Below are positions 1 through 64,000 of a stretch of DNA of 64,000 nt, piece by piece (positions within the stretch are counted from its first letter, which is position 1; the number at the start of each line of letters is the position of its first letter). Position numbers and translations under genes: made by a program. The notes below the pieces were generated by a model. That model worked only from the letters and a program-made list of their open reading frames with translations. It was not told where the DNA came from and did no database searches. Origin of the DNA: Anaerolineae bacterium. Lineage in GTDB: Bacteria > Chloroflexota > Anaerolineae > Aggregatilineales > Phototrophicaceae. Where the stretch lies: positions 53,119-117,118 of the forward strand of contig JALHNB010000016.1 in assembly GCA_022843745.1 (NCBI GenBank). The letters run 5' to 3'.

Positions 1-1
1 A

Positions 2-421
2 CATACCATTTTCGATTGGGCAACCCTGGAAACTAGCCTCCTCAGCGATTGGATTATGAAGCAGGTAGGGGACGATTGGGAGGCAGCCTATCTGGTGCTG
101 GATTATGTCGCTGCCCTCAACGCGCAAACGACTTTTCCGCGCATGAATCCTGAACTCACGCTGGCATTTACGCCACTGATCGCGATTCGCAGCATTATTC
201 AGGAATGTTTGGCAGATAATGATGCCTGGGAAGAATATTACATTTCGTTGGCACTATCAGCGCTCCGGGGAATCGTGTGGGAAACCAAGTCCATTGGGGG
301 GCGGCGCTTATTATTCCTCGTCGCGGCACTGGCAATCCAGGAAGCGCTAAAACATATCGGTGAACCCGGCGAAATGGACACCCCCATGCCGGATGAGCAG
401 GACGCAACTGAGTATCAATAG
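2..421 (+). CDS. Hypothetical protein, 5' end outside the window
   Basis: The reading frame is open from base 2, so the gene begins upstream of the window; the first in-frame ATG, at 56, is probably internal. About 140 residues are visible. They look like a soluble helical protein, with a Leu/Ala-rich stretch (FLVAALAIQEAL) and an acidic tail ending in ATEYQ. I recognise no family. It is convergent with leuB, 76 bases away, with no clear terminator between them. Confidence 0.5.
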   Translation, partial: HTIFDWATLETSLLSDWIMKQVGDDWEAAYLVLDYVAALNAQTTFPRMNPELTLAFTPLIAIRSIIQECLADNDAWEEYYISLALSALRGIVWETKSIGGRRLLFLVAALAIQEALKHIGEPGEMDTPMPDEQDATEYQ

Positions 422-497
422 TTGATTGAACTGCCAAGTCACCAAGCCCACACAAAACATTATTGTGAACCTGATGACTTGACGATTGGTTTACGAC

Positions 498-1556
498 TTA
501 GATTTCGTTGATAATCGCCTGTGCGAATTCGTTTGTGCTCTGATATTCACTGCCACGCGGCACAAGATCAGCCGTGCGTGCGCCGGAATCCAGCACTTTT
601 TCGACGGCCTTCTCAATCGCTTGCGCCTCATTTTCCAATCCCAGGCTGTAACGCAGCAGCATGGCGGCGCTCAAAATCGTGCCTGTTGGATTCGCCTTAC
701 CCTGACCAGCAATATCCGGCGCAGTGCCGTGAATCGGCTCGTATAGGCCGAATTTCCCCGATCCAAGCGAAGCTGACGGAGCCATTCCGAGCGAACCAGA
801 CATTACTGATGCCTCATCCGTCAGAATATCACCAAACATATTGCTGGCGACAACGACATCGAAACTGGCAGGACGGGTCAGCAAGTGCATCGTGCAGGCA
901 TCCACCAGCAGATGCTCAAGCTCCACATCAGCATAATCATCGTGCAGTTCAATGACAGCCTTACGCCACAGACGGCTGGAAGCCAGAATGTTGAATTTGT
1001 CCACCGAGGTCAGGCGGTTACGCCGTCCCTGTGCGGCGCGGAAAGCCACATTCGCCACGCGCTCAACTTCCGCCACACTGTAAATTTCGGTGTCATAGGC
1101 GGAGTCGCTATCGCCCTGCTCGCGACGCTCACCAAAATAGATGCCACCCGTCAGTTCGCGAATGAACAGCATATCCACGCCTTCGAGTAATTCCGGACGC
1201 AGCGGCGTGTTGTTGATGAGCGATTTATAGACTTTTACCGGACGCAGATTGGCGAACAGGTCAAAATGCTTGCGCATCTTGAGCAAACCGAGTTCCGGGC
1301 GAGGGCCACCGGGGACATCCCACTTCGGCCCGCCTACCGCGCCGAGCAGAATCGCGTCAGATTGTTCACCCAGGCGCAGTGTCTCATCCGGCAGCGGGTC
1401 GCCATACATATCAATGGCGATGCCGCCCATGATCGCTTCATTAAACGTAAATTCATGCCCATACTTGCTGGCAACTTTTTGAAGCACTTCAACGGATTTT
1501 CCGATCACTTCCGGCCCAATTCCATCGCCGGGAAGCACCATAATACTTGCTTTCAT
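498..1556 (-). CDS. leuB: 3-isopropylmalate dehydrogenase
   Basis: Oxidatively decarboxylates 3-isopropylmalate to 2-oxoisocaproate in leucine synthesis; with CimA in the same operon it should also act on 3-methylmalate to give 2-oxobutyrate for isoleucine. The 352-residue product has the LPGDGIGPEV start, a metal-binding block (NMFGDILTDEASV) and the nucleotide-binding EPIHGTAPDIAGQGKANP. The usual SVDKANVL catalytic-lysine segment reads SVDKFNIL here, a mild change next to the lysine. An upstream in-frame ATG at 1601 exists, but the ATG at 1556 is preceded by GAGGAG and matches the family N-terminus. Last gene of the ilv-leu operon, 77 bases after the cupin gene. Confidence 0.97.
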   Translation of the reverse strand: MKASIMVLPGDGIGPEVIGKSVEVLQKVASKYGHEFTFNEAIMGGIAIDMYGDPLPDETLRLGEQSDAILLGAVGGPKWDVPGGPRPELGLLKMRKHFDLFANLRPVKVYKSLINNTPLRPELLEGVDMLFIRELTGGIYFGERREQGDSDSAYDTEIYSVAEVERVANVAFRAAQGRRNRLTSVDKFNILASSRLWRKAVIELHDDYADVELEHLLVDACTMHLLTRPASFDVVVASNMFGDILTDEASVMSGSLGMAPSASLGSGKFGLYEPIHGTAPDIAGQGKANPTGTILSAAMLLRYSLGLENEAQAIEKAVEKVLDSGARTADLVPRGSEYQSTNEFAQAIINEI

Positions 1557-1633
1557 GTACCTACTCCTCATAAAAATGGGTCGAGAGCATACCCGACCCA
1601 CACCAATTCACATAGGGTGATTTTCCGTAACCT

Positions 1634-1999
1634 TTAGATTTCCTGCAAGTCCGCTACAGTCCGCTCACTCTGGACATTGCCTGTATTGAGCGTTTCTTTT
1701 GGTTCGAGCAGAATAATATGAACCTCATCGTCAGCCACAGGCATATGTTCGACACCGTGCGGGATAATCACAAACTCGCCTTCATTCAGCACAATATCAC
1801 CATCCCGCAGCCTGATTGTCAACTGCCCTTTGACCACCATGAATAATTCGTCCTCAACATCGTGGTGATGCCAGACAAACTCGCCCTTCAGCTTGACCAG
1901 TTTAACCGCAAAGTTGTTGATTTCCCCGGCAACTTTTGGACTCCAATAATCGCTGAACAGGCTAAACTTTTGCGTGAGATTGACTTTTTCAATCGCCAT
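1634..1999 (-). CDS. Cupin-domain protein
   Basis: A 121-residue single-domain cupin. The first cupin motif is visible as WHHHDVEDELFMVVKGQL, carrying the likely metal-binding His and Glu residues, and the second as GEFVIIPHGVEHMP. Small cupins of this type bind a metal and often act as isomerases, dioxygenases or sensors; no substrate can be inferred. It sits between the Uma2 gene (6-base gap) and leuB, so it is probably cotranscribed with the leucine genes, though nothing ties it to that pathway. Confidence 0.8.
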   Translation of the reverse strand: MAIEKVNLTQKFSLFSDYWSPKVAGEINNFAVKLVKLKGEFVWHHHDVEDELFMVVKGQLTIRLRDGDIVLNEGEFVIIPHGVEHMPVADDEVHIILLEPKETLNTGNVQSERTVADLQEI

Positions 2000-2005
2000 T
2001 TTACT

Positions 2006-2740
2006 TTATTCACCTGATTTATTTGCTATCGCTTTTAGCATCGCTTTGACGGATTTTGCAATCGCACCCGGCCCCGGCAGTGGATTGCTCCATAACGTTT
2101 GGACATGCAAAACCAATCCTGGAAACAGCGGTGTCCGATAATTCCCTCGCTCATCTTCGGTCTGGCGTTCGTAACGCCCTTCGGCATTTAAGCGATAAAA
2201 ACGGCTCTCTTTTCGCAGGGGATCAACAATCCAATATTCACTAACTCCGCCTTTTTCGTACTCATTGAATTTATCGCCGTGATCGCGCCCTACACTCTCC
2301 TCGGACACGATTTCGATGCACAAATCGGCGGGGCCATCCACGTAGGTAGCCTTCAATTCATGCGGATTCGTTTTCAGGACGACCAACAAATCAGGTTCGC
2401 GGCGGCGATTTGGAAATTCAGGCAAGCGCATGACAAATGGCTGCAAAATCACCACGCCCATCGGTCTTAGCTCAAAATACGCATCAAAAAACTGCGACAA
2501 ATATTTGATGAGATTATTATGTCCGATAGTCGCCGGAGACATTTTGATGACGAATCCTTCTACCCATTCACAGTGATCGGCGGCATAATCACTCATATAA
2601 GTTTCCAGCGATACACTCGTCGCGATGATCTCACCGGAAGGCCAGGCCGGACCTTCTGTGTGCAAATGACGATAAAGCACGTCATATTCATCCGGAAGTA
2701 GAGAGTCGATTTGAGCAAGTAAATCCTGCAAATTTTGCAT
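2006..2740 (-). CDS. Uma2 family (DUF820) putative restriction endonuclease-like protein
   Basis: A 244-residue protein. Residues from about 35 to the end match the Uma2/DUF820 fold of the PD-(D/E)XK superfamily: REPDLLVVLK, then DLCIEIVSEES, then KFNEYEKGGVSEYWIVDP. These supply the acidic and lysine positions expected of the nuclease-like core. This family is greatly expanded in Cyanobacteria and Chloroflexota and its biological role is unknown. It lies between cimA and the cupin gene with short gaps, so it appears to have settled inside the amino-acid operon. It has no relation to BCAA synthesis that I can see. Confidence 0.85.
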   Translation of the reverse strand: MQNLQDLLAQIDSLLPDEYDVLYRHLHTEGPAWPSGEIIATSVSLETYMSDYAADHCEWVEGFVIKMSPATIGHNNLIKYLSQFFDAYFELRPMGVVILQPFVMRLPEFPNRRREPDLLVVLKTNPHELKATYVDGPADLCIEIVSEESVGRDHGDKFNEYEKGGVSEYWIVDPLRKESRFYRLNAEGRYERQTEDERGNYRTPLFPGLVLHVQTLWSNPLPGPGAIAKSVKAMLKAIANKSGE

Positions 2741-2761
2741 TGTCGATCTACCTCATCAAAC

Positions 2762-4351
2762 TTATGATTCGCCTATCGCGATGGGCTGGTCGCTTTCGGC
2801 AACGCACAGGCCATATTCCACACTGTCGACCAACGCCAGCCAGCTTGCGCGGATAATATTCGCGCCCGCGCCGACACTGCTCCAACGTTGCCGCCCATTC
2901 TGTGTGTCGATCAACACGCGCGTGACCGCCGCCGTGCCATTATTGCCATCGAGGATACGCACTTTATAATCAGCCAATTGAAAATCGGCAAGCTGCGGAT
3001 ACAGTGGAATGAGTGCTTTGCGCAGCGCGAGATCGAGCGCGTTGACCGGGCCATTCCCTTCCGCTGCCGTATGAACAACGTCGCCATTGATGTCGATTTT
3101 GACTGTTGCTTCGGCGACTGTGCCGCGTCCGCGTCGTTCCTCGACAATCGCCGTGAAGTCGATCAGTGTGAAAATCGGCTTGTAATCCGGCTGCGCACGA
3201 TAGAGGCGAACTGCAACAGAGGCTTCTGCGCCCTCAAAAACGAAGCCTTCATTTTCCAGCTCTTTAATTTCTTGCAGCACTTTTACCGCTTCGGCCTTCG
3301 TGACATCCAGGCCAAATTCTTCGGCTTTACTCAACAGATTACCTTGCCCCGAAAGATCGGACACCAGAATCCGCATTTCGTTGCCCACCAGAGTCGGCGT
3401 AATGTGCTGATAGCTGTCCACATTGCGCCGTATTGCCGCGACGTGGATGCCACCTTTATGCGCGAACGCACTTTTGCCAACATAAGCGAGGTGATCGTCC
3501 GGCGCGAGATTGGCAATTTCGGCAATCGTGCGGGAAAGCGCGGTCAAATGGCGTAAGTTTTCTTCCGACACGCAGGCATAGCCCATTTTCAACTGCAAAT
3601 CGGGGATGATGCTGCACAAATTCGCATTGCCACAGCGTTCACCATAGCCGTTAATCGTGCCTTGCACCTGCACCGCGCCCGCATCCACCGCCGCCAGCGT
3701 ATTGGCAACCGCCAGTTCGCCGTCATTATGGGTATGTATACCGATAGCCGTATTGGGAAAAGCTTCCTGCACCAAACGGACATAACGTGCGACTTCCCAG
3801 GGCAGTGAGCCGCCGTTGGTATCGCAGAGGACGACAATATCCGCGCCGCCTTCAATCGCCGCCCGCAGCGTGTCAAAACCGTATTCCAGGTCGAGCTTCA
3901 CGCCGTCGAAAAAATGCTCGGCATCGTAAATGACTTCTTTGCCGAGGTTCTTGAGATAGCGCAGGCTTTCGCGAATCATGCGCAGATTTTCGTCCGGCGT
4001 GGTTTGCAGCACATCGGTGACATGCAGCATCGACGTTTTGCCGACGACGGTGACAACAGGGGTTTGCGCATCCACAAGCGCTTTAATGTTTTCGTCCTGC
4101 GCCGGGTCAGCATTTTTGCGACAGGTCGCGCCGAACGCCGCGATTCGCGCATGTTTGAGATCGAGTTCGCGGACGGCCTCAAAATATCGCGCGTCTTTCG
4201 GATTCGAACCCGGCCAACCGCCCTCAATATACGCCACACCCAAGTTGTCCAGCAGCTTCGTAATTCGAATCTTGTCGGCAATCGACAGCGAAATCCCTTC
4301 GCGCTGTGTCCCGTCGCGTAATGTCGTATCGTATATGGCGATTGGCTTCAT
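2762..4351 (-). CDS. cimA: (R)-citramalate synthase
   Basis: Condenses pyruvate and acetyl-CoA to citramalate, the first step of threonine-independent isoleucine synthesis. The N-terminal DRE-TIM barrel shows IYDTTLRDGTQREGIS, the metal-binding HTHNDGELAVANT and the GYGERCGNANL loop; the C-terminal third is the LeuA-type regulatory domain. The insertion of REG where LeuA has SPG, and the length of about 529 residues, separate it from the leuA at 6751-8364. The chosen ATG has AGGAG 8 bases upstream; the ATG 6 bases further up is too close to it. CimA, LeuCD and LeuB together convert pyruvate to 2-oxobutyrate, which IlvB then uses. Confidence 0.93.
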   Translation of the reverse strand: MKPIAIYDTTLRDGTQREGISLSIADKIRITKLLDNLGVAYIEGGWPGSNPKDARYFEAVRELDLKHARIAAFGATCRKNADPAQDENIKALVDAQTPVVTVVGKTSMLHVTDVLQTTPDENLRMIRESLRYLKNLGKEVIYDAEHFFDGVKLDLEYGFDTLRAAIEGGADIVVLCDTNGGSLPWEVARYVRLVQEAFPNTAIGIHTHNDGELAVANTLAAVDAGAVQVQGTINGYGERCGNANLCSIIPDLQLKMGYACVSEENLRHLTALSRTIAEIANLAPDDHLAYVGKSAFAHKGGIHVAAIRRNVDSYQHITPTLVGNEMRILVSDLSGQGNLLSKAEEFGLDVTKAEAVKVLQEIKELENEGFVFEGAEASVAVRLYRAQPDYKPIFTLIDFTAIVEERRGRGTVAEATVKIDINGDVVHTAAEGNGPVNALDLALRKALIPLYPQLADFQLADYKVRILDGNNGTAAVTRVLIDTQNGRQRWSSVGAGANIIRASWLALVDSVEYGLCVAESDQPIAIGES

Positions 4352-4383
4352 GGTCATGTCTCCTGAAATCACCGATCAAAAAC

Positions 4384-4470
4384 TTAACGCAAGGACGCTG
4401 AGGAGCAGAAGTCGCAAAGAAATATAACCTTCCTTTGCGCTTCTCTGCGTTCTTTGCGCCTTTGCGTTAA
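4384..4470. repeat. Long imperfect palindrome, CGCAAAG family
   Basis: The two ends read TTAACGCAAGG and CCTTTGCGTTAA-like, and the arms (CGCAAAG, GCAGAAG units) pair over most of about 38 bases each side of an AT-rich centre. It fills the cimA-leuD spacer. A second, more decayed copy lies at 25114-25204. The RNA could fold into a long hairpin between the two genes. Confidence 0.75.
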
Positions 4471-4490
4471 AAGCATTTGTGTTTTATGTT

Positions 4491-5099
4491 TTACCCTACC
4501 GTATTCACCCGCGCGGCGTTCTCGCCTTCATACTCCCCAATGTGTGAGTCCAAACCCTGTAAGAACCCCAACTGATCGACACCGTTGAGCAGGCAGTATT
4601 TCGAAAAAGCGTCAATCGGGAATTTGACCGCACGTCCATCGGGCAGCGTGATCGACTGCGATTGCAAATCGACGGTGATTTGCGTGGACGGGTCTTCTTC
4701 AGCCAGGCTAATCAATTGCTGGTGCGTTTCGGCATCCACGACAATCGGCAGCAGGCCATTTTTCAGGGCGTTACCCTTGAAAATATCAGCGAAATAAGTG
4801 CTGACGACGGCCTGAAATCCCGCGCCAACCAGTGCCCAGGGAGCATGTTCGCGCGAACTGCCACAGCCAAAATTGTTGCCGCCGATAAGCACCTGCGCAC
4901 CCTGATGTTCTGGCTGATTTAGCACGAAATCCGGCTTGGGCGAACCATCGGCGTTATAGCGCCAGTCTGAAAACAGCGCCGAACCCAGTCCGGCCTTATC
5001 CGTCACTTTTAAGTAACGCGCCGGGATGATCTGATCGGTGTCGATGTCGTTCATCGGTAGCGCGGCAACTTTGCCTGTAAATTTCTTGATCGGTTCCAT
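4491..5099 (-). CDS. leuD: 3-isopropylmalate dehydratase, small subunit
   Basis: Small subunit of isopropylmalate isomerase; swivels over the LeuC iron-sulfur site and supplies substrate-binding residues. The 202-residue product shows MNDIDTDQIIPARYL near the N-terminus and the GGNNFGCGSSREHAPWAL block typical of LeuD. Length is normal. Its ATG shares one base with the leuC stop codon (TAATG), so the two subunits are almost certainly translationally coupled. With CimA present the LeuCD complex would isomerise both 2-isopropylmalate and citramalate. Confidence 0.96.
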   Translation of the reverse strand: MEPIKKFTGKVAALPMNDIDTDQIIPARYLKVTDKAGLGSALFSDWRYNADGSPKPDFVLNQPEHQGAQVLIGGNNFGCGSSREHAPWALVGAGFQAVVSTYFADIFKGNALKNGLLPIVVDAETHQQLISLAEEDPSTQITVDLQSQSITLPDGRAVKFPIDAFSKYCLLNGVDQLGFLQGLDSHIGEYEGENAARVNTVG

Positions 5100-6541
5100 T
5101 AGGCCATCTCCTTTTCCACCATTGCGCGGGGGTCGGTGACAACACCGTTGATCGCCGTCGCCACAGCCGTCAGCGGACTTGCCAAAAATGTGCGTCCGCC
5201 CTTGCCCTGACGACCTTCAAAATTGCGGTTACTGGTGCTGACCGCGTACTGCCCTGGCGCAAGCTGATCGCCGTTCATAGCAATGCACATCGAGCAGCCT
5301 GCCTCGCGCCATTCCGCGCCCGCCGCTTTGAAAATTTCGTGCAGCCCTTCGGCCTCGGCCTGCGCCTTGACCTGCTGCGAACCCGGCACGACCAGCATCC
5401 GAACGCTGTCCGCCACTTTATGCCCGCGAATCATGCCAGCCGCTTCGCGCAAATCCGAAATACGCGAGTTGGTGCAGCTTCCGACGAACACTACGTCAAC
5501 AGGCTTACCAATCAGACTTTGATTCGGCTGCAAATCCATATACTTCAGTGCCTTGTCGAGTGCGACTTTTTCATTCGGATCGCTCAGATCATCAGGATCA
5601 GGCACACGCGCGGTAATCGACATCCCCATGCCCGGATTCGTCCCGTAGGTAATCATTGGGGTCAATTCGTCGGCGTTCAAAGTGATTTCATGGTCAAAAA
5701 CTGCGCCTTCGTCGGTGGGCAGGGTGCGCCATTCCGCGACAGCCTTGTCCCAATCCGCGCCTTTAGGGGCATACGGGCGACCAGCGATGTAATCGAAGGT
5801 GGTTTCATCCGGCGCGATCATACCCGCCCGCGCACCACCTTCAATCGACATATTGCAGACGGTCATGCGGCCTTCCATGCTCAGGTTGCGGATCGCCTCG
5901 CCCATATATTCCAGGACATAGCCCGTGCCGCCACCAACGCCAATTTGTGCGATGATCGCCAGAATGATGTCTTTCGCGGTGATACCAGGCTGCAAGCGAC
6001 CATTGATGCGTACCGCCATTGTTTTCGGCTTGTTTTGCAGCAAACATTGAGTCGCCAAGACATGCGCGACTTCGCTCGTGCCGATGCCGAACGCCAACGC
6101 GCCAAACGCGCCGTGCGTGCTGGTGTGGCTGTCGCCGCAGACAATCGTCATTCCCGGCTGCGTGAATCCCTGCTCAGGGCCAATAACATGGACGATGCCC
6201 TGCTTATCGGAGCCGAGATCATAAAGCGGAATGCCGAAATCGTTACAATTTTTGCGCATCACGTCAAGCTGCGCGGCAGCCATCGGGTCGTTGATCGGGA
6301 TAATACCGTCGGCATTGCGCGGTGTGGTCGGTGTGCTGTGATCCATCGTCGCCAGTGTGCGATCTGGACGACGCACTTTCAGGCCGCGTTCCCGCAGCAC
6401 GGTAAATGCCTGTGGTGATGTGACCTCGTGAACCAGATGCAGGTCGATATAGAGTACCGCCGGGGTTTCCTCGGTTTGCGGACGAACAATATGTTTCGCC
6501 CAGACTTTCTCAAACAGCGTTTGCGGATTACTTCCTGTCAT
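5099..6541 (-). CDS. leuC: 3-isopropylmalate dehydratase, large subunit
   Basis: Aconitase-family large subunit holding the [4Fe-4S] cluster. The 480-residue protein begins with [11 protein letters not shown] and contains [21 protein letters not shown], and the cluster cysteines are visible in [14 protein letters not shown] and in the paired [13 protein letters not shown] near the C-terminus. The start at 6541 has an AAGGAA element upstream. It is the bacterial long LeuC, not the archaeal-type homoaconitase. The gene overlaps leuD by one base downstream and is separated from leuA by a hairpin-forming repeat. Confidence 0.97.
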
Positions 6542-6606
6542 GAATCATTTCCTTACAATCATTTCGGATGTTCGTGGTTTGTAGAAAGGGTCAGAAAGTA
6601 TCATGA

Positions 6607-6710
6607 AAACCCCTCCCGGCCCCTCCCCATTTCGCAAGCTCATGGAGAGGGAAGTTAGCGGGAGTTTAAGTCCCTCTCTATGAAATGGGGAGGGATTTAG
6701 GGAGGGGTTT
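6607..6710. repeat. Long inverted repeat, CCCCTCCC family, between leuA and leuC
   Basis: The left arm starts AAACCCCTCCC, then CCCCTCCCCATTTC; the right arm answers with GAAATGGGGAGGG, then GGGAGGGGTTT. An inner pair (CATGGAGAGGGA with TCCCTCTCTATG) extends the pairing, giving an extremely stable hairpin on either strand. A shorter member lies inside the glycosyltransferase gene at 26304-26329. It may act as an RNA stabiliser or partial terminator between leuA and leuCD. Confidence 0.85.
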
Positions 6711-6750
6711 CTCACCACCCTCTGAGACCTATTCCTACGATGAAATGCTA

Positions 6751-8364
6751 CTACTCTTTACTTGCCAGGTTCACCGTCGCGGCTTCACCTTCTGGCTTGC
6801 GTCCGCCGACACCCATCACCGCGATCATGCGATTGAGCGCGGCCAGATACGCTTTGACGCTGGCGACGACAATATCAGAATCCGCGCCATAACCGCCAAA
6901 CGAACGATGATCGTCTTTGGCAGCAATTCGCACGGTCACTTCACCGAGCGCGTCAATACCCTCGGTGACACTGTGGACGCTGTATTCGATGAGCGTGTTC
7001 GGCACTTTAACAATCGCATCAACCGCGCGGTAGCAGGCATCCACTGGCCCGGTGCCGACGGCAGCATGGATAAAGGTTTCGCCGTTGGCGCTGCGCATTT
7101 TGGCTGTCGCCGTTGGCATTCCCATCGTGCCGCAGACCACCTGAATCTCCTCCAGGCTGAAAATTTCCTCTGGCTTCTCGAATTCATCTGCCATCAGCGC
7201 TTGCAGATCGGCATCAGTCACATTTTTCTTGGCATCCGCGAGTCCTTTAAAACGCGCGAAAACCTGATTCAGCGCGTCGCCCTCGACGTTATAGCCCAAT
7301 TCTTGAAGGCGGGTTTTGAGCGCGTGCCGTCCACTGTGCTTGCCCAGCACGAGTTGACTCTGTGACAGGCCGACACTTTCCGGTGTCATGATCTCATACG
7401 TCGCGGCATTTTTCAGCACGCCGTCCTGATGGATTCCAGCTTCGTGGGCGAAGGCATTCGCGCCGACAATCGCTTTGTTGGCCTGGACGTTCATCCCGGT
7501 ATAGTTGCTGACCATGCGGCTGGTCTTCATCAGCTCGTGAGAGTTAATATTCGTCTGAATATTGTAAAATTGTGGGCGTGTGCGCAGCGCCATGACGACT
7601 TCTTCCAGGCTGGTATTGCCCGCGCGTTCGCCGATGCCGTTAATCGTGACTTCGACCTGCCGTGCGCCACCCATGACTCCCGCCAGCGTGTTTGCCGTCG
7701 CCAGACCGAGGTCGTTATGGCAGTGAACCGACCAGATGACACCGCTACCCGGCCCTGCACCCGGCGTTTCGGCGATCAGATTAGCGATCTTTTCTTGCCA
7801 TTCCTGGGGCGTGACATAGCCAACGGTATCGGGAATATTCAGCGTGGTCGCGCCGCATTCGACGGCAACCGTACACGCTTGAATCAGATAATCCATATCG
7901 GTGCGTCCGGCATCCATTGGGCTGAATTCAACGTCGTCGCACAGGCTTCGCGCTAATGTGACCGCCTCACGAATACGTTCCAGTCCTTGTTCACGGGTCA
8001 GACCTGTTTGATATTGGAGATGGAGATCGGATGTACCCAGGAAAGTGTGAATACGCGGCTTGGCGGCATCCTTGACACCTTCCCAGCAGGCGCGAATGTC
8101 TTTATCGACTGCGCGTGAGAGGCCACAGATGATCGGGCCATCAGCAGTGCCAACTTCGCGAGCGATGCGCTGTACAGCAGCCATATCGTCTGGAGAGGCC
8201 GCTGGGAAGCCCGCTTCAATAATATCCACGCCCAGCTTAGCAAGCTGCCGCGCGATTTCCAGCTTTTCTGCACTGCTCAGTGTTGCGCCGGGGCTTTGTT
8301 CGCCGTCGCGCAGCGTGGTATCAAAAACGCGAATTACATTGGGGTCAATCGTATTATTGGACAT
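6751..8364 (-). CDS. leuA: 2-isopropylmalate synthase
   Basis: Condenses acetyl-CoA and 2-oxoisovalerate, the committed step to leucine. The 537-residue protein has the [16 protein letters not shown] signature at residues 15-30, the metal-binding [13 protein letters not shown], and [18 protein letters not shown]; roughly residues 400-537 form the C-terminal allosteric domain through which leucine normally inhibits. Length and motifs fit the LeuA type 1 family and differ from CimA in this operon. The Shine-Dalgarno upstream of the ATG is weak. It follows the GNAT gene by 105 bases and precedes leuC. Confidence 0.97.
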
Positions 8365-8469
8365 TTTCGGGAGCGATCCTTTTATATGCTAAAGTTTTAA
8401 GCGATGTAAGGTCAACAAGGCCATCTTCAGACATCCGACCACCCCCTTCCGTACACTACGACAGAGTCA

Positions 8470-8979
8470 TCATCCATCGGTGGCAATCCTCAAAATCATC
8501 CATTCAATATCAAAATACTGGTCGCCCACTTTGATATAGCGCGGGTCGATACTATAGGGCGTAAAACCCGCCTTGAGATAAATATGCCGGGCTGCATCGT
8601 TGCCGACTGTAACCGCGAGGCTCACGTCTTCCAGTCCATCCATCGAGTGTGCGCTCTCCATCAAGGCATCCATAAGCGCTTGTCCACATTTCTCGCCGCG
8701 AGCTTCGGGGACAACGTACATCCCCGAAACCATCGCGCGATGGCGTGTTTTCATGCCGGGAGAGCGCATCAACCCCGCAACGCCCAAAAGTTGGTCATCA
8801 CGAAAAGCGCCAAACCAGGGACGACTGGAAACTGATAAAATCTGCGCGTATTGTTCCAGCGACATCGTGACCTCTTCCTCAAAAGAAGACCCGAATGCTT
8901 CAGGGTGATCTTTTAAGGCGCGGAGTCGCAATGCCTGGAATGCAGCAGTATCAACTTCTGTCAGTACCCGGACACTCAC
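8470..8979 (-). CDS. GNAT-family N-acetyltransferase
   Basis: A 169-residue acetyltransferase. The acetyl-CoA loop is visible as VVPEARGEKCGQALMDALM, followed by the strand-helix VSLAVTVGNDAARHIYLKAGFTPY, both typical of GNAT enzymes. The N-terminal segment FQALRLRALKDHPEAFGSSFEEE is the form found in small-molecule GNATs. It begins 5 bases after ilvC ends, so it is part of the BCAA operon transcript. The substrate is unknown and there is no obvious link to amino-acid synthesis. Confidence 0.85.
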   Translation of the reverse strand: MSVRVLTEVDTAAFQALRLRALKDHPEAFGSSFEEEVTMSLEQYAQILSVSSRPWFGAFRDDQLLGVAGLMRSPGMKTRHRAMVSGMYVVPEARGEKCGQALMDALMESAHSMDGLEDVSLAVTVGNDAARHIYLKAGFTPYSIDPRYIKVGDQYFDIEWMILRIATDG

Positions 8980-8984
8980 AATAA

Positions 8985-9995
8985 TTAGTCCTGTTGTTTA
9001 ATCCGTTTGGCGTTCAGGAATGTCATCATATCGCGCAGATCGCCGCCGACTTTTTCGAGCAGCAGATCGTGTTCCTGATGACGGCGCGGCAGGAAATTCG
9101 GACGGCCATTTTTGTTCTCGGCGATCCATTCGTTGGCAAATGTGCCATCCTGAATGCGCTTGAGAACGCCGTCGAGTTCTTCCTTGACCAGACCTTCGAT
9201 CTCGTCACCAACGGTATAGCCGCCGTATTCTGCGGTATCGCTCACGCTGTACCACATGTAGCTCAGGCCGCCCTGATAAAGCAGATCGACGATCAGCTTG
9301 AGTTCGTGCATACATTCGAAATAGGCGATTTCCGGCTGATAGCCTGCCTTCACCAGCGTTTCGAAGGCTGCGCGAATGAGAGCTGTTACGCCGCCGCAGA
9401 GAATGACCTGTTCGCCAAAGAGATCGGTTTCAGTTTCTTCTTTGAAGGTCGTCTCGATAATGCCCGCGCGTGAGCAGCCAATCGCTTTGCCGTAGGCCAG
9501 CGCCAATGCTTTCGCATTTCCGGTAGCATCCTGCGCGACAGCGACCAGACCCGGCGTACCAGCACCTTCTTTAAAGACTTCGCGGACGCGATGCCCTGGG
9601 GCTTTCGGCGCGATCATCGTGACATCAATGTTGGCGGGTGGCTGAATTTGCTTGAAGTGAATATTAAAACCATGCGCGAACATCAACATGCTGCCCGGCT
9701 TCAGATTGGGGCCGACTTCCTCATCATAGACTTTCGCCTGAGTCGTGTCCGGAGTCAGGATCATAATCACGTCCGATGCTTTGGTCGCGTCGCCAACGGA
9801 CATCACCTGCAAGCCATCTGCTTCGGCCTTTGCGCGGCTTTTGCTGCCGGGGTGCAGCCCGACAACCACATTCATGCCGCTGTCTTTGGCGTTGAGCGCG
9901 TGCGCATGTCCCTGGCTGCCGTAGCCAATGATGGCGATGGTCTTGCCCTTCAGCAAGCCAAGATCGGCGTCTTTATCGTAATACAGTGTTGCCAT
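8985..9995 (-). CDS. ilvC: Ketol-acid reductoisomerase
   Basis: Converts acetolactate or acetohydroxybutyrate to the dihydroxy acid using NAD(P)H and Mg2+. A class I enzyme of 336 residues: Rossmann motif [14 protein letters not shown], coenzyme-specificity loop containing HPGSKSR (the Ser and Arg residues point to NADPH), catalytic HGFNIHF, and the C-terminal knotted domain with ETDLFGEQ and SDTAEYGG. It follows ilvN, separated by a spacer containing a 28-bp perfect palindrome. ilvD, the next enzyme in the pathway, is not in this window. Confidence 0.97.
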
Positions 9996-10081
9996 GAATC
10001 ATCTTTCTCCATTTTTGTCGTCTGGTGATTGCCCAGACTAACCTAATAAATATTCGCTCTCGGCAATAAAATGACATTCGC

Positions 10082-10109
10082 GTAGGGGCGCAGCGCGCTG
10101 CGCCCCTAC
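10082..10109. repeat. Perfect 28-bp palindrome
   Basis: Each half reads GTAGGGGCGCAGCG, and the dyad is exact. It lies in the 156-base spacer between ilvN and ilvC. A second perfect 28-bp palindrome with the same GTAGGG ends but different core is at 15138-15165, and partial relatives occur at 51629-51662 and 56552-56574. Confidence 0.9.
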
Positions 10110-10151
10110 ATTCATTACCCGAAAATTTTAAGAGCAAATTGATGGACGGAA

Positions 10152-10712
10152 TTATACCCCAATCCGTTCAGCATTGTTGGTGGTAATCCGTACAGCCGGT
10201 TCATAATCGCTGTCGAGGATGCGTGTCCCGCGTCCCATCGCGACCACGCCTGTACGCACCATTTCAACGATGCCAATCGGCTTCAGCTCCTCGATCATCG
10301 CCTCAACCACGTCTTCTTGCGCCGTGATTTCCAGAATCGCCACTTTCGTGCCAATATCGACGATACGCGCTGGATAGCGTTCGCAAATCATCGTCACGCT
10401 GTTACGGGAATCCACATCGTCCGTGCGCACCTTAATCAGCGCCAGATCGCGGCTGACATCCGGCTCTTGAGAAATCACGCGCACGTCGATGACGTTAATC
10501 AGCTTGAGCAGATTCGCCGCCACAACGCGCACATCATGACGCTGCACATCGACCACGATGGTCATACGCGAAATATGGGGCTTGTGAGTTCGCCCAACTG
10601 TGAGGCTGTCTACGTTGAAGTTACGGCGGCGAAACAGGCTGACGACACGGTTGAGAACGCCCGGCTTGTTTTCCACCAGCACCGCTAATGTTTGTCTGTT
10701 TTCTTGCTGCAT
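10152..10712 (-). CDS. ilvN: Acetolactate synthase, small regulatory subunit
   Basis: Regulatory subunit of acetohydroxyacid synthase; binds valine-type effectors and activates the IlvB catalytic subunit. The 186-residue protein begins with an ACT domain (TLAVLVENKPGVLNRVVSLF, then RRNFNVDSLTVG), followed by the AHAS small-subunit C-terminal domain. Length is that of the longer two-domain family, as in IlvH or IlvN of non-enteric bacteria. Its ATG lies 3 bases after the ilvB stop, so the two subunits are coupled. Confidence 0.96.
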   Translation of the reverse strand: MQQENRQTLAVLVENKPGVLNRVVSLFRRRNFNVDSLTVGRTHKPHISRMTIVVDVQRHDVRVVAANLLKLINVIDVRVISQEPDVSRDLALIKVRTDDVDSRNSVTMICERYPARIVDIGTKVAILEITAQEDVVEAMIEELKPIGIVEMVRTGVVAMGRGTRILDSDYEPAVRITTNNAERIGV

Positions 10713-10715
10713 GAT

Positions 10716-12416
10716 TTATCGACTTTCCCCTGGTTTCGGACGGCGAATCATATTGTGCAAATCGGCTCCCGCTGGAACCATCGGATAGACGATTTCTTCT
10801 TTTTCGATCACGTACTCGATGAGCACTGGTCCCTTGATGCTGCGGGCAAACGCAACGGATTCTTCGACCTGTTCGCGCTTGGTCACACGCATACTGGGGA
10901 TGCCAAACGCATCGGCAAGCTTGCAAAAATCAGGGTTGACCATCGGCGTGGACTGGTAACGCTCCTCGTAGAAAAATTCCTGCCACTGGCGCACCATGCC
11001 CAGATAAGCATTGTTGAGGATGGCGATATTCACGTCGATATTTTCCTGAACCGCCGTCGCCAGCTCGCACATGGTCATCTGGAAGCCGCCGTCGCCCACA
11101 ATCGCCCAGACTTCTTCTTCTGGCTTGCCGAATTTCGCGCCAATTGCTGCCGGGAAGCCAAAGCCCATCGTCCCCAGTCCACCGCTGGTAATCAGCGATG
11201 ACGGACGCTGGTGCGGGTAATACTGCGCTTCCAACATCTGGTGCTGGCCTACGTCAGTCACCGTAACGGCATTTCCGCCTGTGAACTGCCACAGATCGTT
11301 AATCACCTGTGCGCCCAGCAGTTTGCTATCGGCGCTGTACTGGAGAATGTCGCGTTCGTCAGCGTCCTCCTGCCAATCGCGAATCCAGGCCATCCAGTCG
11401 GGATGCTGTGTGCGATGGACGTGCGGCAGCATTTGCGACAAAACGGCTCGCACATCGCCGGGGATGCCGACATTGACGCGCACATTTTTATTGATTTCCG
11501 ACGGGTCAATATCAACGTGAATTTTCTTGGCCTTCTGCGCATACGTTTTCAGATTGCCCGTCACGCGGTCATCGAAACGCATTCCCAGAGCGATCAACAA
11601 GTCTGCTTCCTGAATAGCATGGTTAGAAGCCGCCTCACCGTGCATACCCATCATGCCCAGCACCATCGGATGATCTTCGGGCATTGCACCTTTACCCAGC
11701 AGCGTGAGTGCCACTGGAATGCCTGCGATTTCGGAGAGTTCGCGAAGCTGTTCCGACGCGCCAGCCATCATAATGCCATGTCCAGCCAGGATAATCGGGC
11801 GCTGCGCCTGATTAATGAGATCGACTGCCAACATCACATCATCTTCGTGGCCTTCAGATGGCACACGATACCCCGGCAGACGAATCTCACCTTCAGGGTA
11901 AATGAACTCGGTCTTTTGAGTTTGAACATCTTTGGGAATATCAATCAGCACTGGCCCTGGTCGTCCACTGCGAGCGATATGGAAGGCTTCGCGAATCACA
12001 TAGGCCAATTCCTCCACATCCGCTACCAGATAATTGTGTTTGGTAACGGGCAGTGTGACACCTGTTACGTCGGTTTCCTGAAACGCATCCGTCCCGATAG
12101 AGCCGCGTGCAACCTGCCCGGTGATGCACACAATCGGCGAGGAGTCCATCATAGCTGTCGCGATTCCGGTTACAAGATTGGTCGCGCCGGGGCCGCTGGT
12201 CGCAATCGCCACGCCAACTTTTCCCGTTGCCCGCGCATAACCATCCGCCATGTGCGATGCACCCTGTTCGTGGCGTACCAGCACATGATGAATCTGGGGA
12301 TATTTGGTCATCGCATCATAGGTCGGCAAGATCGCGCCGCCGGGATAGCCAAAAATAACATCTACACCTTCACGTATCAAACATTCCATTACAATCTCAG
12401 AGCCAGTCAATAACAT
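10716..12416 (-). CDS. ilvB: Acetolactate synthase, large catalytic subunit
   Basis: Thiamine-diphosphate enzyme that makes acetolactate (valine, leucine) and acetohydroxybutyrate (isoleucine). The 566-residue product has the N-terminal ThDP domain with the catalytic glutamate in VLVRHEQGASHMADGYARA, the central FAD-binding domain, and the C-terminal ThDP/Mg site, visible as the VGDGGFQMTMCEL block and NAYLGMVRQWQEFFYEERY. Length matches the bacterial biosynthetic AHAS. It is preceded by ilvE with a 23-base gap and followed at once by ilvN. Confidence 0.97.
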   Translation of the reverse strand: MLLTGSEIVMECLIREGVDVIFGYPGGAILPTYDAMTKYPQIHHVLVRHEQGASHMADGYARATGKVGVAIATSGPGATNLVTGIATAMMDSSPIVCITGQVARGSIGTDAFQETDVTGVTLPVTKHNYLVADVEELAYVIREAFHIARSGRPGPVLIDIPKDVQTQKTEFIYPEGEIRLPGYRVPSEGHEDDVMLAVDLINQAQRPIILAGHGIMMAGASEQLRELSEIAGIPVALTLLGKGAMPEDHPMVLGMMGMHGEAASNHAIQEADLLIALGMRFDDRVTGNLKTYAQKAKKIHVDIDPSEINKNVRVNVGIPGDVRAVLSQMLPHVHRTQHPDWMAWIRDWQEDADERDILQYSADSKLLGAQVINDLWQFTGGNAVTVTDVGQHQMLEAQYYPHQRPSSLITSGGLGTMGFGFPAAIGAKFGKPEEEVWAIVGDGGFQMTMCELATAVQENIDVNIAILNNAYLGMVRQWQEFFYEERYQSTPMVNPDFCKLADAFGIPSMRVTKREQVEESVAFARSIKGPVLIEYVIEKEEIVYPMVPAGADLHNMIRRPKPGESR

Positions 12417-12439
12417 GAGAACCTTCTCCTTAACAGTGG

Positions 12440-13375
12440 CTACTTGGCCGCTGGTTCAGACTGACGCACATGGGTGAGCCAGCCGTATTTATCCGGTTTT
12501 TGGCCGGATGTAATCGCGAAAAATTCATCCTGCACCGCTTTCGTGATCGGCCCGCGCTTGCCCGCGCCAATCTGAATGCGATCCACTGAACGAATGGGGC
12601 TGATTTCTGCTGCCGTACCTGTAAAGAAAATTTCGTCCGCGATGTACAGCATATCGCGCGAAATTGTTTCGAAGCGCACCTCGTAGCCCAGGTCTTTTAA
12701 AAGCGTCACAACGCTGTCGCGGGTGATGCCCATCAAAATACTCGACCCGATACCCGGCGTATAAACAACGTTGTTGTAAATGACAAAAATATTTTCGCCC
12801 GCGCCCTCACTAACGCTGCCATTATAGTCCAGCGCGATGCCTTCGCTGAAGCCGTTGTCGTGCGCTTCCATGCTGATAAACTGGCTGTTCACGTACTGAC
12901 CGCCAATTTTCGCGAGTGAAGCCGAAGTATCCGGCGCGGTACGTCGCCATGAACTGACCTGCACATCAACGCCGCCTTCGATGGCTTCCTGCCCCAGATA
13001 GCGTCCCCACTCCATCGTGAAGATGACGGCATCTACCTGATTTTTGCGCCCTTCCACACCTAGCGGCCCTGCTCCCCGGAAGATCAGCGGGCGAATGTAG
13101 CAGGCTTCGTGCTTGTTCCGCGCGATAATTTCGATAATCGCGGCGTTGATCTCATCTTCGGTAAATGGTGATTGAATACGCGCGATCTTGCACGAATTCA
13201 GCAAGCGTTTTGTATGTGGCTGAAGTCGAAACGCGGCTGGGCCTTCCGGCGTAGCATAGGCACGAACCCCTTCGAATACGCTCGAACCGTAATGCAGCGC
13301 GTGTGTGGTTACGTGCACATTGGCTTCATTCCACTTGATAAACTCACCATTCATCCAAACCCATTCGGTTGCCAT
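12440..13375 (-). CDS. ilvE: Branched-chain amino-acid aminotransferase
   Basis: PLP enzyme of fold type IV that performs the last transamination to Val, Leu and Ile. The 311-residue protein shows VWMNGEFIKWNEANVHVTTHALHYGSSVFEGVRAY at its N-terminus (given by position only: residues 6-39), a likely PLP lysine in SLAKIGGQYVNS, the EGAGENIFV loop and EIFFTGTAAEISPI. The ATG has GAGGAA about 7 bases upstream. It is the first full-length gene of the operon, lying directly downstream of the attenuator at 13406-13551, so its expression should set that of the whole cluster. Confidence 0.96.
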   Translation of the reverse strand: MATEWVWMNGEFIKWNEANVHVTTHALHYGSSVFEGVRAYATPEGPAAFRLQPHTKRLLNSCKIARIQSPFTEDEINAAIIEIIARNKHEACYIRPLIFRGAGPLGVEGRKNQVDAVIFTMEWGRYLGQEAIEGGVDVQVSSWRRTAPDTSASLAKIGGQYVNSQFISMEAHDNGFSEGIALDYNGSVSEGAGENIFVIYNNVVYTPGIGSSILMGITRDSVVTLLKDLGYEVRFETISRDMLYIADEIFFTGTAAEISPIRSVDRIQIGAGKRGPITKAVQDEFFAITSGQKPDKYGWLTHVRQSEPAAK

Positions 13376-13405
13376 TTTCAGTTCCTCGCATCCTCAAAAT
13401 ATAAA

Positions 13406-13429
13406 TAAAAAACCCCCAGGCTTGGGGGC
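13406..13429 (-). terminator. Intrinsic terminator of the ilv attenuator
   Basis: On the minus strand CCCCCA pairs with TGGGGG around an AGCC tetraloop, with an additional G-U pair outside, followed directly by six T residues and then ATTTA. It sits 31 bases upstream of ilvE and downstream of the leader peptide, so it can only stop transcription before the structural genes. That is the geometry of an attenuator. Confidence 0.88.
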
Positions 13430-13457
13430 TGTTTGCAGTCACACGTTATAGTCTACC

Positions 13458-13469
13458 GCCACCCAAGCC
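13458..13469 (-). promoter_or_regulatory. Antiterminator arm of the ilv attenuator
   Basis: The RNA segment GGCUUGGGUGGC starts one base after the leader stop codon. Its GGCUUGGG pairs perfectly with CCCAAGCC at 13419-13426, which is the 5' arm and loop of the terminator, and its GGC can pair with GCC at 13427-13429 after a one-base bulge. The two structures are mutually exclusive. A ribosome finishing at the stop codon would cover this arm; one stalled earlier would leave it free. A weaker partner (CCUUAGCC, 13515-13522) inside the leader coding region could serve as the arm that competes for it. Confidence 0.75.
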
Positions 13470-13470
13470 G

Positions 13471-13551
13471 TTATAACCCGCCAATAATAAGGACGAGTAC
13501 AATAACAAGAATAAGGCTAAGGACGACGTTCGAACGCAGTTGTTGCGACAT
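13471..13551 (-). CDS. ilv operon leader peptide (BCAA attenuator)
   Basis: A 26-codon ORF starting ATG TCG CAA CAA and ending in TAA. Residues 9-23 read VVLSLILVIVLVLII: 14 of 15 are Val (5), Leu (5) or Ile (4), followed by GGL. This composition matches the regulatory amino acids of the downstream genes, as in known ilv and leu leader peptides of enteric bacteria and actinobacteria. It lies between a promoter-like TTGACA and a terminator whose arm also pairs with the sequence just after the leader stop. The strong Shine-Dalgarno normally expected is not evident. The alternative is a tiny membrane peptide; the position and the RNA structures make regulation more likely. Confidence 0.8.
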   Translation of the reverse strand: MSQQLRSNVVLSLILVIVLVLIIGGL

Positions 13552-13588
13552 TTAAATGCTTCAATTCGAAATTCAGACTTATTACGAT

Positions 13589-13617
13589 AGGTTAACCAGC
13601 ATTTGCTTTAGTGTCAA
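13589..13617 (-). promoter_or_regulatory. Candidate promoter of the ilv-leu operon
   Basis: A perfect -35 hexamer TTGACA (13612-13617, minus strand) is followed after 17 bases by TAACCT (13589-13594), a weak -10. Initiation near 13582 would give a leader of about 30 bases before the leader peptide ATG. Read-through from argH, upstream on the same strand, cannot be ruled out. Confidence 0.45.
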
Positions 13618-13698
13618 GAGTACCATGTGAAGATTGTGAGGAATGTCAGAAGTTCATATAGAATACCTGTGTGATTTTGTGATACATGCACAAGTATC

Positions 13699-15078
13699 TC
13701 ATAATTCATGTGTCTCCAGCCAGTTTTTCGCTGATGAGATTTGTTCCGCAACGGCTTCCGGCGCGGTGCCACCTTTTGCTTTGCGCCGCCCTACCGACTC
13801 ATCGAAATTAAATACGTCGGCGACATCGTCTTCAAATAGCTCCGATAATTCTTTCAGATGGCCCAGCGGAATCTGCGAAAGTTTGAGGCTATGCGTTGCC
13901 GACAAGCGCACGGCTTCGCCAATAATGTGATGCGCCTGACGAAATGGCAGCCCTTTACGGACCAGATAATCCGCCATATCGGTTGCCAGCATTTCCTCGT
14001 CGAGCGCGGCACGCATTTTTTCCGGCCTCGCCTGTAACGTGTTGATGATGGCTGTAACCACAGGCAGCAGCAATTTGATTGTGTCTACCGAATCAAAGAG
14101 CGCTTCTTTATCCTCTTGCAAGTCCTTATTGTAGGTACTGGGCAGACCCTTCAGGACGACCAGAATGCGTGTCAGATTCCCAATCAAGCGACCCGTTTTG
14201 CCACGCGCCAGTTCCATCGGGTCGGCATTACGCTTCTGCGGCATCAGGCTTGAACCTGTGCTGTAACGGTCATTCAATGTGATATAGCCAAATAACGGGT
14301 TGCTATAGATGATGACATCCTCGGCTAAACGGCTGAGATGCGCACCAGTGAGCGCCAGCGCGAACAACAGCTCGGCGACATAATCGCGATCACTGACAGC
14401 ATCCAGACTATTTTCGCTCACCGAATCAAATCCGAGGTCGGTGGCAAGCGCATCGCGATCAACCGCAAAAGGTGTCCCAGCTAACGCGCCCGAACCCAAC
14501 GGCGAAACCGATGTCCGGCGGCGCATATCCGATAAGCGTTCGCGATCCCGCGACAACATCCAGAAAAAGCTCATCAGCCAATGCGCCATCGTGATCGGCT
14601 GCGCGGGCTGCATATGGGTGTAACCGGGCATAACCGTATGAAGGTGCTTCTCGGCCTGCTCGACCAACCCAACTTGCAAACCCATCACCAGTTCGTCGAT
14701 TTCTTTTACCGCGTCCAGTGCCCACAAACGAAAATCCGTCGCCACCTGATCGTTACGACTACGCCCTGTGTGCAGCTTACCACCCAGCGGCCCGGTCAAT
14801 TCGATCAAACGTCGCTCGACAGCCGTGTGTATATCTTCATCGCCGGGTTTAAATTCAAATATTCCGTCGTCAAATTCGCCCAATATCTTATGCAGGCCAT
14901 CAATGATGCTGACAGCCTGAAGCGGATTGATCACACCCGCCGCCGCGATTGCCCGCGCATAAGCAATGCTCCCGGCAATATCCTGCGCGTACATGCGCTT
15001 ATCGAAGCCGATGCTGTCTTGCAGCGCCCGCATATCATCATCTGTCGGCTCCGAGAACCGCCCACCCCACAACGCCAT
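13699..15078 (-). CDS. argH: Argininosuccinate lyase
   Basis: Cleaves argininosuccinate to arginine and fumarate. The 459-residue protein begins ALWGGRFSEPTDD, carries HTGRSRNDQVATDFRLW with the substrate-binding residues, MPGYTHMQPAQPITMAHW, and the superfamily signature GSSLMPQKRNADPMELARG with the mobile catalytic serine loop. Length is normal. It lies downstream of argG on the same strand, separated by about 200 bases that contain a perfect palindrome, so the two genes may form one arginine transcript. Its stop is 148 bases upstream of the ilv leader start codon. Confidence 0.97.
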   Translation of the reverse strand: MALWGGRFSEPTDDDMRALQDSIGFDKRMYAQDIAGSIAYARAIAAAGVINPLQAVSIIDGLHKILGEFDDGIFEFKPGDEDIHTAVERRLIELTGPLGGKLHTGRSRNDQVATDFRLWALDAVKEIDELVMGLQVGLVEQAEKHLHTVMPGYTHMQPAQPITMAHWLMSFFWMLSRDRERLSDMRRRTSVSPLGSGALAGTPFAVDRDALATDLGFDSVSENSLDAVSDRDYVAELLFALALTGAHLSRLAEDVIIYSNPLFGYITLNDRYSTGSSLMPQKRNADPMELARGKTGRLIGNLTRILVVLKGLPSTYNKDLQEDKEALFDSVDTIKLLLPVVTAIINTLQARPEKMRAALDEEMLATDMADYLVRKGLPFRQAHHIIGEAVRLSATHSLKLSQIPLGHLKELSELFEDDVADVFNFDESVGRRKAKGGTAPEAVAEQISSAKNWLETHEL

Positions 15079-15137
15079 ACATTCCCCCTTGTAAGCTGGT
15101 CAGCACTTCAGCCAGTCAGCGTCTCAGAAATCGTTTC

Positions 15138-15165
15138 GTAGGGACAAGGCATGCCTTGTCCCTAC
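15138..15165. repeat. Perfect 28-bp palindrome
   Basis: Each half reads GTAGGGACAAGGCA and the dyad is exact. It lies between argG and argH. The ends (GTAGGG...CCCTAC) and total length are identical to the palindrome at 10082-10109 while the core differs, which suggests one repeat class with a variable centre rather than a fixed operator. Confidence 0.9.
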
Positions 15166-15284
15166 AACAACCGGATCGTCGCAAAACTCAATCACTTGAT
15201 AATCGGCAAATCGTGCAAATGATTGTATGTTCGCTGAAATGCTGACAAGTTGATCGCTAATTCGCTTCTAAATTCACACTAATC

Positions 15285-16517
15285 CTACTTACCCGAACGA
15301 CCCTTGAGTTCATTCGAGAGCAGCGCCTGGACTTTCACCGGCAGGCCGAACAACGTAATGAAGCCCTCGGCATCCTTCTGGTTATAAACATCTTCCTCAC
15401 CGAACGAGGCATAGTCCTGGCGATACAGGCTGAAATCGCTCTTGCGACCAGCGACGATGATATTGCCCTTATACAGCTTCAGCCGGACAAGGCCTGTGAC
15501 CTGCTCCTGCGTCACATCGACAAAAGCATCCAGCGCCTCGCGCAGCCGGGTGTACCACATGCCGTTATAGACCAGTTCAGCATATTTCGATGCCAGAATG
15601 TCTTTGTACTGCATGGTTTGCTTATCCAGGCAGATGCTTTCGAGCAGTTGGTGGGCTTTATGCAGCAGCGTCCCGGCGGGTGTCTCATAAACGCCATGAC
15701 TTTTCATGCCGACAAGACGATTTTCCACAATGTCTGCACGACCAATACCGTGTTTTGCAGCCAACTTATTCACGCGCGTGAATAATTCGAGCGGAGGGAG
15801 CGTTTCGCCGTTTACGCTCACCGGGATGCCCTTCTCGAAGCCGATTTCGATATACTCCGCCTCATCCGGTGCGTTCTCCGGGCTGGTCGTCAGTTGATAC
15901 ATGACTTCTTCCGGCTCATTCCAGGGGTCTTCCAGCAGGCCGCCCTCGTGACTCAGGTGGAACAGGTTGCGGTCACGGCTGTAGATTGACTTCTCGGTAG
16001 CGGTTACAGGCACGTTGAATTCAGCAGCATAGGCCAGCGCGTCCTCACGGCTGCGAATATCCCACTCGCGCCAGGGGGCGATCACTTTGAGCTTGGGATT
16101 CAGCGCCATCGCCGTCACTTCGAAGCGAACCTGATCGTTGCCCTTGCCCGTGCAGCCGTGCGCGATGGCATCCGCGCCTTCCAGCGCTGCGACTTCGACG
16201 AGATGCTTGGCGATCAGTGGGCGTGCGAACGACGTACCGAGCAGATATTCACGTTCGTAAACCGCCCCGGCCTTCATCGTCGGAAAGACAAAATCGCGCA
16301 GAAATTCTTCGCGCAAATCGTGGACATAAAGTTTGCTCGCGCCGGATTTTATAGCTTTTGCTTCCAGCCCGTGCAGTTCTTCTTCCTGTCCCAGGTCTGC
16401 ACAAAAGCAGATCACTTCGCAGTCCTCGTAGTTATTACGTAGCCAGGGTACGATGACTGATGTATCCAGCCCGCCGCTGTAAGCCAGGACAACTTTTTTG
16501 ACGTTATGTTTACTCAT
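15285..16517 (-). CDS. argG: Argininosuccinate synthase
   Basis: Ligates citrulline and aspartate with ATP. The 410-residue protein starts with the N-type ATP pyrophosphatase P-loop in [20 protein letters not shown] and shows [15 protein letters not shown], with which citrulline and aspartate bind. Length and motifs are standard for the type I family. A plausible promoter lies about 75 bases upstream on the minus strand (TTGCGT, 17 bases, TAAACT), but I see no clear ARG box. argH follows. Carbamoyl-phosphate and ornithine steps are not encoded in the window. Confidence 0.97.
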
Positions 16518-16654
16518 GAGAAACTACCTTTGGTCGAAAATTGATGATATGCTGTTCAAAACAGATTAGCCAGAGAGTTTAGTGATGGCGCTGCACTTAC
16601 GCAAGAATGAGTATTGTAGTGAGGGCGACCATTTTGTGAGAATACATTCCGTTA

Positions 16655-16683
16655 TTGACAGAAATGCTATGTCTTGTTATGCT
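16655..16683 (+). promoter_or_regulatory. Candidate promoter of the TfoX-like gene
   Basis: TTGACA (16655-16660) followed after 17 bases by TATGCT (16678-16683), 38 bases ahead of the ATG at 16722. It lies in the divergent region shared with argG. Confidence 0.55.
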
Positions 16684-16721
16684 ACAGATTAGAACAAAAT
16701 TTCTAAACATGAGGTGCATTG

Positions 16722-17048
16722 ATGGCAAACTACAGCCCTGAACACGAGAAAGTTCTGAATGAGATGCTCGGCAACAATACCGCTGCCAAAGCCAGTAAAA
16801 TGTTCGGCTACCCCGCCTATAAAGTGAACGGGAAGTTAGCAGTTGGGCTATTTGACGGCGGCATCACAGCTAAAGTCGGCCCAGACCGCGCAAAAGAGTT
16901 GATCGAGCAGGAAGGCATCACGACTTTTGAGCCACAGCCAGGGCGAGTCTGGAAAGATTGGATCATGATGACCGGCAATTTTGTAAATCACAGCGTAATA
17001 TTTGATGAGGCCGTGCAGTACGTTTTAGAAGAAACTCAGCAGGCCTAA
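16722..17048 (+). CDS. TfoX/Sxy N-terminal domain-like protein
   Basis: A 108-residue protein resembling the TfoX N-terminal domain: SKMFGYPAYKVNGKLAVGLFDGGITAKVG is the typical beta-hairpin region with the MFG motif (positions about 26-54). Full-length TfoX/Sxy regulates competence in gammaproteobacteria, but stand-alone N-domain proteins are widespread and uncharacterised. A TTG codon precedes in frame at 16719; the ATG at 16722 is preferred because GAGGTG lies 5 bases upstream. It overlaps the 3' end of the convergent DUF1801 gene by 4 bases. Confidence 0.7.
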   Translation: MANYSPEHEKVLNEMLGNNTAAKASKMFGYPAYKVNGKLAVGLFDGGITAKVGPDRAKELIEQEGITTFEPQPGRVWKDWIMMTGNFVNHSVIFDEAVQYVLEETQQA

Positions 17049-17407
17049 TCTACTGTATGGTCGATAGCGGCGATCATCAGCTCACGCAGGCCTGGCTTCT
17101 CCAAATCTTCGGCTTTTTTGATCTTTACGTGACGCAGCAATTTGCCAGTTCCCTCCAATACACCTTTCGGGTCGGGTAATTCTCCACCGCGCATAAAACC
17201 GAGATTGATATGGGATTTGAACGGAGCGATGTAGAATATATCATCTTTCATCGCACTTACACTTGTGCCAAAAGCTATCGACTTATAAGCAGTCAAATGC
17301 TCGATTGCATCCGGCATCATTTCCAGAATGAGCGTTCGCATCTTAAGCATTAAATCGCGAATTTCGACAGGGTAAGAATTTAAAAAATCTTCAACTTTCG
17401 TGTCCAT
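17045..17407 (-). CDS. DUF1801 / YdhG-like protein
   Basis: A 120-residue protein of the DUF1801 fold: VEDFLNSYPVEIRDLMLKMRTLI, then PDAIEHLTAYKSIAFG, then IFYIAPFKSHINLGFMRGGELPDP. The family includes YdhG/Fra-like proteins once proposed to bind iron, but its role is mostly unknown. The gene overlaps the TfoX-like gene tail to tail, so no terminator separates them. It ends a short minus-strand run that starts with the GNAT at 18642, with an 18-base gap from the SDR gene. Confidence 0.8.
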   Translation of the reverse strand: MDTKVEDFLNSYPVEIRDLMLKMRTLILEMMPDAIEHLTAYKSIAFGTSVSAMKDDIFYIAPFKSHINLGFMRGGELPDPKGVLEGTGKLLRHVKIKKAEDLEKPGLRELMIAAIDHTVD

Positions 17408-17425
17408 TAAACTCCCCTTCTATTT

Positions 17426-18184
17426 CTACGTCCGCAGATACGATGCCCCATTCACATCGACAACCGCGCCCGTCAGAAATGCTGACTCGCTCGACGCGAG
17501 AAACAGGATTGTATGCGCTACTTCCTCCGGCCTGGCGATACGCCCCAATGGGCTTTGATTGCGCACAGAATCCCCTTTTGGCCCGGCGAGTTCGGCAAGC
17601 GCCATGTCAGTTTCCACCCACCCCGGCGCGACCACCGTGACGAAAATATTGTGCGGCGCAAGCGCGACAGCCATAGACTGGCTCAAGGCATTCAATCCCG
17701 CTTTACTTGCGCCGTAAGCAGGCGCATCTGGCTCACCGCGAAACGCCCCGCGTGATGAGACGTTGACGATATGCCCGCCGCCGTTCGCCATCATGTGCTG
17801 CGCCGCGCAAAACATCACATTCGCCGCGCCGACGAGATTGGTTTGAAGGATTTGATTCCACGTGGCCTGCCACTCGTCAAAACTGATCTTCGCAATCGGA
17901 TGTTCGGCGTAAATCGCGGCGTTGTTGACGACGATGTTCAACCCGCCCATCCCGTCAATCACCTGACTCACCATGCGCTGCACATCTCCGGCATCGGCGA
18001 TATCGGCCTGCACGATGATATGTGAATCTCCATCCAGCGACTTGAAGGTTTCTTCGGCAGCTTTTTCATTCGTGTGATAATGCACAGCGACTCGTGCGCC
18101 CTGCCGCGCGAATTGTTGAGCCGTCACTCTCCCGATACCGCGTGATGCACCCGTCACCAGAACGATCTTGCCTGTAAAATCCAC
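17426..18184 (-). CDS. Short-chain dehydrogenase/reductase
   Basis: A classical SDR of 252 residues with the cofactor motif VTGASRGIGRVTA near the N-terminus, VNNAAIY, the catalytic Ser and YxxxK region (VNVSSRG, then YGASKAG), and a C-terminal FLTGAVVDVNGA that is typical of FabG-like enzymes. The loop after strand 2 (VAVHYHTNEKAAEE) fits NADP(H). It is close to 3-oxoacyl-ACP reductase in form, but its position among unrelated genes gives no pathway; an unspecified oxidoreductase is the safest call. Confidence 0.9.
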   Translation of the reverse strand: MDFTGKIVLVTGASRGIGRVTAQQFARQGARVAVHYHTNEKAAEETFKSLDGDSHIIVQADIADAGDVQRMVSQVIDGMGGLNIVVNNAAIYAEHPIAKISFDEWQATWNQILQTNLVGAANVMFCAAQHMMANGGGHIVNVSSRGAFRGEPDAPAYGASKAGLNALSQSMAVALAPHNIFVTVVAPGWVETDMALAELAGPKGDSVRNQSPLGRIARPEEVAHTILFLASSESAFLTGAVVDVNGASYLRT

Positions 18185-18195
18185 GATTGATCCTC

Positions 18196-18642
18196 TCAGG
18201 ATTCAGTTGTTTGCAGCGATTTTTTCAGATAGAAGCGCGTGTGTCCGACTGGAAAATCATCTAGCTGACCGTAAATCGTGTAGCCTTGCTTCTGATAAAA
18301 CTCCCGCGCCTGCCAATCCATTGTGTCGAGGAAAGCGGCAGTTGCGCCGCGCTTGATCGCCTCTTTTTCGGCAGACGCGAGCATATCGCGCCCGTAGCCT
18401 TTGCCGCGCAGGTCTTCGCTCATCCACAAAATGCCAATATGCAGCCAGCCCCAGAACGTCTCACCGAGCAAGCCGCCGACGATGTTATTCTGATTATCGC
18501 GCAGAAAAACGGCTAATTTCTGGTAATTATCTTCTTCGACATGGAGACGATTAAATGCGGCTAAACTGTCCCAGACAAATTTTTCATCGTCAGGGCTTGG
18601 TTTATTTTGCAGAGTGATGGTGTAGCGAGGTTTGCCCATCAT
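18196..18642 (-). CDS. GNAT-family N-acetyltransferase
   Basis: A 148-residue GNAT. LAVFLRDNQNNIVGGLLGET is the central strand region, SEDLRGKGYGRDMLASAEKEA is the acetyl-CoA loop (R/Q-x-x-G-x-G/A form), and TMDWQAREFYQKQGYTIYGQL the C-terminal motif. It closely resembles small single-domain acetyltransferases often labelled as toxin-like or aminoglycoside-like, but no substrate can be assigned. It sits 11 bases upstream of the SDR gene and probably shares its transcript. Confidence 0.87.
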   Translation of the reverse strand: MMGKPRYTITLQNKPSPDDEKFVWDSLAAFNRLHVEEDNYQKLAVFLRDNQNNIVGGLLGETFWGWLHIGILWMSEDLRGKGYGRDMLASAEKEAIKRGATAAFLDTMDWQAREFYQKQGYTIYGQLDDFPVGHTRFYLKKSLQTTES

Positions 18643-18675
18643 TAACCTGTGTTGCGCAATATCATTTACGTGTAA

Positions 18676-19851
18676 CTAGCCTATATCTGGCACGAGTGCG
18701 CGATGTCGTTCCACCAACGCGGTGAGGTGATAAATCAGGCGGTCAACGTGTTCCTGTGTACTGTGTTTGCCCAGCACAAAGCGCATTTGCCCCACCAGAC
18801 AATCCGGGTCAATATTCATCGCCACCAGCACATGACTCGGCTCCTGCTGACCTGTCGTACAAGCGCTTCCGCCGCTTGCACCGATTCCAATTTCGTTCAA
18901 ATCGAGCAGCAGCGAGTCGCCGTTCAGCCCACGCATGGCAAAACTGGCATGTCCCGGCAGGCGTTCAGTGGGATGTCCGGTCAATGTCGCTTCGGGGATG
19001 AGCGTCAATACGCGCTCAATCAGATTATCGCGCAGCGGGATCAGACGTTTGACCGTTTCCTCGCGTTCAGCTTCCGCTAATCTCAGCGCCTCAGCTAACC
19101 CGACGATCATCGGCACGGGTTCTGTCCCGCCACGACGATGCGCCTGCTGCCCACCGCCAACCATCTGCGGCTTGAGCGTCACGGCTCGACGCATGTATAA
19201 CACGCCGATTCCTTTGGGGCCATAAAATTTATGAGCTGACAGACTCAGCAGATCGACATTCAATTTTTTCACGTCGAGCGTGAGTAAACCCGCCGCTTGC
19301 ACCGCGTCCACATGGAACGGGATGCGCCGCTTTTTCAATGCCGCGCCAATTTCGGCAATCGGGTTGAGCGTACCGACCTCATTATTGGCGTACATGATGC
19401 TCACCAGAATCGTCTCATCGCGCAGCGCATCAACCACTTGCTGCGCCGTCACCCGCCCATATTCATCGACGGGCAGAAACGTCACCTCAAAGCCTTCCGT
19501 TTGCAACTCTTTTGCCACATCCAGCACGGCATGATGCTCGACGCTGGTCGTAATGATGTGATTGCCACGTCCCCGCGCCCGCATCCCATGTGCGACACCC
19601 CGCAGCGCGAGATTGTCACTTTCCGTGCCGCCGCTGGTAAAAATGATCTCGGCTGGCCCCGCCGGGTGACAGTTTAAGACCTTCGCCACCGTCTGGCGCG
19701 ATTGTACGAGCGCGGCTTCGGCGGCTTTGCCCGCGCTGTGCAGGCTGGAGGCATTGCCAAAAACTTCCGTCCAATAAGGCAGCATCGCCTCAACCACACG
19801 TGGATCAGTCGGTGTCGTCGCACTGTGATCCAGATAGATAAATTTTTCCAT
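18676..19851 (-). CDS. nifS: Cysteine desulfurase, NifS/IscS family, of the NAD operon
   Basis: PLP enzyme that releases sulfur from cysteine for iron-sulfur assembly. In the 391-residue product the Schiff-base lysine is K208 in SLSAHKFYGPKG and the persulfide cysteine is C331 in GGSACTTGQQEPSH. The start at 19851 (MEKFIYLDHSATT) is chosen over an upstream ATG that would overlap nadB. It begins 10 bases after nadB. In Bacillus subtilis a NifS encoded beside nadB matures the cluster of quinolinate synthase, and the same role is likely here. The neighbouring HTH regulator seen in Bacillus is absent. Confidence 0.92.
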   Translation of the reverse strand: MEKFIYLDHSATTPTDPRVVEAMLPYWTEVFGNASSLHSAGKAAEAALVQSRQTVAKVLNCHPAGPAEIIFTSGGTESDNLALRGVAHGMRARGRGNHIITTSVEHHAVLDVAKELQTEGFEVTFLPVDEYGRVTAQQVVDALRDETILVSIMYANNEVGTLNPIAEIGAALKKRRIPFHVDAVQAAGLLTLDVKKLNVDLLSLSAHKFYGPKGIGVLYMRRAVTLKPQMVGGGQQAHRRGGTEPVPMIVGLAEALRLAEAEREETVKRLIPLRDNLIERVLTLIPEATLTGHPTERLPGHASFAMRGLNGDSLLLDLNEIGIGASGGSACTTGQQEPSHVLVAMNIDPDCLVGQMRFVLGKHSTQEHVDRLIYHLTALVERHRALVPDIG

Positions 19852-19861
19852 GATTAAAACC

Positions 19862-21466
19862 TCATCTCGACTCGGCCAGCATCGGCGTTTCCGCTGGTGC
19901 GGCATCGGCTCGGTAGTGTGCGCCGCGACTTGTCGGGTTGCGATAGGCCGCGAATGTGACCATACGTGCTACCTGTACGGCATTGCGCAGGCCGATTAAT
20001 TGGTCGTTCAGGCGCGTCGCACGGTAAAATTCTTCAATTTCGTGCCACAGATGGCGTAAATCTCGCTGCGCACGTGCCAATCGGTCTTCGGTACGCACCA
20101 GCCCGACATAATGCCACATGGTATTGCGGATTGTCGTCATATCGCCTTCGATCAGGCCGGGATCGGGTTCTTGTTCACCGCGATACACCCAACCGGGAAC
20201 ACGCGCGTCGTCAATCGGGTCACGGCGGCGTGATGCGATATGTCGTGCCGCCCGATCTCCCCACACCAGCCCCTCCAGCAAGCTGGTACTCGCAAGACGA
20301 TTGGCGCCGTGCAATCCTGTACAGCTTACCTCGCCAATCCCATACAACCCGGCGAGATTACTGCGCCCCCATTCGTCTACCAGCACGCCTCCGCAAAAAT
20401 AATGCGCTGCCGGGACAACTGGAATCGGCTCACTTGTGGCATCAATGCCGTATTGTTCACAGGTTGAAACAAGCTGCGGGAAGCGTTCGCGAATAAATGA
20501 AGCCTCACGCTTGCTGGCGATATCCAGGTAAACATGCTCGTAGCCGTGTTCGATCATTTCCATGTGGATGGCTCGCGCTACCACATCACGCGGCGCGAGG
20601 TCTTTCCACTCCGGTGAGTAACGCTCCATAAATGGCATTCCATCGGGTCGAAGGAGTATCGCACCTTCACCACGCACCGCCTCGCTAATGAGCGTATTTG
20701 GCGCACCCCGCACGCTCAGGGTCGTCGGGTGAAACTGAATATATTCGGCGTTCACGATCCTCGCGCCCGCCCGCGCCGCCATCGCCAGACCATCACCACG
20801 CGCGCCTCTGGGGTTACTGGTGTTGCGGAAAATCTGACCGAGGCCGCCTGTCGCCAGCATCGTATGCCCAGCCAGTACGCGGATAATGTCGCTCGATTCG
20901 CGATCCAGCACATATGCACCGTGACAGGTGATTGAGTCATAAATTGCCAGCGGATCATTCGCATGATGCGGAAAGGTTATCAAATCAACGGCCGTGTGAT
21001 TGGTGAGCAGCACGACGTTATCGCGCATCGCCAGCGTTTTCAGCATTCCGTTGATGATCGCCTCGCCCGTTTTATCGCCCACATGGACGATTCGGCGGGT
21101 GCTGTGTGCCGCTTCCAGCCCATACACCAGCTCATCATCTTCGTTTTGGTCGAATTTCACGCCGCAGCGCTCGATCAAGATCGACTGCACCAGCGATGGC
21201 CCTTCCTGCGCCAGAATCTTTGCCGCTTTGGGCGAACTCAAGCCCGCGCCAGCGTGCAAAATATCCTGCACAAGGAGTTCCGGTGAATCATCCAGACCGC
21301 GCGTGACGATTCCCCCCTGCGCCCAGTTTGTATTGCTATCAGTAGCCTGGGGTGCACGGGTAATCACCGTAATATGATGGTCAGGGTCATCGCTGAGGCG
21401 CAGCGCGGCGGCGGCCCCGGCGATCCCGCAGCCAATAATGAGCGTATGTGTGCGAATATCATTCAT
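19862..21466 (-). CDS. nadB: L-aspartate oxidase
   Basis: FAD enzyme oxidising aspartate to iminoaspartate, first step of de novo NAD synthesis. The 534-residue protein has the dinucleotide motif IIGCGIAGAAAALRLS, the NWAQGGIV segment, ATGGLGQIFRNTSNP, EYIQFHPTTL and LHGANRLASTSLLEGLVWG, all typical of NadB and of the succinate dehydrogenase flavoprotein superfamily. Length is normal and the absence of partner SDH subunits supports NadB. It lies between nadA (45-base gap) and nifS in the nadC-nadA-nadB-nifS operon. Confidence 0.96.
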   Translation of the reverse strand: MNDIRTHTLIIGCGIAGAAAALRLSDDPDHHITVITRAPQATDSNTNWAQGGIVTRGLDDSPELLVQDILHAGAGLSSPKAAKILAQEGPSLVQSILIERCGVKFDQNEDDELVYGLEAAHSTRRIVHVGDKTGEAIINGMLKTLAMRDNVVLLTNHTAVDLITFPHHANDPLAIYDSITCHGAYVLDRESSDIIRVLAGHTMLATGGLGQIFRNTSNPRGARGDGLAMAARAGARIVNAEYIQFHPTTLSVRGAPNTLISEAVRGEGAILLRPDGMPFMERYSPEWKDLAPRDVVARAIHMEMIEHGYEHVYLDIASKREASFIRERFPQLVSTCEQYGIDATSEPIPVVPAAHYFCGGVLVDEWGRSNLAGLYGIGEVSCTGLHGANRLASTSLLEGLVWGDRAARHIASRRRDPIDDARVPGWVYRGEQEPDPGLIEGDMTTIRNTMWHYVGLVRTEDRLARAQRDLRHLWHEIEEFYRATRLNDQLIGLRNAVQVARMVTFAAYRNPTSRGAHYRADAAPAETPMLAESR

Positions 21467-21511
21467 GAATTTCCTGCTTATTTGAAGTACGCGCCAATTT
21501 GAACTACCTGC

Positions 21512-22630
21512 TTATTTGGGTATGGAGAGCATCCGGTCAAGCGCCAGCTTTGCGTTGCGCTGAACATCTTCCGGCACAAAAATCTGGTTAATCACGCGCC
21601 CTTCGACCAGGTTTTCCAGCACATTCGCCAGGTCAAGTGGGCTGATACGGTACATGGTGCTGCACAGGCAGGCGAACGGCGAGAGCAGCGTGACGAATCT
21701 ATCAGGATTGGCATTTTTGACGCGGTTAACGAGGTGAACTTCCGTCCCGACTGCCCATTTGCTGCCCGGCTCGGCATTCTTGATTTTGTTGACGATAAAC
21801 GAGGTCGAGCCGACGAAATCCGCCTTATCGACCACCTGCATCATGCACTCTGGATGCACCATAACGTTGATGTCCGGGTGATGATTACGCCACAAATCGA
21901 CGTGTTCCGGGCGGAACTGCTGGTGAACGCTGCAATGCCCCTGCCACAGGATAATTTTGGCATTGCGAATCTGGTCGTCTGTCAGACCTCCGTAGGGCTT
22001 GAACGGATTCCACAGCACCATTTGCTCCAACGGAATGCCCATTTTCTTGCCCGTGTTGCGTCCCAAATGCTGATCGGGAAAGAAAAAGACCTTCTCGCGC
22101 TGGGCAAACGACCAATTCAGTGCGCCATTTGCATTCGAAGACGTGCAAACCGTGCCGCCGTGTTCGCCCACGAACCCTTTGAGATTCGCCGCGCTGTTCA
22201 TGTAGGTTACGGGCATGATGTGCTGTTCGGGATCATCCCCCAGCACTTCTTCAAGTTCCGCCCAGGCCGTCAAGACCTGTTCGAGATTCGCCATGTCCGC
22301 CATGCTGCATCCGGCCTGCATATTCGGCAGAATCACAACCTGATCTGGCCGCCCCAGAACGACAGCGCTCTCAGCCATGAAATGTACACCCGCGAAAACA
22401 ATGTATTTCGCTTTGACCTTCGCCCCTTCGACACTCAGTTGATAGCTGTCGCCCTGAAAGTCGGCAAACTGCACCACTTCATCGCGCTGGTAATGATGTC
22501 CCAGGACAATTACCTCGTCACCAAGAATCTCACGCGCTTTTTTGATTCGCTCGACAGCAGCTTCTTCCTGCTGAATCAGCGTTTCCTCATCAATGTGAGG
22601 CGCTGGTGTTTGAATATCGACTGCAACCAT
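21512..22630 (-). CDS. nadA: Quinolinate synthase
   Basis: Condenses iminoaspartate with dihydroxyacetone phosphate to quinolinate on a [4Fe-4S] cluster with three cysteine ligands. Candidate ligands are visible in PNMQAGCSMADM, in GGTVCTSSNANG and in SPFACLCSTMYRIS near the C-terminus. GHHYQRDEVVQFADFQGDS at the N-terminus and VHPECMMQVVDKADFVGSTS are family hallmarks. The 372-residue length fits the longer bacterial form. It is located between nadC and nadB, and the NifS at the operon end probably supplies sulfur for its cluster. Confidence 0.97.
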   Translation of the reverse strand: MVAVDIQTPAPHIDEETLIQQEEAAVERIKKAREILGDEVIVLGHHYQRDEVVQFADFQGDSYQLSVEGAKVKAKYIVFAGVHFMAESAVVLGRPDQVVILPNMQAGCSMADMANLEQVLTAWAELEEVLGDDPEQHIMPVTYMNSAANLKGFVGEHGGTVCTSSNANGALNWSFAQREKVFFFPDQHLGRNTGKKMGIPLEQMVLWNPFKPYGGLTDDQIRNAKIILWQGHCSVHQQFRPEHVDLWRNHHPDINVMVHPECMMQVVDKADFVGSTSFIVNKIKNAEPGSKWAVGTEVHLVNRVKNANPDRFVTLLSPFACLCSTMYRISPLDLANVLENLVEGRVINQIFVPEDVQRNAKLALDRMLSIPK

Positions 22631-22672
22631 TGCTCACGCTCCTTATGTTCTGTTTTTCTGTTGTTCTGTTTT

Positions 22673-23515
22673 CTATTTTTCTAAACGCATGGACAGATCA
22701 AGCGCGGGCGCGGAATGTGTTAACGCCCCCACGCTGATAAAATCAATGCCAGTTGCCGCCACCGCAGCAACCCGTTCTAAGGTCATGTTACCGGAGGCTT
22801 CCAGCGGCACACGTCCGCCAGTGATCGCCACCGCTTCGCGCATCGTCGCCTCATTCATGTTGTCCAGAAGGATGCGATCTACGCCCAGTGTTAATGCTTC
22901 GTTGAGTTGAGTGAGATTTTCGACTTCGAGGATAATCGGCAAGCCTTTAGCATCGGGATTGGCGCGTACCTGCTCCACTGCCGCCGTAATGCCGCCCGCC
23001 GCGTCAATATGATTATCTTTAATCATCACCATATCGTACAAGCCGATGCGATGATTTTGGCCGCCGCCCATACGCACGGCATATTTTTCCAGCAATCGCC
23101 AGCCGGGTGTCGTTTTGCGTGTGTCGAGGATAACGGCTTTTGTTCCGGCGACAGCGTGGACATACTGCACTGTCAGTGTGGCGATTCCACTCAAACGCTG
23201 AAGGAAATTCAGGGCGACTCGCTCACCGGTTAAGATCGAACGCCCTCGCCCACTCACGGTAGAGATGAGCGTTCCAGGTATGACATTGCCGCCATCTTCG
23301 ATTTGAGGCTCAAATACAACGTCGGGGTCTACAGACTGATAGACAACTTTCGCAACTGCCAGACCCGCGATCACACCCGATGCTTTAGCGACAATTTTGC
23401 CGCGAATCTGAGCATCAGCGGCGATAGTTGCCTTGCTGGTGATGTCGCCGCGCTCGCCTAAATCTTCGTCGAGCGCTAGTCTGACCAGCGTATGGATTGT
23501 TTCATCTAAAGTCAC
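22673..23515 (-). CDS. nadC: Nicotinate-nucleotide diphosphorylase (carboxylating)
   Basis: Converts quinolinate and PRPP to nicotinate mononucleotide. The roughly 280-residue protein contains LDTRKTTPGWRLLEKYAV, GGGQNHRIGLYDMVMIKDNH (given as two adjoining blocks) and EASGNMTLERVAAVAATGIDFISVGALTHS, the phosphate-binding end. The GTG at 23515 gives the usual family length and begins TLDETIHTLVRLALDEDLG. An in-frame ATG at 23572 would place the palindromic operator inside the coding region and adds residues with no family counterpart, so I prefer the GTG, although its Shine-Dalgarno is weak. First gene of the NAD operon. Confidence 0.93.
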   Translation of the reverse strand: MTLDETIHTLVRLALDEDLGERGDITSKATIAADAQIRGKIVAKASGVIAGLAVAKVVYQSVDPDVVFEPQIEDGGNVIPGTLISTVSGRGRSILTGERVALNFLQRLSGIATLTVQYVHAVAGTKAVILDTRKTTPGWRLLEKYAVRMGGGQNHRIGLYDMVMIKDNHIDAAGGITAAVEQVRANPDAKGLPIILEVENLTQLNEALTLGVDRILLDNMNEATMREAVAITGGRVPLEASGNMTLERVAAVAATGIDFISVGALTHSAPALDLSMRLEK

Positions 23516-23526
23516 AATTACCCGCC

Positions 23527-23547
23527 TTAGTGTATCTCGTACACTAA
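23527..23547. promoter_or_regulatory. Palindromic operator in the nadC leader
   Basis: TTAGTGTA and TACACTAA flank a 5-base spacer (TCTCG), an exact 8-5-8 dyad. It lies 12 bases upstream of the nadC GTG and about 50 bases downstream of the promoter. Regulators of NAD synthesis such as NrtR and NiaR bind palindromes of similar size upstream of nad operons, so this is a likely repressor site. Which regulator binds cannot be told; none is encoded in the window. Confidence 0.65.
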
Positions 23548-23594
23548 ATAAGACGCTAAAAGGAGAGCGCATCTTACGCCCCCAATTTAAAACT

Positions 23595-23623
23595 ATATTA
23601 TGAGTGGATGACCTTTTTGTCAA
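23595..23623 (-). promoter_or_regulatory. Promoter of the nadCAB-nifS operon
   Basis: TTGACA (23618-23623, minus strand), 17-base spacer, TAATAT (23595-23600). It lies in the short gap between the carotenoid desaturase stop codon and nadC and gives a transcript leader of about 70 bases that contains the palindromic operator. Confidence 0.75.
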
Positions 23624-23630
23624 GTTGCCA

Positions 23631-25100
23631 CTAAGGGTTATCAGCCAGCAGCATCCCCGCCGCGACTTGACCCGAAAGCATGACCATCGGCACACCGCCG
23701 CCGGGGTGAGTTGTCCCTCCGGCGAAGTACAATCCGCGAATATTTTTTGCACGATTATGCGGTCGGCGAAAGGCCGCGAACATATTATTGGATGATGCAC
23801 CATACAACGCGCCGCGCCGCGCACCTGTCAGCCGTTCGAGATCAAGCGGAGTCAGAATCTTTTGGGAACGGATACGTCCGCGCACATCAAAGCCAAAATC
23901 AGCCAGCCGTTTTAAGACTCGTTCGCCATAAATTTCAGCTTGAGAGTGCCAATCAAATGAATCGTCCAACGGCGGCGCATTCACCAGCACGAACCAGTTT
24001 TCACAGCCCTCCGGCGCATCCTGTGGGTCGGATTTCGACGTAATCGCAACATAAATCGTCGGCTCATCCGGCGGAATGCCTTTAGCGAAAATATCATCAA
24101 ATTCGCGTGGGTAGTCCGACGAAAAAAAGATGTTGTGATGTGCGAGTTTTTCGTTTTGCCCCTCAACGCCGAGCAGCATGATAAAGCCGGAGCATGACGA
24201 CTCGATCTCTGTAAGCCGCCGAATGCGCCGGGAATCGACAGCATCAGACGGTAACAAACGCTCATAAACCGTCGCCACATCCACATTCGCGATGACCGCC
24301 CGCGCCGGGAGCAGCGTCTCATCATTCAGAATGACTCCCTGCGTTTTTTTGTCCTCAACAACAATTTGTTTCACACCGCAGCCTGTGCGAATCTCGACAC
24401 CGAGTTCTATCGCAAGACGCTCTAATGCCCGCGCGATACCATAAATTCCACCCTGTGAATACCACACGCCACCTGTGAGTTCGACGTGCGCGATCACGTT
24501 GAGCGTCGCCGGAGCGCGATAGGGACTCGCGCCGACATAGGTTGCGAATCGCCCCAAAAGCTGGCGCAGGTGCGGTGAATGCACATAGCCGCGAATCGCG
24601 CTGTCCATTGTTTTCCAGGCATCAATTTTCAGGGCATCCAGCGGCGATACGCGCGTAAGGGATTGCAAATTGGGTGGTTCACCATAGATAAACGCCGGGC
24701 CAGTGATACGGTGCAAACGCGCGGCATAGGCCAGATAATTCAGATAGCCTTCAACATCGCGTTCGTCGAGTGCGGCCATTTGGGCGGCCATTTTCGGCCA
24801 GTCGCGGCTGGCATCAAAAATCACACCATCGGGGTAAAAATAGCGTGTCAGCGGCTCAACTGGGACAAGCGTGAGGTAATCTTCCAAACGCCGTCCAGCC
24901 GCAGCGAATAAATCCTCGATCACATGGCGCATTGTAATCACCGACGGCCCGGTGTCCCAGCGAAAACCATCGGCCCGAAACTCGCTCATTTTGCCGCCAA
25001 CAGCCGCATTTTGCTCTAAAACCGTGACCTGTTTCCCGACAGCAGCAAGCCGAATCGCCGCGCTCAACCCGCCAATTCCCGCGCCAATGACGACGATCAT
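23631..25100 (-). CDS. Phytoene desaturase-family FAD oxidoreductase (CrtI/CrtD-like)
   Basis: Carotenoid desaturase of 489 residues. The FAD motif is VVIGAGIGGLSAAIRLA, then FRWDTGPSVITMRHVIEDLF, and the C-terminal FAD block reads YFAGGTTHPGGGVPMVMLSGQ. That C-terminal form is closer to CrtD/CrtN-type desaturases than to standard CrtI, so either phytoene desaturation or a later 3,4-desaturation is possible. It is the last gene of a run that starts at 28797 with the tocopherol-cyclase-like gene, cruF, the PlsY-like gene and the glycosyltransferase. A 124-base spacer with a palindromic repeat separates it from the glycosyltransferase. Confidence 0.88.
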   Translation of the reverse strand: MIVVIGAGIGGLSAAIRLAAVGKQVTVLEQNAAVGGKMSEFRADGFRWDTGPSVITMRHVIEDLFAAAGRRLEDYLTLVPVEPLTRYFYPDGVIFDASRDWPKMAAQMAALDERDVEGYLNYLAYAARLHRITGPAFIYGEPPNLQSLTRVSPLDALKIDAWKTMDSAIRGYVHSPHLRQLLGRFATYVGASPYRAPATLNVIAHVELTGGVWYSQGGIYGIARALERLAIELGVEIRTGCGVKQIVVEDKKTQGVILNDETLLPARAVIANVDVATVYERLLPSDAVDSRRIRRLTEIESSCSGFIMLLGVEGQNEKLAHHNIFFSSDYPREFDDIFAKGIPPDEPTIYVAITSKSDPQDAPEGCENWFVLVNAPPLDDSFDWHSQAEIYGERVLKRLADFGFDVRGRIRSQKILTPLDLERLTGARRGALYGASSNNMFAAFRRPHNRAKNIRGLYFAGGTTHPGGGVPMVMLSGQVAAGMLLADNP

Positions 25101-25113
25101 GAGAGTGAAATAC

Positions 25114-25204
25114 TTTGACGCAAAGATGCAAAAAACGCGAAGGAACGCAAAGAATTTGATAATTTTCTCTGCGAAACTTTGTCCCTTAGCGCCTTTGCGG
25201 TAAA
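25114..25204. repeat. Degenerate palindrome, CGCAAAG family
   Basis: Left arm starts TTTGACGCAAAGATGC and the right arm ends GCGCCTTTGCGGTAAA. Inner units (ACGCAAAG against CTTTGTCC) pair only in part. It is the same family as 4384-4470 but more decayed, and fills the spacer between the glycosyltransferase and the desaturase. Confidence 0.65.
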
Positions 25205-25224
25205 TTTTTTAAAGGTCAACCAGC

Positions 25225-26418
25225 TTATTCCTTTACTGTTCGCAAATTTCCCGAAATCGTGCGCCCTTTCCACTGCGGGCCGCCATAGCGATAGCGCCAC
25301 CACACCGCGCGAATGGCAATCAATGTCATCAAAAAAGCTGATATGGGCATGAGCAGCGCATCAAAAAGTCGCTGACGCGTTGCAGCAGCCGTGAGCATCC
25401 GCACACCGATGCCGAGTACGATCAACGCCAGTGACCATAGAGGCAAGATGCCAAGAATCAAAAAAATCCAGGGAACGATAAAAATCAGCCAGTGGAAAAT
25501 GGCCGAAATTGCCAGAAAAAACACGCTGTCGCCATGTCCAGCGAGGATATTTTTGCCGAAACCATCGCGCGCACTCGACCAATCGTGATACATGCGGCAG
25601 GTAATCTGCCCCGCACCATCCGCCATGCGAAGCCGCAAGCCAGCCAATTTGATGTGCCGCGCAAAGGCCACATCTTCGACAATCCGGTCACGGACGGCAG
25701 TGTGTCCGCCAATTTTCTCGTAAGCACGACGGCGAAACGCCAAGCATTGACCATTCGCGGCGGCGAAGGCTGCCCAGGGCGTATGGTGTACCAGCAGCAG
25801 CGGTAGATAGCCTAATATCGCCAGCGCCATCAGCGGCACGACCAACCGTTCGCCCCAACTTTCGGTGTGCTGAGTCGGCCACACGGTCAGCAAATCAGCC
25901 TGCGTTCGCTCAATTTCAGACATCAACGCCGCCAGCGCATCCGGCTGCCAGCAGACATCAGCGTCCGTAAAGATCAGCCATTCCCCGTGCGCGGCCTGCC
26001 CCAATTGATGACACGCCCAATTTTTACCCAACCAGCCCGGCGGCAGTGCTGCGCCAGACAGCACTTTTAAACGCGAATCGCCATCTGCGGCTGCAATCGC
26101 TTTTTCGGCTGTACCGTCTGTCGAATTGTCATCGAGAATCAGAAACTCAAAATTTGCATACGGCTGGCTCAAGATGCTTTGCGCTGTGCGTTCGATAACC
26201 GCTGATTCGTTGCGGGCGGGAATTAAAATCGAGACAAGGGGATATTGAAGGGGTGTAATTTTAGTATCAATGCTTATTTTCCCGCTTGAGTTATGTCTTA
26301 ACTCCCCCTCTCTGAATTCGGAGAGGGGGTTGGGGGGTGAGGTTAATCGCGGAAACGTCAGCACATTGACAATCGCCGTCAGCGTGATCACCATCAGCGC
26401 ACAGGTCGCGAAAATCAT
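25225..26418 (-). CDS. Membrane glycosyltransferase family 2, CruG-like
   Basis: Transfers a sugar to a hydroxylated carotenoid, by analogy with cyanobacterial CruG which is found next to CruF. From the ATG at 26418 it has about 397 residues: an N-terminal membrane helix (FATCALMVITLTAIVNVL), a GT2 domain with LVSILIPARNES, LILDDNSTDG, LIFTDADVCW, IVEDVAFARH, and three or so C-terminal membrane helices. The start shares a base with the PlsY-like stop (TGATG); an ATG at 26430 is the alternative. Between the anchor and the catalytic domain is a low-complexity segment that contains TSPPNPLSEFREGELRHNS, encoded by a palindromic repeat. Confidence 0.85.
   Translation of the reverse strand: MIFATCALMVITLTAIVNVLTFPRLTSPPNPLSEFREGELRHNSSGKISIDTKITPLQYPLVSILIPARNESAVIERTAQSILSQPYANFEFLILDDNSTDGTAEKAIAAADGDSRLKVLSGAALPPGWLGKNWACHQLGQAAHGEWLIFTDADVCWQPDALAALMSEIERTQADLLTVWPTQHTESWGERLVVPLMALAILGYLPLLLVHHTPWAAFAAANGQCLAFRRRAYEKIGGHTAVRDRIVEDVAFARHIKLAGLRLRMADGAGQITCRMYHDWSSARDGFGKNILAGHGDSVFFLAISAIFHWLIFIVPWIFLILGILPLWSLALIVLGIGVRMLTAAATRQRLFDALLMPISAFLMTLIAIRAVWWRYRYGGPQWKGRTISGNLRTVKE
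26304..26329. repeat. Palindromic repeat inside the glycosyltransferase gene
   Basis: CCCCCTCTC and GAGAGGGGG flank TGAATTCG, with further G/C-rich flanks (GGGGGGTGAGG). The hairpin is in frame and encodes the linker peptide between the membrane anchor and the GT2 domain. Composition resembles the intergenic CCCCTCCC family at 6607-6710. Confidence 0.75.
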
Positions 26419-27014
26419 CACGAGCGCCATGAGACGTACCAGTGCCGCAGCGTCGGCGGCCTTACCAATTCGGCGCGATGCTTCCAGACGAGCAGTCCAA
26501 AATGCCCGATCCATACCACCAGCAAAAGCGGTGTCAGATTGGTCAGCGCAAAATAGACTAATAAACTCAGCGCCATCAGGATTACTGCCCAGCCGCTTTC
26601 ATTGATAAATGCGAACCAGAAGCCCAAAAAAATACCACCCATCGTTGGCCCTTCCCAGATCGTCAGGCCGCACCACACACCGCCAACAGTTGCTACAGCT
26701 TTCCCGCCCTTAAATCGCAAAAACGGCGAAAAGGCGTGTCCCAACGGCGCAGCAATTGAAACAACCGCTAATGCCGCATCATCCAGGTGAAACACAAAAT
26801 TCGCCAGCGCTACCGGGATCGCACCCTTAAGAAAATCGAGCGCCAACGCCAGAATTACCCATTTTCCACCACCCGCACGGGCGACATTAAATGTACCGGG
26901 ATTGCCATCGCCATAATCGCGAATATCTTTGCCCAGCGCCAGCCGCCCCACCCACACTGAAAATGGCAGTGATCCGCTGAAAAACGCGGCTAGAATCAGA
27001 ATCAGCGCGGTCAT
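26418..27014 (-). CDS. PlsY-like membrane acyltransferase
   Basis: A 198-residue multi-spanning protein of the PlsY family, which normally acylates glycerol 3-phosphate from acyl phosphate. Block 1 is SGSLPFSVWVGRLALGKDIR, then YGDGNPGTFNV (canonical GSGNPGATNV), and block 2 is GHAFSPFLRFKGGKAVATVGG. The last family block (HRENIRRLLAGTE-like) is replaced by KHRAELVRPPTLRHWY. The start at 27014 overlaps the cruF stop by ATGA; the stop overlaps the glycosyltransferase start. Tight coupling between a carotenoid hydratase and glycosyltransferase suggests it may acylate a carotenoid glycoside, but housekeeping PlsY cannot be excluded. Confidence 0.82.
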   Translation of the reverse strand: MTALILILAAFFSGSLPFSVWVGRLALGKDIRDYGDGNPGTFNVARAGGGKWVILALALDFLKGAIPVALANFVFHLDDAALAVVSIAAPLGHAFSPFLRFKGGKAVATVGGVWCGLTIWEGPTMGGIFLGFWFAFINESGWAVILMALSLLVYFALTNLTPLLLVVWIGHFGLLVWKHRAELVRPPTLRHWYVSWRS

Positions 27015-27811
27015 TCTGCGCCTCGCCAGCGCCACCACACCAGCGCGACCATCGACCCCATACCCAAAAACCCGATCACCGCTGGCCCTGGCAGATTCCA
27101 GAAAAGTAACTGTCCCATCGTCTGAAAAATCCAGGTGATGCCATAGATGACCAGCAGCGGGCGGATAGGCAAATTATTCGGGCGAACCAGCGCCGTCACG
27201 ATCATCGCGACCAGCAACCAGCCGAGAAAATTCACCCAGGGAATGCCGAAATAACCACCAGAGTACAGATTCGCGCCAGTGCTATCCGTCCACACCCAGA
27301 ATCCCCAGGCGACTTTTTGCGGGTCAAGAAATAAATCCCAAACTGTCAGGGCTACCGCGCTCACCACAGCAAAAGACAAGCGATTACGCCCACCGACAAT
27401 CACCTGCGCGGCTGCCCACGCTGGCGGCAGCATCATGAACCACGCCAGCGGCACGAAAAACGGCACACCTGCGATCTGCGGTTGCAGCAGCGGTGTATAA
27501 CGATAATTGCCAAAGGGAATCCCTGTACGTGAGCCTATCGTTTCAGCGATCCAGGTAATGATGCCGACCATCAACAGAGACAGCAATGTGCGCCGAACTC
27601 CCCAACGCTGACTGAGTGCCACAAAAACTGCTGCCACCTGCGCGATGACCGTTGTGGTAATGCCGATACTCAACACCGAGTCACCGAATGTCCAGCGGGC
27701 AATCGGCAGCGCAATCATCGACAGCACCCACACGGCGATAAAGCTGTAAACGAGAATATCCGTTTTTGAAAATTTGAGTGACGGAAAATGAGTCGCCAAT
27801 ATAGTTGTCAT
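27011..27811 (-). CDS. cruF: CruF-like carotenoid 1',2'-hydratase (DUF422)
   Basis: Integral membrane protein of 266 residues in the CruF/bisanhydrobacterioruberin hydratase family, which adds water to the psi end of gamma-carotene-type carotenoids. Six to eight hydrophobic helices are visible. Family features include the IAETIGSRTGIPFGNYRYT segment, VPFFVPLAWFMMLPPAWA, WDLFLDPQKVAWGFWVW and YFGIPWVNFLGWLL. The ATG at 27811 overlaps the preceding stop codon by ATGA. The neighbouring glycosyltransferase fits the CruF-CruG pairing known from cyanobacteria, implying a glycosylated carotenoid product. Confidence 0.88.
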   Translation of the reverse strand: MTTILATHFPSLKFSKTDILVYSFIAVWVLSMIALPIARWTFGDSVLSIGITTTVIAQVAAVFVALSQRWGVRRTLLSLLMVGIITWIAETIGSRTGIPFGNYRYTPLLQPQIAGVPFFVPLAWFMMLPPAWAAAQVIVGGRNRLSFAVVSAVALTVWDLFLDPQKVAWGFWVWTDSTGANLYSGGYFGIPWVNFLGWLLVAMIVTALVRPNNLPIRPLLVIYGITWIFQTMGQLLFWNLPGPAVIGFLGMGSMVALVWWRWRGAE

Positions 27812-28797
27812 GTTTTGAGCAGCGTCTCCAAATCGCCATGTACTTCCAGCCCGGCGTTGCGTCCCATGCCCTGGAAGATCAACCGCCCATCTGTGAGGCT
27901 CGATAAACAAACTTCCACGCTGGATTGCATCGTTTCGTTCACGCGCTTACTCATGTCTGTCCGAACTGGCGCGTGGAGCAGGCTGCCCTCAGTACGCACA
28001 GCCCGCATTTCCAGCCGAAATTTCGAATCGCGCACCACCCACTCGACGTGATGATCCGTCAATGCCAGTTTTTCAGTTTTAGCATTCGTGTAATTGGCGA
28101 AACGGTAGAGGGCGTTCTCATGCCATAGTCCGATAATCGCGCCGCGAAAAGAAAGTCCACGCCAGGGGATCATGGCGACTGAAGCAGTGAGGCACGTCCC
28201 TAGTTGTTGGAAATGATTGGTCTGCATCCAGATATAAGCCGATGGAAAGGCCTGCCCCCAATCTTTTTCGATATACCCACGCCCTCCATCAAAATCTGCA
28301 TAGTTGTCATCGACTGTCAAGCTGCCAGATAACGCATGATCGAGGCTGACCACGCCATGATAACACTCCATAAATGTCAGCCAGCCGAACCAGCCCATGA
28401 TTCCCGGTGATGTGATTGTCACAGGCCAGGGCGTAATACCGCTAAAATGCACCTCACCTTGAATATTGCGCTGTTCATCGTCAATATTCAGCGAAAGTTG
28501 CTCGGCGTTAAAATGATTGGGGCCAACCCACACATCAAAATGATCTTCCGATGCTCTAAATGCATCCGTCGGGTAAGTGTGATAAGTCGCTTTACCACTT
28601 ATTCCGTCAAGAACCTGAACAAACGAATGATCGCCGCTGGAATCAACACCACGAAAAATGCCGGGGATGATCGCATATCGACTGTCCTCGGTGGCATCGA
28701 CGATTTTGTAGTACCAGCCTTCGAAAAATGGGCGTTTTTTGTGATGACCATGATATCGTTCAGGGTGCATCACCAGGTCAACATATTGTCCTAGCAT
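27808..28797 (-). CDS. Tocopherol cyclase (VTE1)-family protein
   Basis: A 329-residue protein of the tocopherol cyclase family, a lipocalin-like double-barrel fold. KRPFFEGWYYKIVD near the N-terminus is the clearest signature, followed by PGIMGWFGWLTFMECYHGVVSLDH and GYIEKDWGQAFPSAYIWMQTNHF. In plants and cyanobacteria VTE1 closes the chromanol ring of vitamin E, but no homogentisate phytyltransferase or related gene is visible here. The family is distantly related in fold to CrtC-type hydratases. Translational coupling to cruF suggests a carotenoid or other isoprenoid substrate. First gene of the operon running to 23631. Confidence 0.8.
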   Translation of the reverse strand: MLGQYVDLVMHPERYHGHHKKRPFFEGWYYKIVDATEDSRYAIIPGIFRGVDSSGDHSFVQVLDGISGKATYHTYPTDAFRASEDHFDVWVGPNHFNAEQLSLNIDDEQRNIQGEVHFSGITPWPVTITSPGIMGWFGWLTFMECYHGVVSLDHALSGSLTVDDNYADFDGGRGYIEKDWGQAFPSAYIWMQTNHFQQLGTCLTASVAMIPWRGLSFRGAIIGLWHENALYRFANYTNAKTEKLALTDHHVEWVVRDSKFRLEMRAVRTEGSLLHAPVRTDMSKRVNETMQSSVEVCLSSLTDGRLIFQGMGRNAGLEVHGDLETLLKT

Positions 28798-28890
28798 AGT
28801 GACTAATCTTTTTTATGGGTGTGACGAGCTTTATGGATATCAGTCTATCATGAGTTCACGGGGAAATTTCGAATTGTTCAGGAGCGTCTC

Positions 28891-29016
28891 ATATCGTCTT
28901 TAGCTGTGGCTCACATAATCTCACATCGCAATCAGATCGGCTCACATGATCTCAGATTGTCTCTAGCTGCGGCTCAGGTGCGTCTTATACCGTTTCTAGC
29001 TGTGGCTCCGGCACAT
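28891..29016. repeat. Degenerate tandem repeat, unit about 32 bases, four copies
   Basis: Forward-strand units contain a TAGCTGTGGCTC core at 28901, a decayed copy near 28933 (GATCGGCTCACATGATCTC), a core at 28964 and one at 28996. The last unit encodes the C-terminus of the MFS protein (PEPQLETV then stop). The next unit downstream on the minus strand still reads PEPQLETI then stop, so the array seems to have grown from the 3' end of that gene. Confidence 0.7.
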
Positions 29017-30199
29017 CATGAGGCAACCAGCGGAAAGCCATGAAAACAACGACCAGCAGGATCAATCCGGTGAAGGTAAATACGCCACCATAACCGAACC
29101 CAACGGCAATCGTCGCGCCCAAAAGCGGGGAAAGCGCTCGTGCGCCAGCAACAACCGTGCTGTCAATTCCGTAGACCGTGCCTTCTTCACCCGGCTCAGT
29201 ATAACGTGCCAGCAGTGCGCTCGATGACGAAATCAAGCCGCCTGCCGCTGCGCCCGTGAGCATTTGCAGGGCTACAAGCTGCCAGCCTTGTGTTACGAAG
29301 GCTTGCGGCATATAGATCAACGCTGTCGCCAATGCCGATAAAATGATGATCCGCCGATGGCCTAGACGATCTCCAAGCCTGCCCAGATAGACGGCGCTGG
29401 CTGTCACCGAGGCTGAAGCCGCACCGACGACGATGCCTGTGACCGTACTGACCCCTGTTGAAGTCGGCATCAAACTGTGGATGAATAGGGGTAAGATCGG
29501 CGTAAGCATCGTGCGGCTGAGGGCATTCAAAAAGCGCAGGGAATAAGTCAGCGGAACACCAGGCATGGACAAGACATGCCGCCATCCGGCGATAAAGCCG
29601 ACGCGCTTCCTGGTGGGATGCTGGTTGGGGTCAAATTGTTCATCCACGCCGAACCAGACTAACACCCCAGCAAGTCCTAGCAGCACAGCCGTGACCACAA
29701 ATGGTACGCTGAATCCATAAGCATCCGCTAGTGGCCCACCGATTATCGGCCCCAGCGCGATACCCGCCCATAAGCCGACCTGCAACATGCCCATCGCAAA
29801 GCCCATCCGTTCACGCGGCGCACAGGCGGCCACCAGCGCATTTGAGGCCGAGTCCGTACCTGTGATAAGCCCTTGAATCGCTCGCAGCAGCACCAATTCT
29901 TCCGCCGAGCGCACATAGCCCATTAGCAGCAGCAGAATCGTGCCGCCGAACATTGCCCGTGCAACCATCAATTTGCGACCATGACGATCCGCCAGCGCAC
30001 CCCAGAACGGCGCAGCGATCATCATCGTCAGCGCTTGCGATGAAATCGTCATCCCCGCCAGAAATTCCAGGCTGAGTCCCGTGTGCGTGCCTAAATGCTG
30101 GACGTAAAGCGGAAAAAATGGATAGGTAACAGAAAAACCCGCTTGCGAAAGCAATTGGGCAATGAACATAATCGCGAGGGTGCGTCGCCAACCGGGCAT
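28985..30199 (-). CDS. MFS efflux transporter
   Basis: A 404-residue protein with about 12 hydrophobic helices. Motif A appears as [16 protein letters not shown] in the loop after helix 2, and a related [13 protein letters not shown] in the second half, the usual MFS internal duplication. It resembles drug-resistance transporters of the DHA1 type. The gene is separate from its neighbours (188 bases from the tocopherol-cyclase-like gene, about 115 from the next gene upstream), so it may be independently expressed. Export of carotenoids is not implied. Confidence 0.9.
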
Positions 30200-30313
30200 A
30201 GCGAAAATCGAAAGCCTATCGTTTAAAATGGTTTGTCAGAGGAGTATGACACTTCAAACAGTTTTATAGGATTTCAGATTATTTCACAATATCCATAAAG
30301 TTCCAATTAGCGG

Positions 30314-30748
30314 TTAGCGTTTTTCCGGCACGGCGCGGGCGTGAACGAGGTCGAAAACGAACAACAGGATACCCTGAATGACGATGCCGATGCCTATCCC
30401 GCGCCACAATTCGTCTTTTTTACCGCGTGTCTGCGACAGCCGCAGCCCACCCAGCATATACAGCACGTCGAGAAAGGTGTTTATCCACAAGATGCGGCGC
30501 ATGTTTTCCGATTCACGCTTGGTCACTTCGGTATCCAGCGGATCGGGCAAATTCTTAAAGCGCCTTTTCGCCACATTACCGCCAACAACGGCAATCGCGA
30601 TATTGATAAGTCCCCACCCTATCGACTGACTGCCAACGCCCTTCCAGAATGGTTTTAAGAGTGAAAGGATCAGGCCGATAAAGACGTTAACGATATTCCA
30701 CGAAAACAGCCGATGCGAAAGTATTTCGTTAAACTGCCATATGTTCAT
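30314..30748 (-). CDS. Small membrane protein, DUF6992-like
   Basis: A 144-residue protein with about four hydrophobic helices (NVFIGLILSLLKPFW, GWGLINIAIAVVGG, ILWINTFLDVLYMLGGLRL, GIVIQGILLFVFDLVHA). The pattern resembles small uncharacterised membrane proteins found in Bacteroidota and Chloroflexota. No catalytic motif is evident. It starts 8 bases after the lycopene cyclase gene, so it is cotranscribed with the carotenoid genes and could be an accessory membrane component. Confidence 0.6.
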   Translation of the reverse strand: MNIWQFNEILSHRLFSWNIVNVFIGLILSLLKPFWKGVGSQSIGWGLINIAIAVVGGNVAKRRFKNLPDPLDTEVTKRESENMRRILWINTFLDVLYMLGGLRLSQTRGKKDELWRGIGIGIVIQGILLFVFDLVHARAVPEKR

Positions 30749-30756
30749 TGATACCT

Positions 30757-31578
30757 CTACTCCATCACAGTAGTTTTATCGTTGTGGTTCACAAACGGCA
30801 GCCATTTCCGCGCCACCGCTGGTACGCGCTGGTGGCTTTCCTGCGCCATCACCAATGTCACGCCAAACACCAGCAGAACATTTGTCAACGTAAAGAAAAT
30901 AAATTCTTCGATGGGGAGAACGCCGGCCAGATAAATCTGGAGCGATTGCTCTGGATCAATCATCCATGTCCCTGAGCCGATTGCCAGATAATCCGCCGCC
31001 GATAGATAAATGGATGATGACGCGATGGCAAGAAAAATCACGCGGCGATATTTCCACAGAATGTCACCTGCAAACGCGATTTGCAGCATGATCGGCGGCA
31101 GCGCCCAGATCAGTTCCAGCCCCAGATACGTGCCAGGTTTCCAGCCTGCCACCAAAATCACCGCCGAGGCTATCCAGATAGGCACGAGAAACACCAACGG
31201 AATCAGCCGGACACGCCAGCGAGTGTCAAGGGCTTTATCCGAGAGAGGCAAATAGCGCATGAGCGTGAATAACCACAGGCCTGTCAAAATAGGCTGCACG
31301 AGGAAAAATGTGTATTCTTCCAGCGGAACCCAGCCGAAAACGATCCCTGTCACCAGATTGGGGTCATACCACCACACACCGCTGGCTACCAGATAATTGT
31401 CCCAGGGTGTCGTATATACCAGCGCGACCAGCATATGTGCGCCGATGCCAGCCCACATCGGCCAGCCATTCAACGCGCGTGGGAGTCGTTTGCCCCGGCG
31501 GTAATCAAAAATCGTCCATACGAGCAAAATTATGATCGGTATCAGCACAAACTGAGCTAAAAAACCAAAATACGTCAT
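30757..31578 (-). CDS. Fused CrtYc/CrtYd-type lycopene cyclase
   Basis: Integral-membrane lycopene cyclase made of two homologous halves, as in archaeal and fungal enzymes; actinobacteria have them as separate CrtYc and CrtYd. In the 273-residue protein each half ends with the conserved acidic motif, PLEEY at 85-89 and PIEEF at 222-226, and the preceding segments match each other (YLVASGVWWYDP at 62-73, YLAIGSGTWMIDP at 197-209). The tandem fold explains the size. Cyclising one end of lycopene would give gamma-carotene, the substrate expected for a CruF hydratase. It follows the CrtO-like gene without a gap. Confidence 0.93.
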   Translation of the reverse strand: MTYFGFLAQFVLIPIIILLVWTIFDYRRGKRLPRALNGWPMWAGIGAHMLVALVYTTPWDNYLVASGVWWYDPNLVTGIVFGWVPLEEYTFFLVQPILTGLWLFTLMRYLPLSDKALDTRWRVRLIPLVFLVPIWIASAVILVAGWKPGTYLGLELIWALPPIMLQIAFAGDILWKYRRVIFLAIASSSIYLSAADYLAIGSGTWMIDPEQSLQIYLAGVLPIEEFIFFTLTNVLLVFGVTLVMAQESHQRVPAVARKWLPFVNHNDKTTVME

Positions 31579-33156
31579 TTAAAAAATCCTCCCAAACCGG
31601 GAAAGATCGTGCAGCAGAACTGCTGCCGCGTTGCGACCCGCCGCGCCCATGATGCCACCGCCGGGATGTGTGCTTGCGCCGGTGAGATATAACCCTGGCA
31701 GCGGCCCGCGATAATTGCTCATCGTCAGCGCCGGACGCAGCATGAACATCTGGTCAATCGACATTTCCAGGTGCATGACATTGCCGCGCAGTAAGCCAAG
31801 TTCGCGTTCCAGATACAGCGGTGTCTCGATCAGTTGGTCGATCACTGCATTTTTGACGTTCGGAGCGTACTGTGCCAGCGTATCCAGCATATGGTCAGCG
31901 GTTTCCTGCGCGATGTCATCCCATGACGCGCCGGACGCGAGTTCATACGGGTAATACTGACCCCATAAAAACAGCGTGTGTTTGCCGGGAGGCGCTAAGG
32001 TTGGATCGGCAGCCGAAAACGTCATTGAAATCAGCGCCGGATTTTTTGAGGGTATTCCCGACAGATAATCGCCGTAAGCACGTTCCAGATAGGCCAGATC
32101 AGGGCAGATAAATTGCAGCGCGGTATGCTGCGGGCCGGGTTTACCGTTGGAGGGCAAAGCGGTGTAATCGGGCAGTTCATTCATGGCGTAACGCACGATC
32201 ATGCCAAAACCGTTACCAACACGCGCCCGTTCGAGCAAATTGCGCGACTGTGTGGGGATATTTTCCGCGCCTAACATACGCAAGGTCGTATGAATATGTG
32301 CGCCAGAAACCACTTTTCGCGCCGTGATTCGCGTCCCATCCTCAGCTTCCGCGCCGACCACTTTGCCTTTTTCGATCAAAATGTGCTTGACCGGTGCGCT
32401 CGTCAAAATACGCCCGCCGTGCGCCTGGATCATTTTCGCCAGCGCTTGGGTCAGCATTCCTGATCCCCCGCGCGGACGCTTGACTCCGCCGACATGATAC
32501 ATCGGATGCCACAGCGCAAACGGCGCAGAAAATGGTTCACTCGGCGGCGGGCCGGACTGCGCAGCCATCCAGCTAATCAACGACTGGACTTGGGTGCTGC
32601 TGAAAGACTGCCGCATCACCTGCCCATAACCCCGGAAAAGATCAGTCAATTGATCCCAACGACTGTCACGTCCAATCGAACTGCCGAACACCATATACCG
32701 CGCCAGATTAAACGGCGTGGGCGGGTGTAAAAACGCCTCGACCATTGCTTGAGAAACGGGTTTCCACTTGTCGATAAATTGGCGATAGGCTTCCGCATCG
32801 GCAGGCGAAACCGCCGCGATACTCTCACAGGTTTTATCGACATCCTTCCAGATTGTGATATGTGTGCCATCGGAAAAGGGTGCAAAAAACAGCGGGTCGA
32901 GGTCGATATAATCGAGGCCGTATTTCGCTAACTCTAATTCCTGAACGATAGGTGTGTGATTGATGAGGATATGCGCAGAACCGCCCAGGTCGAATTTGAA
33001 GCCGGGGATGATTTCTTCGGTGACAACTGCGCCGCCGACAGTGTGCCGCCGTTCCATAACCACGACGCGATAACCCGCTTTCGCCAGATAACCCGCACAC
33101 ACCAGCGCGTTATGACCCGCGCCAATCACCAGAACATCACAATCCGGCATGGGCAT
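31579..33156 (-). CDS. CrtO-like carotenoid oxidoreductase (ketolase family)
   Basis: A 525-residue FAD enzyme with DVLVIGAGHNALVCAGYLAKAG at its N-terminus (residues 6-27) and GASTHPGGGIMGAAGRNAA at the C-terminal FAD end, both closer to CrtO beta-carotene ketolase and its relatives than to CrtI. CrtO adds a 4-keto group to the beta ring, which suits a gamma-carotene product from the cyclase encoded next. Desaturase activity is possible, since the family is diverse. Two starts are close (33156 and 33150); both overlap the end of crtB by 14-20 bases, showing coupling. Confidence 0.82.
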   Translation of the reverse strand: MPMPDCDVLVIGAGHNALVCAGYLAKAGYRVVVMERRHTVGGAVVTEEIIPGFKFDLGGSAHILINHTPIVQELELAKYGLDYIDLDPLFFAPFSDGTHITIWKDVDKTCESIAAVSPADAEAYRQFIDKWKPVSQAMVEAFLHPPTPFNLARYMVFGSSIGRDSRWDQLTDLFRGYGQVMRQSFSSTQVQSLISWMAAQSGPPPSEPFSAPFALWHPMYHVGGVKRPRGGSGMLTQALAKMIQAHGGRILTSAPVKHILIEKGKVVGAEAEDGTRITARKVVSGAHIHTTLRMLGAENIPTQSRNLLERARVGNGFGMIVRYAMNELPDYTALPSNGKPGPQHTALQFICPDLAYLERAYGDYLSGIPSKNPALISMTFSAADPTLAPPGKHTLFLWGQYYPYELASGASWDDIAQETADHMLDTLAQYAPNVKNAVIDQLIETPLYLERELGLLRGNVMHLEMSIDQMFMLRPALTMSNYRGPLPGLYLTGASTHPGGGIMGAAGRNAAAVLLHDLSRFGRIF

Positions 33157-34102
33157 TCATCCTCAGGACTTGCGACCAGATACGCGGCAAGCGCATCAAT
33201 TTGCCCACTGTGCTAACATGCGCCCGACGGCTGAAAACATCATAATCGTGCGCTTCTATATCGGCCAGAATCGCGCGGTACAGGTCGGCAGCGGCAGCTA
33301 TTGCCAATCGCCCATCGGGGTTGAGCATCGCGATGCCCTCCCACGACTCGGCATAAAGACGGCGATTGCGCTCGATCTGAAAGCGCATGAACGCCCGCCA
33401 GCGATCATCCACCACGCCGTTCGCTATGTCCGTTTCGTCCAGACCAAATGCCGCCAACTCATCCTGCGGCAGATAGACGCGCCCCGTCCGCCAATCTTCC
33501 GCAATGTCGCGCAAAATATTGGTTACTTGCAGCGCAACGCCCAGCTTGACCGCATACGCCAGCGCGTCCTGTCCTTCAAAACCGATGATATGCATCGCCA
33601 TCAAGCCTACAGTGGATGCCACACCATACGAATATTCGGCTAAATCTGTAAAAGTTGCATAGCGCTTTTGCGAAAGATCACGCGCCACGCCATCGATCAA
33701 CTGCTCACCATAACCATGTGGAATATTATGAAGCGCACGCGCATCTGCCCAGGCCATCGCGACAGGGTTATCTGAGGACGGGTGTGACATCGTAATAAGT
33801 TTTTGCCAATTTATTAACGATTCTCGTGCGATTTCATCATTTTCACTCTGATCAACTATGTTATCGGTGACACGGCAAAAAGCGTAGAGTGCGCGGGTCG
33901 CGCGGCGTTTTTCCAACGGCAGCAGGCCGGAAGCCAGATAAAACGTGCGACTGCTCTCACGAGTCAGGTCTTCGCAATAGGTATAAGAGGCTTTTAGCCC
34001 GACTTTATCAGAGATGACGTGTTCGCCCGGTCTATGGGTTTCGAGCGCTTCATACGCCCAATCCAGCAGCCTGTTTTCCCACGCATGAAATTGGATCGTC
34101 AT
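33137..34102 (-). CDS. crtB: Phytoene synthase
   Basis: Head-to-head condensation of two geranylgeranyl diphosphates to phytoene. The 321-residue protein has both aspartate-rich motifs of the trans-isoprenyl diphosphate synthases: DNIVD at 80-84 and RDIAED at 197-202, with YCEDLTRESSRTFYLAS and RVYLPQDELAAFG between and after. A 35-residue N-terminal extension precedes the core. It is the first gene of a run crtB, crtO-like, lycopene cyclase, small membrane protein, and has its own upstream region with candidate operators. Squalene synthase is unlikely given the neighbours. Confidence 0.94.
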   Translation of the reverse strand: MTIQFHAWENRLLDWAYEALETHRPGEHVISDKVGLKASYTYCEDLTRESSRTFYLASGLLPLEKRRATRALYAFCRVTDNIVDQSENDEIARESLINWQKLITMSHPSSDNPVAMAWADARALHNIPHGYGEQLIDGVARDLSQKRYATFTDLAEYSYGVASTVGLMAMHIIGFEGQDALAYAVKLGVALQVTNILRDIAEDWRTGRVYLPQDELAAFGLDETDIANGVVDDRWRAFMRFQIERNRRLYAESWEGIAMLNPDGRLAIAAAADLYRAILADIEAHDYDVFSRRAHVSTVGKLMRLPRIWSQVLRMNAHAGL

Positions 34103-34129
34103 GGCTTCCCCCAGCCTGTCGCGAAAGTT

Positions 34130-34139
34130 TACTTAAGTA
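34130..34139. promoter_or_regulatory. Perfect 10-bp palindrome upstream of crtB
   Basis: TACTTAAGTA lies 28 bases upstream of the crtB start and just downstream of a TATAAT (minus strand). It shares the ACTTA/TAAGT half-site with the larger dyad at 34199-34218, so the two could be sites for the same regulator. Confidence 0.4.
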
Positions 34140-34198
34140 TGGTCTTGATTATAAAAATAACCACATGAGGAAATATACAATTTCAGGTTAAGGCAAAA

Positions 34199-34218
34199 TA
34201 AGTAATATGGATCACTTA
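34199..34218. promoter_or_regulatory. Candidate operator dyad upstream of crtB
   Basis: TAAGTAAT and ATCACTTA around a 4-base centre, matching in 7 of 8 positions. It lies about 97 bases upstream of the crtB start in the 154-base gap after the HDAC-family gene. Inducible promoters are common in carotenoid clusters, but no regulator gene is present here. Confidence 0.4.
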
Positions 34219-34256
34219 AATGAGAGAAGATTAAGAAGCCGTGAGCTAAATTCCGG

Positions 34257-35159
34257 CTAAGAATTAACGACAGATAACGCGCTGCGCACCGTCTGGAAAT
34301 GAATATCGACGATATCTGTGACTTCTTTGGCATATCCTCCGGCCATCGCAACCGCCACAGGCAGCCCCGCACGCTGGCAGTGATCGAACACCAGTCGATC
34401 ACGTTCTTCTAATCCAGCCTTGCTCATGTTGAGCCGCCCCAGCTTATCCCCTTCAAAGGGATCTGCGCCAGCCAGATAAATTGCCAGATCCGCGCCGGAA
34501 CGTTCAATCGATTTGCGCAGCCCTTTTTCCAGTGCATCCAGATAAATCTCATCGCCTGCTTCATCGGCTAAAGCAATATCCAGATCGCTGTCCTCTTTGT
34601 GAAATGGGAAATTTTTCTCGCCGTGAATTGAAAATGTGAACACTGTCGGATCATTTGCAAAAACGGCTGCCGTGCCGTTTCCCTGATGCACATCGCAGTC
34701 GATGATGACCACACGTTTGACTCGCCCCTCGGCCTGCATCACCCGCGCCGCAATTGCGCTGTCGTTAAACAGGCAGTAACCCTCGCCATGATCGGGATAT
34801 GCATGATGAGTCCCGCCCGCTAAATTAACCGCAACGCCCTCTTGCAGCGCCACCCGACATGCGCCAATCGTCGCACCCGAAGACCGCCGCGAACGTTCGA
34901 CCATCTGCGGCGACCAGGGAAAGCCGATCCGCCGCATCTCCTTCTCAGTGAGCAAGCCATTTTTGGCACGTTCCAAATAATCGATGTCATGACAGCGCAA
35001 AATCTGCGTGTCGCTGGCAGGGTATGGCTCGACCAATTCGCAATGCGGCGTTAATTCCGCCTCGACTCGTTCGCGCAGCAGGCGATATTTATCCATCGGG
35101 AAACGGTGTTCCTGCGGCAGCGGCAGGACAAAATTATCGCAGTAAAAAACCTTCATCAT
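34257..35159 (-). CDS. Histone deacetylase-superfamily protein
   Basis: A Zn-dependent deacetylase of about 300 residues: GGTHHAYPDHGEGYCLFND holds the tandem histidines, VVIIDCDVHQGNGTAAVF supplies the Asp and His zinc ligands, and LAGADPFEGDKLGRL the second Asp. Bacterial members act on acetylated amines such as polyamines or acetoin-linked proteins; the substrate here is unknown. Its start overlaps the TspO-like stop by ATGA, with a second ATG one codon later. It ends the photolyase-TspO-HDAC run. Whether it has any part in the light response is unclear. Confidence 0.88.
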   Translation of the reverse strand: MMKVFYCDNFVLPLPQEHRFPMDKYRLLRERVEAELTPHCELVEPYPASDTQILRCHDIDYLERAKNGLLTEKEMRRIGFPWSPQMVERSRRSSGATIGACRVALQEGVAVNLAGGTHHAYPDHGEGYCLFNDSAIAARVMQAEGRVKRVVIIDCDVHQGNGTAAVFANDPTVFTFSIHGEKNFPFHKEDSDLDIALADEAGDEIYLDALEKGLRKSIERSGADLAIYLAGADPFEGDKLGRLNMSKAGLEERDRLVFDHCQRAGLPVAVAMAGGYAKEVTDIVDIHFQTVRSALSVVNS

Positions 35160-35938
35160 GCGGTACGTGGCGCAAGCCTTCCCTGATTATTCCGATCTAT
35201 CAGCCATTTTGCGATCAACACGTTAATCACTACAGCGGTCATCACCCCGGCAGTCAGCGCAATGCTGGATTCAGCCGATTGCTTGACAATTATGCCAATA
35301 AATGCCCACACAATCACAGCCGTATAGCCTACATCGCGCCGGGTAACAATTACGATTGATGTCAGAATCGCGCCAATCACCAGCATAATAATCGCCCAGG
35401 TTTGCGGCGCAATTCCAAAACCATTCCAGTTCAGATCATACAGCACGTCGGTTACGTTGGCGATAGTTGCAACCGTAATCCAGCCAAGATAAATGCTGAA
35501 CGGCACATTTACCGCCCATTTTTCCGCGCCAGAAACAGGCTTAACGCCGATTTCCAGACGCAAATAAACGACAATCAGGCTCACCAGCAAGATGAGCATC
35601 ATCACCAGCGTCAGTGGAAACTGCTGATAATGCCACAGGAAAATCCACGCGCTGTTAGCGACTGCACCGAGCGTAAACCAGTAGCCGATGCGCCGGAAGC
35701 GCGGGTTTTCACGTTGAGACGGCAGCGCCTGATAAATGGCAAAAGCGATCCAGCCGATGTAGATCACGCCCCAGATTGAAAATACATAACCAGCCGGAAC
35801 GAAATACACCGGAAAGCTGTCCGAAATTTCGCCGGTGTTCAGCCCATTGATCGGCAAAGCGTTCGCCAGAATATTAATGGTGATCGTCACCACTACGGCA
35901 ATTACGTTCACAATTTGTCGAATCAGATCTCGGTTCAA
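35156..35938 (-). CDS. TspO/tryptophan-rich sensory protein-related membrane protein
   Basis: A 260-residue membrane protein with seven or so helices, related to TspO/MBR but longer than the 160-residue classical form. YVFSIWGVIYIGWIAFAIYQ, NSAWIFLWHYQQFPLTL and FSIYLGWITVATIAN show the tryptophan-rich pattern. TspO binds tetrapyrroles and affects oxidative and light responses in several bacteria; it is often found near carotenoid or photolyase genes. It sits 6 bases after the photolyase and overlaps the HDAC-family gene. Confidence 0.78.
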   Translation of the reverse strand: MNRDLIRQIVNVIAVVVTITINILANALPINGLNTGEISDSFPVYFVPAGYVFSIWGVIYIGWIAFAIYQALPSQRENPRFRRIGYWFTLGAVANSAWIFLWHYQQFPLTLVMMLILLVSLIVVYLRLEIGVKPVSGAEKWAVNVPFSIYLGWITVATIANVTDVLYDLNWNGFGIAPQTWAIIMLVIGAILTSIVIVTRRDVGYTAVIVWAFIGIIVKQSAESSIALTAGVMTAVVINVLIAKWLIDRNNQGRLAPRTA

Positions 35939-35944
35939 AATACC

Positions 35945-37354
35945 TTACTCCTGTTTATTTTTCACGGCGCTGTAGGCGGCTAAAGTGCGCTCCCGCGCAA
36001 ATTCATGGTCAATTATTGGTGGCGTGTATTGTTCCGGTGGTGTGTTCATTTCCCAGGGGGTATGGATAAATGCGTCAGACACATCAGCCAGTTCGGGAAT
36101 CCAACGCCGGATGTAATGACCGTCAGGGTCAAACTTTCGCGATTGGCTTACCGGATTAAAAATGCGGAAATACGGCTGAGCATCCGTACCCGTTCCCGCC
36201 GTCCACTGCCAGCCGCCGTTGTTCGCTGCTGGGTCGCCATCAATGAGATGCTGCATAAAATGCAGTTCCCCTTCACGCCAGTCGATAAGCAGGTCTTTGG
36301 TCAAAAAACTGGCGACAACCATCCGCGCCCGATTAGGCATCCAGCCGATTGCCTTTAACTGGCGCATGGCAGCATCCACAACCGGGTAGCCTGTCAGTCC
36401 ATCTTTCCAGGCCTGAAGTTCATCCGGCGCATTTCGCCATTCCACGCGGTCATACTCTGGGCGAAAGCTGCGTTTATCCACATGCGGAAAATGATTCATC
36501 ACGTGAACGTAAAACTCGCGCCAGATCAATTCATCAACCCAGGTTTCAACCGAGTCGCGTTTCTGTGGGTTATCCGTTCGCTGATACGCCTCTCGCGCCG
36601 CCCAATATGCCTGCCGAGGCGAGAGCATCCCAAACCGCAAATAGGGCGAGAGGCAGGATGTTTCCATCCGTGTGTCAGTGAAAGGATCAAGTGTCAAATT
36701 GTTGCGCGTTTCAGCATAGGTATAAATCGGCGCAGCGATAAATGCGTCCAGGCGGCGTAGGGCTTCGGATTCGCTGGCTTCCGGCACACTAATTGTCGCC
36801 GCGAAACCGAGTTCATGAAGGCTCGGCAAAACCTGACTCTCCAGCGCCAAAAATGAGCCGGGCTGAAAAGCAACTTTTTCCGGCTTTGGTTGGGATTTCC
36901 ACTGTTTCTTAAATGGCGTATACACCATAAACGGGCTGCCATCCTGCTTCATGACCTCACCGGGCGCAAGCAGCACAGCATCGTCAAAGGCGCGAATCTC
37001 GACTCGCAAATGCTGCTCAAGCGCCTCATCACGGTGTCGCGCGAACGGCGTATAATCGCGATTAAAATAGAGCGTTTGCGCCCCGGATTCCACGATCACT
37101 TTCGCCAGAATTTCAACTGGATCGCCCCGGCGAATCACCAGATGACTGCCCAATTTTCGCAGTGAATGGTCAAGTGAATCCAGCGCCTTGAGCAAAAATG
37201 CCATACGTGGTGCGCCGGAACGTTTGCTTTTCAGAATCGCGTCGTCAAATATGAACAGCGGAATCACAGGCGCACCGCTATCAAGGGCAGCTTGGAGCGC
37301 TGAGTTATCTTCCAGACGGAGATCACGCCGAAACCAGTGGATGACCGGATTCAT
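35945..37354 (-). CDS. phr: Deoxyribodipyrimidine photolyase
   Basis: Light-driven repair of cyclobutane pyrimidine dimers. The 469-residue protein has the antenna-domain start VIHWFRRDLRLEDNSALQ and the FAD-binding half: CLSPYLRFGMLSPRQ, WVDELIWREFYVHV, GLTGYPVVDAAMRQL, MPNRARMVVASFLTKDLLIDWREGE (by position, about residues 340-364) and NNGGWQWTAGTGTDAQPYFRIFNP. These match class I CPD photolyases. Overlaps the preceding oxidoreductase gene by ATGA. Clustering of photolyase with carotenoid genes is common in light-induced loci of Thermus, Streptomyces and others. Confidence 0.95.
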   Translation of the reverse strand: MNPVIHWFRRDLRLEDNSALQAALDSGAPVIPLFIFDDAILKSKRSGAPRMAFLLKALDSLDHSLRKLGSHLVIRRGDPVEILAKVIVESGAQTLYFNRDYTPFARHRDEALEQHLRVEIRAFDDAVLLAPGEVMKQDGSPFMVYTPFKKQWKSQPKPEKVAFQPGSFLALESQVLPSLHELGFAATISVPEASESEALRRLDAFIAAPIYTYAETRNNLTLDPFTDTRMETSCLSPYLRFGMLSPRQAYWAAREAYQRTDNPQKRDSVETWVDELIWREFYVHVMNHFPHVDKRSFRPEYDRVEWRNAPDELQAWKDGLTGYPVVDAAMRQLKAIGWMPNRARMVVASFLTKDLLIDWREGELHFMQHLIDGDPAANNGGWQWTAGTGTDAQPYFRIFNPVSQSRKFDPDGHYIRRWIPELADVSDAFIHTPWEMNTPPEQYTPPIIDHEFARERTLAAYSAVKNKQE

Positions 37355-38880
37355 GAGATGACTTCCTCCGTTGGCTGATAAATTTCCGCTGTAAGTGCAG
37401 GAAGTGTTCGCCGCACATCTTTCACCACCCGCAGCGCACCCAATGTCACGCCCGCCGTCGATTGGCCGGGGAAAATCGAGTCACCGACCAGGCGCAAATT
37501 TGGAAGTCCGGTACGCGGCCCACGCGCCTTGAACAGTGATGTGATCGGGAAACCGCCAACCATGCCCAGATGTCGCTCGGTGTAAAACTGATAGGTTACA
37601 GGCGTTCCAGGCAGCGTCAGCACGATGCCACGCCGGAAGCCAGGAATCGCCTTCTCAATATTGGTGAGCATTTTTTCGGTATATTCGGCTTTTCGCGCTT
37701 CATATGCCTGCTCATCACTCGCCAATAAATCCCACCAGGGTTGGACATTGGTATGGGTCGTCACCGTAGCGGCGCGATGTCCGGCGGGGGCGCGGCTGTT
37801 ATCCCACTGCGGCGAAAGTGAGATAAAAATACTGTTCGTCTCGCCCAAATTACTCTCCATATCCCCGATAATCTGATGATGATCGGGCAAATTTGGCGGT
37901 AGTTGATCGGCTTTGATGCCCAGGTGCAGCACAAACGCGCCCCAACCCTTTGCTCGGCCCGCCACTTCACGCTGCAAACCCGGTGGGCTTTCCTCGCCAA
38001 GTAAATCGTCCAATGACCAGGGCGTGAGATTGGCGATGACGAAATCTGCCGGGAACAATTCTTCCTGTTTACCGCGTTTTCCCTTTTGCGCATAGACTCC
38101 GGTCACGCGCCCGCTTTCGACGGCGATCCGCGTCACTTTCTGGCGGAACAACACTTCCCCGCCCAGAGTTTCAATTTTTTCGACCAACGTTTGCGCCAAT
38201 CCACCGATCCCGCCTTCGACGTGATAAACGCCCTGACGCGCCAGATCAAGCGCTGTTGCGCCCCAGATAGCATTGACATTTTGTGCGACGGTTTGCGCCG
38301 AAATCAACAACTGCGCATCCAGAAAACGCCGGAAATTTTTGTCATTTGCTAATCCGAAACGCTGTATCCACTGGTCAACCGTGCTGAACACAAGCGGCAG
38401 CAAACGTAAATCCGCCGGAAAATTCGCCAGTCCCACACGCCCAATCTGCAACAAATCAGCAGCACTCGTCGGCGGCCAGGGCAAACCCTGCGCGGACATC
38501 CTCCAGCCGAGGTCGGCTATTTTCGCCTGCTCCTCCCAAAATGATTCTGTACCCGGAAATTTCGCCAGCACATCGGCGTTATCCTGCGTCAGCGCAACTT
38601 CGCGATCCGGCAAATGCACCACCCAGGCGGGGTCATGTCGGCGCACAGGCCAGTCGATATTGAGCATTTTTCCGACCAGCGCGTGTGGCCCGTACGGCTG
38701 AAATCCGCCAGCAACCGTCGCGCCCGCGTCAAAACGATAGCCCTGGTGGTAAAACGTTCCCGCACAACCGCCCGGATAAGTCTGCGTTTCAAGAACGGTC
38801 ACACGGTAGCCATCATTTGCCAGCAGGGCGGCAGCCGTCAGCCCGCCGATCCCCGCCCCGATGACGACAATACGAGGAAT
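37351..38880 (-). CDS. CrtH/CrtD-like carotenoid oxidoreductase lacking a standard start codon
   Basis: FAD enzyme of the carotenoid isomerase/desaturase superfamily. The dinucleotide motif PRIVVIGAGIGGLTAAALL lies upstream of the first GTG (38802), and its frame is open only to 38901, where a TGA occurs; between these there is no ATG, GTG or TTG. ATT codons at 38880 and 38898 are the only plausible starts. The C-terminal LRLVGDSIFPGQSTAGVTLGA resembles CrtH (CRTISO) and cyanobacterial CrtD. A half copy of the CCACAGAG-type repeat abuts the 5' end and may have removed the original start. It overlaps the photolyase start by ATGA. Confidence 0.78.
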   Translation of the reverse strand: MPRIVVIGAGIGGLTAAALLANDGYRVTVLETQTYPGGCAGTFYHQGYRFDAGATVAGGFQPYGPHALVGKMLNIDWPVRRHDPAWVVHLPDREVALTQDNADVLAKFPGTESFWEEQAKIADLGWRMSAQGLPWPPTSAADLLQIGRVGLANFPADLRLLPLVFSTVDQWIQRFGLANDKNFRRFLDAQLLISAQTVAQNVNAIWGATALDLARQGVYHVEGGIGGLAQTLVEKIETLGGEVLFRQKVTRIAVESGRVTGVYAQKGKRGKQEELFPADFVIANLTPWSLDDLLGEESPPGLQREVAGRAKGWGAFVLHLGIKADQLPPNLPDHHQIIGDMESNLGETNSIFISLSPQWDNSRAPAGHRAATVTTHTNVQPWWDLLASDEQAYEARKAEYTEKMLTNIEKAIPGFRRGIVLTLPGTPVTYQFYTERHLGMVGGFPITSLFKARGPRTGLPNLRLVGDSIFPGQSTAGVTLGALRVVKDVRRTLPALTAEIYQPTEEVIS

Positions 38881-38897
38881 GTGTGGTGTAAGGTTAA

Positions 38898-38927
38898 TTT
38901 CTCAGTGTCCTCTGTGTCTCAGTGGTT
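38898..38927. repeat. Single arm of the CCACAGAG repeat family
   Basis: Reads on the minus strand as AACCACTGAGACACAGAGG followed by ACACTGAGAAA. It matches one arm of the palindromes at 43262-43316 and 45307-45373, but no second arm is present. It lies between the SRPBCC gene and the oxidoreductase that lacks a normal start codon. Confidence 0.7.
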
Positions 38928-38931
38928 CGAA

Positions 38932-39387
38932 TTATTTCGTATTTCGTAGCGCTAACCGCGTTCGTAAATGGCGATAGATAAACAAGAATCGCAGCGGGAA
39001 GCCATCGAAAAACAGCCGTGCAAAAACACCCTGCAAGCCCGGTTTATGCTCCAGCGTGATATGGTCGATCAGTTCAACACCGCCTGTGACAGGCTTGAAG
39101 ATATGCTGATGCTCCCAAACGGCCATCGGCCCCTCTAGCTGGCGATCTATAAATGAGGTTTCAATCGGGCCGGGTTCATGCCGTGCTAACCAGTGAATTG
39201 GAATCGGCCCAAACCACAAACGAAACTCCAATTCGCCATCCGTGAGCGAGGTACGATCATCCCGCAGTACCTGGAGAAATATCGGCGGCGGTGTGAGAAT
39301 CGAAAACGCACGCGGCTGGGCATGAAAAGCGGTCATCGCCTCAGCCGTCGTCGGAAGAAATGAGCGGTGTTCAAAAACATGGGTCAT
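38932..39387 (-). CDS. SRPBCC-family protein
   Basis: A 151-residue START/Bet v 1-type protein. FEHRSFLPTTAEAMTAFHAQP begins the family fold, and the later WEHQHIFKPVTGGVELIDHITLEHKPG is the typical strand-turn-strand region. Such proteins bind hydrophobic ligands, and members of this subgroup are repeatedly encoded in light-induced carotenoid and photolyase operons, so a carotenoid or other isoprenoid ligand is a reasonable guess. It is the first gene of the photoprotection run; its promoter region contains an ATGAGTGATGAG-type repeat. Confidence 0.78.
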   Translation of the reverse strand: MTHVFEHRSFLPTTAEAMTAFHAQPRAFSILTPPPIFLQVLRDDRTSLTDGELEFRLWFGPIPIHWLARHEPGPIETSFIDRQLEGPMAVWEHQHIFKPVTGGVELIDHITLEHKPGLQGVFARLFFDGFPLRFLFIYRHLRTRLALRNTK

Positions 39388-39510
39388 AGCAAACTCGATT
39401 GTTCAGAATATTCAATACAATGTAAACGTTCACCATTAAGATCAGCTTAGGGGAAAATGCGTAGGGGGTTAGTTGAGCTTTTAGTTGTCCTGATTTGTGG
39501 TGAGCTTTTA

Positions 39511-39579
39511 GTAATGAGTGAAAAGTCATGAGTGATGAGTTTGAAATCTGTCTTTTACTCATCACTCATTATTCATTAC
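39511..39579. repeat. Imperfect palindrome, ATGAGTGATGAGT family
   Basis: ATGAGTGATGAGT in the left arm pairs perfectly with ACTCATCACTCAT in the right; the outer GTAATGA and TCATTAC also pair. It lies between the divergent-side ends of ROK (stop at 39590) and the SRPBCC start (39387), and has the look of a mobile palindromic element. Confidence 0.75.
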
Positions 39580-39589
39580 GCGTTACTTT

Positions 39590-40519
39590 CTACGGATTTT
39601 CAAAATTATCGCGTGCATACGAGGCCGCGCCGACCAACCCCACATCATCGCCAAGCTTCGCCAGACGGATCATATCGTCGTGATAATACGCCGGGTCGAT
39701 CACATATTGGCGAATGACCTCACGTGCCGGGTCGAGGATCAGATCACCCAACAACGTCACGCTGCCGCCCAGCACCATCACCGCCGGGTTGAACATATGC
39801 AGCACATTCAGCAGCCCCAAACCCAGCCACCAGCCTGCCTCGCGCACGACACTCAAGGCAAATTCATCACCCTGTGCGGCGGCCTGCCCAACTGCCTTGC
39901 CATCAACCACCGATACGGAACGTAAAACTGATGGCGTATCGCTAGCCGCCAGTTTTTTCTGCGCAATCGGCCCCAGGACGCGCCCAGCGCACATTTCTTC
40001 CAAACTGCGCACCGAACCATCTGGAGTCAGATATTTCACATGCCCCGGCTCGAACGCCAACCCATCGACTCCCCGGAACAGCTTGCCATCAATGACAACA
40101 CCGCCGCCGATGCTGGTGCTGATCGTCAGGTAAATGGCCGGATCTGCGCCACGCGCCGCGCCCATGTGATATTCCGCCAGCCCCGCCAGATTGCCATCAT
40201 TTTCCATATAGGTTGGTACGCCGCCAAACGCCTCGCTGATGAGATTTGCCAGCGGTACATCGCGCCACGTTGGCAAAACGGTTGCGTGGCGGATATAACC
40301 CGTATACGCTTGCGGGCTGGGCGCGGAAATCCCAATCGCGTCCACTTTTGCGCCAGGTGGGACGACTCGCCGAGCCGTATCGATCATGCGCTGGATCACA
40401 TTTTCCTGTGGCTCATGCGCCAGCGTAAGCGTTTCGTCGCGGGCATGAAGCTGCAAATCGCGCGAATACCAGCCCGCCCGGATGCGCGTACCACCAAAAT
40501 CAATGCCTAAAATTGTCAT
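39590..40519 (-). CDS. ROK-family sugar kinase
   Basis: A 309-residue ROK protein without a DNA-binding domain, so a kinase rather than a repressor. The N-terminal phosphate motif is LGIDFGGTRIRAG, the catalytic region YMENDGNLAGLAEYHMGAARG, then ISTSIGGGVVIDGKLFRGVDG, and FEPGHVKYL with the zinc-site region. The usual GHxxxxxxxxxCxCGxxGC zinc loop is reduced, since CAGRV is all that remains. Substrate may be glucose, fructose or an N-acylated sugar. It is divergent from the aldolase-dehydrogenase-kinase cluster and probably serves the same substrate family. Confidence 0.85.
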   Translation of the reverse strand: MTILGIDFGGTRIRAGWYSRDLQLHARDETLTLAHEPQENVIQRMIDTARRVVPPGAKVDAIGISAPSPQAYTGYIRHATVLPTWRDVPLANLISEAFGGVPTYMENDGNLAGLAEYHMGAARGADPAIYLTISTSIGGGVVIDGKLFRGVDGLAFEPGHVKYLTPDGSVRSLEEMCAGRVLGPIAQKKLAASDTPSVLRSVSVVDGKAVGQAAAQGDEFALSVVREAGWWLGLGLLNVLHMFNPAVMVLGGSVTLLGDLILDPAREVIRQYVIDPAYYHDDMIRLAKLGDDVGLVGAASYARDNFENP

Positions 40520-40553
40520 TTTTCTGTACTTTCATGAAAACAATCCACGTACC

Positions 40554-40581
40554 TTGACACTTCAGTACAAGGATTTAAACT
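40554..40581 (+). promoter_or_regulatory. Candidate promoter of the aldolase-GNAT-Gfo/Idh cluster
   Basis: TTGACA (40554-40559), 16-base spacer, TAAACT (40576-40581). It lies in the divergent region between the ROK gene and the aldolase, 124 bases ahead of the aldolase ATG. CCTTG and CAAGG repeats overlap it and might be part of an operator. Confidence 0.45.
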
Positions 40582-40704
40582 CTAATCTGCAAATTATAAT
40601 CACAGATGTGTTTGATTGCCGAACTGCAAATTCCGAGGATAGGCCAATATTTTACACAGTATGCCATCCTCAGCACTCATTACTTTTCAGGAGACCCCAA
40701 AATT

Positions 40705-41538
40705 ATGAGCATCCAGCCCCGCTTAAATCGACTCTTCGCCCCCGACGGTAAATGTTTTGATGTTGCTGTCGATCACGGCTTCTTTGGTGAACGCAGCTTC
40801 CTCAACGGCATCGAAGATATGCACAAGGTTGTCGAGATTCTCGTCCAGGCCGATCCCGACGCCATCCAACTCAGCATCGGGCAAGCGCCAATTCTCCAAA
40901 ATATCCCTGGCAAATCGAAGCCCGCGCTCGTTCTGCGCACGGACATCGCCAATGTTTATGGCAAATCACTCCCGCGCTATCTGTACAGCGGCATCATCAG
41001 TGAGCCTGTTGAACAAGCAATTCGACTGGATGCGGCCTGCATCGTGGTCAATCTTTTCAACCTACCTGACCAACCTGAAATTTATCATCAGTGCGTTCAA
41101 AACATTTGCGCACTCAAGCCACAAGCCGAGCGTTACGGTATCCCCTTGATGATCGAGCCACTGGTGATGCGGGATAACGCTACAGCAGGCGGTTATATGG
41201 TCGATGGCGACATTGACAAAATTTTGCCGTTGGTGCGTCAGGCGATTGAACTCGGCGCGGACATTATCAAGGCTGACCCAACCGATAATGTGAGCGAATA
41301 TCATCGCATCATCGAAATCGCTGCCGGGAAACCCGTGCTGGTACGCGGCGGCGGACGCGTTTCCGATGCTGAAATTCTCCAGCGCACGGCTGAATTGATG
41401 CAGCAAGGCGCGAAAGGCATCGTCTACGGGCGCAATGTTGTCCAGCACGAAAATCCGTCCGGCATGACCCGTGCGCTGATGGCAATCGTTCACGATGACG
41501 CCACACCTGAAGCCGCGATGAAGCATCTTCAGGCATGA
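40705..41538 (+). CDS. Class I aldolase, FbaB/LacD/DeoC-type
   Basis: A 277-residue TIM-barrel aldolase. The start has CAGGAG upstream and the protein begins SIQPRLNRLFAPDGKCFDVAVDHG, the DHG segment being typical of archaeal-type class I FBP aldolases. The Schiff-base lysine is probably in ADIIKADPTDN, and PVLVRGGGRVSD forms the phosphate-binding loop; GIVYGRNVVQHENPSGM closes the barrel. The family also includes LsrF and tagatose-bisphosphate aldolases. It starts a plus-strand run with a GNAT, a dehydrogenase and a PfkB kinase, so it likely cleaves a phosphorylated sugar made by the latter. Confidence 0.87.
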   Translation: MSIQPRLNRLFAPDGKCFDVAVDHGFFGERSFLNGIEDMHKVVEILVQADPDAIQLSIGQAPILQNIPGKSKPALVLRTDIANVYGKSLPRYLYSGIISEPVEQAIRLDAACIVVNLFNLPDQPEIYHQCVQNICALKPQAERYGIPLMIEPLVMRDNATAGGYMVDGDIDKILPLVRQAIELGADIIKADPTDNVSEYHRIIEIAAGKPVLVRGGGRVSDAEILQRTAELMQQGAKGIVYGRNVVQHENPSGMTRALMAIVHDDATPEAAMKHLQA

Positions 41539-42107
41539 GCGCTGTGTTTGAGTTCGCTGAATTTCCTACGCTTGAAACCGAGCGATTGATTCTTCGGCAG
41601 ATTACGGCTGAGGACACGGAAGCGGTTTTGAGGATTTTCGGCGATCCTGAAGTGGTGCGATACATGAGAGAAGCCGAACAGCCGCTAACTCGCTACGAGG
41701 ATGCGCAGGAAATTGTCGATTGGACTAAGGAAATTTTTGCAAAGAAAACAGGCATCCGCTGGGCGATCACGTTGAAGGGCAGTCAACAACTGCTTGGCAC
41801 GTGCGGATTTCATGCCTGGAATGCGCAAAATCGCCATGCCGACGTTGGATATGAACTGTCATCTCAGCATTGGCGGCAGGGCATCATGTTCGAAGCCATG
41901 CGTTGTGTCACAGACTTCTGCTTCGTGAAGATGGACATGCACCGCATCGGCGCAGATGTTACCGCTGGCAACGAAGCATCCGCCCATCTTCTACGCAAGC
42001 TTGGATTTAAACATGAAGGGACATGGCGCGAACGAGAGTACATGTTTGGGCGTTACATAGATTTATGGCTGTTTGGTTTACTACGGCACGAATGGGAGAA
42101 TACTTAA
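41535..42107 (+). CDS. RimJ/RimL-type GNAT acetyltransferase
   Basis: A 190-residue GNAT of the ribosomal-protein acetyltransferase-like type: LETERLILRQITAEDTEAVL at the start, WAITLKGSQQLLGTCGFHAW, ADVGYELSSQHWRQGIMFEAM and MDMHRIGADVTAGNEASAHLLRKLGFKHEG (by position, about residues 131-160). ATGA overlap with the aldolase shows coupling. Many such enzymes acetylate small molecules or proteins; in this context a role in sugar metabolism is possible but not shown. Confidence 0.9.
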   Translation: MSAVFEFAEFPTLETERLILRQITAEDTEAVLRIFGDPEVVRYMREAEQPLTRYEDAQEIVDWTKEIFAKKTGIRWAITLKGSQQLLGTCGFHAWNAQNRHADVGYELSSQHWRQGIMFEAMRCVTDFCFVKMDMHRIGADVTAGNEASAHLLRKLGFKHEGTWREREYMFGRYIDLWLFGLLRHEWENT

Positions 42108-42108
42108 T

Positions 42109-43257
42109 ATGGCACGTAAACAAATCCGCTTCGGCATTATCGGCCTCGGATTGATGGGACGCGAGTTCGGCAGTGCGGCGGCACGTTGGTGTCACCTGCT
42201 CGATCTGGATTATGAGCCTGTCATTACCGGGATATGCGACACCAATCCAGCACTCCACGCCTGGTTCGAGTCCAATTTCAGCACGATCAAGGTCAAAACA
42301 TCGGATTATCATGATCTGCTCAACAGCGATGAAATTGACGCGATTTACTGCGCCGTTCCCCATAATCTGCACCAGCAGTTTTATTCCGACATCATCTATT
42401 CCGGCAAACACTTGCTAGGCGAAAAGCCGTTTGGCATTGATCTGCAAGCGAATGAAGCGATCCTTGACATAATCGACAAGAATCCAGAGGTTATAGTCGC
42501 CTGCTCGTCAGAATTTCCATTTTTCCCTGGCGCACGGCGTGTCATTCGTGCCATCAACGAAAATCGCTTCGGCCAGATTATCGAGGTGGAGGCAGGCTTG
42601 CTCCACAGCAGCGACCTTGACCCCAAGAAAAAGATCAATTGGAAACGTATGATTGCTATCAACGGCGAATACGGCTGTATGGGCGACCTAGGAATGCACC
42701 CGCTGCATATCCCGCTGCGCTCAGGCTGGATGCCGCACACCGTCCGCGCGATGTTGAGCAATATCGTCACCCAACGTTATAACGCCGCCAATGAGCTTGT
42801 TCCCTGTGAAACCTGGGACAACGCGACACTCTGCTGCGATGTTCAGGCGGACGATCAGGCATTTCCGATGTACATCAAGACCTATCGTATCGCGCCAGGA
42901 GAGACGAATACATGGTATATTCGCGTCTCAGGCACAGAATTCAGCATCGAGTATTCGAGCAAGTACCCCAAAACGCTGAAAACGATGTCCTATACATCCG
43001 GCGCGGAACAATCCTGGACAGTCACGGATTTGGGCTACGAGACCGCGTACCCGACCATTACGGGCGGCATTTTTGAGTTCGGTTTTTCCGACTCGCTCCT
43101 GCAAATGTGGGCGGCCTTCTGTGACCAGCTATCAAACGGGCGCGACGGAATGAAGCAGCCTTTCTACTGCGCCACACCGCAGGAAACACACTTGCATCAC
43201 AAAATTCTGACCGCGGCGCTGGAGTCGAACAAACAGGGGCAAGTCATCCAAATATAA
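42109..43257 (+). CDS. Gfo/Idh/MocA-family oxidoreductase
   Basis: NAD(P)-dependent dehydrogenase of 382 residues. The Rossmann N-terminus reads RFGIIGLGLMGREFGSAA, then IDAIYCAVPHNLHQQFYSDII, and the EKP motif is LLGEKPFGIDLQANEA. The C-terminal domain carries GDLGMHPLHIPLRSGWMP. Start at 42109 gives a TAATATG junction with the GNAT stop. Such enzymes oxidise a sugar or inositol hydroxyl. With the adjacent kinase and aldolase it suggests an oxidise-phosphorylate-cleave route. Confidence 0.92.
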   Translation: MARKQIRFGIIGLGLMGREFGSAAARWCHLLDLDYEPVITGICDTNPALHAWFESNFSTIKVKTSDYHDLLNSDEIDAIYCAVPHNLHQQFYSDIIYSGKHLLGEKPFGIDLQANEAILDIIDKNPEVIVACSSEFPFFPGARRVIRAINENRFGQIIEVEAGLLHSSDLDPKKKINWKRMIAINGEYGCMGDLGMHPLHIPLRSGWMPHTVRAMLSNIVTQRYNAANELVPCETWDNATLCCDVQADDQAFPMYIKTYRIAPGETNTWYIRVSGTEFSIEYSSKYPKTLKTMSYTSGAEQSWTVTDLGYETAYPTITGGIFEFGFSDSLLQMWAAFCDQLSNGRDGMKQPFYCATPQETHLHHKILTAALESNKQGQVIQI

Positions 43258-43261
43258 TTTT

Positions 43262-43316
43262 AACCACAGAGACACAGAGAACACAGAGTTTTAATTTTCT
43301 CTGTGTCTCTGTGGTT
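43262..43316. repeat. Perfect palindrome, CCACAGAG family
   Basis: A 20-base perfect stem (AACCACAGAGACACAGAGAA at 43262-43281 against 43297-43316) around a 15-base AT-rich loop. It lies between the dehydrogenase and the PfkB kinase. A related copy is at 45307-45373 and a single arm at 38898-38927. Confidence 0.92.
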
Positions 43317-43356
43317 CAACTGATTTTTAATTATTGACTAACGAAGGATTATTGTT

Positions 43357-44487
43357 GTGACCGAAACGATTGATATTATTGTCAGTGGGCATCTGTGCAT
43401 CGACCTCATCCCGAAAATGGATCATGTGCCGCTGGAAAAACTGGCGACTCCAGGGCGATTATTTGAAACCGGGCCGTTGGCAGTCGCGACGGGTGGCGCG
43501 GTATCAAATACGGGGATGGCGCTGCACCGTCTGGGTGTAGATGTGCGCCTGATGGCAACGGTTGGCGATGACATACTCGGTCAGACCATTATCAACATCC
43601 TGAAAAATCGCGACGAACGATTGGCGCAGCTCATTAGTGTTCAGCCCGATCAATCGAGTTCATACACGGTTGTGCTTTCACCCGCAAAAGCAGATCGCAT
43701 TTTTCTCCACTGCCCCTGCACCAACAGCGCTTTTGGTGTCGCCAATATTGATTTTTCGCTCTTGCATCAGGCCAGAATATTCCATCTTGGCTACCCGCCT
43801 ATTTTGCCGCGCCTCATGGAAAACGACGGTCAGGAATTGACGGAAATCTATCAACGCGCCAAGCAAACAGGCGTTACCACATCGCTCGATATGACCCTCC
43901 CCGATCCGAATGGTGCCAGCGGACAAGTCGATTGGATGGTTATTCTGCGCAATGCCCTGCCCTATGTCGATATTTTCGTGCCGAGCATCGAGGAAATCAT
44001 CTTCATGATGCGCCGCGACGATTACAACGCCTGGGATGGCCGCGTACTGGAACATCTTGACGCTGGTTATCTTTCTCAATTAGCGGATGAACTTTTGAGC
44101 ATGGGGCCAAGCATCGTCGGCTTCAAATTGAGCGAGATGGGCTTGTATCTGAAAACATCGGATGCGGCGCGTATCCGCCAGCTAGACCGCCTGCCGCTGG
44201 ATGCTGACGCATGGGCAAATGTCGAACTTTATTCCCCCGCGTTTCAGGTCGATCTCGTCAGCACATTGGGCGCGGGCGATTCGGCTTATGCGGGTTTTCT
44301 GGGGGCGCTGCTGCGCGGCATGAACCCATCCGAAGCGATTCGTTGGGCTTGTGCAGTGGGCGCACATAATGTCGAGGCTGCCGATGCCACCAGCGGCGTT
44401 CGCACCTGGGCAGAAACGCAGGCACGCATCGAATCCGGCTGGTCGTTGAAGTCGCTGCATCTCTCCGGCATATCCCCTGCTGGATGA
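43357..44487 (+). CDS. PfkB-family carbohydrate kinase
   Basis: A 376-residue ribokinase-fold kinase starting at GTG 43357 with AAGGAT upstream. N-terminal DIIVSGHLCIDLIPKMD and TGGAVSNTGMALHRLG form the sugar-binding side; the PfkB signature 2 appears as VSTLGAGDSAYAGFLGALLRG with the catalytic Asp. The substrate is not obvious; kinases of this kind in such clusters often act on a ketosugar acid or deoxy-inositol. It lies 100 bases after the dehydrogenase across the palindromic repeat. Confidence 0.9.
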   Translation: MTETIDIIVSGHLCIDLIPKMDHVPLEKLATPGRLFETGPLAVATGGAVSNTGMALHRLGVDVRLMATVGDDILGQTIINILKNRDERLAQLISVQPDQSSSYTVVLSPAKADRIFLHCPCTNSAFGVANIDFSLLHQARIFHLGYPPILPRLMENDGQELTEIYQRAKQTGVTTSLDMTLPDPNGASGQVDWMVILRNALPYVDIFVPSIEEIIFMMRRDDYNAWDGRVLEHLDAGYLSQLADELLSMGPSIVGFKLSEMGLYLKTSDAARIRQLDRLPLDADAWANVELYSPAFQVDLVSTLGAGDSAYAGFLGALLRGMNPSEAIRWACAVGAHNVEAADATSGVRTWAETQARIESGWSLKSLHLSGISPAG

Positions 44488-44660
44488 CATCTTTCCCCTT
44501 CGTTTGATGCAAAATATCAGATCATCGAATAGCTAAAATCGAGTACAACAGAAATAAAAGTGGGAGACTGCGCAACTCTGTAAACCCACCTTGCGTATTA
44601 GATGACAGATTGTACGAACGATGTAAACGCCCAATTCAAAAAGGGCAAGGGGATGAAAAA

Positions 44661-45302
44661 ATGAACGAATCAACTCGCGATCCAGGCCGCACACTTCCGG
44701 CTGTAATTTTAATCGGCGTTGGTGTGCTGTTTTTGTTAGGTCAGATTTTTAGCTTTAGTTTTCTCGGTGCATTCTGGCCGTTCATGGTCATTATTCCGGG
44801 ATTAGCCTTCCTGTATTTCGCCGTGACAGGCCGCAGGGAGACTGCCGGGTTAGCGATACCCGGCGCGATTATCACAGGCACAGGCGCTATTCTGCTCTAC
44901 CAGAATTTCACCGGCCATTGGGAAAGCTGGGCGTATATCTGGACGCTTTATCCGGTCTTTATCGGCATGGCGCTCACCTATGTGGCTCAGAAAAACGAAA
45001 ACCGTGACGCACTGAAAGCGGGTCAGGGGCTTGTGCGTTGGGGCTTGATCGCTTTCGTGGGCGCGTGGGCATTTTTTGAACTGATTATCTTCAACGGTGG
45101 CGGTGCTTTCGGCAATTTCCTGCTGCCTGCTCTGCTGATCGGTGCGGGTGTCTGGCTGCTATTCCGCCAGAATACACCCTCCAAGCGCAAAGTTTTTGTG
45201 CCAGAAAAACCGAAGCACATGAACGGCAATCATTCGAGCGACGACCTGCAATCGCGTATTGACGAAGCACTCGCCGAACCTGACGAACCGAAGATTATCT
45301 AA
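44661..45302 (+). CDS. Multi-helix membrane protein, LiaI/DUF5668-like
   Basis: A 213-residue protein with about five hydrophobic helices (PAVILIGVGVLFLLGQIF, FWPFMVIIPGLAFLYFAVTG, PGAIITGTGAILLYQNF, YPVFIGMALTYVA, LLPALLIGAGVWLLF) and a hydrophilic tail. The repeated GxGxxxLxxN/Q pattern is found in LiaF/LiaI-type envelope-stress proteins. The ATG at 44661 is preceded by AAGGGGAT; the earlier in-frame ATG is less likely. It is convergent with the lysoplasmalogenase gene across a palindromic repeat. Confidence 0.65.
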   Translation: MNESTRDPGRTLPAVILIGVGVLFLLGQIFSFSFLGAFWPFMVIIPGLAFLYFAVTGRRETAGLAIPGAIITGTGAILLYQNFTGHWESWAYIWTLYPVFIGMALTYVAQKNENRDALKAGQGLVRWGLIAFVGAWAFFELIIFNGGGAFGNFLLPALLIGAGVWLLFRQNTPSKRKVFVPEKPKHMNGNHSSDDLQSRIDEALAEPDEPKII

Positions 45303-45306
45303 AATT

Positions 45307-45373
45307 AACCACAGAGGCACAGAGTTCACAGAGAGCTATAAATTTTCTCTGTGTCCTCTGTGCCTCTGTGGTT
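45307..45373. repeat. Near-perfect palindrome, CCACAGAG family, between convergent genes
   Basis: AACCACAGAGGCACAGAG in the left arm and its complement in the right pair with two interior mismatches over 28 bases. It fills the whole space between the two convergent stop codons and touches the stop of the minus-strand gene, so it could act as a bidirectional terminator despite having no T-tract. Confidence 0.9.
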
Positions 45374-46107
45374 TATAACCCAGACAATGCGCTGCCTACG
45401 CTATACACGATCAACATCTGCGCTGGGCCATAGGTCAGCCAGACAACATCGCTAATCAGATAAAAACGCACATTGTTGAATAACTGCGCCGCCAGAATCA
45501 GATCACTGAGCAAGAACAACGCCGTCCCAAGTGCCAGCGGCATAAACGCCGAATTTTGCAGCGCCAACCCTGTTGCGAAACCCGCCGTACTCGCCAGCAG
45601 CAGCGCATAAGGTAATGCAGCATAATGCAGCGGTGTCACTTTTTGACCGCGATACACCACGATATACCAACCGACCACGCCGATCAAAAGCCAGATGATC
45701 CATGCGCCCCAACGGCTACCATTCAGGCCCTTCTGATCGCCAAATGTCAAAAAAGCGATGATGTAGGCGATGTGTCCCAACCCAAAAGCAGCGATCCCAC
45801 CCATCACATGATCGCCAAGCGGGATCAATTCCGCCATAAACAAGTCGCCGATGAAGCCCAGCGTCATACCAACGGCGATTAAAAGCGCGAAAGATTCGAT
45901 GGCGCTGTTTCGGTTGAAGAAAAATCCACTCCAGGCGGCGACGACCAGCGTCAGTGATGAGGACATGCGCGTCCAGGTAGGCATCCGGCGTGTGCGCTGA
46001 TCGTCCAGCTTGCCGAAAATAAATCCGCCGAACAACAGCGCCGCCCACACGATCAGCAAACCCAGAAGCCATAAATTTTGTGGCGAATTTTCAAACATCG
46101 CTGGCAT
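45373..46107 (-). CDS. Lysoplasmalogenase (YhhN/TMEM86 family)
   Basis: A 244-residue protein with seven or eight membrane helices. The family pattern includes SFALLIAVGMTLGFIGDLFM, GIAAFGLGHIAYIIAF and LGTALFLLSDLILAAQLF. The two acidic residues in the GD and SD motifs are the proposed catalytic pair. Members hydrolyse the vinyl ether bond of lysoplasmalogens. Its start lies in the same region as the leader of the divergent M23 peptidase gene. Confidence 0.85.
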   Translation of the reverse strand: MPAMFENSPQNLWLLGLLIVWAALLFGGFIFGKLDDQRTRRMPTWTRMSSSLTLVVAAWSGFFFNRNSAIESFALLIAVGMTLGFIGDLFMAELIPLGDHVMGGIAAFGLGHIAYIIAFLTFGDQKGLNGSRWGAWIIWLLIGVVGWYIVVYRGQKVTPLHYAALPYALLLASTAGFATGLALQNSAFMPLALGTALFLLSDLILAAQLFNNVRFYLISDVVWLTYGPAQMLIVYSVGSALSGL

Positions 46108-46180
46108 TTCCCCTCATTTTGTTCTTATCATCGGTGAGTATAATCCGGCAGGTTGTAAGAGACGAATAAGGAAAATAACC

Positions 46181-47851
46181 TTGTTTTATCGTTATCTCAT
46201 CATTTTGGCGTTTACTGTTATCTTTTTCAGTCCCGTCCGCGCACAAGATGCCAATGTTAAGCCCTTTGTGTTCCCGGTTGCCGCGCCGCCCAGCCCCTCG
46301 ACATGGCTGCTCGGTCAGCTTTACGGCAACACCACAGGCGCGTTCAATAACGCAGATCGGTGGTACAGTGCCGGACAAGGACTTCATTTTGGAATAGATA
46401 TTTCAATGCCCTGCCGAACCGAACTGGTCGCAGTTGCCGATGGCGAAGTCATGTTTGTCGATGATATGGGCTTCGGTTCTGCACCGCACAATCTTATCTT
46501 GCGTCATCCAGCGCAGGGATTGACCACGCTCTACGGTCATCTTTACGAGCGACCAGCGGTAGTTCCCGGTCAGATCGTGCAAAAGGGTGAAGTAGTCGCC
46601 CTCTCCGGCGACCCGGACATTGTTTGCGATTCGCGGCCACACCTGCATTTCGAAGTGCGCTCACTCGATTATTTCACGACCTACAATCCGGTTGATTATA
46701 TTGACGCTCCCTGGCATACACTGGCGATGATCGGCTCATTCAGCAATGCCTTTTTTCAGCAGGATTTGGATAACCCACGCCAATGGGTCAGCCTGGACGA
46801 TCAACCGCCTGTGAGCTTTGGAGGCCGCCGTCTTAATGACTACGCGCAGTCATGGCCGCTGTCGGGTGGTTTACAAGCGCCGACGAATCTCATTCTGCGG
46901 CGTGAACCGCTGCCAATCCCCGAAACCATGACGTTGCGTGCGCTTGGCTATGACGGCTGCTGCTCCCGTCCCTGGTGGCATCCAACCGACCCGACACACC
47001 TATCCGTCATTGACGGTGTACCCGGCGAACGTGCCAATATTTTCGATTGGACGATCAGCGGGTCATTGACAATGGTTGCCCAAGCGCCACCGCCCTATCT
47101 CTCGCCCGATGGCAGCCATCAGGTTATTTTCAACAATGGGCAGGTTTCAATACGGCGTTTAGCCGATGGCGCGGAGTGGATTGTACAGACTCAAGGCGAA
47201 ATTCCAGCCATCAGCGCGGATAACAGCCGCTTAACCTGGGACATCAGCGGTGATAAGGTTGCGCCCGGTCAGCAAGACGGCACTATTGAATTCTGGATTA
47301 GCGACATCAGCGGCGAAAATACTCGCCTGTTTTTGAGTCAGATCGGCGGTTCCATATTCTGGCTCGATGACGCACGTATCCTCATCTCCACGCCACAGAT
47401 CGGCAGCCGCGCAACCACCTACAGCGTTTACGACACACGCGATAACAGCGTTTATACGCTGGGTACATGGGAATGGATACGTGGTCTTAGCATATCCCCC
47501 GGCGGCGAACGCCTGATGTTTTACCGCGTCTGGCAACCCGACCCAGCCGATAATGTCATTTACACCATCGCCACAGAGCACGGCGCAACAGCGGAAAAAA
47601 TGCCCTGGTTCGGCGGCTGGCGATGGCGCGATGCCGATAGTGTTTATTTTGTGCCGTTCGACCCATCAACCGATGTGCAGCGTCTCGCCTATTATCATAT
47701 TCCAACAGGCGAGACTCGCTTTTTGACCGACCCGGCTGCAACACCCTTTACGATTGCCGATGGCGACTGGTCAGTCTCAGCCGATGGTCGCCGGATCGTA
47801 TTTTTGAACGCAGGCGACAAAACCATGTGGCTGATCGAAGAAGGAGATTAA
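46181..47851 (+). CDS. Secreted M23 peptidase with beta-propeller-like C-terminal region
   Basis: Starts at TTG 46181 with AAGGAA 7 bases upstream; upstream in-frame ATG at 46010 lacks a ribosome site and would lengthen past the signal peptide. Residues 1-21 form a signal peptide (FYRYLIILAFTVIFFSPVRA, cleaved after AQ). The LytM/M23 domain has zinc ligands H69 and D73 (GLHFGIDISMP) and HLH at 154-156. Residues from about 300 form WD/TolB-like repeats (LSPDGSHQVIF, ISADNSRLTWD, WSVSADGRRIVFL). Likely cleaves peptidoglycan or acts as an M23-fold adaptor. The combination with a propeller is uncommon. Confidence 0.88.
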   Translation: MFYRYLIILAFTVIFFSPVRAQDANVKPFVFPVAAPPSPSTWLLGQLYGNTTGAFNNADRWYSAGQGLHFGIDISMPCRTELVAVADGEVMFVDDMGFGSAPHNLILRHPAQGLTTLYGHLYERPAVVPGQIVQKGEVVALSGDPDIVCDSRPHLHFEVRSLDYFTTYNPVDYIDAPWHTLAMIGSFSNAFFQQDLDNPRQWVSLDDQPPVSFGGRRLNDYAQSWPLSGGLQAPTNLILRREPLPIPETMTLRALGYDGCCSRPWWHPTDPTHLSVIDGVPGERANIFDWTISGSLTMVAQAPPPYLSPDGSHQVIFNNGQVSIRRLADGAEWIVQTQGEIPAISADNSRLTWDISGDKVAPGQQDGTIEFWISDISGENTRLFLSQIGGSIFWLDDARILISTPQIGSRATTYSVYDTRDNSVYTLGTWEWIRGLSISPGGERLMFYRVWQPDPADNVIYTIATEHGATAEKMPWFGGWRWRDADSVYFVPFDPSTDVQRLAYYHIPTGETRFLTDPAATPFTIADGDWSVSADGRRIVFLNAGDKTMWLIEEGD

Positions 47852-47860
47852 AATGGGTGA

Positions 47861-48493
47861 TTAACCACCCTCATCCATCTTCATCCCCCACACCGCATAC
47901 AGCGGATCGCCTCGCTGCGGCGGCTTCGCAATATAATTTGCGGAGTTTATGCCACGCCAGTTGCCGGATTCTTCAAAATACTGTGTCACCAACTGGATAT
48001 GCTGTTGATCGCTGGTCGAAAGCCAGACCGCAACAGCTTTATTGGGAAAGCAGCGATTCGAGAATGTCAGCACGAACACGCCGCCTGTTTTCAGTACGCG
48101 GTTCACTTCGCTAAAAATTTCGACAGGCCGCGCCATATACTGCACCGAAACCGTGCAAAAGACCGCATCAAAAACCGCGCCTTCGAATGGCAGCACCGGA
48201 TTGACATTCAAATCATGAACCACATGCTTATCAAGCTGCGGGTTTTCAGCCATTTCTTTCGCGTTCATGCCGAGGCCGATGACACGCTTTGGTTTGAGAT
48301 CATCCGGCAGATGCGAACGCCAACTGCTCATCAAGTCCAGATAAACGCCGCCGGGTGGCAGCAGTTGTTGATAAAGTGCTTTCGCAGCGCCAATGGCGTG
48401 ATCGTCAATATGGACGACCATGCGCGGAAACGTGTAGAAAATGCTGTCGTCCGTTTCATCCGAACGCAGGAAATAGTCAGGCGGGAATGGCAT
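47861..48493 (-). CDS. Class I SAM-dependent methyltransferase
   Basis: A 210-residue methyltransferase of type 11 form. The SAM-binding strand is GGVYLDLMSSWRSHLP with the unusual replacement of the GxGxG by LMSSW, followed by KRVIGLGMNAKEMAENP and FDAVFCTVSVQYMARPVEIFSEVNRVLK (by position, about residues 105-133). The start at 48493, one base after the amidohydrolase stop (48495), gives a compact two-gene operon. An upstream in-frame ATG would overlap the amidohydrolase by about 145 bases. Confidence 0.82.
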   Translation of the reverse strand: MPFPPDYFLRSDETDDSIFYTFPRMVVHIDDHAIGAAKALYQQLLPPGGVYLDLMSSWRSHLPDDLKPKRVIGLGMNAKEMAENPQLDKHVVHDLNVNPVLPFEGAVFDAVFCTVSVQYMARPVEIFSEVNRVLKTGGVFVLTFSNRCFPNKAVAVWLSTSDQQHIQLVTQYFEESGNWRGINSANYIAKPPQRGDPLYAVWGMKMDEGG

Positions 48494-48494
48494 C

Positions 48495-49784
48495 TTACGC
48501 CTGACTCGCCGCGTGAATGGCGGCGCGTGTGCCTTCAAGATCGAATAAATCCTGTTGATTGCCGCGCATAAGCCGTGTCGCCACCGCGATAGCCTGGGCT
48601 TCGGTGAGATCGCCATCGTCGATTTCGCCTTGCAGCGCACGGGTCAGCCAGGAACGCGCTTGGGTGGCATAGGCAACTGAAGCGTTCGGCCAGCCCGTAT
48701 CACCGCCAAATGCGAGCAATTTGTTGATCGGCACAGAGTGAATCAAACGGCGCACAAAGTCGGAAGCAGCGTAGGGGTTGATACTCCACGCCCAGCACAA
48801 GTCGATATACACATTCGGATAATGCTTAGCGATGGCAGTCAGTTCGTCGTTGTACGGGTAAGCGATGTGCATCAAAACAAAACGCGCCTGTGGATACTGC
48901 TTCAGCAGGCCGCACAGATGCCCAGGCTTGATGCGCTCGACAGGCATACCACCGTACCCGGCATAGTAGCCTGTGTGGATTTTGAAGGGCAGATTATGCT
49001 GAATAGAGAGTTCGACACCACGCGCCCAGCACCAATCACCCAGGCACACCCGTTCAGCCTCATTTAGCTCGTCACCCGTCAGGTGCTTATGCAAAACGCG
49101 CTCGGCATCGGCATCGCTGCGTTCCTGCCATAACAGACTTCGATTATAAGCGTGCTGCGCCTTCACCGAGATCGCGCACGCGCCATATTTGTCAAAAAGC
49201 CCTTCCATGCCTTGCCGCAAAGATTTCAGATCAATAACATTAACACCCGTCTCTTTATGCAGGTCTTCCGCTTGAATCTCACCGTTGCAGAAGTGCCACC
49301 ACGAGAGATCGTACAGGAAGAAATCCAAGCCTGATTGATCCGGCAAACACGCCCATGAGAAATCGTCAACCTGAATGTGATCGAGATTGCCCTCTTCTTT
49401 CAGAATGCGCAGGCGCTCTCCAGGCTGGCGAAGCTGATGATTACGTTCCGCCGCCGCGATCACCGCCGCTGACGTGATCTCGTCTATCCCATAAGCCTGT
49501 TTCGCGATCAAACGCACGGCCTCACCATAACCTGTATGCTGGCAGTGCTGCCACGCCGTACTGATGCCTGCCCAACGCGCCTCAATATCGGGGTCGTTTG
49601 AATCGAGTAATTTTTGAACAGCATCCTGTGTCGCACCCGCCACGATCAAATCCGCCGGGACATAATTTTCGAATAAATCTCGCAGTACGTCTGGGCCGTT
49701 TTCGAGATAGTCGGCTTCTTTACGCATATGTTCATGGGTATCCATCAAAGGCAATTGTTGAATATGCTGGCTCAGGTCGGTCAT
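48495..49784 (-). CDS. Amidohydrolase-family protein, uronate isomerase-like
   Basis: A 429-residue TIM-barrel metal enzyme. LPLMDTHEHMRKEADYL near the N-terminus carries the first metal-binding histidines, PFKIHTGYYAGYGG the second, FVLMHIAYPYNDEL a further His and LLAFGGDTGWPNAS the final Asp. The family includes uronate isomerases, TIM-barrel lactonases and 2-amidohydrolases; the substrate is unknown. Start at 49784. It lies one base from the methyltransferase, which reads on. Confidence 0.85.
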   Translation of the reverse strand: MTDLSQHIQQLPLMDTHEHMRKEADYLENGPDVLRDLFENYVPADLIVAGATQDAVQKLLDSNDPDIEARWAGISTAWQHCQHTGYGEAVRLIAKQAYGIDEITSAAVIAAAERNHQLRQPGERLRILKEEGNLDHIQVDDFSWACLPDQSGLDFFLYDLSWWHFCNGEIQAEDLHKETGVNVIDLKSLRQGMEGLFDKYGACAISVKAQHAYNRSLLWQERSDADAERVLHKHLTGDELNEAERVCLGDWCWARGVELSIQHNLPFKIHTGYYAGYGGMPVERIKPGHLCGLLKQYPQARFVLMHIAYPYNDELTAIAKHYPNVYIDLCWAWSINPYAASDFVRRLIHSVPINKLLAFGGDTGWPNASVAYATQARSWLTRALQGEIDDGDLTEAQAIAVATRLMRGNQQDLFDLEGTRAAIHAASQA

Positions 49785-49860
49785 AATTTTTCACTCTCTG
49801 TGGATTTATATTGGCAGTAATTATATCAAGCTGAACAGTTTAAAGCATTCTAAGTCATAC

Positions 49861-49890
49861 TTGGTTATCGGAGTTGTTTAGCGCTATAAT
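49861..49890 (+). promoter_or_regulatory. Candidate promoter of the LON-domain gene and pfkA
   Basis: TATAAT (49885-49890) with TTGGTT 18 bases upstream, the latter only a partial match. It lies 58 bases upstream of the LON-domain ATG. pfkA follows with a gap of 35 bases, so both would be transcribed together. Confidence 0.6.
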
Positions 49891-49947
49891 TTTGCAGGCA
49901 GTCTGCTTTACGTGCATGTTTACCTGCCTATGTTGATGAGGGAACTC

Positions 49948-50607
49948 ATGTTTGAACTACCCTTATTTCCGCTCGAAAGTGTGCTTTTTCCAGGCATGTC
50001 GATAAATCTGCATATTTTCGAGGATCGTTATAAGCAAATGATTAACCAGTGTATTGAAACGCGCCAACCGTTCGGCGTGGTTCTCATCGAGGAAGGTGTA
50101 GCACAGCATGGCGCACTTGCTAAACCTTACATCATTGGCTGCACTGCCCACATCACGCGAATGCAGCCGCGCGGCCAGGGACGCATGGATATTAACGCCA
50201 TCGGGCAGGATCGTTTTCGCATCGAATCACTGAATTATGATCGTCCTTATCTGGTCGGCATGGTTGATCTCGACCCCATCCCGATGGGTGAAGCAAACCG
50301 CCTCGACCAGGCCGGAAACAATCTGCGTCCCTGGGTCGAGCGCTATCTCGAAATCCTGGCAAAAGTCGGAAATCTGCCCTTCAATTCGCAGCAGATTCCA
50401 GCAGAACCTATTCAACTGGGGTATCTGGCGGCAGCGATTTTGCAGCAAATCTCGCAAGTCCAGAAGCAGGATTTGCTGGCTGCTGAGAGCGCAATTGATA
50501 TGCTCAAAAATATCCGTTCCATCTATTATCGTGAAGTGACCTTGCTCGATATGATGGTTCATCGCGCCGATAATGGCTCTGAAAATGGAACGTTTTCGCA
50601 AAATTAG
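49948..50607 (+). CDS. LON substrate-binding domain protein
   Basis: A stand-alone Lon N-terminal-like domain of 219 residues without the AAA or protease parts. ELPLFPLESVLFPGMSINLHIFEDRYKQMI (by position, residues 3-32) is the family start, with the FE/DxRY motif, followed by GRMDINAIGQDRFRIESL. The start at 49948 is chosen because GAGGG lies 5 bases upstream; an earlier GTG/ATG would add residues not found in the family. Such proteins are thought to bind substrates or partners. The adjoining pfkA may be coregulated. Confidence 0.87.
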   Translation: MFELPLFPLESVLFPGMSINLHIFEDRYKQMINQCIETRQPFGVVLIEEGVAQHGALAKPYIIGCTAHITRMQPRGQGRMDINAIGQDRFRIESLNYDRPYLVGMVDLDPIPMGEANRLDQAGNNLRPWVERYLEILAKVGNLPFNSQQIPAEPIQLGYLAAAILQQISQVQKQDLLAAESAIDMLKNIRSIYYREVTLLDMMVHRADNGSENGTFSQN

Positions 50608-50642
50608 CATCATCTGTCTTCAATCCTCGGTTAGGGGGAAAT

Positions 50643-51614
50643 ATGCAGCGTATAGCAGTTTTGACCAGTGGTGGCGATGCTCCGGGCATGAATGCAGCCA
50701 TTCGAGCCGTCGTCCGAACAGGCCTTGGCAAAGGTTGGGAAACCTATGGCGTTCGGCAGGGCTACAGCGGTTTGATTACCGACTCGATTATCCCGCTGGG
50801 GCCGCGTGATGTCGGCGGCATCATTCAGCAGGGTGGCACAATGCTCGGCAGCGCCCGAAGTGCGGAGTTTCGAACCGAAGAAGGCCGCAAACAGGCACTC
50901 AGTAATCTCGCGAAGCATGGCATTGAGGCCCTCGTCGTCATCGGCGGCAACGGCTCACAGACAGGGGCAAATGTACTCTTCGAAATGGGATTTCCAGTCG
51001 TTGGCATATCCTCTACTATTGATAACGATCTCTATGGTGCTGAAATTACCATCGGTGTCGATACCGCACTCAATATCGCTCTGGAAGCGATTGATCGCCT
51101 GAAGGTAACAGCAGCCTCCCACAAACGCGCATTTTTGATCGAGGTCATGGGTCGCGATTGCGGCTATCTGGCGCTCATGTCCGGCATCGCGGGTGGTGCG
51201 GAAGCTGTCGTTATCCCTGAAGTCGAAACCACGCCCGAAGCCGTCGCCGCTGAGATCACCGCTGCCTACGAGCGTGGCAAAACCCACGCCATCATCGTCG
51301 TTGCCGAGGGCGCAGCCTATGATGCCGAAAAATTAAACGCCTATTTCAGAGAACACAAAGCCAAGCTTGGGTTTGACCTGCGCATGACCACGCTCGGTCA
51401 CGTTCAACGCGGCGGCGAACCCACAGCCTTTGACCGCATCCTGGCGACACGTTTGGGTGCGGCGGCAACCGAGTGCCTCCAGAATGGCGAATATGGCGTA
51501 CTGGTTGGCCTGAATAAAGGTCAGATCACGACCACGCCGTTGGCTACCGTCGCCGCGAATAAGAAATTAATTGACATGAAAACGTTCGAGCTGGCGGGCA
51601 TACTGGCAAAATAA
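50643..51614 (+). CDS. pfkA: 6-phosphofructokinase
   Basis: Phosphorylates fructose 6-phosphate in glycolysis. The 323-residue protein has LTSGGDAPGMNAAIRAVV, STIDND at 124-129 with catalytic D127, EVMGRDCGYLALMSGIAGG and LGHVQRGGEPTAFDRILATR. Residue 103, Asp in ATP-dependent PfkA where it helps bind Mg-ATP, is Asn here (VVIGGNGSQTGA). Size and motifs match ATP-PFK rather than the PPi-dependent group, but activity and cofactor are uncertain because of that change. The ribosome site AGGGGG precedes the ATG. Confidence 0.92.
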   Translation: MQRIAVLTSGGDAPGMNAAIRAVVRTGLGKGWETYGVRQGYSGLITDSIIPLGPRDVGGIIQQGGTMLGSARSAEFRTEEGRKQALSNLAKHGIEALVVIGGNGSQTGANVLFEMGFPVVGISSTIDNDLYGAEITIGVDTALNIALEAIDRLKVTAASHKRAFLIEVMGRDCGYLALMSGIAGGAEAVVIPEVETTPEAVAAEITAAYERGKTHAIIVVAEGAAYDAEKLNAYFREHKAKLGFDLRMTTLGHVQRGGEPTAFDRILATRLGAAATECLQNGEYGVLVGLNKGQITTTPLATVAANKKLIDMKTFELAGILAK

Positions 51615-51628
51615 ATACCGAATCGCAT

Positions 51629-51662
51629 GGGCGCAGGGCTGTCGGCGGACGGCTGTGCGCCC
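51629..51662. repeat. GGGCGCA inverted repeat between convergent genes
   Basis: GGGCGCA at 51629-51635 and TGCGCCC at 51656-51662, with a smaller GTCG/GAC pair inside. It sits between the end of pfkA and the end of the LexA-MFS gene, and may serve as a weak bidirectional terminator. The sequence type resembles the GTAGGGGCGCA palindrome at 10082-10109. Confidence 0.55.
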
Positions 51663-51670
51663 TACGTTGA

Positions 51671-53980
51671 TTAACTGCTCCCCAACGCCGCAGCGTCTTC
51701 TTCCTGCGCAATCCGGCGGCCTTCCTCAACATTCACCTGTGTTAGCAAATATCCACCGACGATGAAAAATGCGATCAGCGCAAGAATCGCTGGACGACTG
51801 TTACCAAATGTCACCGCTGCGAATGCAAAAATCAGCGGACCAATAAACGCCGAGAACTTTTCCATCACCCCAAACAACCCGAAAAACTCGCCACTTTTCG
51901 AGGCTGGCGACATCGCGGCATAAAGGCTGCGGCTGAGTGCCTGACTGCCACCCTGTACAATCGCCACCATCCACGCCAGGAACCAGAACTCAATAGTCGA
52001 GTTGATGAAATAGCCCCAGATGGCGATCACACTGTAGATCACCAATGCCAGAATAATACTGCTCTTGGTATTCAATTGCTGCGCCAGATTCTCAAAAATC
52101 TTCCGACCCACCGTATACGCAAACACGAGGCCGATAAGCTGAACGGCGAAGACTATCCCAATGATGATTGGCAGGCTGCTTTCACTTACGGGCGCGAGGG
52201 CCTCGATTTGTCCGACAGAAATCACTGTATCCGTACTGGCTTCATTTTTCTGACCGCTGTTGACGAGCGAAAGTGTGTGTTCACCGGGTGCTGCCGCCGC
52301 AAAAGTCTCGATAACACCATAACGCGGTGTCTCGCTGTAAGCGTCAATCGTGACGGGTATGCTTGTGCCGTCCTCGCCCTCCTCCATCAACGGCTGACCG
52401 TCAAGCAGCACGTTCCAGATGCCGTGATCGGGGCCAATGCTGTACGCGACATTAACGCCTTGCCCATTAAACGGAAAATCAAGCTGTGCGTTCGGTTCAC
52501 CGCTGGCGGTATATGTTTCGTCTTTGTCCGTACCCAACTGTGCGGCAGGAATCACCTCATTCTCCCAAGTTCCCGTTAATTGCAACGCCGGGTCGCCAGC
52601 CAGATAAACACCTGAGCCGACTGAATCACCCACATTTTCATAAGGCGGCAGCAGAACGCCCGTCATATCTTGTGGCAAAATGTTCGCACCGAGAATGCCA
52701 ACCAACGGCAGCGCGATAATATTGAAGACGATAAAGGCCAAAAACAACGGACGACGACCATTATCCGCGCTCGGCAAACGCCCAAAAATGAGGCTGAATG
52801 GAATACCCACAAACTGCACCAGCAACAGCGCCAGAATCAACTCCGTGCTGCCAAACCCTAACTCCGCACCATAAATCGCGGCTACGCCAATAATCGTGCC
52901 AATCGCGTCGTTATAGATTAAAAAAGCAATCAAAAATTTGAATAATTCCCTGTAGCGACGAATATCTTTAATCGTTGCCCAGATACGCGCGAAACTGGCG
53001 GAAATAACCGTTTCGCCGGGTTCAAGCTTCTCGGTAGCCGAAGCAGGTTCGGGGACTTGCCGAAACAGGGGGATCGAAAACACCGCCCACCAGATCGCCA
53101 CACTGACAAATGACAGACGCGCCCCTGCTTCAAAACCAAGCTGAAAAATCATGACGACGTTAATCGCTAGCAGCAAACCGCCGCCCAGATAGCCCATGGC
53201 ATAGCCGCGAGTCGAAACCGAGTCCTGATCTTCTTCCCGCGCGATATGTGGCAGCAGTGCATCATAAAAGGTGTTCGCGCCTGTAAAGCCAACGCGCCCC
53301 ACAATGGCGATGATCGACGCGATCCACCAATCGCCTGTACCAACAAAAACCAGCGCCGCTGTTCCCAGGATGCCAATCCCGGCAAAGATCGCCAGAAATT
53401 GCTTTTTACCACGCATCACGTCCGAAACCGTGCCGAGAATAGGTGAGATAATCGCCGCAATAATCAGCGAAATACTTAAGCCCAGGCTCCAATAGGAGGT
53501 GGCGACGGCTTCACTCGGCAGGGTTGCTCCGGCCACCTGACTGTAATAGATCGGCAGCACCGCCGCCAATATCGTGGTCGCAAACGCCGAATTTGCCCAA
53601 TCGTAGAGCGTCCACGCGCGAATGCGACGTTTATATTCCCCCAGATCGGACGGATAAGGGATAGTACCTGTCATAAAACCCCCTGACGAATTGCGGATAT
53701 GACGCAGAATATAACGCAGTTTTGTTATCGGGGGGTTAAACGACTTTTTCGGAGCTTTGCGCCTTTTTTTGGTGAGCGAAATGCCGCGTGCGATGCGCGG
53801 GTCACGCCGGATCAAACCGAGTTCTTCAAGTTGGGTGAGAAAATTAATCACGCTGCTGCGGCTTACAAAGCAAACGGCTCCGATTTCACGGACATTGGGA
53901 GCATAGCCACGCTGGTCAATATAATCGCCAATAAAATCAAAAACTGCCTGGGTCGTCGGGTCATCCATCGCCGTTTCCAT
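51671..53980 (-). CDS. LexA-type DNA-binding domain fused to Atg22/UMF1-like MFS protein with beta-sandwich insert
   Basis: One continuous frame of 769 codons. Residues 5-70 match the LexA N-terminal winged helix (TTQAVFDFIGDYIDQRGYAP, then REIGAVCFVSRSSVINFLTQ and LEELGLIRRDP). Residues 71-102 are basic and cytoplasmic in character. Residues 103-769 are an MFS protein of the UMF1/Atg22 type (RAWTLYDWANSAFATTIL) with a soluble segment at about 435-600 that looks like a beta-sandwich (LDFPFNGQGVNVAYSIGPDH, FAAAAPGEHTLSLVN). A strong AGGGGG site lies ahead of Met103 (53674), so a shorter transporter without the HTH may also be made. No LexA protease domain is present. Confidence 0.85.
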   Translation of the reverse strand: METAMDDPTTQAVFDFIGDYIDQRGYAPNVREIGAVCFVSRSSVINFLTQLEELGLIRRDPRIARGISLTKKRRKAPKKSFNPPITKLRYILRHIRNSSGGFMTGTIPYPSDLGEYKRRIRAWTLYDWANSAFATTILAAVLPIYYSQVAGATLPSEAVATSYWSLGLSISLIIAAIISPILGTVSDVMRGKKQFLAIFAGIGILGTAALVFVGTGDWWIASIIAIVGRVGFTGANTFYDALLPHIAREEDQDSVSTRGYAMGYLGGGLLLAINVVMIFQLGFEAGARLSFVSVAIWWAVFSIPLFRQVPEPASATEKLEPGETVISASFARIWATIKDIRRYRELFKFLIAFLIYNDAIGTIIGVAAIYGAELGFGSTELILALLLVQFVGIPFSLIFGRLPSADNGRRPLFLAFIVFNIIALPLVGILGANILPQDMTGVLLPPYENVGDSVGSGVYLAGDPALQLTGTWENEVIPAAQLGTDKDETYTASGEPNAQLDFPFNGQGVNVAYSIGPDHGIWNVLLDGQPLMEEGEDGTSIPVTIDAYSETPRYGVIETFAAAAPGEHTLSLVNSGQKNEASTDTVISVGQIEALAPVSESSLPIIIGIVFAVQLIGLVFAYTVGRKIFENLAQQLNTKSSIILALVIYSVIAIWGYFINSTIEFWFLAWMVAIVQGGSQALSRSLYAAMSPASKSGEFFGLFGVMEKFSAFIGPLIFAFAAVTFGNSRPAILALIAFFIVGGYLLTQVNVEEGRRIAQEEDAAALGSS

Positions 53981-54064
53981 TACCGTGTAACAAAAAATTA
54001 ACCTGATGGAGAGCGTATACCCAATCGAACATTTTTTCTAGTGACAGAAATCGTTCGAGTTTGA

Positions 54065-55273
54065 TTAATTTTCGGTTGTCGGCGGCTGACCGATGTAGCG
54101 GGCGCGGGGGCGAATCATCTCCCCGGCCTGGTACTGTTCGATCACATGCCCGATCCAGCCAATGGTGCGCCCCAACGCGAATAAAGTCATCGCCGTACCG
54201 CGTGGCAGGCCAAGCGTATTCACCAGCACGACCAGCGCAAAGTCGATGTTGGCATAGGGGCCGTTCATCTCAAAGACGGCTTTTTCGATATTTTCCGCCA
54301 GCATGACAGTTTCCGCGTCAGGAAAAGAATCTTTCAGCATGTCGAGCAGTGTGCGTCCGCGTGGATCGCCATCAGGATAGAGATAATGTCCGAAGCCAGG
54401 AATTACCGCGCCCTCTTTGCGATAACTGGCTAAGGCAATCCTAATATTGCCATGCGCCCGAACATCCTGAAACAGTCGCTCGACCAATTCGGTATTACCG
54501 CCGTGTTTCGCACCCTTGAGCGCCGACAGCCCCGCGATTACCGCATCATAGGGCGTTGATTCTGCCGACGCTACGCACCGCGCCGTAAAAGCCGACACGT
54601 TCAATTCATGATCGGCACACAGGATAAGCGCAGCGTTGACGAGTTTCGCCGCTATCGGATCATCAGGTATCAGCGTTTCGACAATGCCCGCCGAGTCGCG
54701 ATCTCCGGCGATAGCGGTCATATAGCGCAAAATCCGCGCCCCTGTTTGCGCGATTTCTGGTGTGCTTCGACCATATGCGGCAAGATCATCGACAGCGATC
54801 AATGGCAAAAGCGCCTGGAATCGCTCAAATATCGTCAAATCCTGAAGGTATAGCAGAACAGCCTGGCAGCGAGGTGGCAGCGATGTTGAATCCAATAAAC
54901 CTGAAATTTCAGCGTCCAAATCACCGAGCCAGATGAGCGCCGCCACCTGCTCAACCGTGTGATTTCGAGCCAGCAGGGTCGCATCCAGTCCGCGATAATA
55001 CAGCTTGCCATCGGCGATCAACGTAATAGCAGAATCCAGCAGCGCTGCGCCGAAATGCAGCGCAGTTTCCGTGATTTTTTCAGGATTCCGCCGCTGATCC
55101 TTACGATCTTTGAGCCGATGTATATCTTCGGCGTTATAGCGTCGATTGCGTTTGCTGCCACCTACGGCCTCAGACCGGATCATGCCCCGGCTAACATAAG
55201 CGTAAAGAGTCGCCAGATTCACGCCGAGAATGTCAGATGCGTCCTGCGCACTCAGGTATTTTGAATCGCCCAT
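54065..55273 (-). CDS. HTH-citrate synthase fusion
   Basis: A 402-residue protein with an excisionase/MerR-like helix-turn-helix at residues 5-55 (LSAQDASDILGVNLATLYAYVS, then IRSEAVGGSKRNRRYNAEDI) joined to a full citrate synthase domain. The three catalytic blocks remain: GAKHGGN, GFGHYLYPDGDPRG and NIDFALV with His, His and Asp. The second block departs from the usual GFGHRVYK. Such fusions are known in several phyla but poorly understood. It is divergent from the citrate synthase at 55392, with a palindrome at 55297-55318 between them, suggesting an autorepressor or metabolite-sensing regulator as well as or instead of an enzyme. Confidence 0.92.
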   Translation of the reverse strand: MGDSKYLSAQDASDILGVNLATLYAYVSRGMIRSEAVGGSKRNRRYNAEDIHRLKDRKDQRRNPEKITETALHFGAALLDSAITLIADGKLYYRGLDATLLARNHTVEQVAALIWLGDLDAEISGLLDSTSLPPRCQAVLLYLQDLTIFERFQALLPLIAVDDLAAYGRSTPEIAQTGARILRYMTAIAGDRDSAGIVETLIPDDPIAAKLVNAALILCADHELNVSAFTARCVASAESTPYDAVIAGLSALKGAKHGGNTELVERLFQDVRAHGNIRIALASYRKEGAVIPGFGHYLYPDGDPRGRTLLDMLKDSFPDAETVMLAENIEKAVFEMNGPYANIDFALVVLVNTLGLPRGTAMTLFALGRTIGWIGHVIEQYQAGEMIRPRARYIGQPPTTEN

Positions 55274-55296
55274 TTTGATCCCTCAAACCGCACAAT

Positions 55297-55318
55297 ATAT
55301 TGATTTTTCAATCAATAT
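55297..55318. promoter_or_regulatory. Palindromic operator between two citrate synthase genes
   Basis: ATATTGAT and ATCAATAT flank a 6-base centre (TTTTCA), an exact 8-6-8 dyad. It touches the -35 element of the rightward promoter (TTGACA at 55318-55323) and would lie within the leftward promoter region too. The HTH-citrate synthase encoded on the left is the obvious candidate to bind here. Confidence 0.65.
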
Positions 55319-55346
55319 TGACAATATATATGCACAGATTTATGAT
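55318..55346 (+). promoter_or_regulatory. Promoter of the citrate synthase gene
   Basis: TTGACA (55318-55323), exactly 17 bases, TATGAT (55341-55346), 45 bases ahead of the citrate synthase ATG at 55392. Its -35 overlaps the last base of the palindrome at 55297-55318. Confidence 0.75.
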
Positions 55347-55391
55347 ACGTCAAGATGTTCAAGAAATCGAATCACGCAAGGAAAAAAGCTC

Positions 55392-56528
55392 ATGAATGCA
55401 ACCTTTAGTCCCGGACTCGAAGGCGTTGTCGCCGCGCAAACCCGCTTGAGCAGCGTGGACGGACTCGCTGGTGAATTGATTATCGCCGGATTCCCGCTGG
55501 AAGAACTAGCCGACAAAGCGACATTTGAAGAAACGGTCTATCTCCTGTGGAACGATGCCCTGCCGAATGCCAAACAACTCGCGGATTTTAAGTCAAATCT
55601 GGCTGCTTATCGCGCCATTCCGTCGATTACGTTGGACGTGCTGCGCGAAGCCGCGAAACAGCGCCTCGATGTGATGGATGCCTTACGCATGGCCGCCAGC
55701 ACCATCAGCCTGAATTTGTCGGGCGAAACTGACGACGATCTGCGCGATGCCTATGCGCTCGTCGCCAGCTTCCCGACGATTGTCGCAGCATATTGGCGCT
55801 TGCTGAATGGTCAGCAGCCGCTTGAACCACGTGCCAATCTCAGCCACGCCGCCAATTATTTGTACATGCTCACGGGCGAAACACCAACGCCGGAACGTGT
55901 GCGTGGGCTGGAAACATATCTGAACACCGTCACCGATCATGGCCTGAACGCCTCAACTTTCACCGCGCGGGTGATTATTTCAACGGGTTCTGATCTTGTT
56001 TCGGCGGTGGTCGGCGCGGTTGGCGCACTCAAGGGGCCATTGCATGGTGGCGCACCTGGCCCAGCGCTGGATATGGTCTTTGAAATTGGCGAGGCCACAA
56101 ACGCCGAACCCTATTTACGCGCAAAACTCGGACGTGGCGAACTGCTGATGGGCTTCGGCCATCGCGTTTACAAAGTGCGCGACCCCCGCGCGGATGTGCT
56201 GGCACAGGCGGCGGAAAAATTATTCACGTCCGGCGGTGATATGGCGCTCTACGAACTGGTGCAGCACGTCGAAAAAACGGCGGTGCGTTTGCTGGAAGAA
56301 TACAAGCCGGGTCGCAAGCTGCAAACCAATGTCGAATTCTACACGGCGCTCTTGCTGCACGGCCTGGGTCTGCCGACAGATTTATTCAGCCCGACTTTTG
56401 CCATCAGCCGCGCGGCAGGCTGGATCGCGCACTGTTTCGAGCAGCAGTCCGCGAATCGCATCATTCGCCCGCAGTCGGTCTACACAGGCACGAAAGATCG
56501 TCAGTGGGTGGCGGTTGAGAAGCGATAA
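55392..56528 (+). CDS. gltA: Citrate synthase
   Basis: Condenses oxaloacetate and acetyl-CoA in the TCA cycle. The 378-residue protein begins FSPGLEGVVAAQTRLSSVDG and shows LKGPLHGGAPG, MGFGHRVYKVRDPRAD and NVEFYTALLLHGLGLP; the last is the catalytic acid position, Glu instead of the Asp of E. coli, as found in a subgroup that also contains 2-methylcitrate synthases. The C-terminus ends NRIIRPQSVYTG. The ATG at 55392 is chosen over an upstream ATG that would overlap the HTH-citrate synthase gene. A factor-independent terminator follows at 56552. Confidence 0.92.
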   Translation: MNATFSPGLEGVVAAQTRLSSVDGLAGELIIAGFPLEELADKATFEETVYLLWNDALPNAKQLADFKSNLAAYRAIPSITLDVLREAAKQRLDVMDALRMAASTISLNLSGETDDDLRDAYALVASFPTIVAAYWRLLNGQQPLEPRANLSHAANYLYMLTGETPTPERVRGLETYLNTVTDHGLNASTFTARVIISTGSDLVSAVVGAVGALKGPLHGGAPGPALDMVFEIGEATNAEPYLRAKLGRGELLMGFGHRVYKVRDPRADVLAQAAEKLFTSGGDMALYELVQHVEKTAVRLLEEYKPGRKLQTNVEFYTALLLHGLGLPTDLFSPTFAISRAAGWIAHCFEQQSANRIIRPQSVYTGTKDRQWVAVEKR

Positions 56529-56551
56529 AGAACGGATTCTGGCGCTGTAGG

Positions 56552-56574
56552 GGCGCACGGCGGTGCGCCTTTTT
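56552..56574 (+). terminator. Intrinsic terminator after gltA
   Basis: GGCGCAC and GTGCGCC form a 7-base stem around GGCG, followed directly by TTTTT. The sequence just ahead (CTGTAGG) gives it the look of a member of the GTAGGGGCGCA palindrome group that has acquired a terminator role. It ends the citrate synthase transcript 24 bases after the stop. Confidence 0.8.
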
Positions 56575-56598
56575 GATTTAGAAATCCAGAAGCAGTTT

Positions 56599-56856
56599 CT
56601 ATTTGTGAGAAGTCTTGTCGTATTCCAAATAGGCTTCCAGAATAGTGAAAATATCATTCGCACTTTGCTCTATGCTATTCAAAAATTGCTCTTGTTCCTC
56701 ATCAGTCAACTTTCCACTTTCATGTTTCATATAAGCAGCGTTGGAGACAATTATGCTTGCTCGATTCCTCAAGTCATGCGCCAAATGACCAGCGATTTCG
56801 GAGGCAGAAATTTTCGACAACGACACCAAATAGTTTTCTTTAGAAAAATTTGTCAA
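56599..56856 (-). CDS. Isolated histidine-kinase DHp-like protein
   Basis: An 85-residue protein whose centre reads AGHLAHDLRNRASIIVSNAAYM, a typical H-box of sensor kinase dimerisation domains, followed by a second helix LNSIEQSANDIFTILEAYLEY. There is no ATP-binding domain. It starts at TTG 56856, directly after an in-frame stop; the ribosome site is poor (GGAG 12 bases upstream). It could be a fragment of a broken histidine kinase or a stand-alone phosphotransfer-type domain. It lies 33 bases downstream of the UGT gene. Confidence 0.5.
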   Translation of the reverse strand: MTNFSKENYLVSLSKISASEIAGHLAHDLRNRASIIVSNAAYMKHESGKLTDEEQEQFLNSIEQSANDIFTILEAYLEYDKTSHK

Positions 56857-56889
56857 TTAGGTTCGCTCCATAGTGAAGTTCTAGCCGTC

Positions 56890-58212
56890 TCAAATCCTAG
56901 ATTCTGTCAGCGTCTTCCAATTCACAGCCTTCAAGTTCAGCACAGGTTGCCGTGTCGCCACCAGCTTTTCGATCAGCGCGACGGCCTCGACAGCAGCATC
57001 CTGTTTGGCGAATTCGGCCTTCATCTGTTCAGCATTCGCCTTGTAACGCCCATCGCTCAGAATCGTTTTGACGGCGTTCCGAACCTGCTCTGGCGTGGGT
57101 CGATTAGTCTTGAGGTTGATGCCCACGCCTGTGTATGCCGCCCGATTGCCAACTTCCGGCTTATCCTCAGTGTTGCCCGCGCAGATCACCGGAACACCCT
57201 GCGCCAGCGCAAACGTGACTCCACCATAGCCACCGTTGGTTATCATAACATCGACATGCGGCATCAACTGATCAAACGGGATAAATTTTTCCATCCGAAC
57301 ATTCGACGGCACAGGCAGTTTCAACGCTGCCGGATCAGCTGTCGCCACCACCAGAACATCCTCGTTAGCAAGCGCCTGAAGCGTCGGCGCGATCAATTCA
57401 TCGAACTGCGTGGCAACCGTACCCTGTGTCACCAGCGCAACTGGCTTGGAGGTATTCACAATATCATCCCACCATGCGGGAGTCTGGAAATTGCCTTTTA
57501 ATTCTGGCAGCAGCGGCCCGATGAAATGTACACTGTCCGGCAAATCGGTGCGCGGATACTCAAACGCGGCGACAGTCGGTTGCAGATAGAGCATGGGCGA
57601 AAACATTGGCGCAAAAGGCTGCGGCGGCAGGCCGACTTTTGCCAGATGCTCGTACAAAAATGCGTTGACATCGCGAAAAATAACATTCGTCGCTATAAAC
57701 GATAACATCTGATTTTTGAGCTTGCCGATCAGCGAATAATCCGGCATCATGCCTAGCCCGAACGGTGGCACATCCTTGCTGGGAAGCCCCAATACGCTGA
57801 TGTTGAAAACCGCCCACAGGGGGATTTCCCCCTTTTGGTAAAGCACCATCGCACCCGTAAAAGCGGGGTCAGACAGCACCACATCCGGCTTCCAGGTTTT
57901 AAATAAATCGCGCAGGTCTTCTGTTTCTCCCACGATCTGCTCAATAAAAACGTGTTTAAAGTCGAACTTGATTTGGTTCAAACTCGCCAGTTTCGCACGC
58001 TCAGGGAAAGCCAAAGTCAGATTAGCATCGTCGTAGTCATACGCGCGGGTCATCGGGACATATTGTGCGCCCGCTGCTCCAATCTTTGCCTTGAACTTCG
58101 CGCCCGTATAAAAGCGAACGGTATGACCGCTTTGCGCCAGCTTTCGGGCGATCACCAGCGCCGGGTTGATATGGCCTGTGATGGGATGTGTGCAAATCAG
58201 GATGCTTGCCAT
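56890..58212 (-). CDS. UGT-type glycosyltransferase (MGT/MurG superfamily)
   Basis: A 440-residue GT1-family enzyme. The N-terminal domain begins ASILICTHPITGHINPALVIARKL, and the C-terminal nucleotide-sugar domain has ALVTQGTVATQFDELIAPTL and DVMITNGGYGGVTFALAQGVPVIC with NTEDKPEVGNRAAYTGVGI. This pattern belongs to macrolide and sterol-type glycosyltransferases, so a lipid or secondary metabolite is probably the acceptor. The ATG at 58212 has AGGAG 9 bases upstream; the one at 58221 lies directly against that site. It is distinct from the CruG-like GT2 elsewhere in the window, and no carotenoid link is implied. Confidence 0.9.
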   Translation of the reverse strand: MASILICTHPITGHINPALVIARKLAQSGHTVRFYTGAKFKAKIGAAGAQYVPMTRAYDYDDANLTLAFPERAKLASLNQIKFDFKHVFIEQIVGETEDLRDLFKTWKPDVVLSDPAFTGAMVLYQKGEIPLWAVFNISVLGLPSKDVPPFGLGMMPDYSLIGKLKNQMLSFIATNVIFRDVNAFLYEHLAKVGLPPQPFAPMFSPMLYLQPTVAAFEYPRTDLPDSVHFIGPLLPELKGNFQTPAWWDDIVNTSKPVALVTQGTVATQFDELIAPTLQALANEDVLVVATADPAALKLPVPSNVRMEKFIPFDQLMPHVDVMITNGGYGGVTFALAQGVPVICAGNTEDKPEVGNRAAYTGVGINLKTNRPTPEQVRNAVKTILSDGRYKANAEQMKAEFAKQDAAVEAVALIEKLVATRQPVLNLKAVNWKTLTESRI

Positions 58213-58348
58213 TGAAACCATCTCCTTTAGGCATGAATTATGATTCAGTAATTTTGAGATGTTTTCAGGATACAACAAATTGAGCAGTCATCAACAGGTC
58301 AATGACTGCTCAATTTTTGCTCAGTTTTCAGTCAGATAATTGTTGTTC

Positions 58349-59866
58349 TTACTTCCCCCACCCTCGCACGAAATCGGCCAGCAGCCGTGCGCCAAAACCC
58401 GTCGCGCCTTTTGACGGCACATAGGGGTTATCGCTGGAACCGCTGAGGCTGTCGATTCCGGCTAATCCGGCCATATCAATGTGCGCCCAGGCAGGATAAT
58501 CGACAAAATGCTTGAGGAAAATGGCTGCCGTCGCCGCGCCGCCGAAACGCCCACCTGTGTTTTTGATGTCTGCCGCCTGTGATTCGATCTGCTTGTCGTA
58601 TTCAGGGAACAGCGGAAGCGGCCAGAGTTTCTCAGTTGTCCGGCTGGCAGCTCCCATCAGCGCATCCGTCAGCTTATCATCGGTGCTGAACACACCCGCC
58701 GCAACCGTGCCGAGCGCCACCACACATGCGCCTGTCAACGTAGCAATATCAACCACCGCCGCAGGTTTGTAGCGCGAGGCGAATACCAGCGCATCCGCCA
58801 GGATCAGCCGTCCCTCGGCATCGGTGCTGATAACCTCAATCGTCACGCCGTTGCTGGCACGCAGCACTTCCTGCGGACGGAAGGCATTGCCGCTAATCAT
58901 GTTGTCCGTAGCGGGGATTAGACCCACCACGTGCAGCGGCAGCTTGAGCGCACCGATAATCCGCATCGCGCCGATCACCGCGCCACCGCCCGCCATATCC
59001 GCCTTCATGCCGACCATGCCATCGCTCGTTTTGATACTGTAGCCGCCAGTATCAAATGTTACGCCCTTGCCGATCAACACAATGGTGTCAAGTTCCTCGG
59101 CTTTATCGGCGTTATGCTCCATGATGATAAATCGCGGCGGCGTATCGCTGCCCTGCGCCACACCCAGCAGTGCGCCCATTCCCAGCGCTTCAATCTGCTT
59201 TTTTTTCAAGACCTCAATTTTCAGGCCAACCGCTTCTGCAACCTCACCTGCCACTTGTGCCATGTACGCCGGATCGCAAACATTCGGCGGCAAATTGACC
59301 AGATCGCGCGTCAGCTTGACACCTTCAGCAATCGCCAGGCCCGCGTCAATGCCCTGCTGTGCAGCGGATACATCCTTCTTGTTCGAAACAATGATGTCGA
59401 GCGATTTGGGGAATACTTCCGGCGGCGCTTCCTTTTTCTGTCCGGTGTAGTTGTAAATTGCCAGCAGGCTGCCCTCGGTGATCGCCTCAGCGGAGGTGTC
59501 AATCGCCAACCCGCCTGCTCCCGCGCCATGCAAAATCGTCACGACTTTCGCAGCCTTAAGGTCGCCCGCTTTTTTGATCGCATGAGCCGCAGCCCGCCGC
59601 ACCGAATCCGCCTTAAAATCCTCTTGTTTACCCAGGCCGACCAGAATCACCCGTTTCGCCGGAACTACGCCGCGCGGATACAACACGGCAACCTGACCAG
59701 CCTTGCCGATAAAATCACCGCTGTCGATGACTTCGCTGATCGCGCCCTTGAGCGCATCGTCAACCGCTTTGGTCGCGCCGTCGGGGTGGGCATCCTGAAA
59801 CAGATTCACGATAATGACATCGGCCTCAATCGTTTGAATCTGGCCGGAAATAACCTTCACATCCAT
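58349..59866 (-). CDS. pepA: Leucyl aminopeptidase, M17 family
   Basis: A 505-residue cytosolic di-zinc aminopeptidase that removes N-terminal residues from peptides. The M17 catalytic domain has VLIGKGVTFDTGGYSIKTSDGM, KADMAGGGAVIGAM and the signature STDAEGRLILADALVFAS (normally NTDAEGR, so one conservative change). ATG at 59866 follows GGAGG at 6 bases; it begins DVKVISGQIQTIEAD. A roughly 170-residue N-terminal domain precedes the catalytic core. PepA-type proteins sometimes bind DNA; nothing here tells. Confidence 0.95.
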   Translation of the reverse strand: MDVKVISGQIQTIEADVIIVNLFQDAHPDGATKAVDDALKGAISEVIDSGDFIGKAGQVAVLYPRGVVPAKRVILVGLGKQEDFKADSVRRAAAHAIKKAGDLKAAKVVTILHGAGAGGLAIDTSAEAITEGSLLAIYNYTGQKKEAPPEVFPKSLDIIVSNKKDVSAAQQGIDAGLAIAEGVKLTRDLVNLPPNVCDPAYMAQVAGEVAEAVGLKIEVLKKKQIEALGMGALLGVAQGSDTPPRFIIMEHNADKAEELDTIVLIGKGVTFDTGGYSIKTSDGMVGMKADMAGGGAVIGAMRIIGALKLPLHVVGLIPATDNMISGNAFRPQEVLRASNGVTIEVISTDAEGRLILADALVFASRYKPAAVVDIATLTGACVVALGTVAAGVFSTDDKLTDALMGAASRTTEKLWPLPLFPEYDKQIESQAADIKNTGGRFGGAATAAIFLKHFVDYPAWAHIDMAGLAGIDSLSGSSDNPYVPSKGATGFGARLLADFVRGWGK

Positions 59867-60173
59867 AGGAATCCTCCACAGCATTCAAAATTATTTGACT
59901 CGATTGTACCGCATGGCTTCAGAACCATGTTGGACTAATTTTCGGTGTGAAATTTGGAGATTTTTACCAGAAACGCAACGGCGCCAGGTAGACTAGCGCC
60001 GCTGCACAGGAGGAAAGATGATCATGGAGTATTATCGCAAACAGCATGTTGTTTGTACTTTTATCCTATAGCAATCGTCAGAATTAAAGCGTTGAGAATT
60101 ATGAACTTTTCATGAATAATGATCGCGCTACAAAATTGGCTCATTTGGCCTGAATATATCCAAAGGAATTTAT
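59867..60173. other. Intergenic region without recognised genes
   Basis: About 307 bases between the divergent pepA and GH127 genes. I see no ORF of note, no tRNA and no strong repeat; AT-rich stretches around 60050-60150 could hold promoters, but I cannot call a pair of hexamers with confidence. Confidence 0.6.
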
Positions 60174-62024
60174 ATGATTAAGACCACCAACAGCCCACAT
60201 GTCCATTGGCAAGCGCTGCCCCCAACCAGCATGACGCTGAACGGTGGCATGTGGTCGCAGCGGCAGGCGATTAACCGCCAGATCAGCCTGCGACATGGGT
60301 ATAACATGCTCGAATCGGCAGGTAATTTTCACGATTTACGGCTGGCTGCTGGGCTTATCGAAGGGACATATCGCGGGCCGCTGTTTATGGACTCCGATCT
60401 GTATAAATGGCTGGAAGCAGTAGCCTGGGAGATCGCCAATAACCCCGACGACGAATTGCAGCGCATGATGGACGAAACGGTTGAGTTGATCGAGGCCGCG
60501 CAAACGCCGGAAGGCTATCTCAATTCGTTTTATCAGGTCGCCGAGCCACAGCGCCGTTGGGTCAACCTGAAGGATGGTCATGAGCTTTATTGTTTTGGTC
60601 ATTTGGCTCACGCTGCTGTCGCTCATCATCGCGTGACAGGCAGTGATCGTCTCCTGAATGTCGCGAAGCGCTTTGCAGACTATATTGGCTCGGTCTTTGG
60701 CCCCGGCAAACGCCCGGTTACAGACGGTCATCCCGAAAGCGAAATGGCGCTCATCGAACTCTATCGCGAAACAGGTGAACGTCGTTTTCTCGATCTCGCG
60801 CTGTTCATCCTCGAACAACGCGGACAGAATCTGCTCGGTGCCAATCAAAATGCTGGTTATTATCAGGATCGCGTCCCTATCAAGCAGTCAACCATCGTTG
60901 AGGGTCATGCCGTCCGCGCACTCTATCTGGCGTCCGGTGTCACTGATGCTTACATCGAAACGGGCGACCAGGCCTGGTTAAATTCCGTCCATGCCCAGTG
61001 GCACGATTTCACCAGCGGTAAGATGTTCATTACGGGCGGCGCTGGGTCGCGGCACGATGGTGAATCGTTCGGTCAGGCCTATGAACTACCCAATGACCGC
61101 TGCTATTGCGAAACCTGCGCGGCTATCGCCAGCGTCCTCTGGAATTGGCGAATGCTTTTGACGACAGGTGAAGGCCGCTTCGCCGACCTGATCGAGCGCA
61201 CACTCTATAATGGCTTTTTGAGCGGCGTTTCACTCGATGGTCGCGGCTTCTTTTATGTCAATCCGCTGATGAGCCGGGGAGGATATACACGCCCGGAATG
61301 GCATGGTTGCGCCTGCTGCCCGCCAAACGTCATGCGGATGCTCTCGTCCATCACCCATTATTTCGCAACTGCCGACGACTCCGGCCTTCAAATTCATCAG
61401 TACGCGCCGGGTAAATTAAAGTCGGGAAAAATCGGCTTACGAATCGAGACGGATTTTCCCTGGCAAGGGGTCGTGAAATTTACGGTTAATGAATCACCTG
61501 CTGAGGCTTGGGCGCTCAAGCTGCGTGTCCCCGCATGGAGCGATTTCACGACTCTGAGGATCAATGGTCAGGCTATTGATTTGCCATCCGTTAACCAGGG
61601 CTATGTCACGATTGATCGCACCTGGAATCCGGGTGACTCGCTGGAAATCTGTTTCGCGATAAGTCCCCGCCTCACCGAAGCCCATCCCCGCATTGACCCC
61701 ACGCGCGGCAGCCTGACTATCGAACGTGGCCCGCTGGTTTACTGCCTGGAACAAATTGACAGCACTGCGAATATCGCGGATGTGGAAATTGACCCCGCCG
61801 CGCCGCTGCAAACCGAATGGCAGCCCGATGTGATGGGCGGGACAATGTTCGTCAAAGTCGGTGGTTATGCCGTCGATACCAGCGATTGGGGCGATACGCT
61901 TTACCGGACAAGCGGCAAGCAGGAAGTCAAAAAGCAGCCTGTTCAGCTTACTGCCGTGCCTTACCAATTGTGGTCGAACCGTGATTCTGGTGCGATGCGC
62001 GTGTGGATTCCGAAGTCAAAATAA
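60174..62024 (+). CDS. GH127 beta-L-arabinofuranosidase
   Basis: Removes beta-linked L-arabinofuranose from plant glycans such as hydroxyproline-rich glycoproteins. The 616-residue protein is an (alpha/alpha)6 barrel plus beta domains. The zinc-cysteine active site is visible: E313 and C315 in CYCETCAAIAS, and C379, C381 and C382 in HGCACCPPN. By comparison with HypBA1 (E338, C340, C415, C417, C418), C381 corresponds to the nucleophile. No signal peptide, so likely cytoplasmic. It is followed by a strong hairpin at 62031 and lies near the sugar-related genes only loosely. Confidence 0.93.
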   Translation: MIKTTNSPHVHWQALPPTSMTLNGGMWSQRQAINRQISLRHGYNMLESAGNFHDLRLAAGLIEGTYRGPLFMDSDLYKWLEAVAWEIANNPDDELQRMMDETVELIEAAQTPEGYLNSFYQVAEPQRRWVNLKDGHELYCFGHLAHAAVAHHRVTGSDRLLNVAKRFADYIGSVFGPGKRPVTDGHPESEMALIELYRETGERRFLDLALFILEQRGQNLLGANQNAGYYQDRVPIKQSTIVEGHAVRALYLASGVTDAYIETGDQAWLNSVHAQWHDFTSGKMFITGGAGSRHDGESFGQAYELPNDRCYCETCAAIASVLWNWRMLLTTGEGRFADLIERTLYNGFLSGVSLDGRGFFYVNPLMSRGGYTRPEWHGCACCPPNVMRMLSSITHYFATADDSGLQIHQYAPGKLKSGKIGLRIETDFPWQGVVKFTVNESPAEAWALKLRVPAWSDFTTLRINGQAIDLPSVNQGYVTIDRTWNPGDSLEICFAISPRLTEAHPRIDPTRGSLTIERGPLVYCLEQIDSTANIADVEIDPAAPLQTEWQPDVMGGTMFVKVGGYAVDTSDWGDTLYRTSGKQEVKKQPVQLTAVPYQLWSNRDSGAMRVWIPKSK

Positions 62025-62030
62025 ATGCGT

Positions 62031-62069
62031 TTTCAGAGGGCAATCTGTTGAACAAATTGCCCTCTGAAA
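62031..62069 (+). terminator. Strong hairpin after the GH127 gene
   Basis: TTTCAGAGGGCAAT (62031-62044) and its exact complement (62056-62069) form a 14-bp stem with an 11-base loop, beginning 6 bases after the stop codon. There is no T-tract, so it may be a processing or stabilising hairpin rather than a full terminator. Confidence 0.6.
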
Positions 62070-62245
62070 TCAATGGTGATTTACAAGCCCCATAGATACT
62101 TGCGCTTTTGGATATGCAACAACATCATTGTTGACAAAATAGCGATCACTCATGCTTTGATGTAAAATCCCTGACAGACAAAAGTGGTTTACTTCTACAG
62201 ACCTTCTCTGCAATTCACAATAATAACCATACTTCAGGGACTAGC

Positions 62246-63613
62246 GTGTTATCTAAAAAATTGATCCCTCATTTTGCTGTCTTTTGTATTATGATTGTAA
62301 TTTCACTGATTTCCCCACTCGAATTTATTTCATCTCAAGCCGATTGTTCTGATCTCCTTCCAACCCGTTTATCAGTAGGTCTATATGGGCGCGTTGCGGA
62401 TGCACCAACCAATCTCCGATCCGGCTCGTCAACGCGCAGTTCGGTGATCGAAAAAATGCCGTCAGGAACCGAGTTCGAAATTCTTCGCGGGCCACGATGC
62501 GGCTGGTATAGATGGTGGCAGGTGCAACTCGCCGATGGAACGACAGGATGGGTAGCCGAAGGTGAAGGCAATAGATATTTCATAGAGCCTTTGCAAAACG
62601 CGGCAACCCCTGTGGCAACCTCCGTAGCTGCTTCCCTGACAGTTTCCCCGGCAGAGCCTACGACAACACCTGACGCTCAAGTCTCACCCGAAAGATGTAC
62701 CGTTACGATCCCTCCCGAATCCACGTCCCAGTTGATTAACGCGATTAATGCTGCCAATGTCGATGATTCGCTGGATACGATTTGCCTGGAAGCAGGAATC
62801 TATTCCCTGGCAAATGTTGACAATACAAATGATGAAAATGGGCCAAATGGCTTGCCTATCATTAACTCCCCCATCACCATCGTCGCCAAAGAACCAGATG
62901 CCACCACCATCGAACGTGCCACAAATGCCGCTGAATTCCGTATCTTTGAAGTGGCGGCGACAGGTCACTTAACGCTTGAGAGTGTCCGAATTACGCGCGG
63001 CAATCCCGGCTGGGTTTACTACGGGGGCGGCATTTACAATAATGGTGGAACATTAACGATCCGCGACAGCCAGTTTTTAGGCCATCATGCGGTGATTGGC
63101 GGTGCGATTCTAAATGCCTCCGGGCAACTCGACATCGCAAATTCAACATTCATCGGTAACAGCGCTGAAAACTTCGGTGGCGCAATCGTCAACAATAAAG
63201 ATGGCATCGCGATTGTGAACGGCAGCCGTTTCTCGGACAACAGCGTGACCAATATCAGCAGCAATCGCCTCTATGTCGGTGGCGCATTCTTTAACAATGG
63301 CACGTTGAACATCATCAATACCATTCTTACCGAGAACCGCGCGAAAGATAACGCCAGTTCGATTTTCAACGACGGCATCCTGACCATTATTGGAAGCTGT
63401 ATTTTTAACAATCAGGTAGAACTTGACGATGCCGGGGAGCCGCGTGAGATTACAAGCATATTTAACGAGGCCGATGAACCCATCAACGCGCTTAGTAACT
63501 GGTGGGGAACGAGCGATGGGCCTTCTGGCGCTGGGACAGGCTCAGGCGATGCGATAAGCGCAAATATTAGTTTCACGCCATTTCTGGATGACCCGGAATG
63601 CCCGCTTGACTAA
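62246..63613 (+). CDS. Secreted SH3-domain and beta-helix (CSLREA-like) protein
   Basis: A 455-residue extracytoplasmic protein starting with GTG and a signal peptide (IPHFAVFCIMIVISLISPLE). Residues 45-115 form a bacterial SH3 domain (ADAPTNLRSGSSTRSSVIEK, then WWQVQLADGTTGWVAEG). From about 150 the protein reads like the CSLREA parallel beta-helix group: SQLINAINAANVDDSLDTIC, VAATGHLTLESVRITRG, GGGIYNNGGTLTIRDSQFLG, GGAIVNNKDGIAIVNGSRF and GGAFFNNGTLNIINTIL. Such proteins in Chloroflexota are probably surface proteins. Ribosome site is weak (AGGGA). Confidence 0.85.
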   Translation: MLSKKLIPHFAVFCIMIVISLISPLEFISSQADCSDLLPTRLSVGLYGRVADAPTNLRSGSSTRSSVIEKMPSGTEFEILRGPRCGWYRWWQVQLADGTTGWVAEGEGNRYFIEPLQNAATPVATSVAASLTVSPAEPTTTPDAQVSPERCTVTIPPESTSQLINAINAANVDDSLDTICLEAGIYSLANVDNTNDENGPNGLPIINSPITIVAKEPDATTIERATNAAEFRIFEVAATGHLTLESVRITRGNPGWVYYGGGIYNNGGTLTIRDSQFLGHHAVIGGAILNASGQLDIANSTFIGNSAENFGGAIVNNKDGIAIVNGSRFSDNSVTNISSNRLYVGGAFFNNGTLNIINTILTENRAKDNASSIFNDGILTIIGSCIFNNQVELDDAGEPREITSIFNEADEPINALSNWWGTSDGPSGAGTGSGDAISANISFTPFLDDPECPLD

Positions 63614-63674
63614 GTGGCTTTTATTTCTGATGTTTTATAAAGAAATGGGATTCGCAGCGTATGTCACAATAAGA

Positions 63675-63699
63675 AAACCCCTCCGTTAAGAAGGGGTTT
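63675..63699. terminator. Bidirectional terminator between the beta-helix gene and gyrB
   Basis: AAACCCCT and AGGGGTTT form an 8-base stem around CCGTTAAGA. The minus-strand reading is followed by TTTTCTTATT and the plus-strand by CTTACAT, so it could end both convergent transcripts; the minus-strand use is stronger. Confidence 0.8.
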
Positions 63700-63719
63700 C
63701 TTACATACAATTCGAGAAA

Positions 63720-64000
63720 TTAAACGTCCAGGTTACGCACGTTTCGCGCGTGAGTCTGGATAAAGCGGCGGCGTGGGGGTACGCTGCTGCCCATAAGCAT
63801 ATCAAAGACGCGATCCGCTTCAGCAGCATCGTCAATTGTGACTTGGAGTAGTGTTCGCTGCGCTGGATCCATCGTCGTATCCCAAAGCTGATCGGGATTC
63901 ATTTCGCCCAGACCTTTATAGCGATTGACACGCACTTTATCGGGCTGCTTGTATTTCTTCAGGGCTTTATTCAGCAGTTCAGCCTCATTTAAGCCAGCTT
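63720..64000 (-). CDS. gyrB: DNA gyrase subunit B, C-terminal end only
   Basis: The last 93 or so codons of gyrB; the gene continues past the right edge. The sequence ends ...[23 protein letters not shown], then [39 protein letters not shown], which is the conserved TOPRIM C-terminal end of type IIA topoisomerase B subunits (RYKGLGEM). Upstream residues [19 protein letters not shown] carry on in frame to the edge. ParE cannot be fully separated on this fragment alone, but the motif fits GyrB. Confidence 0.92.

Follow-up and report, generated by a model that had tools for sequence, protein, structure and literature searches.

In enteric bacteria, the ilvGMEDA and leuABCD operons of branched-chain amino acid (BCAA) synthesis are preceded by a Val/Leu/Ile-rich leader peptide (ilvL and leuL, respectively), a pause helix, an antiterminator and an intrinsic terminator. 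Candidate leaders have also been described upstream of ilvB in Corynebacterium, Mycobacterium and Streptomyces, where short ORFs with Ile/Val/Leu runs are found with terminators ahead of ilv genes; there the ORF is described as overlapping the terminator, and how regulation works was not resolved (PMC1262725). The same paper recounts that, in a look-alike ilvB leader of Streptomyces coelicolor, mutations in the candidate codons were without effect. An ilv-leu operon headed by a leader peptide and a terminator is also known from Staphylococcus aureus, but this ilvD attenuator contains mainly Leu codons, acts beside CodY and belongs to another phylum (PMC5794164). Apart from its own Firmicutes case, a survey published in 2010 knew of leader-peptide attenuation only in Proteobacteria and Actinobacteria (PMC2965389).

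The locus described here lies in a 64 kb stretch of DNA, referred to below as the window, and carries a predicted attenuator made up of the same parts as the enteric ones. It differs from ilvL and leuL in that the first gene is ilvE and in that arm 2 starts 1 nt past the leader stop codon, and from the actinobacterial candidates in having a separate, covarying antiterminator. The general layout is also like that of the Rfam families Trp_leader and Phe_leader (RF00513 and RF01859), but the matches of the window (16.6 bits to Trp_leader, against a cut-off of 41) and of one relative (L045, sub-threshold to both families) fall far below the cut-offs, and the window leader lacks codons for Trp and Phe. 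As read from the sequence, this is a classical mechanism that is apparently new for Chloroflexota. No earlier report of leader-peptide attenuation in Chloroflexi/Chloroflexota was found in a literature search that lay outside the comparative survey of Lopatovskaya et al. 2010, and for that reason we make no firm claim to priority; the suggestion of an earlier note on this DNA, that attenuation is undescribed for the lineage, is contradicted by no paper within that search. A covariation-supported, phylum-wide example from Chloroflexota extends the range of the mechanism, and the covariance model built for it is ready for use in annotating unnamed small ORFs.

Leader ORF, RNA arms and promoter

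The element and the genes that follow it are encoded on the minus strand (Table 1). A base-by-base check places a 26-codon ORF, encoding MSQQLRSNVVLSLILVIVLVLIIGGL, between an ATG at 13551 and a TAA at 13473-13471, with the single base C13470 separating the stop codon from arm 2. Within residues 9-23, VVLSLILVIVLVLII, 14 of the 15 are Val, Leu or Ile, and across all six frames of the window this is the sole place where 15 codons include at least 13 for these three amino acids. The run closes with Ile23, whose codon ends at 13483. Arm 2 starts 13 nt further on, and a ribosome stalled in the run would leave it free; taken from the sequence, this spacing is the layout expected of a classical attenuator.

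Table 1. Positions in the window of the attenuator features, the promoter and the genes of the downstream cluster.
Feature	Coordinates	Strand	Evidence
Promoter -35 hexamer TTGACA	13612..13617	-	sequence; TTGACn-N16..18-TAnnnT in relatives
Promoter -10 hexamer TAACCT, 17-nt spacer, weak TATAAT match	13589..13594	-	comparison
Leader peptide ORF MSQQLRSNVVLSLILVIVLVLIIGGL, with stop	13471..13551	-	sequence; kept in 78/80 relatives (IlvE identity 66% or more)
Regulatory codon run, residues 9-23	13483..13527	-	14/15 Val/Leu/Ile
Arm 1, 5' side of pause helix, within leader ORF	13515..13528	-	fold; beats synonymous resampling and swapped partners
Arm 2 GGCTTGGGTGGC, starting 1 nt past leader stop	13458..13469	-	sequence, comparison
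Arm 3 GCCCCCAAGCC, antiterminator partner of arm 2 and terminator 5' side plus loop	13419..13429	-	fold, covariation
Intrinsic terminator stem-loop AGCCCCCAAGCCTGGGGGTT, arms 3 and 4	13411..13430	-	fold, terminator scan, stem covariation
Terminator T tract (T6)	13407..13412	-	sequence
ilvE, branched-chain aminotransferase	12440..13375	-	NF005146, E 9e-128
ilvB, acetolactate synthase large subunit	10716..12416	-	family match
ilvN, acetolactate synthase small subunit	10152..10712	-	family match
ilvC, ketol-acid reductoisomerase	8985..9995	-	family match
Acetyltransferase-like ORF inside cluster	8470..8979	-	match below curated cut-offs
leuA, 2-isopropylmalate synthase	6751..8364	-	family match
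leuC	5099..6541	-	family match
leuD	4491..5099	-	family match
cimA, citramalate synthase	2762..4372	-	family match
leuB, 3-isopropylmalate dehydrogenase	498..1601	-	TIGR00169, E 6e-145

The first part of arm 2, GGCTTGGG (13469-13462), and CCCAAGCC (13426-13419) are perfect complements. RNA folding extends this antiterminator helix by pairing GGC at 13460-13458 with GCC at 13429-13427, so that the antiterminator (-22.7 kcal/mol) takes up most of the 5' arm of the terminator. Inside the leader ORF, CCTTAGCC (13522-13515) can pair with the same part of arm 2 with one U-U mismatch and one G-U pair, and the predicted pause helix is longer than this, joining 13528-13515 to 13469-13457 (fold of the leader through arm 2, -28.6 kcal/mol, z -2.4). 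The terminator hairpin formed by arms 3 and 4 folds with -13.4 kcal/mol; its core, CCCCCAAGCCTGGGGG, occupies 13428-13413 and is followed directly by T6 at 13412-13407. It is the single terminator-like site between 13376 and 13700, where 0.1 would be expected. The locus holds the amino-acid-rich leader ORF, intrinsic terminator, exclusive antiterminator pairing and pause helix by which a classical attenuator is recognised. Every base checked agrees with the earlier note, which had described the leader ORF with its 14/15 run, the position of arm 2 one base after the stop, the perfect complementarity of the arms and the terminator.

That note had also placed the whole ilvE-leuB operon downstream. 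Gene order bears this out, and adds to the expected genes an acetyltransferase-like ORF, cimA and two ORFs (1634-1999 and 2006-2740, minus strand) without an NCBIfam match: moving 3' from the leader, whose stop codon lies 95 nt from ilvE, the order is ilvE, ilvB, ilvN, ilvC, the acetyltransferase-like ORF, leuA, leuC, leuD, cimA, the two ORFs and leuB. There is no ilvD among the cluster genes checked. The Aggregatilineales-like (Chloroflexota, Anaerolineae) assembly to which the window belongs comprises 7.96 Mb in 117 contigs, and the closest named relatives of its IlvE come from Anaerolineae and Aggregatilineales metagenome assemblies.

No promoter was found at the locus in a scan with a generic promoter consensus, and the conserved promoter is clear only by comparison with relatives, all 75 of which (of 75 tested) have TTGACn-N16..18-TAnnnT 5' of the leader, against 1.1% of shuffled sequences. 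The -10 box of the window leader is a poor match. Just about 40 nt lie between this box and the leader ORF, little room for the proposal that a T-box or other riboswitch, instead of a translated leader, controls the terminator. Five T-boxes do occur elsewhere in the same genome, on other contigs (L182-L186), before trpE, valS, trpS, thrS and pheS (genes named from their translated ORFs; one of the five lies below the gathering score). Across 13100-14000, however, no Rfam family matches above its cut-off and no T-box (RF00230) is present, and the conserved element is an ORF under reading-frame and codon constraint, such that we regard the riboswitch explanation as having a close to negligible chance of being correct. 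With a translated leader, this one genome has T-boxes at several tRNA-synthetase genes and trpE, and a leader peptide at its BCAA cluster; the coexistence of two tRNA-charge sensors is relevant to how one kind comes to take the place of the other.

Conservation and covariation among ilvE relatives

We compared 90 distinct ilvE upstream regions. A V/L/I-rich ORF with the arm-2 motif at, just before or right after its stop codon is present at 78 of the 80 loci whose IlvE is at least 66% identical, the window included, and the terminator is present in nearly all of these 78. The two exceptions are L040, whose contig stops 366 nt upstream, and L097. TTGGG starts 4 nt past the leader stop in 62/78 relatives, and an ATG lies 22-33 codons upstream of the stop in 71/78. 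Leader ORFs that extend through arm 2 also occur among the relatives, mainly in those outside the family. The conservation of leader frame, Val/Leu/Ile codons and arms that the earlier note proposed to look for in relatives is evident, as is covariation of the antiterminator arms, set out below. The attenuator is absent 5' of more distant ilvE genes (59-63% identity, in Caldilineaceae and others, and outside Chloroflexota). A V/L/I run at L104 was rejected as a leader, being the end of an ordinary gene. Two further loci deserve mention: at L102 (Centralia_MAG_208), upstream of an ilvE with 65% identity, the leader is divergent (VVSIVIIILTGLVSLILGSEG...) and comes with a terminator and a SPWTE-like ORF, and L052, from a record titled Pleurocapsa minor, has a Chloroflexota-type ilvE and attenuator, the title probably being wrong or the bin mixed.

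The helix between arms 2 and 3 covaries. Across 46 diverse sequences, 94.5% of cells are paired and double changes occur in five of the eight pairs; none of 500 shuffles was as good, and every slid register was clearly weaker. Compensatory examples are CCGTTTGGG/CCCAAACGG (L032), TCTTGGGAG/CTCCCAAGA (L027) and CTGGCTTGGG/CCCAAGCCAG (L035). Alignment A2, in which about five sequences are one out of register at arm 3, served for searching only and was excluded from these counts. Pairing in the terminator stem is maintained across C-G, T-A and G-C changes, although the stems were chosen for pairing and only the variety of pairs is informative. Support for the pause helix is statistical across relatives, and not pair-by-pair covariation: arm 1 pairs with arm 2 more strongly than synonymous codons would (mean z -0.73, Wilcoxon p 1e-6), and more strongly with its own arm 2 than with those of others (mean z -0.59, p 6e-5), both p values being too optimistic because the relatives are phylogenetically non-independent.

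The composition of the leader is equally distinctive. In relatives, the 16-residue core is 76% V+L+I and 9.5% Ser, with 2.7% Ala, 0.7% Phe and 0.2% Met (F+A+M total 3.6%), while the order of V, L and I within the run is free to vary. The avoidance of Phe, Ala and Met argues that the run is codon-driven and no generic membrane helix. It could be supposed instead that the product of the small ORF is a membrane peptide with a function of its own, made from the same transcript as ilvE, the hairpin being a partial terminator that sets their ratio. The peptide is indeed hydrophobic and about one membrane span long, and its ORF is conserved, but the core is unlike an ordinary membrane helix in composition, the order of its V, L and I residues varies freely, arms 2 and 3 covary, and arm 1 shows selection on its nucleotides; we consider this explanation very improbable. 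Returning to a leader read for its codons, CTT and CTC make up 81% of Leu codons in leaders compared to 25% in the window's nine ilv/leu/argH genes checked, a bias that may stem from the choice of tRNA, from keeping G out of the nascent RNA, or from the two together. The peptide of most relatives ends in ...VLVLII(G/S)GL or near it. At -2.5 kcal/mol, compared with -1.9 in shuffles and a mean of -7.6 at ilvE sites, the window leader has a weak ribosome-binding site; such weak sites are seen in the window's clade, and strong ones in relatives from other clades.

Proposed mechanism of control

Judging by these comparisons, transcription of the ilv-leu cluster is very likely governed by a classical attenuator of the ribosome-mediated kind. 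From the anatomy of the element, its conservation, the covariation of its arms and their spacing we infer translation of the leader, ribosome stalling, termination and a response to amino acids. With ample charged tRNA-Val, -Leu and -Ile, the leading ribosome would reach the leader stop; a ribosome footprint extends about 12 nt beyond the stop (PMC4833913), and here it would cover about 13470-13459, which is arm 2. Arms 3 and 4 would then form the terminator, and transcription would halt near 13407. A shortage of any one of the three charged tRNAs would stall the ribosome in codons 9-23, hiding arm 1, and arm 2 would be free to pair with arm 3, allowing transcription from ilvE onward. If the leader were not translated at all, arms 1 and 2 would pair and the terminator would form.

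A leader ORF this close to ilvE in the window might alternatively work at the level of translation, through coupling or through reinitiation of ribosomes at ilvE, instead of through termination of transcription, and leader ORFs are able to raise translation of the next gene (PMC4833913). Among relatives, however, the distance from leader to ilvE ranges from 92 to 422 nt, yet the terminator and its T tract are retained, and we judge such coupling very unlikely to be how the leader works.

Second hairpins and the range of the element in Chloroflexota

The leader stop lies more than 200 nt from ilvE in 50 relatives, and in 40 of these a second terminator-like hairpin was found (as just before ilvE at L045:7763-8000). 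A small ORF unrelated to BCAA, often encoding TSPWTE...PTHDALSxIYN, usually supplies the 5' arm of this hairpin (often GACGCGCTTTCC) with its 3' end, and its stop codon is usually located between the hairpin arms. The arms appear to vary together, for example ACGCGCCTATCGTC/GACGATAGGCGCGT (L011), in a search that selected for pairing. In E. coli pyrBI and pyrE, a ribosome finishing an ORF blocks a hairpin, and a ribosome finishing the second small ORF would similarly block the hairpin before ilvE. The window lacks the second hairpin, and a search of its whole genome did not recover the second small ORF or its peptide.

An RNA model of the element, searched against the window's own genome, gave the window site as its sole match; a looser model (R2) gave a second match there (C15), which was rejected as a tandem GTCATC-type repeat with V/I runs. 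Among 400 Chloroflexota genomes, a model of the window family found matches in 25. A broader model that includes matches from other families gave candidates in 117 of the 400 genomes and 69 of 225 genera (E 0.01); the weakest of these matches were partly inspected and at least one own-genome match is false, so that the true share at E 0.01 is somewhat lower, and the search filters also drop weak true attenuators. The inspected matches of the broader model, from other families and classes, lie mostly 5' of ilvB or ilvD, as assigned from reading translations. These candidates retain the logic of the element with different arms, such as CCGTTTAGGA/TCCTAAACGG, TGGTTAGG/CCTAACCA and CTGTTGGG/CCCAACAG. 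Possibly, and we offer this tentatively, Chloroflexota have a phylum-wide BCAA attenuator lineage of their own before ilvE, ilvB or ilvD operons, to which many relatives in the window's family then add a second, translation-coupled terminator, giving a two-step attenuator that reads a second signal; the window's genome would have lost the second step or never had it.

Candidate attenuators before ilvB or ilvD are seen at L120-L140 and L171-L181, and in several of them the leader ORF crosses arm 2 (...FLVRMA..., ...PFRMATCQA). An R1 match at L138 was rejected as a leader, being the end of a membrane protein, and the R2 match at L178 is weak. At L171 and L172 (G135, G428), two attenuator-like elements are found about 1 kb apart in one genome region, possibly providing separate control of neighbouring BCAA genes.
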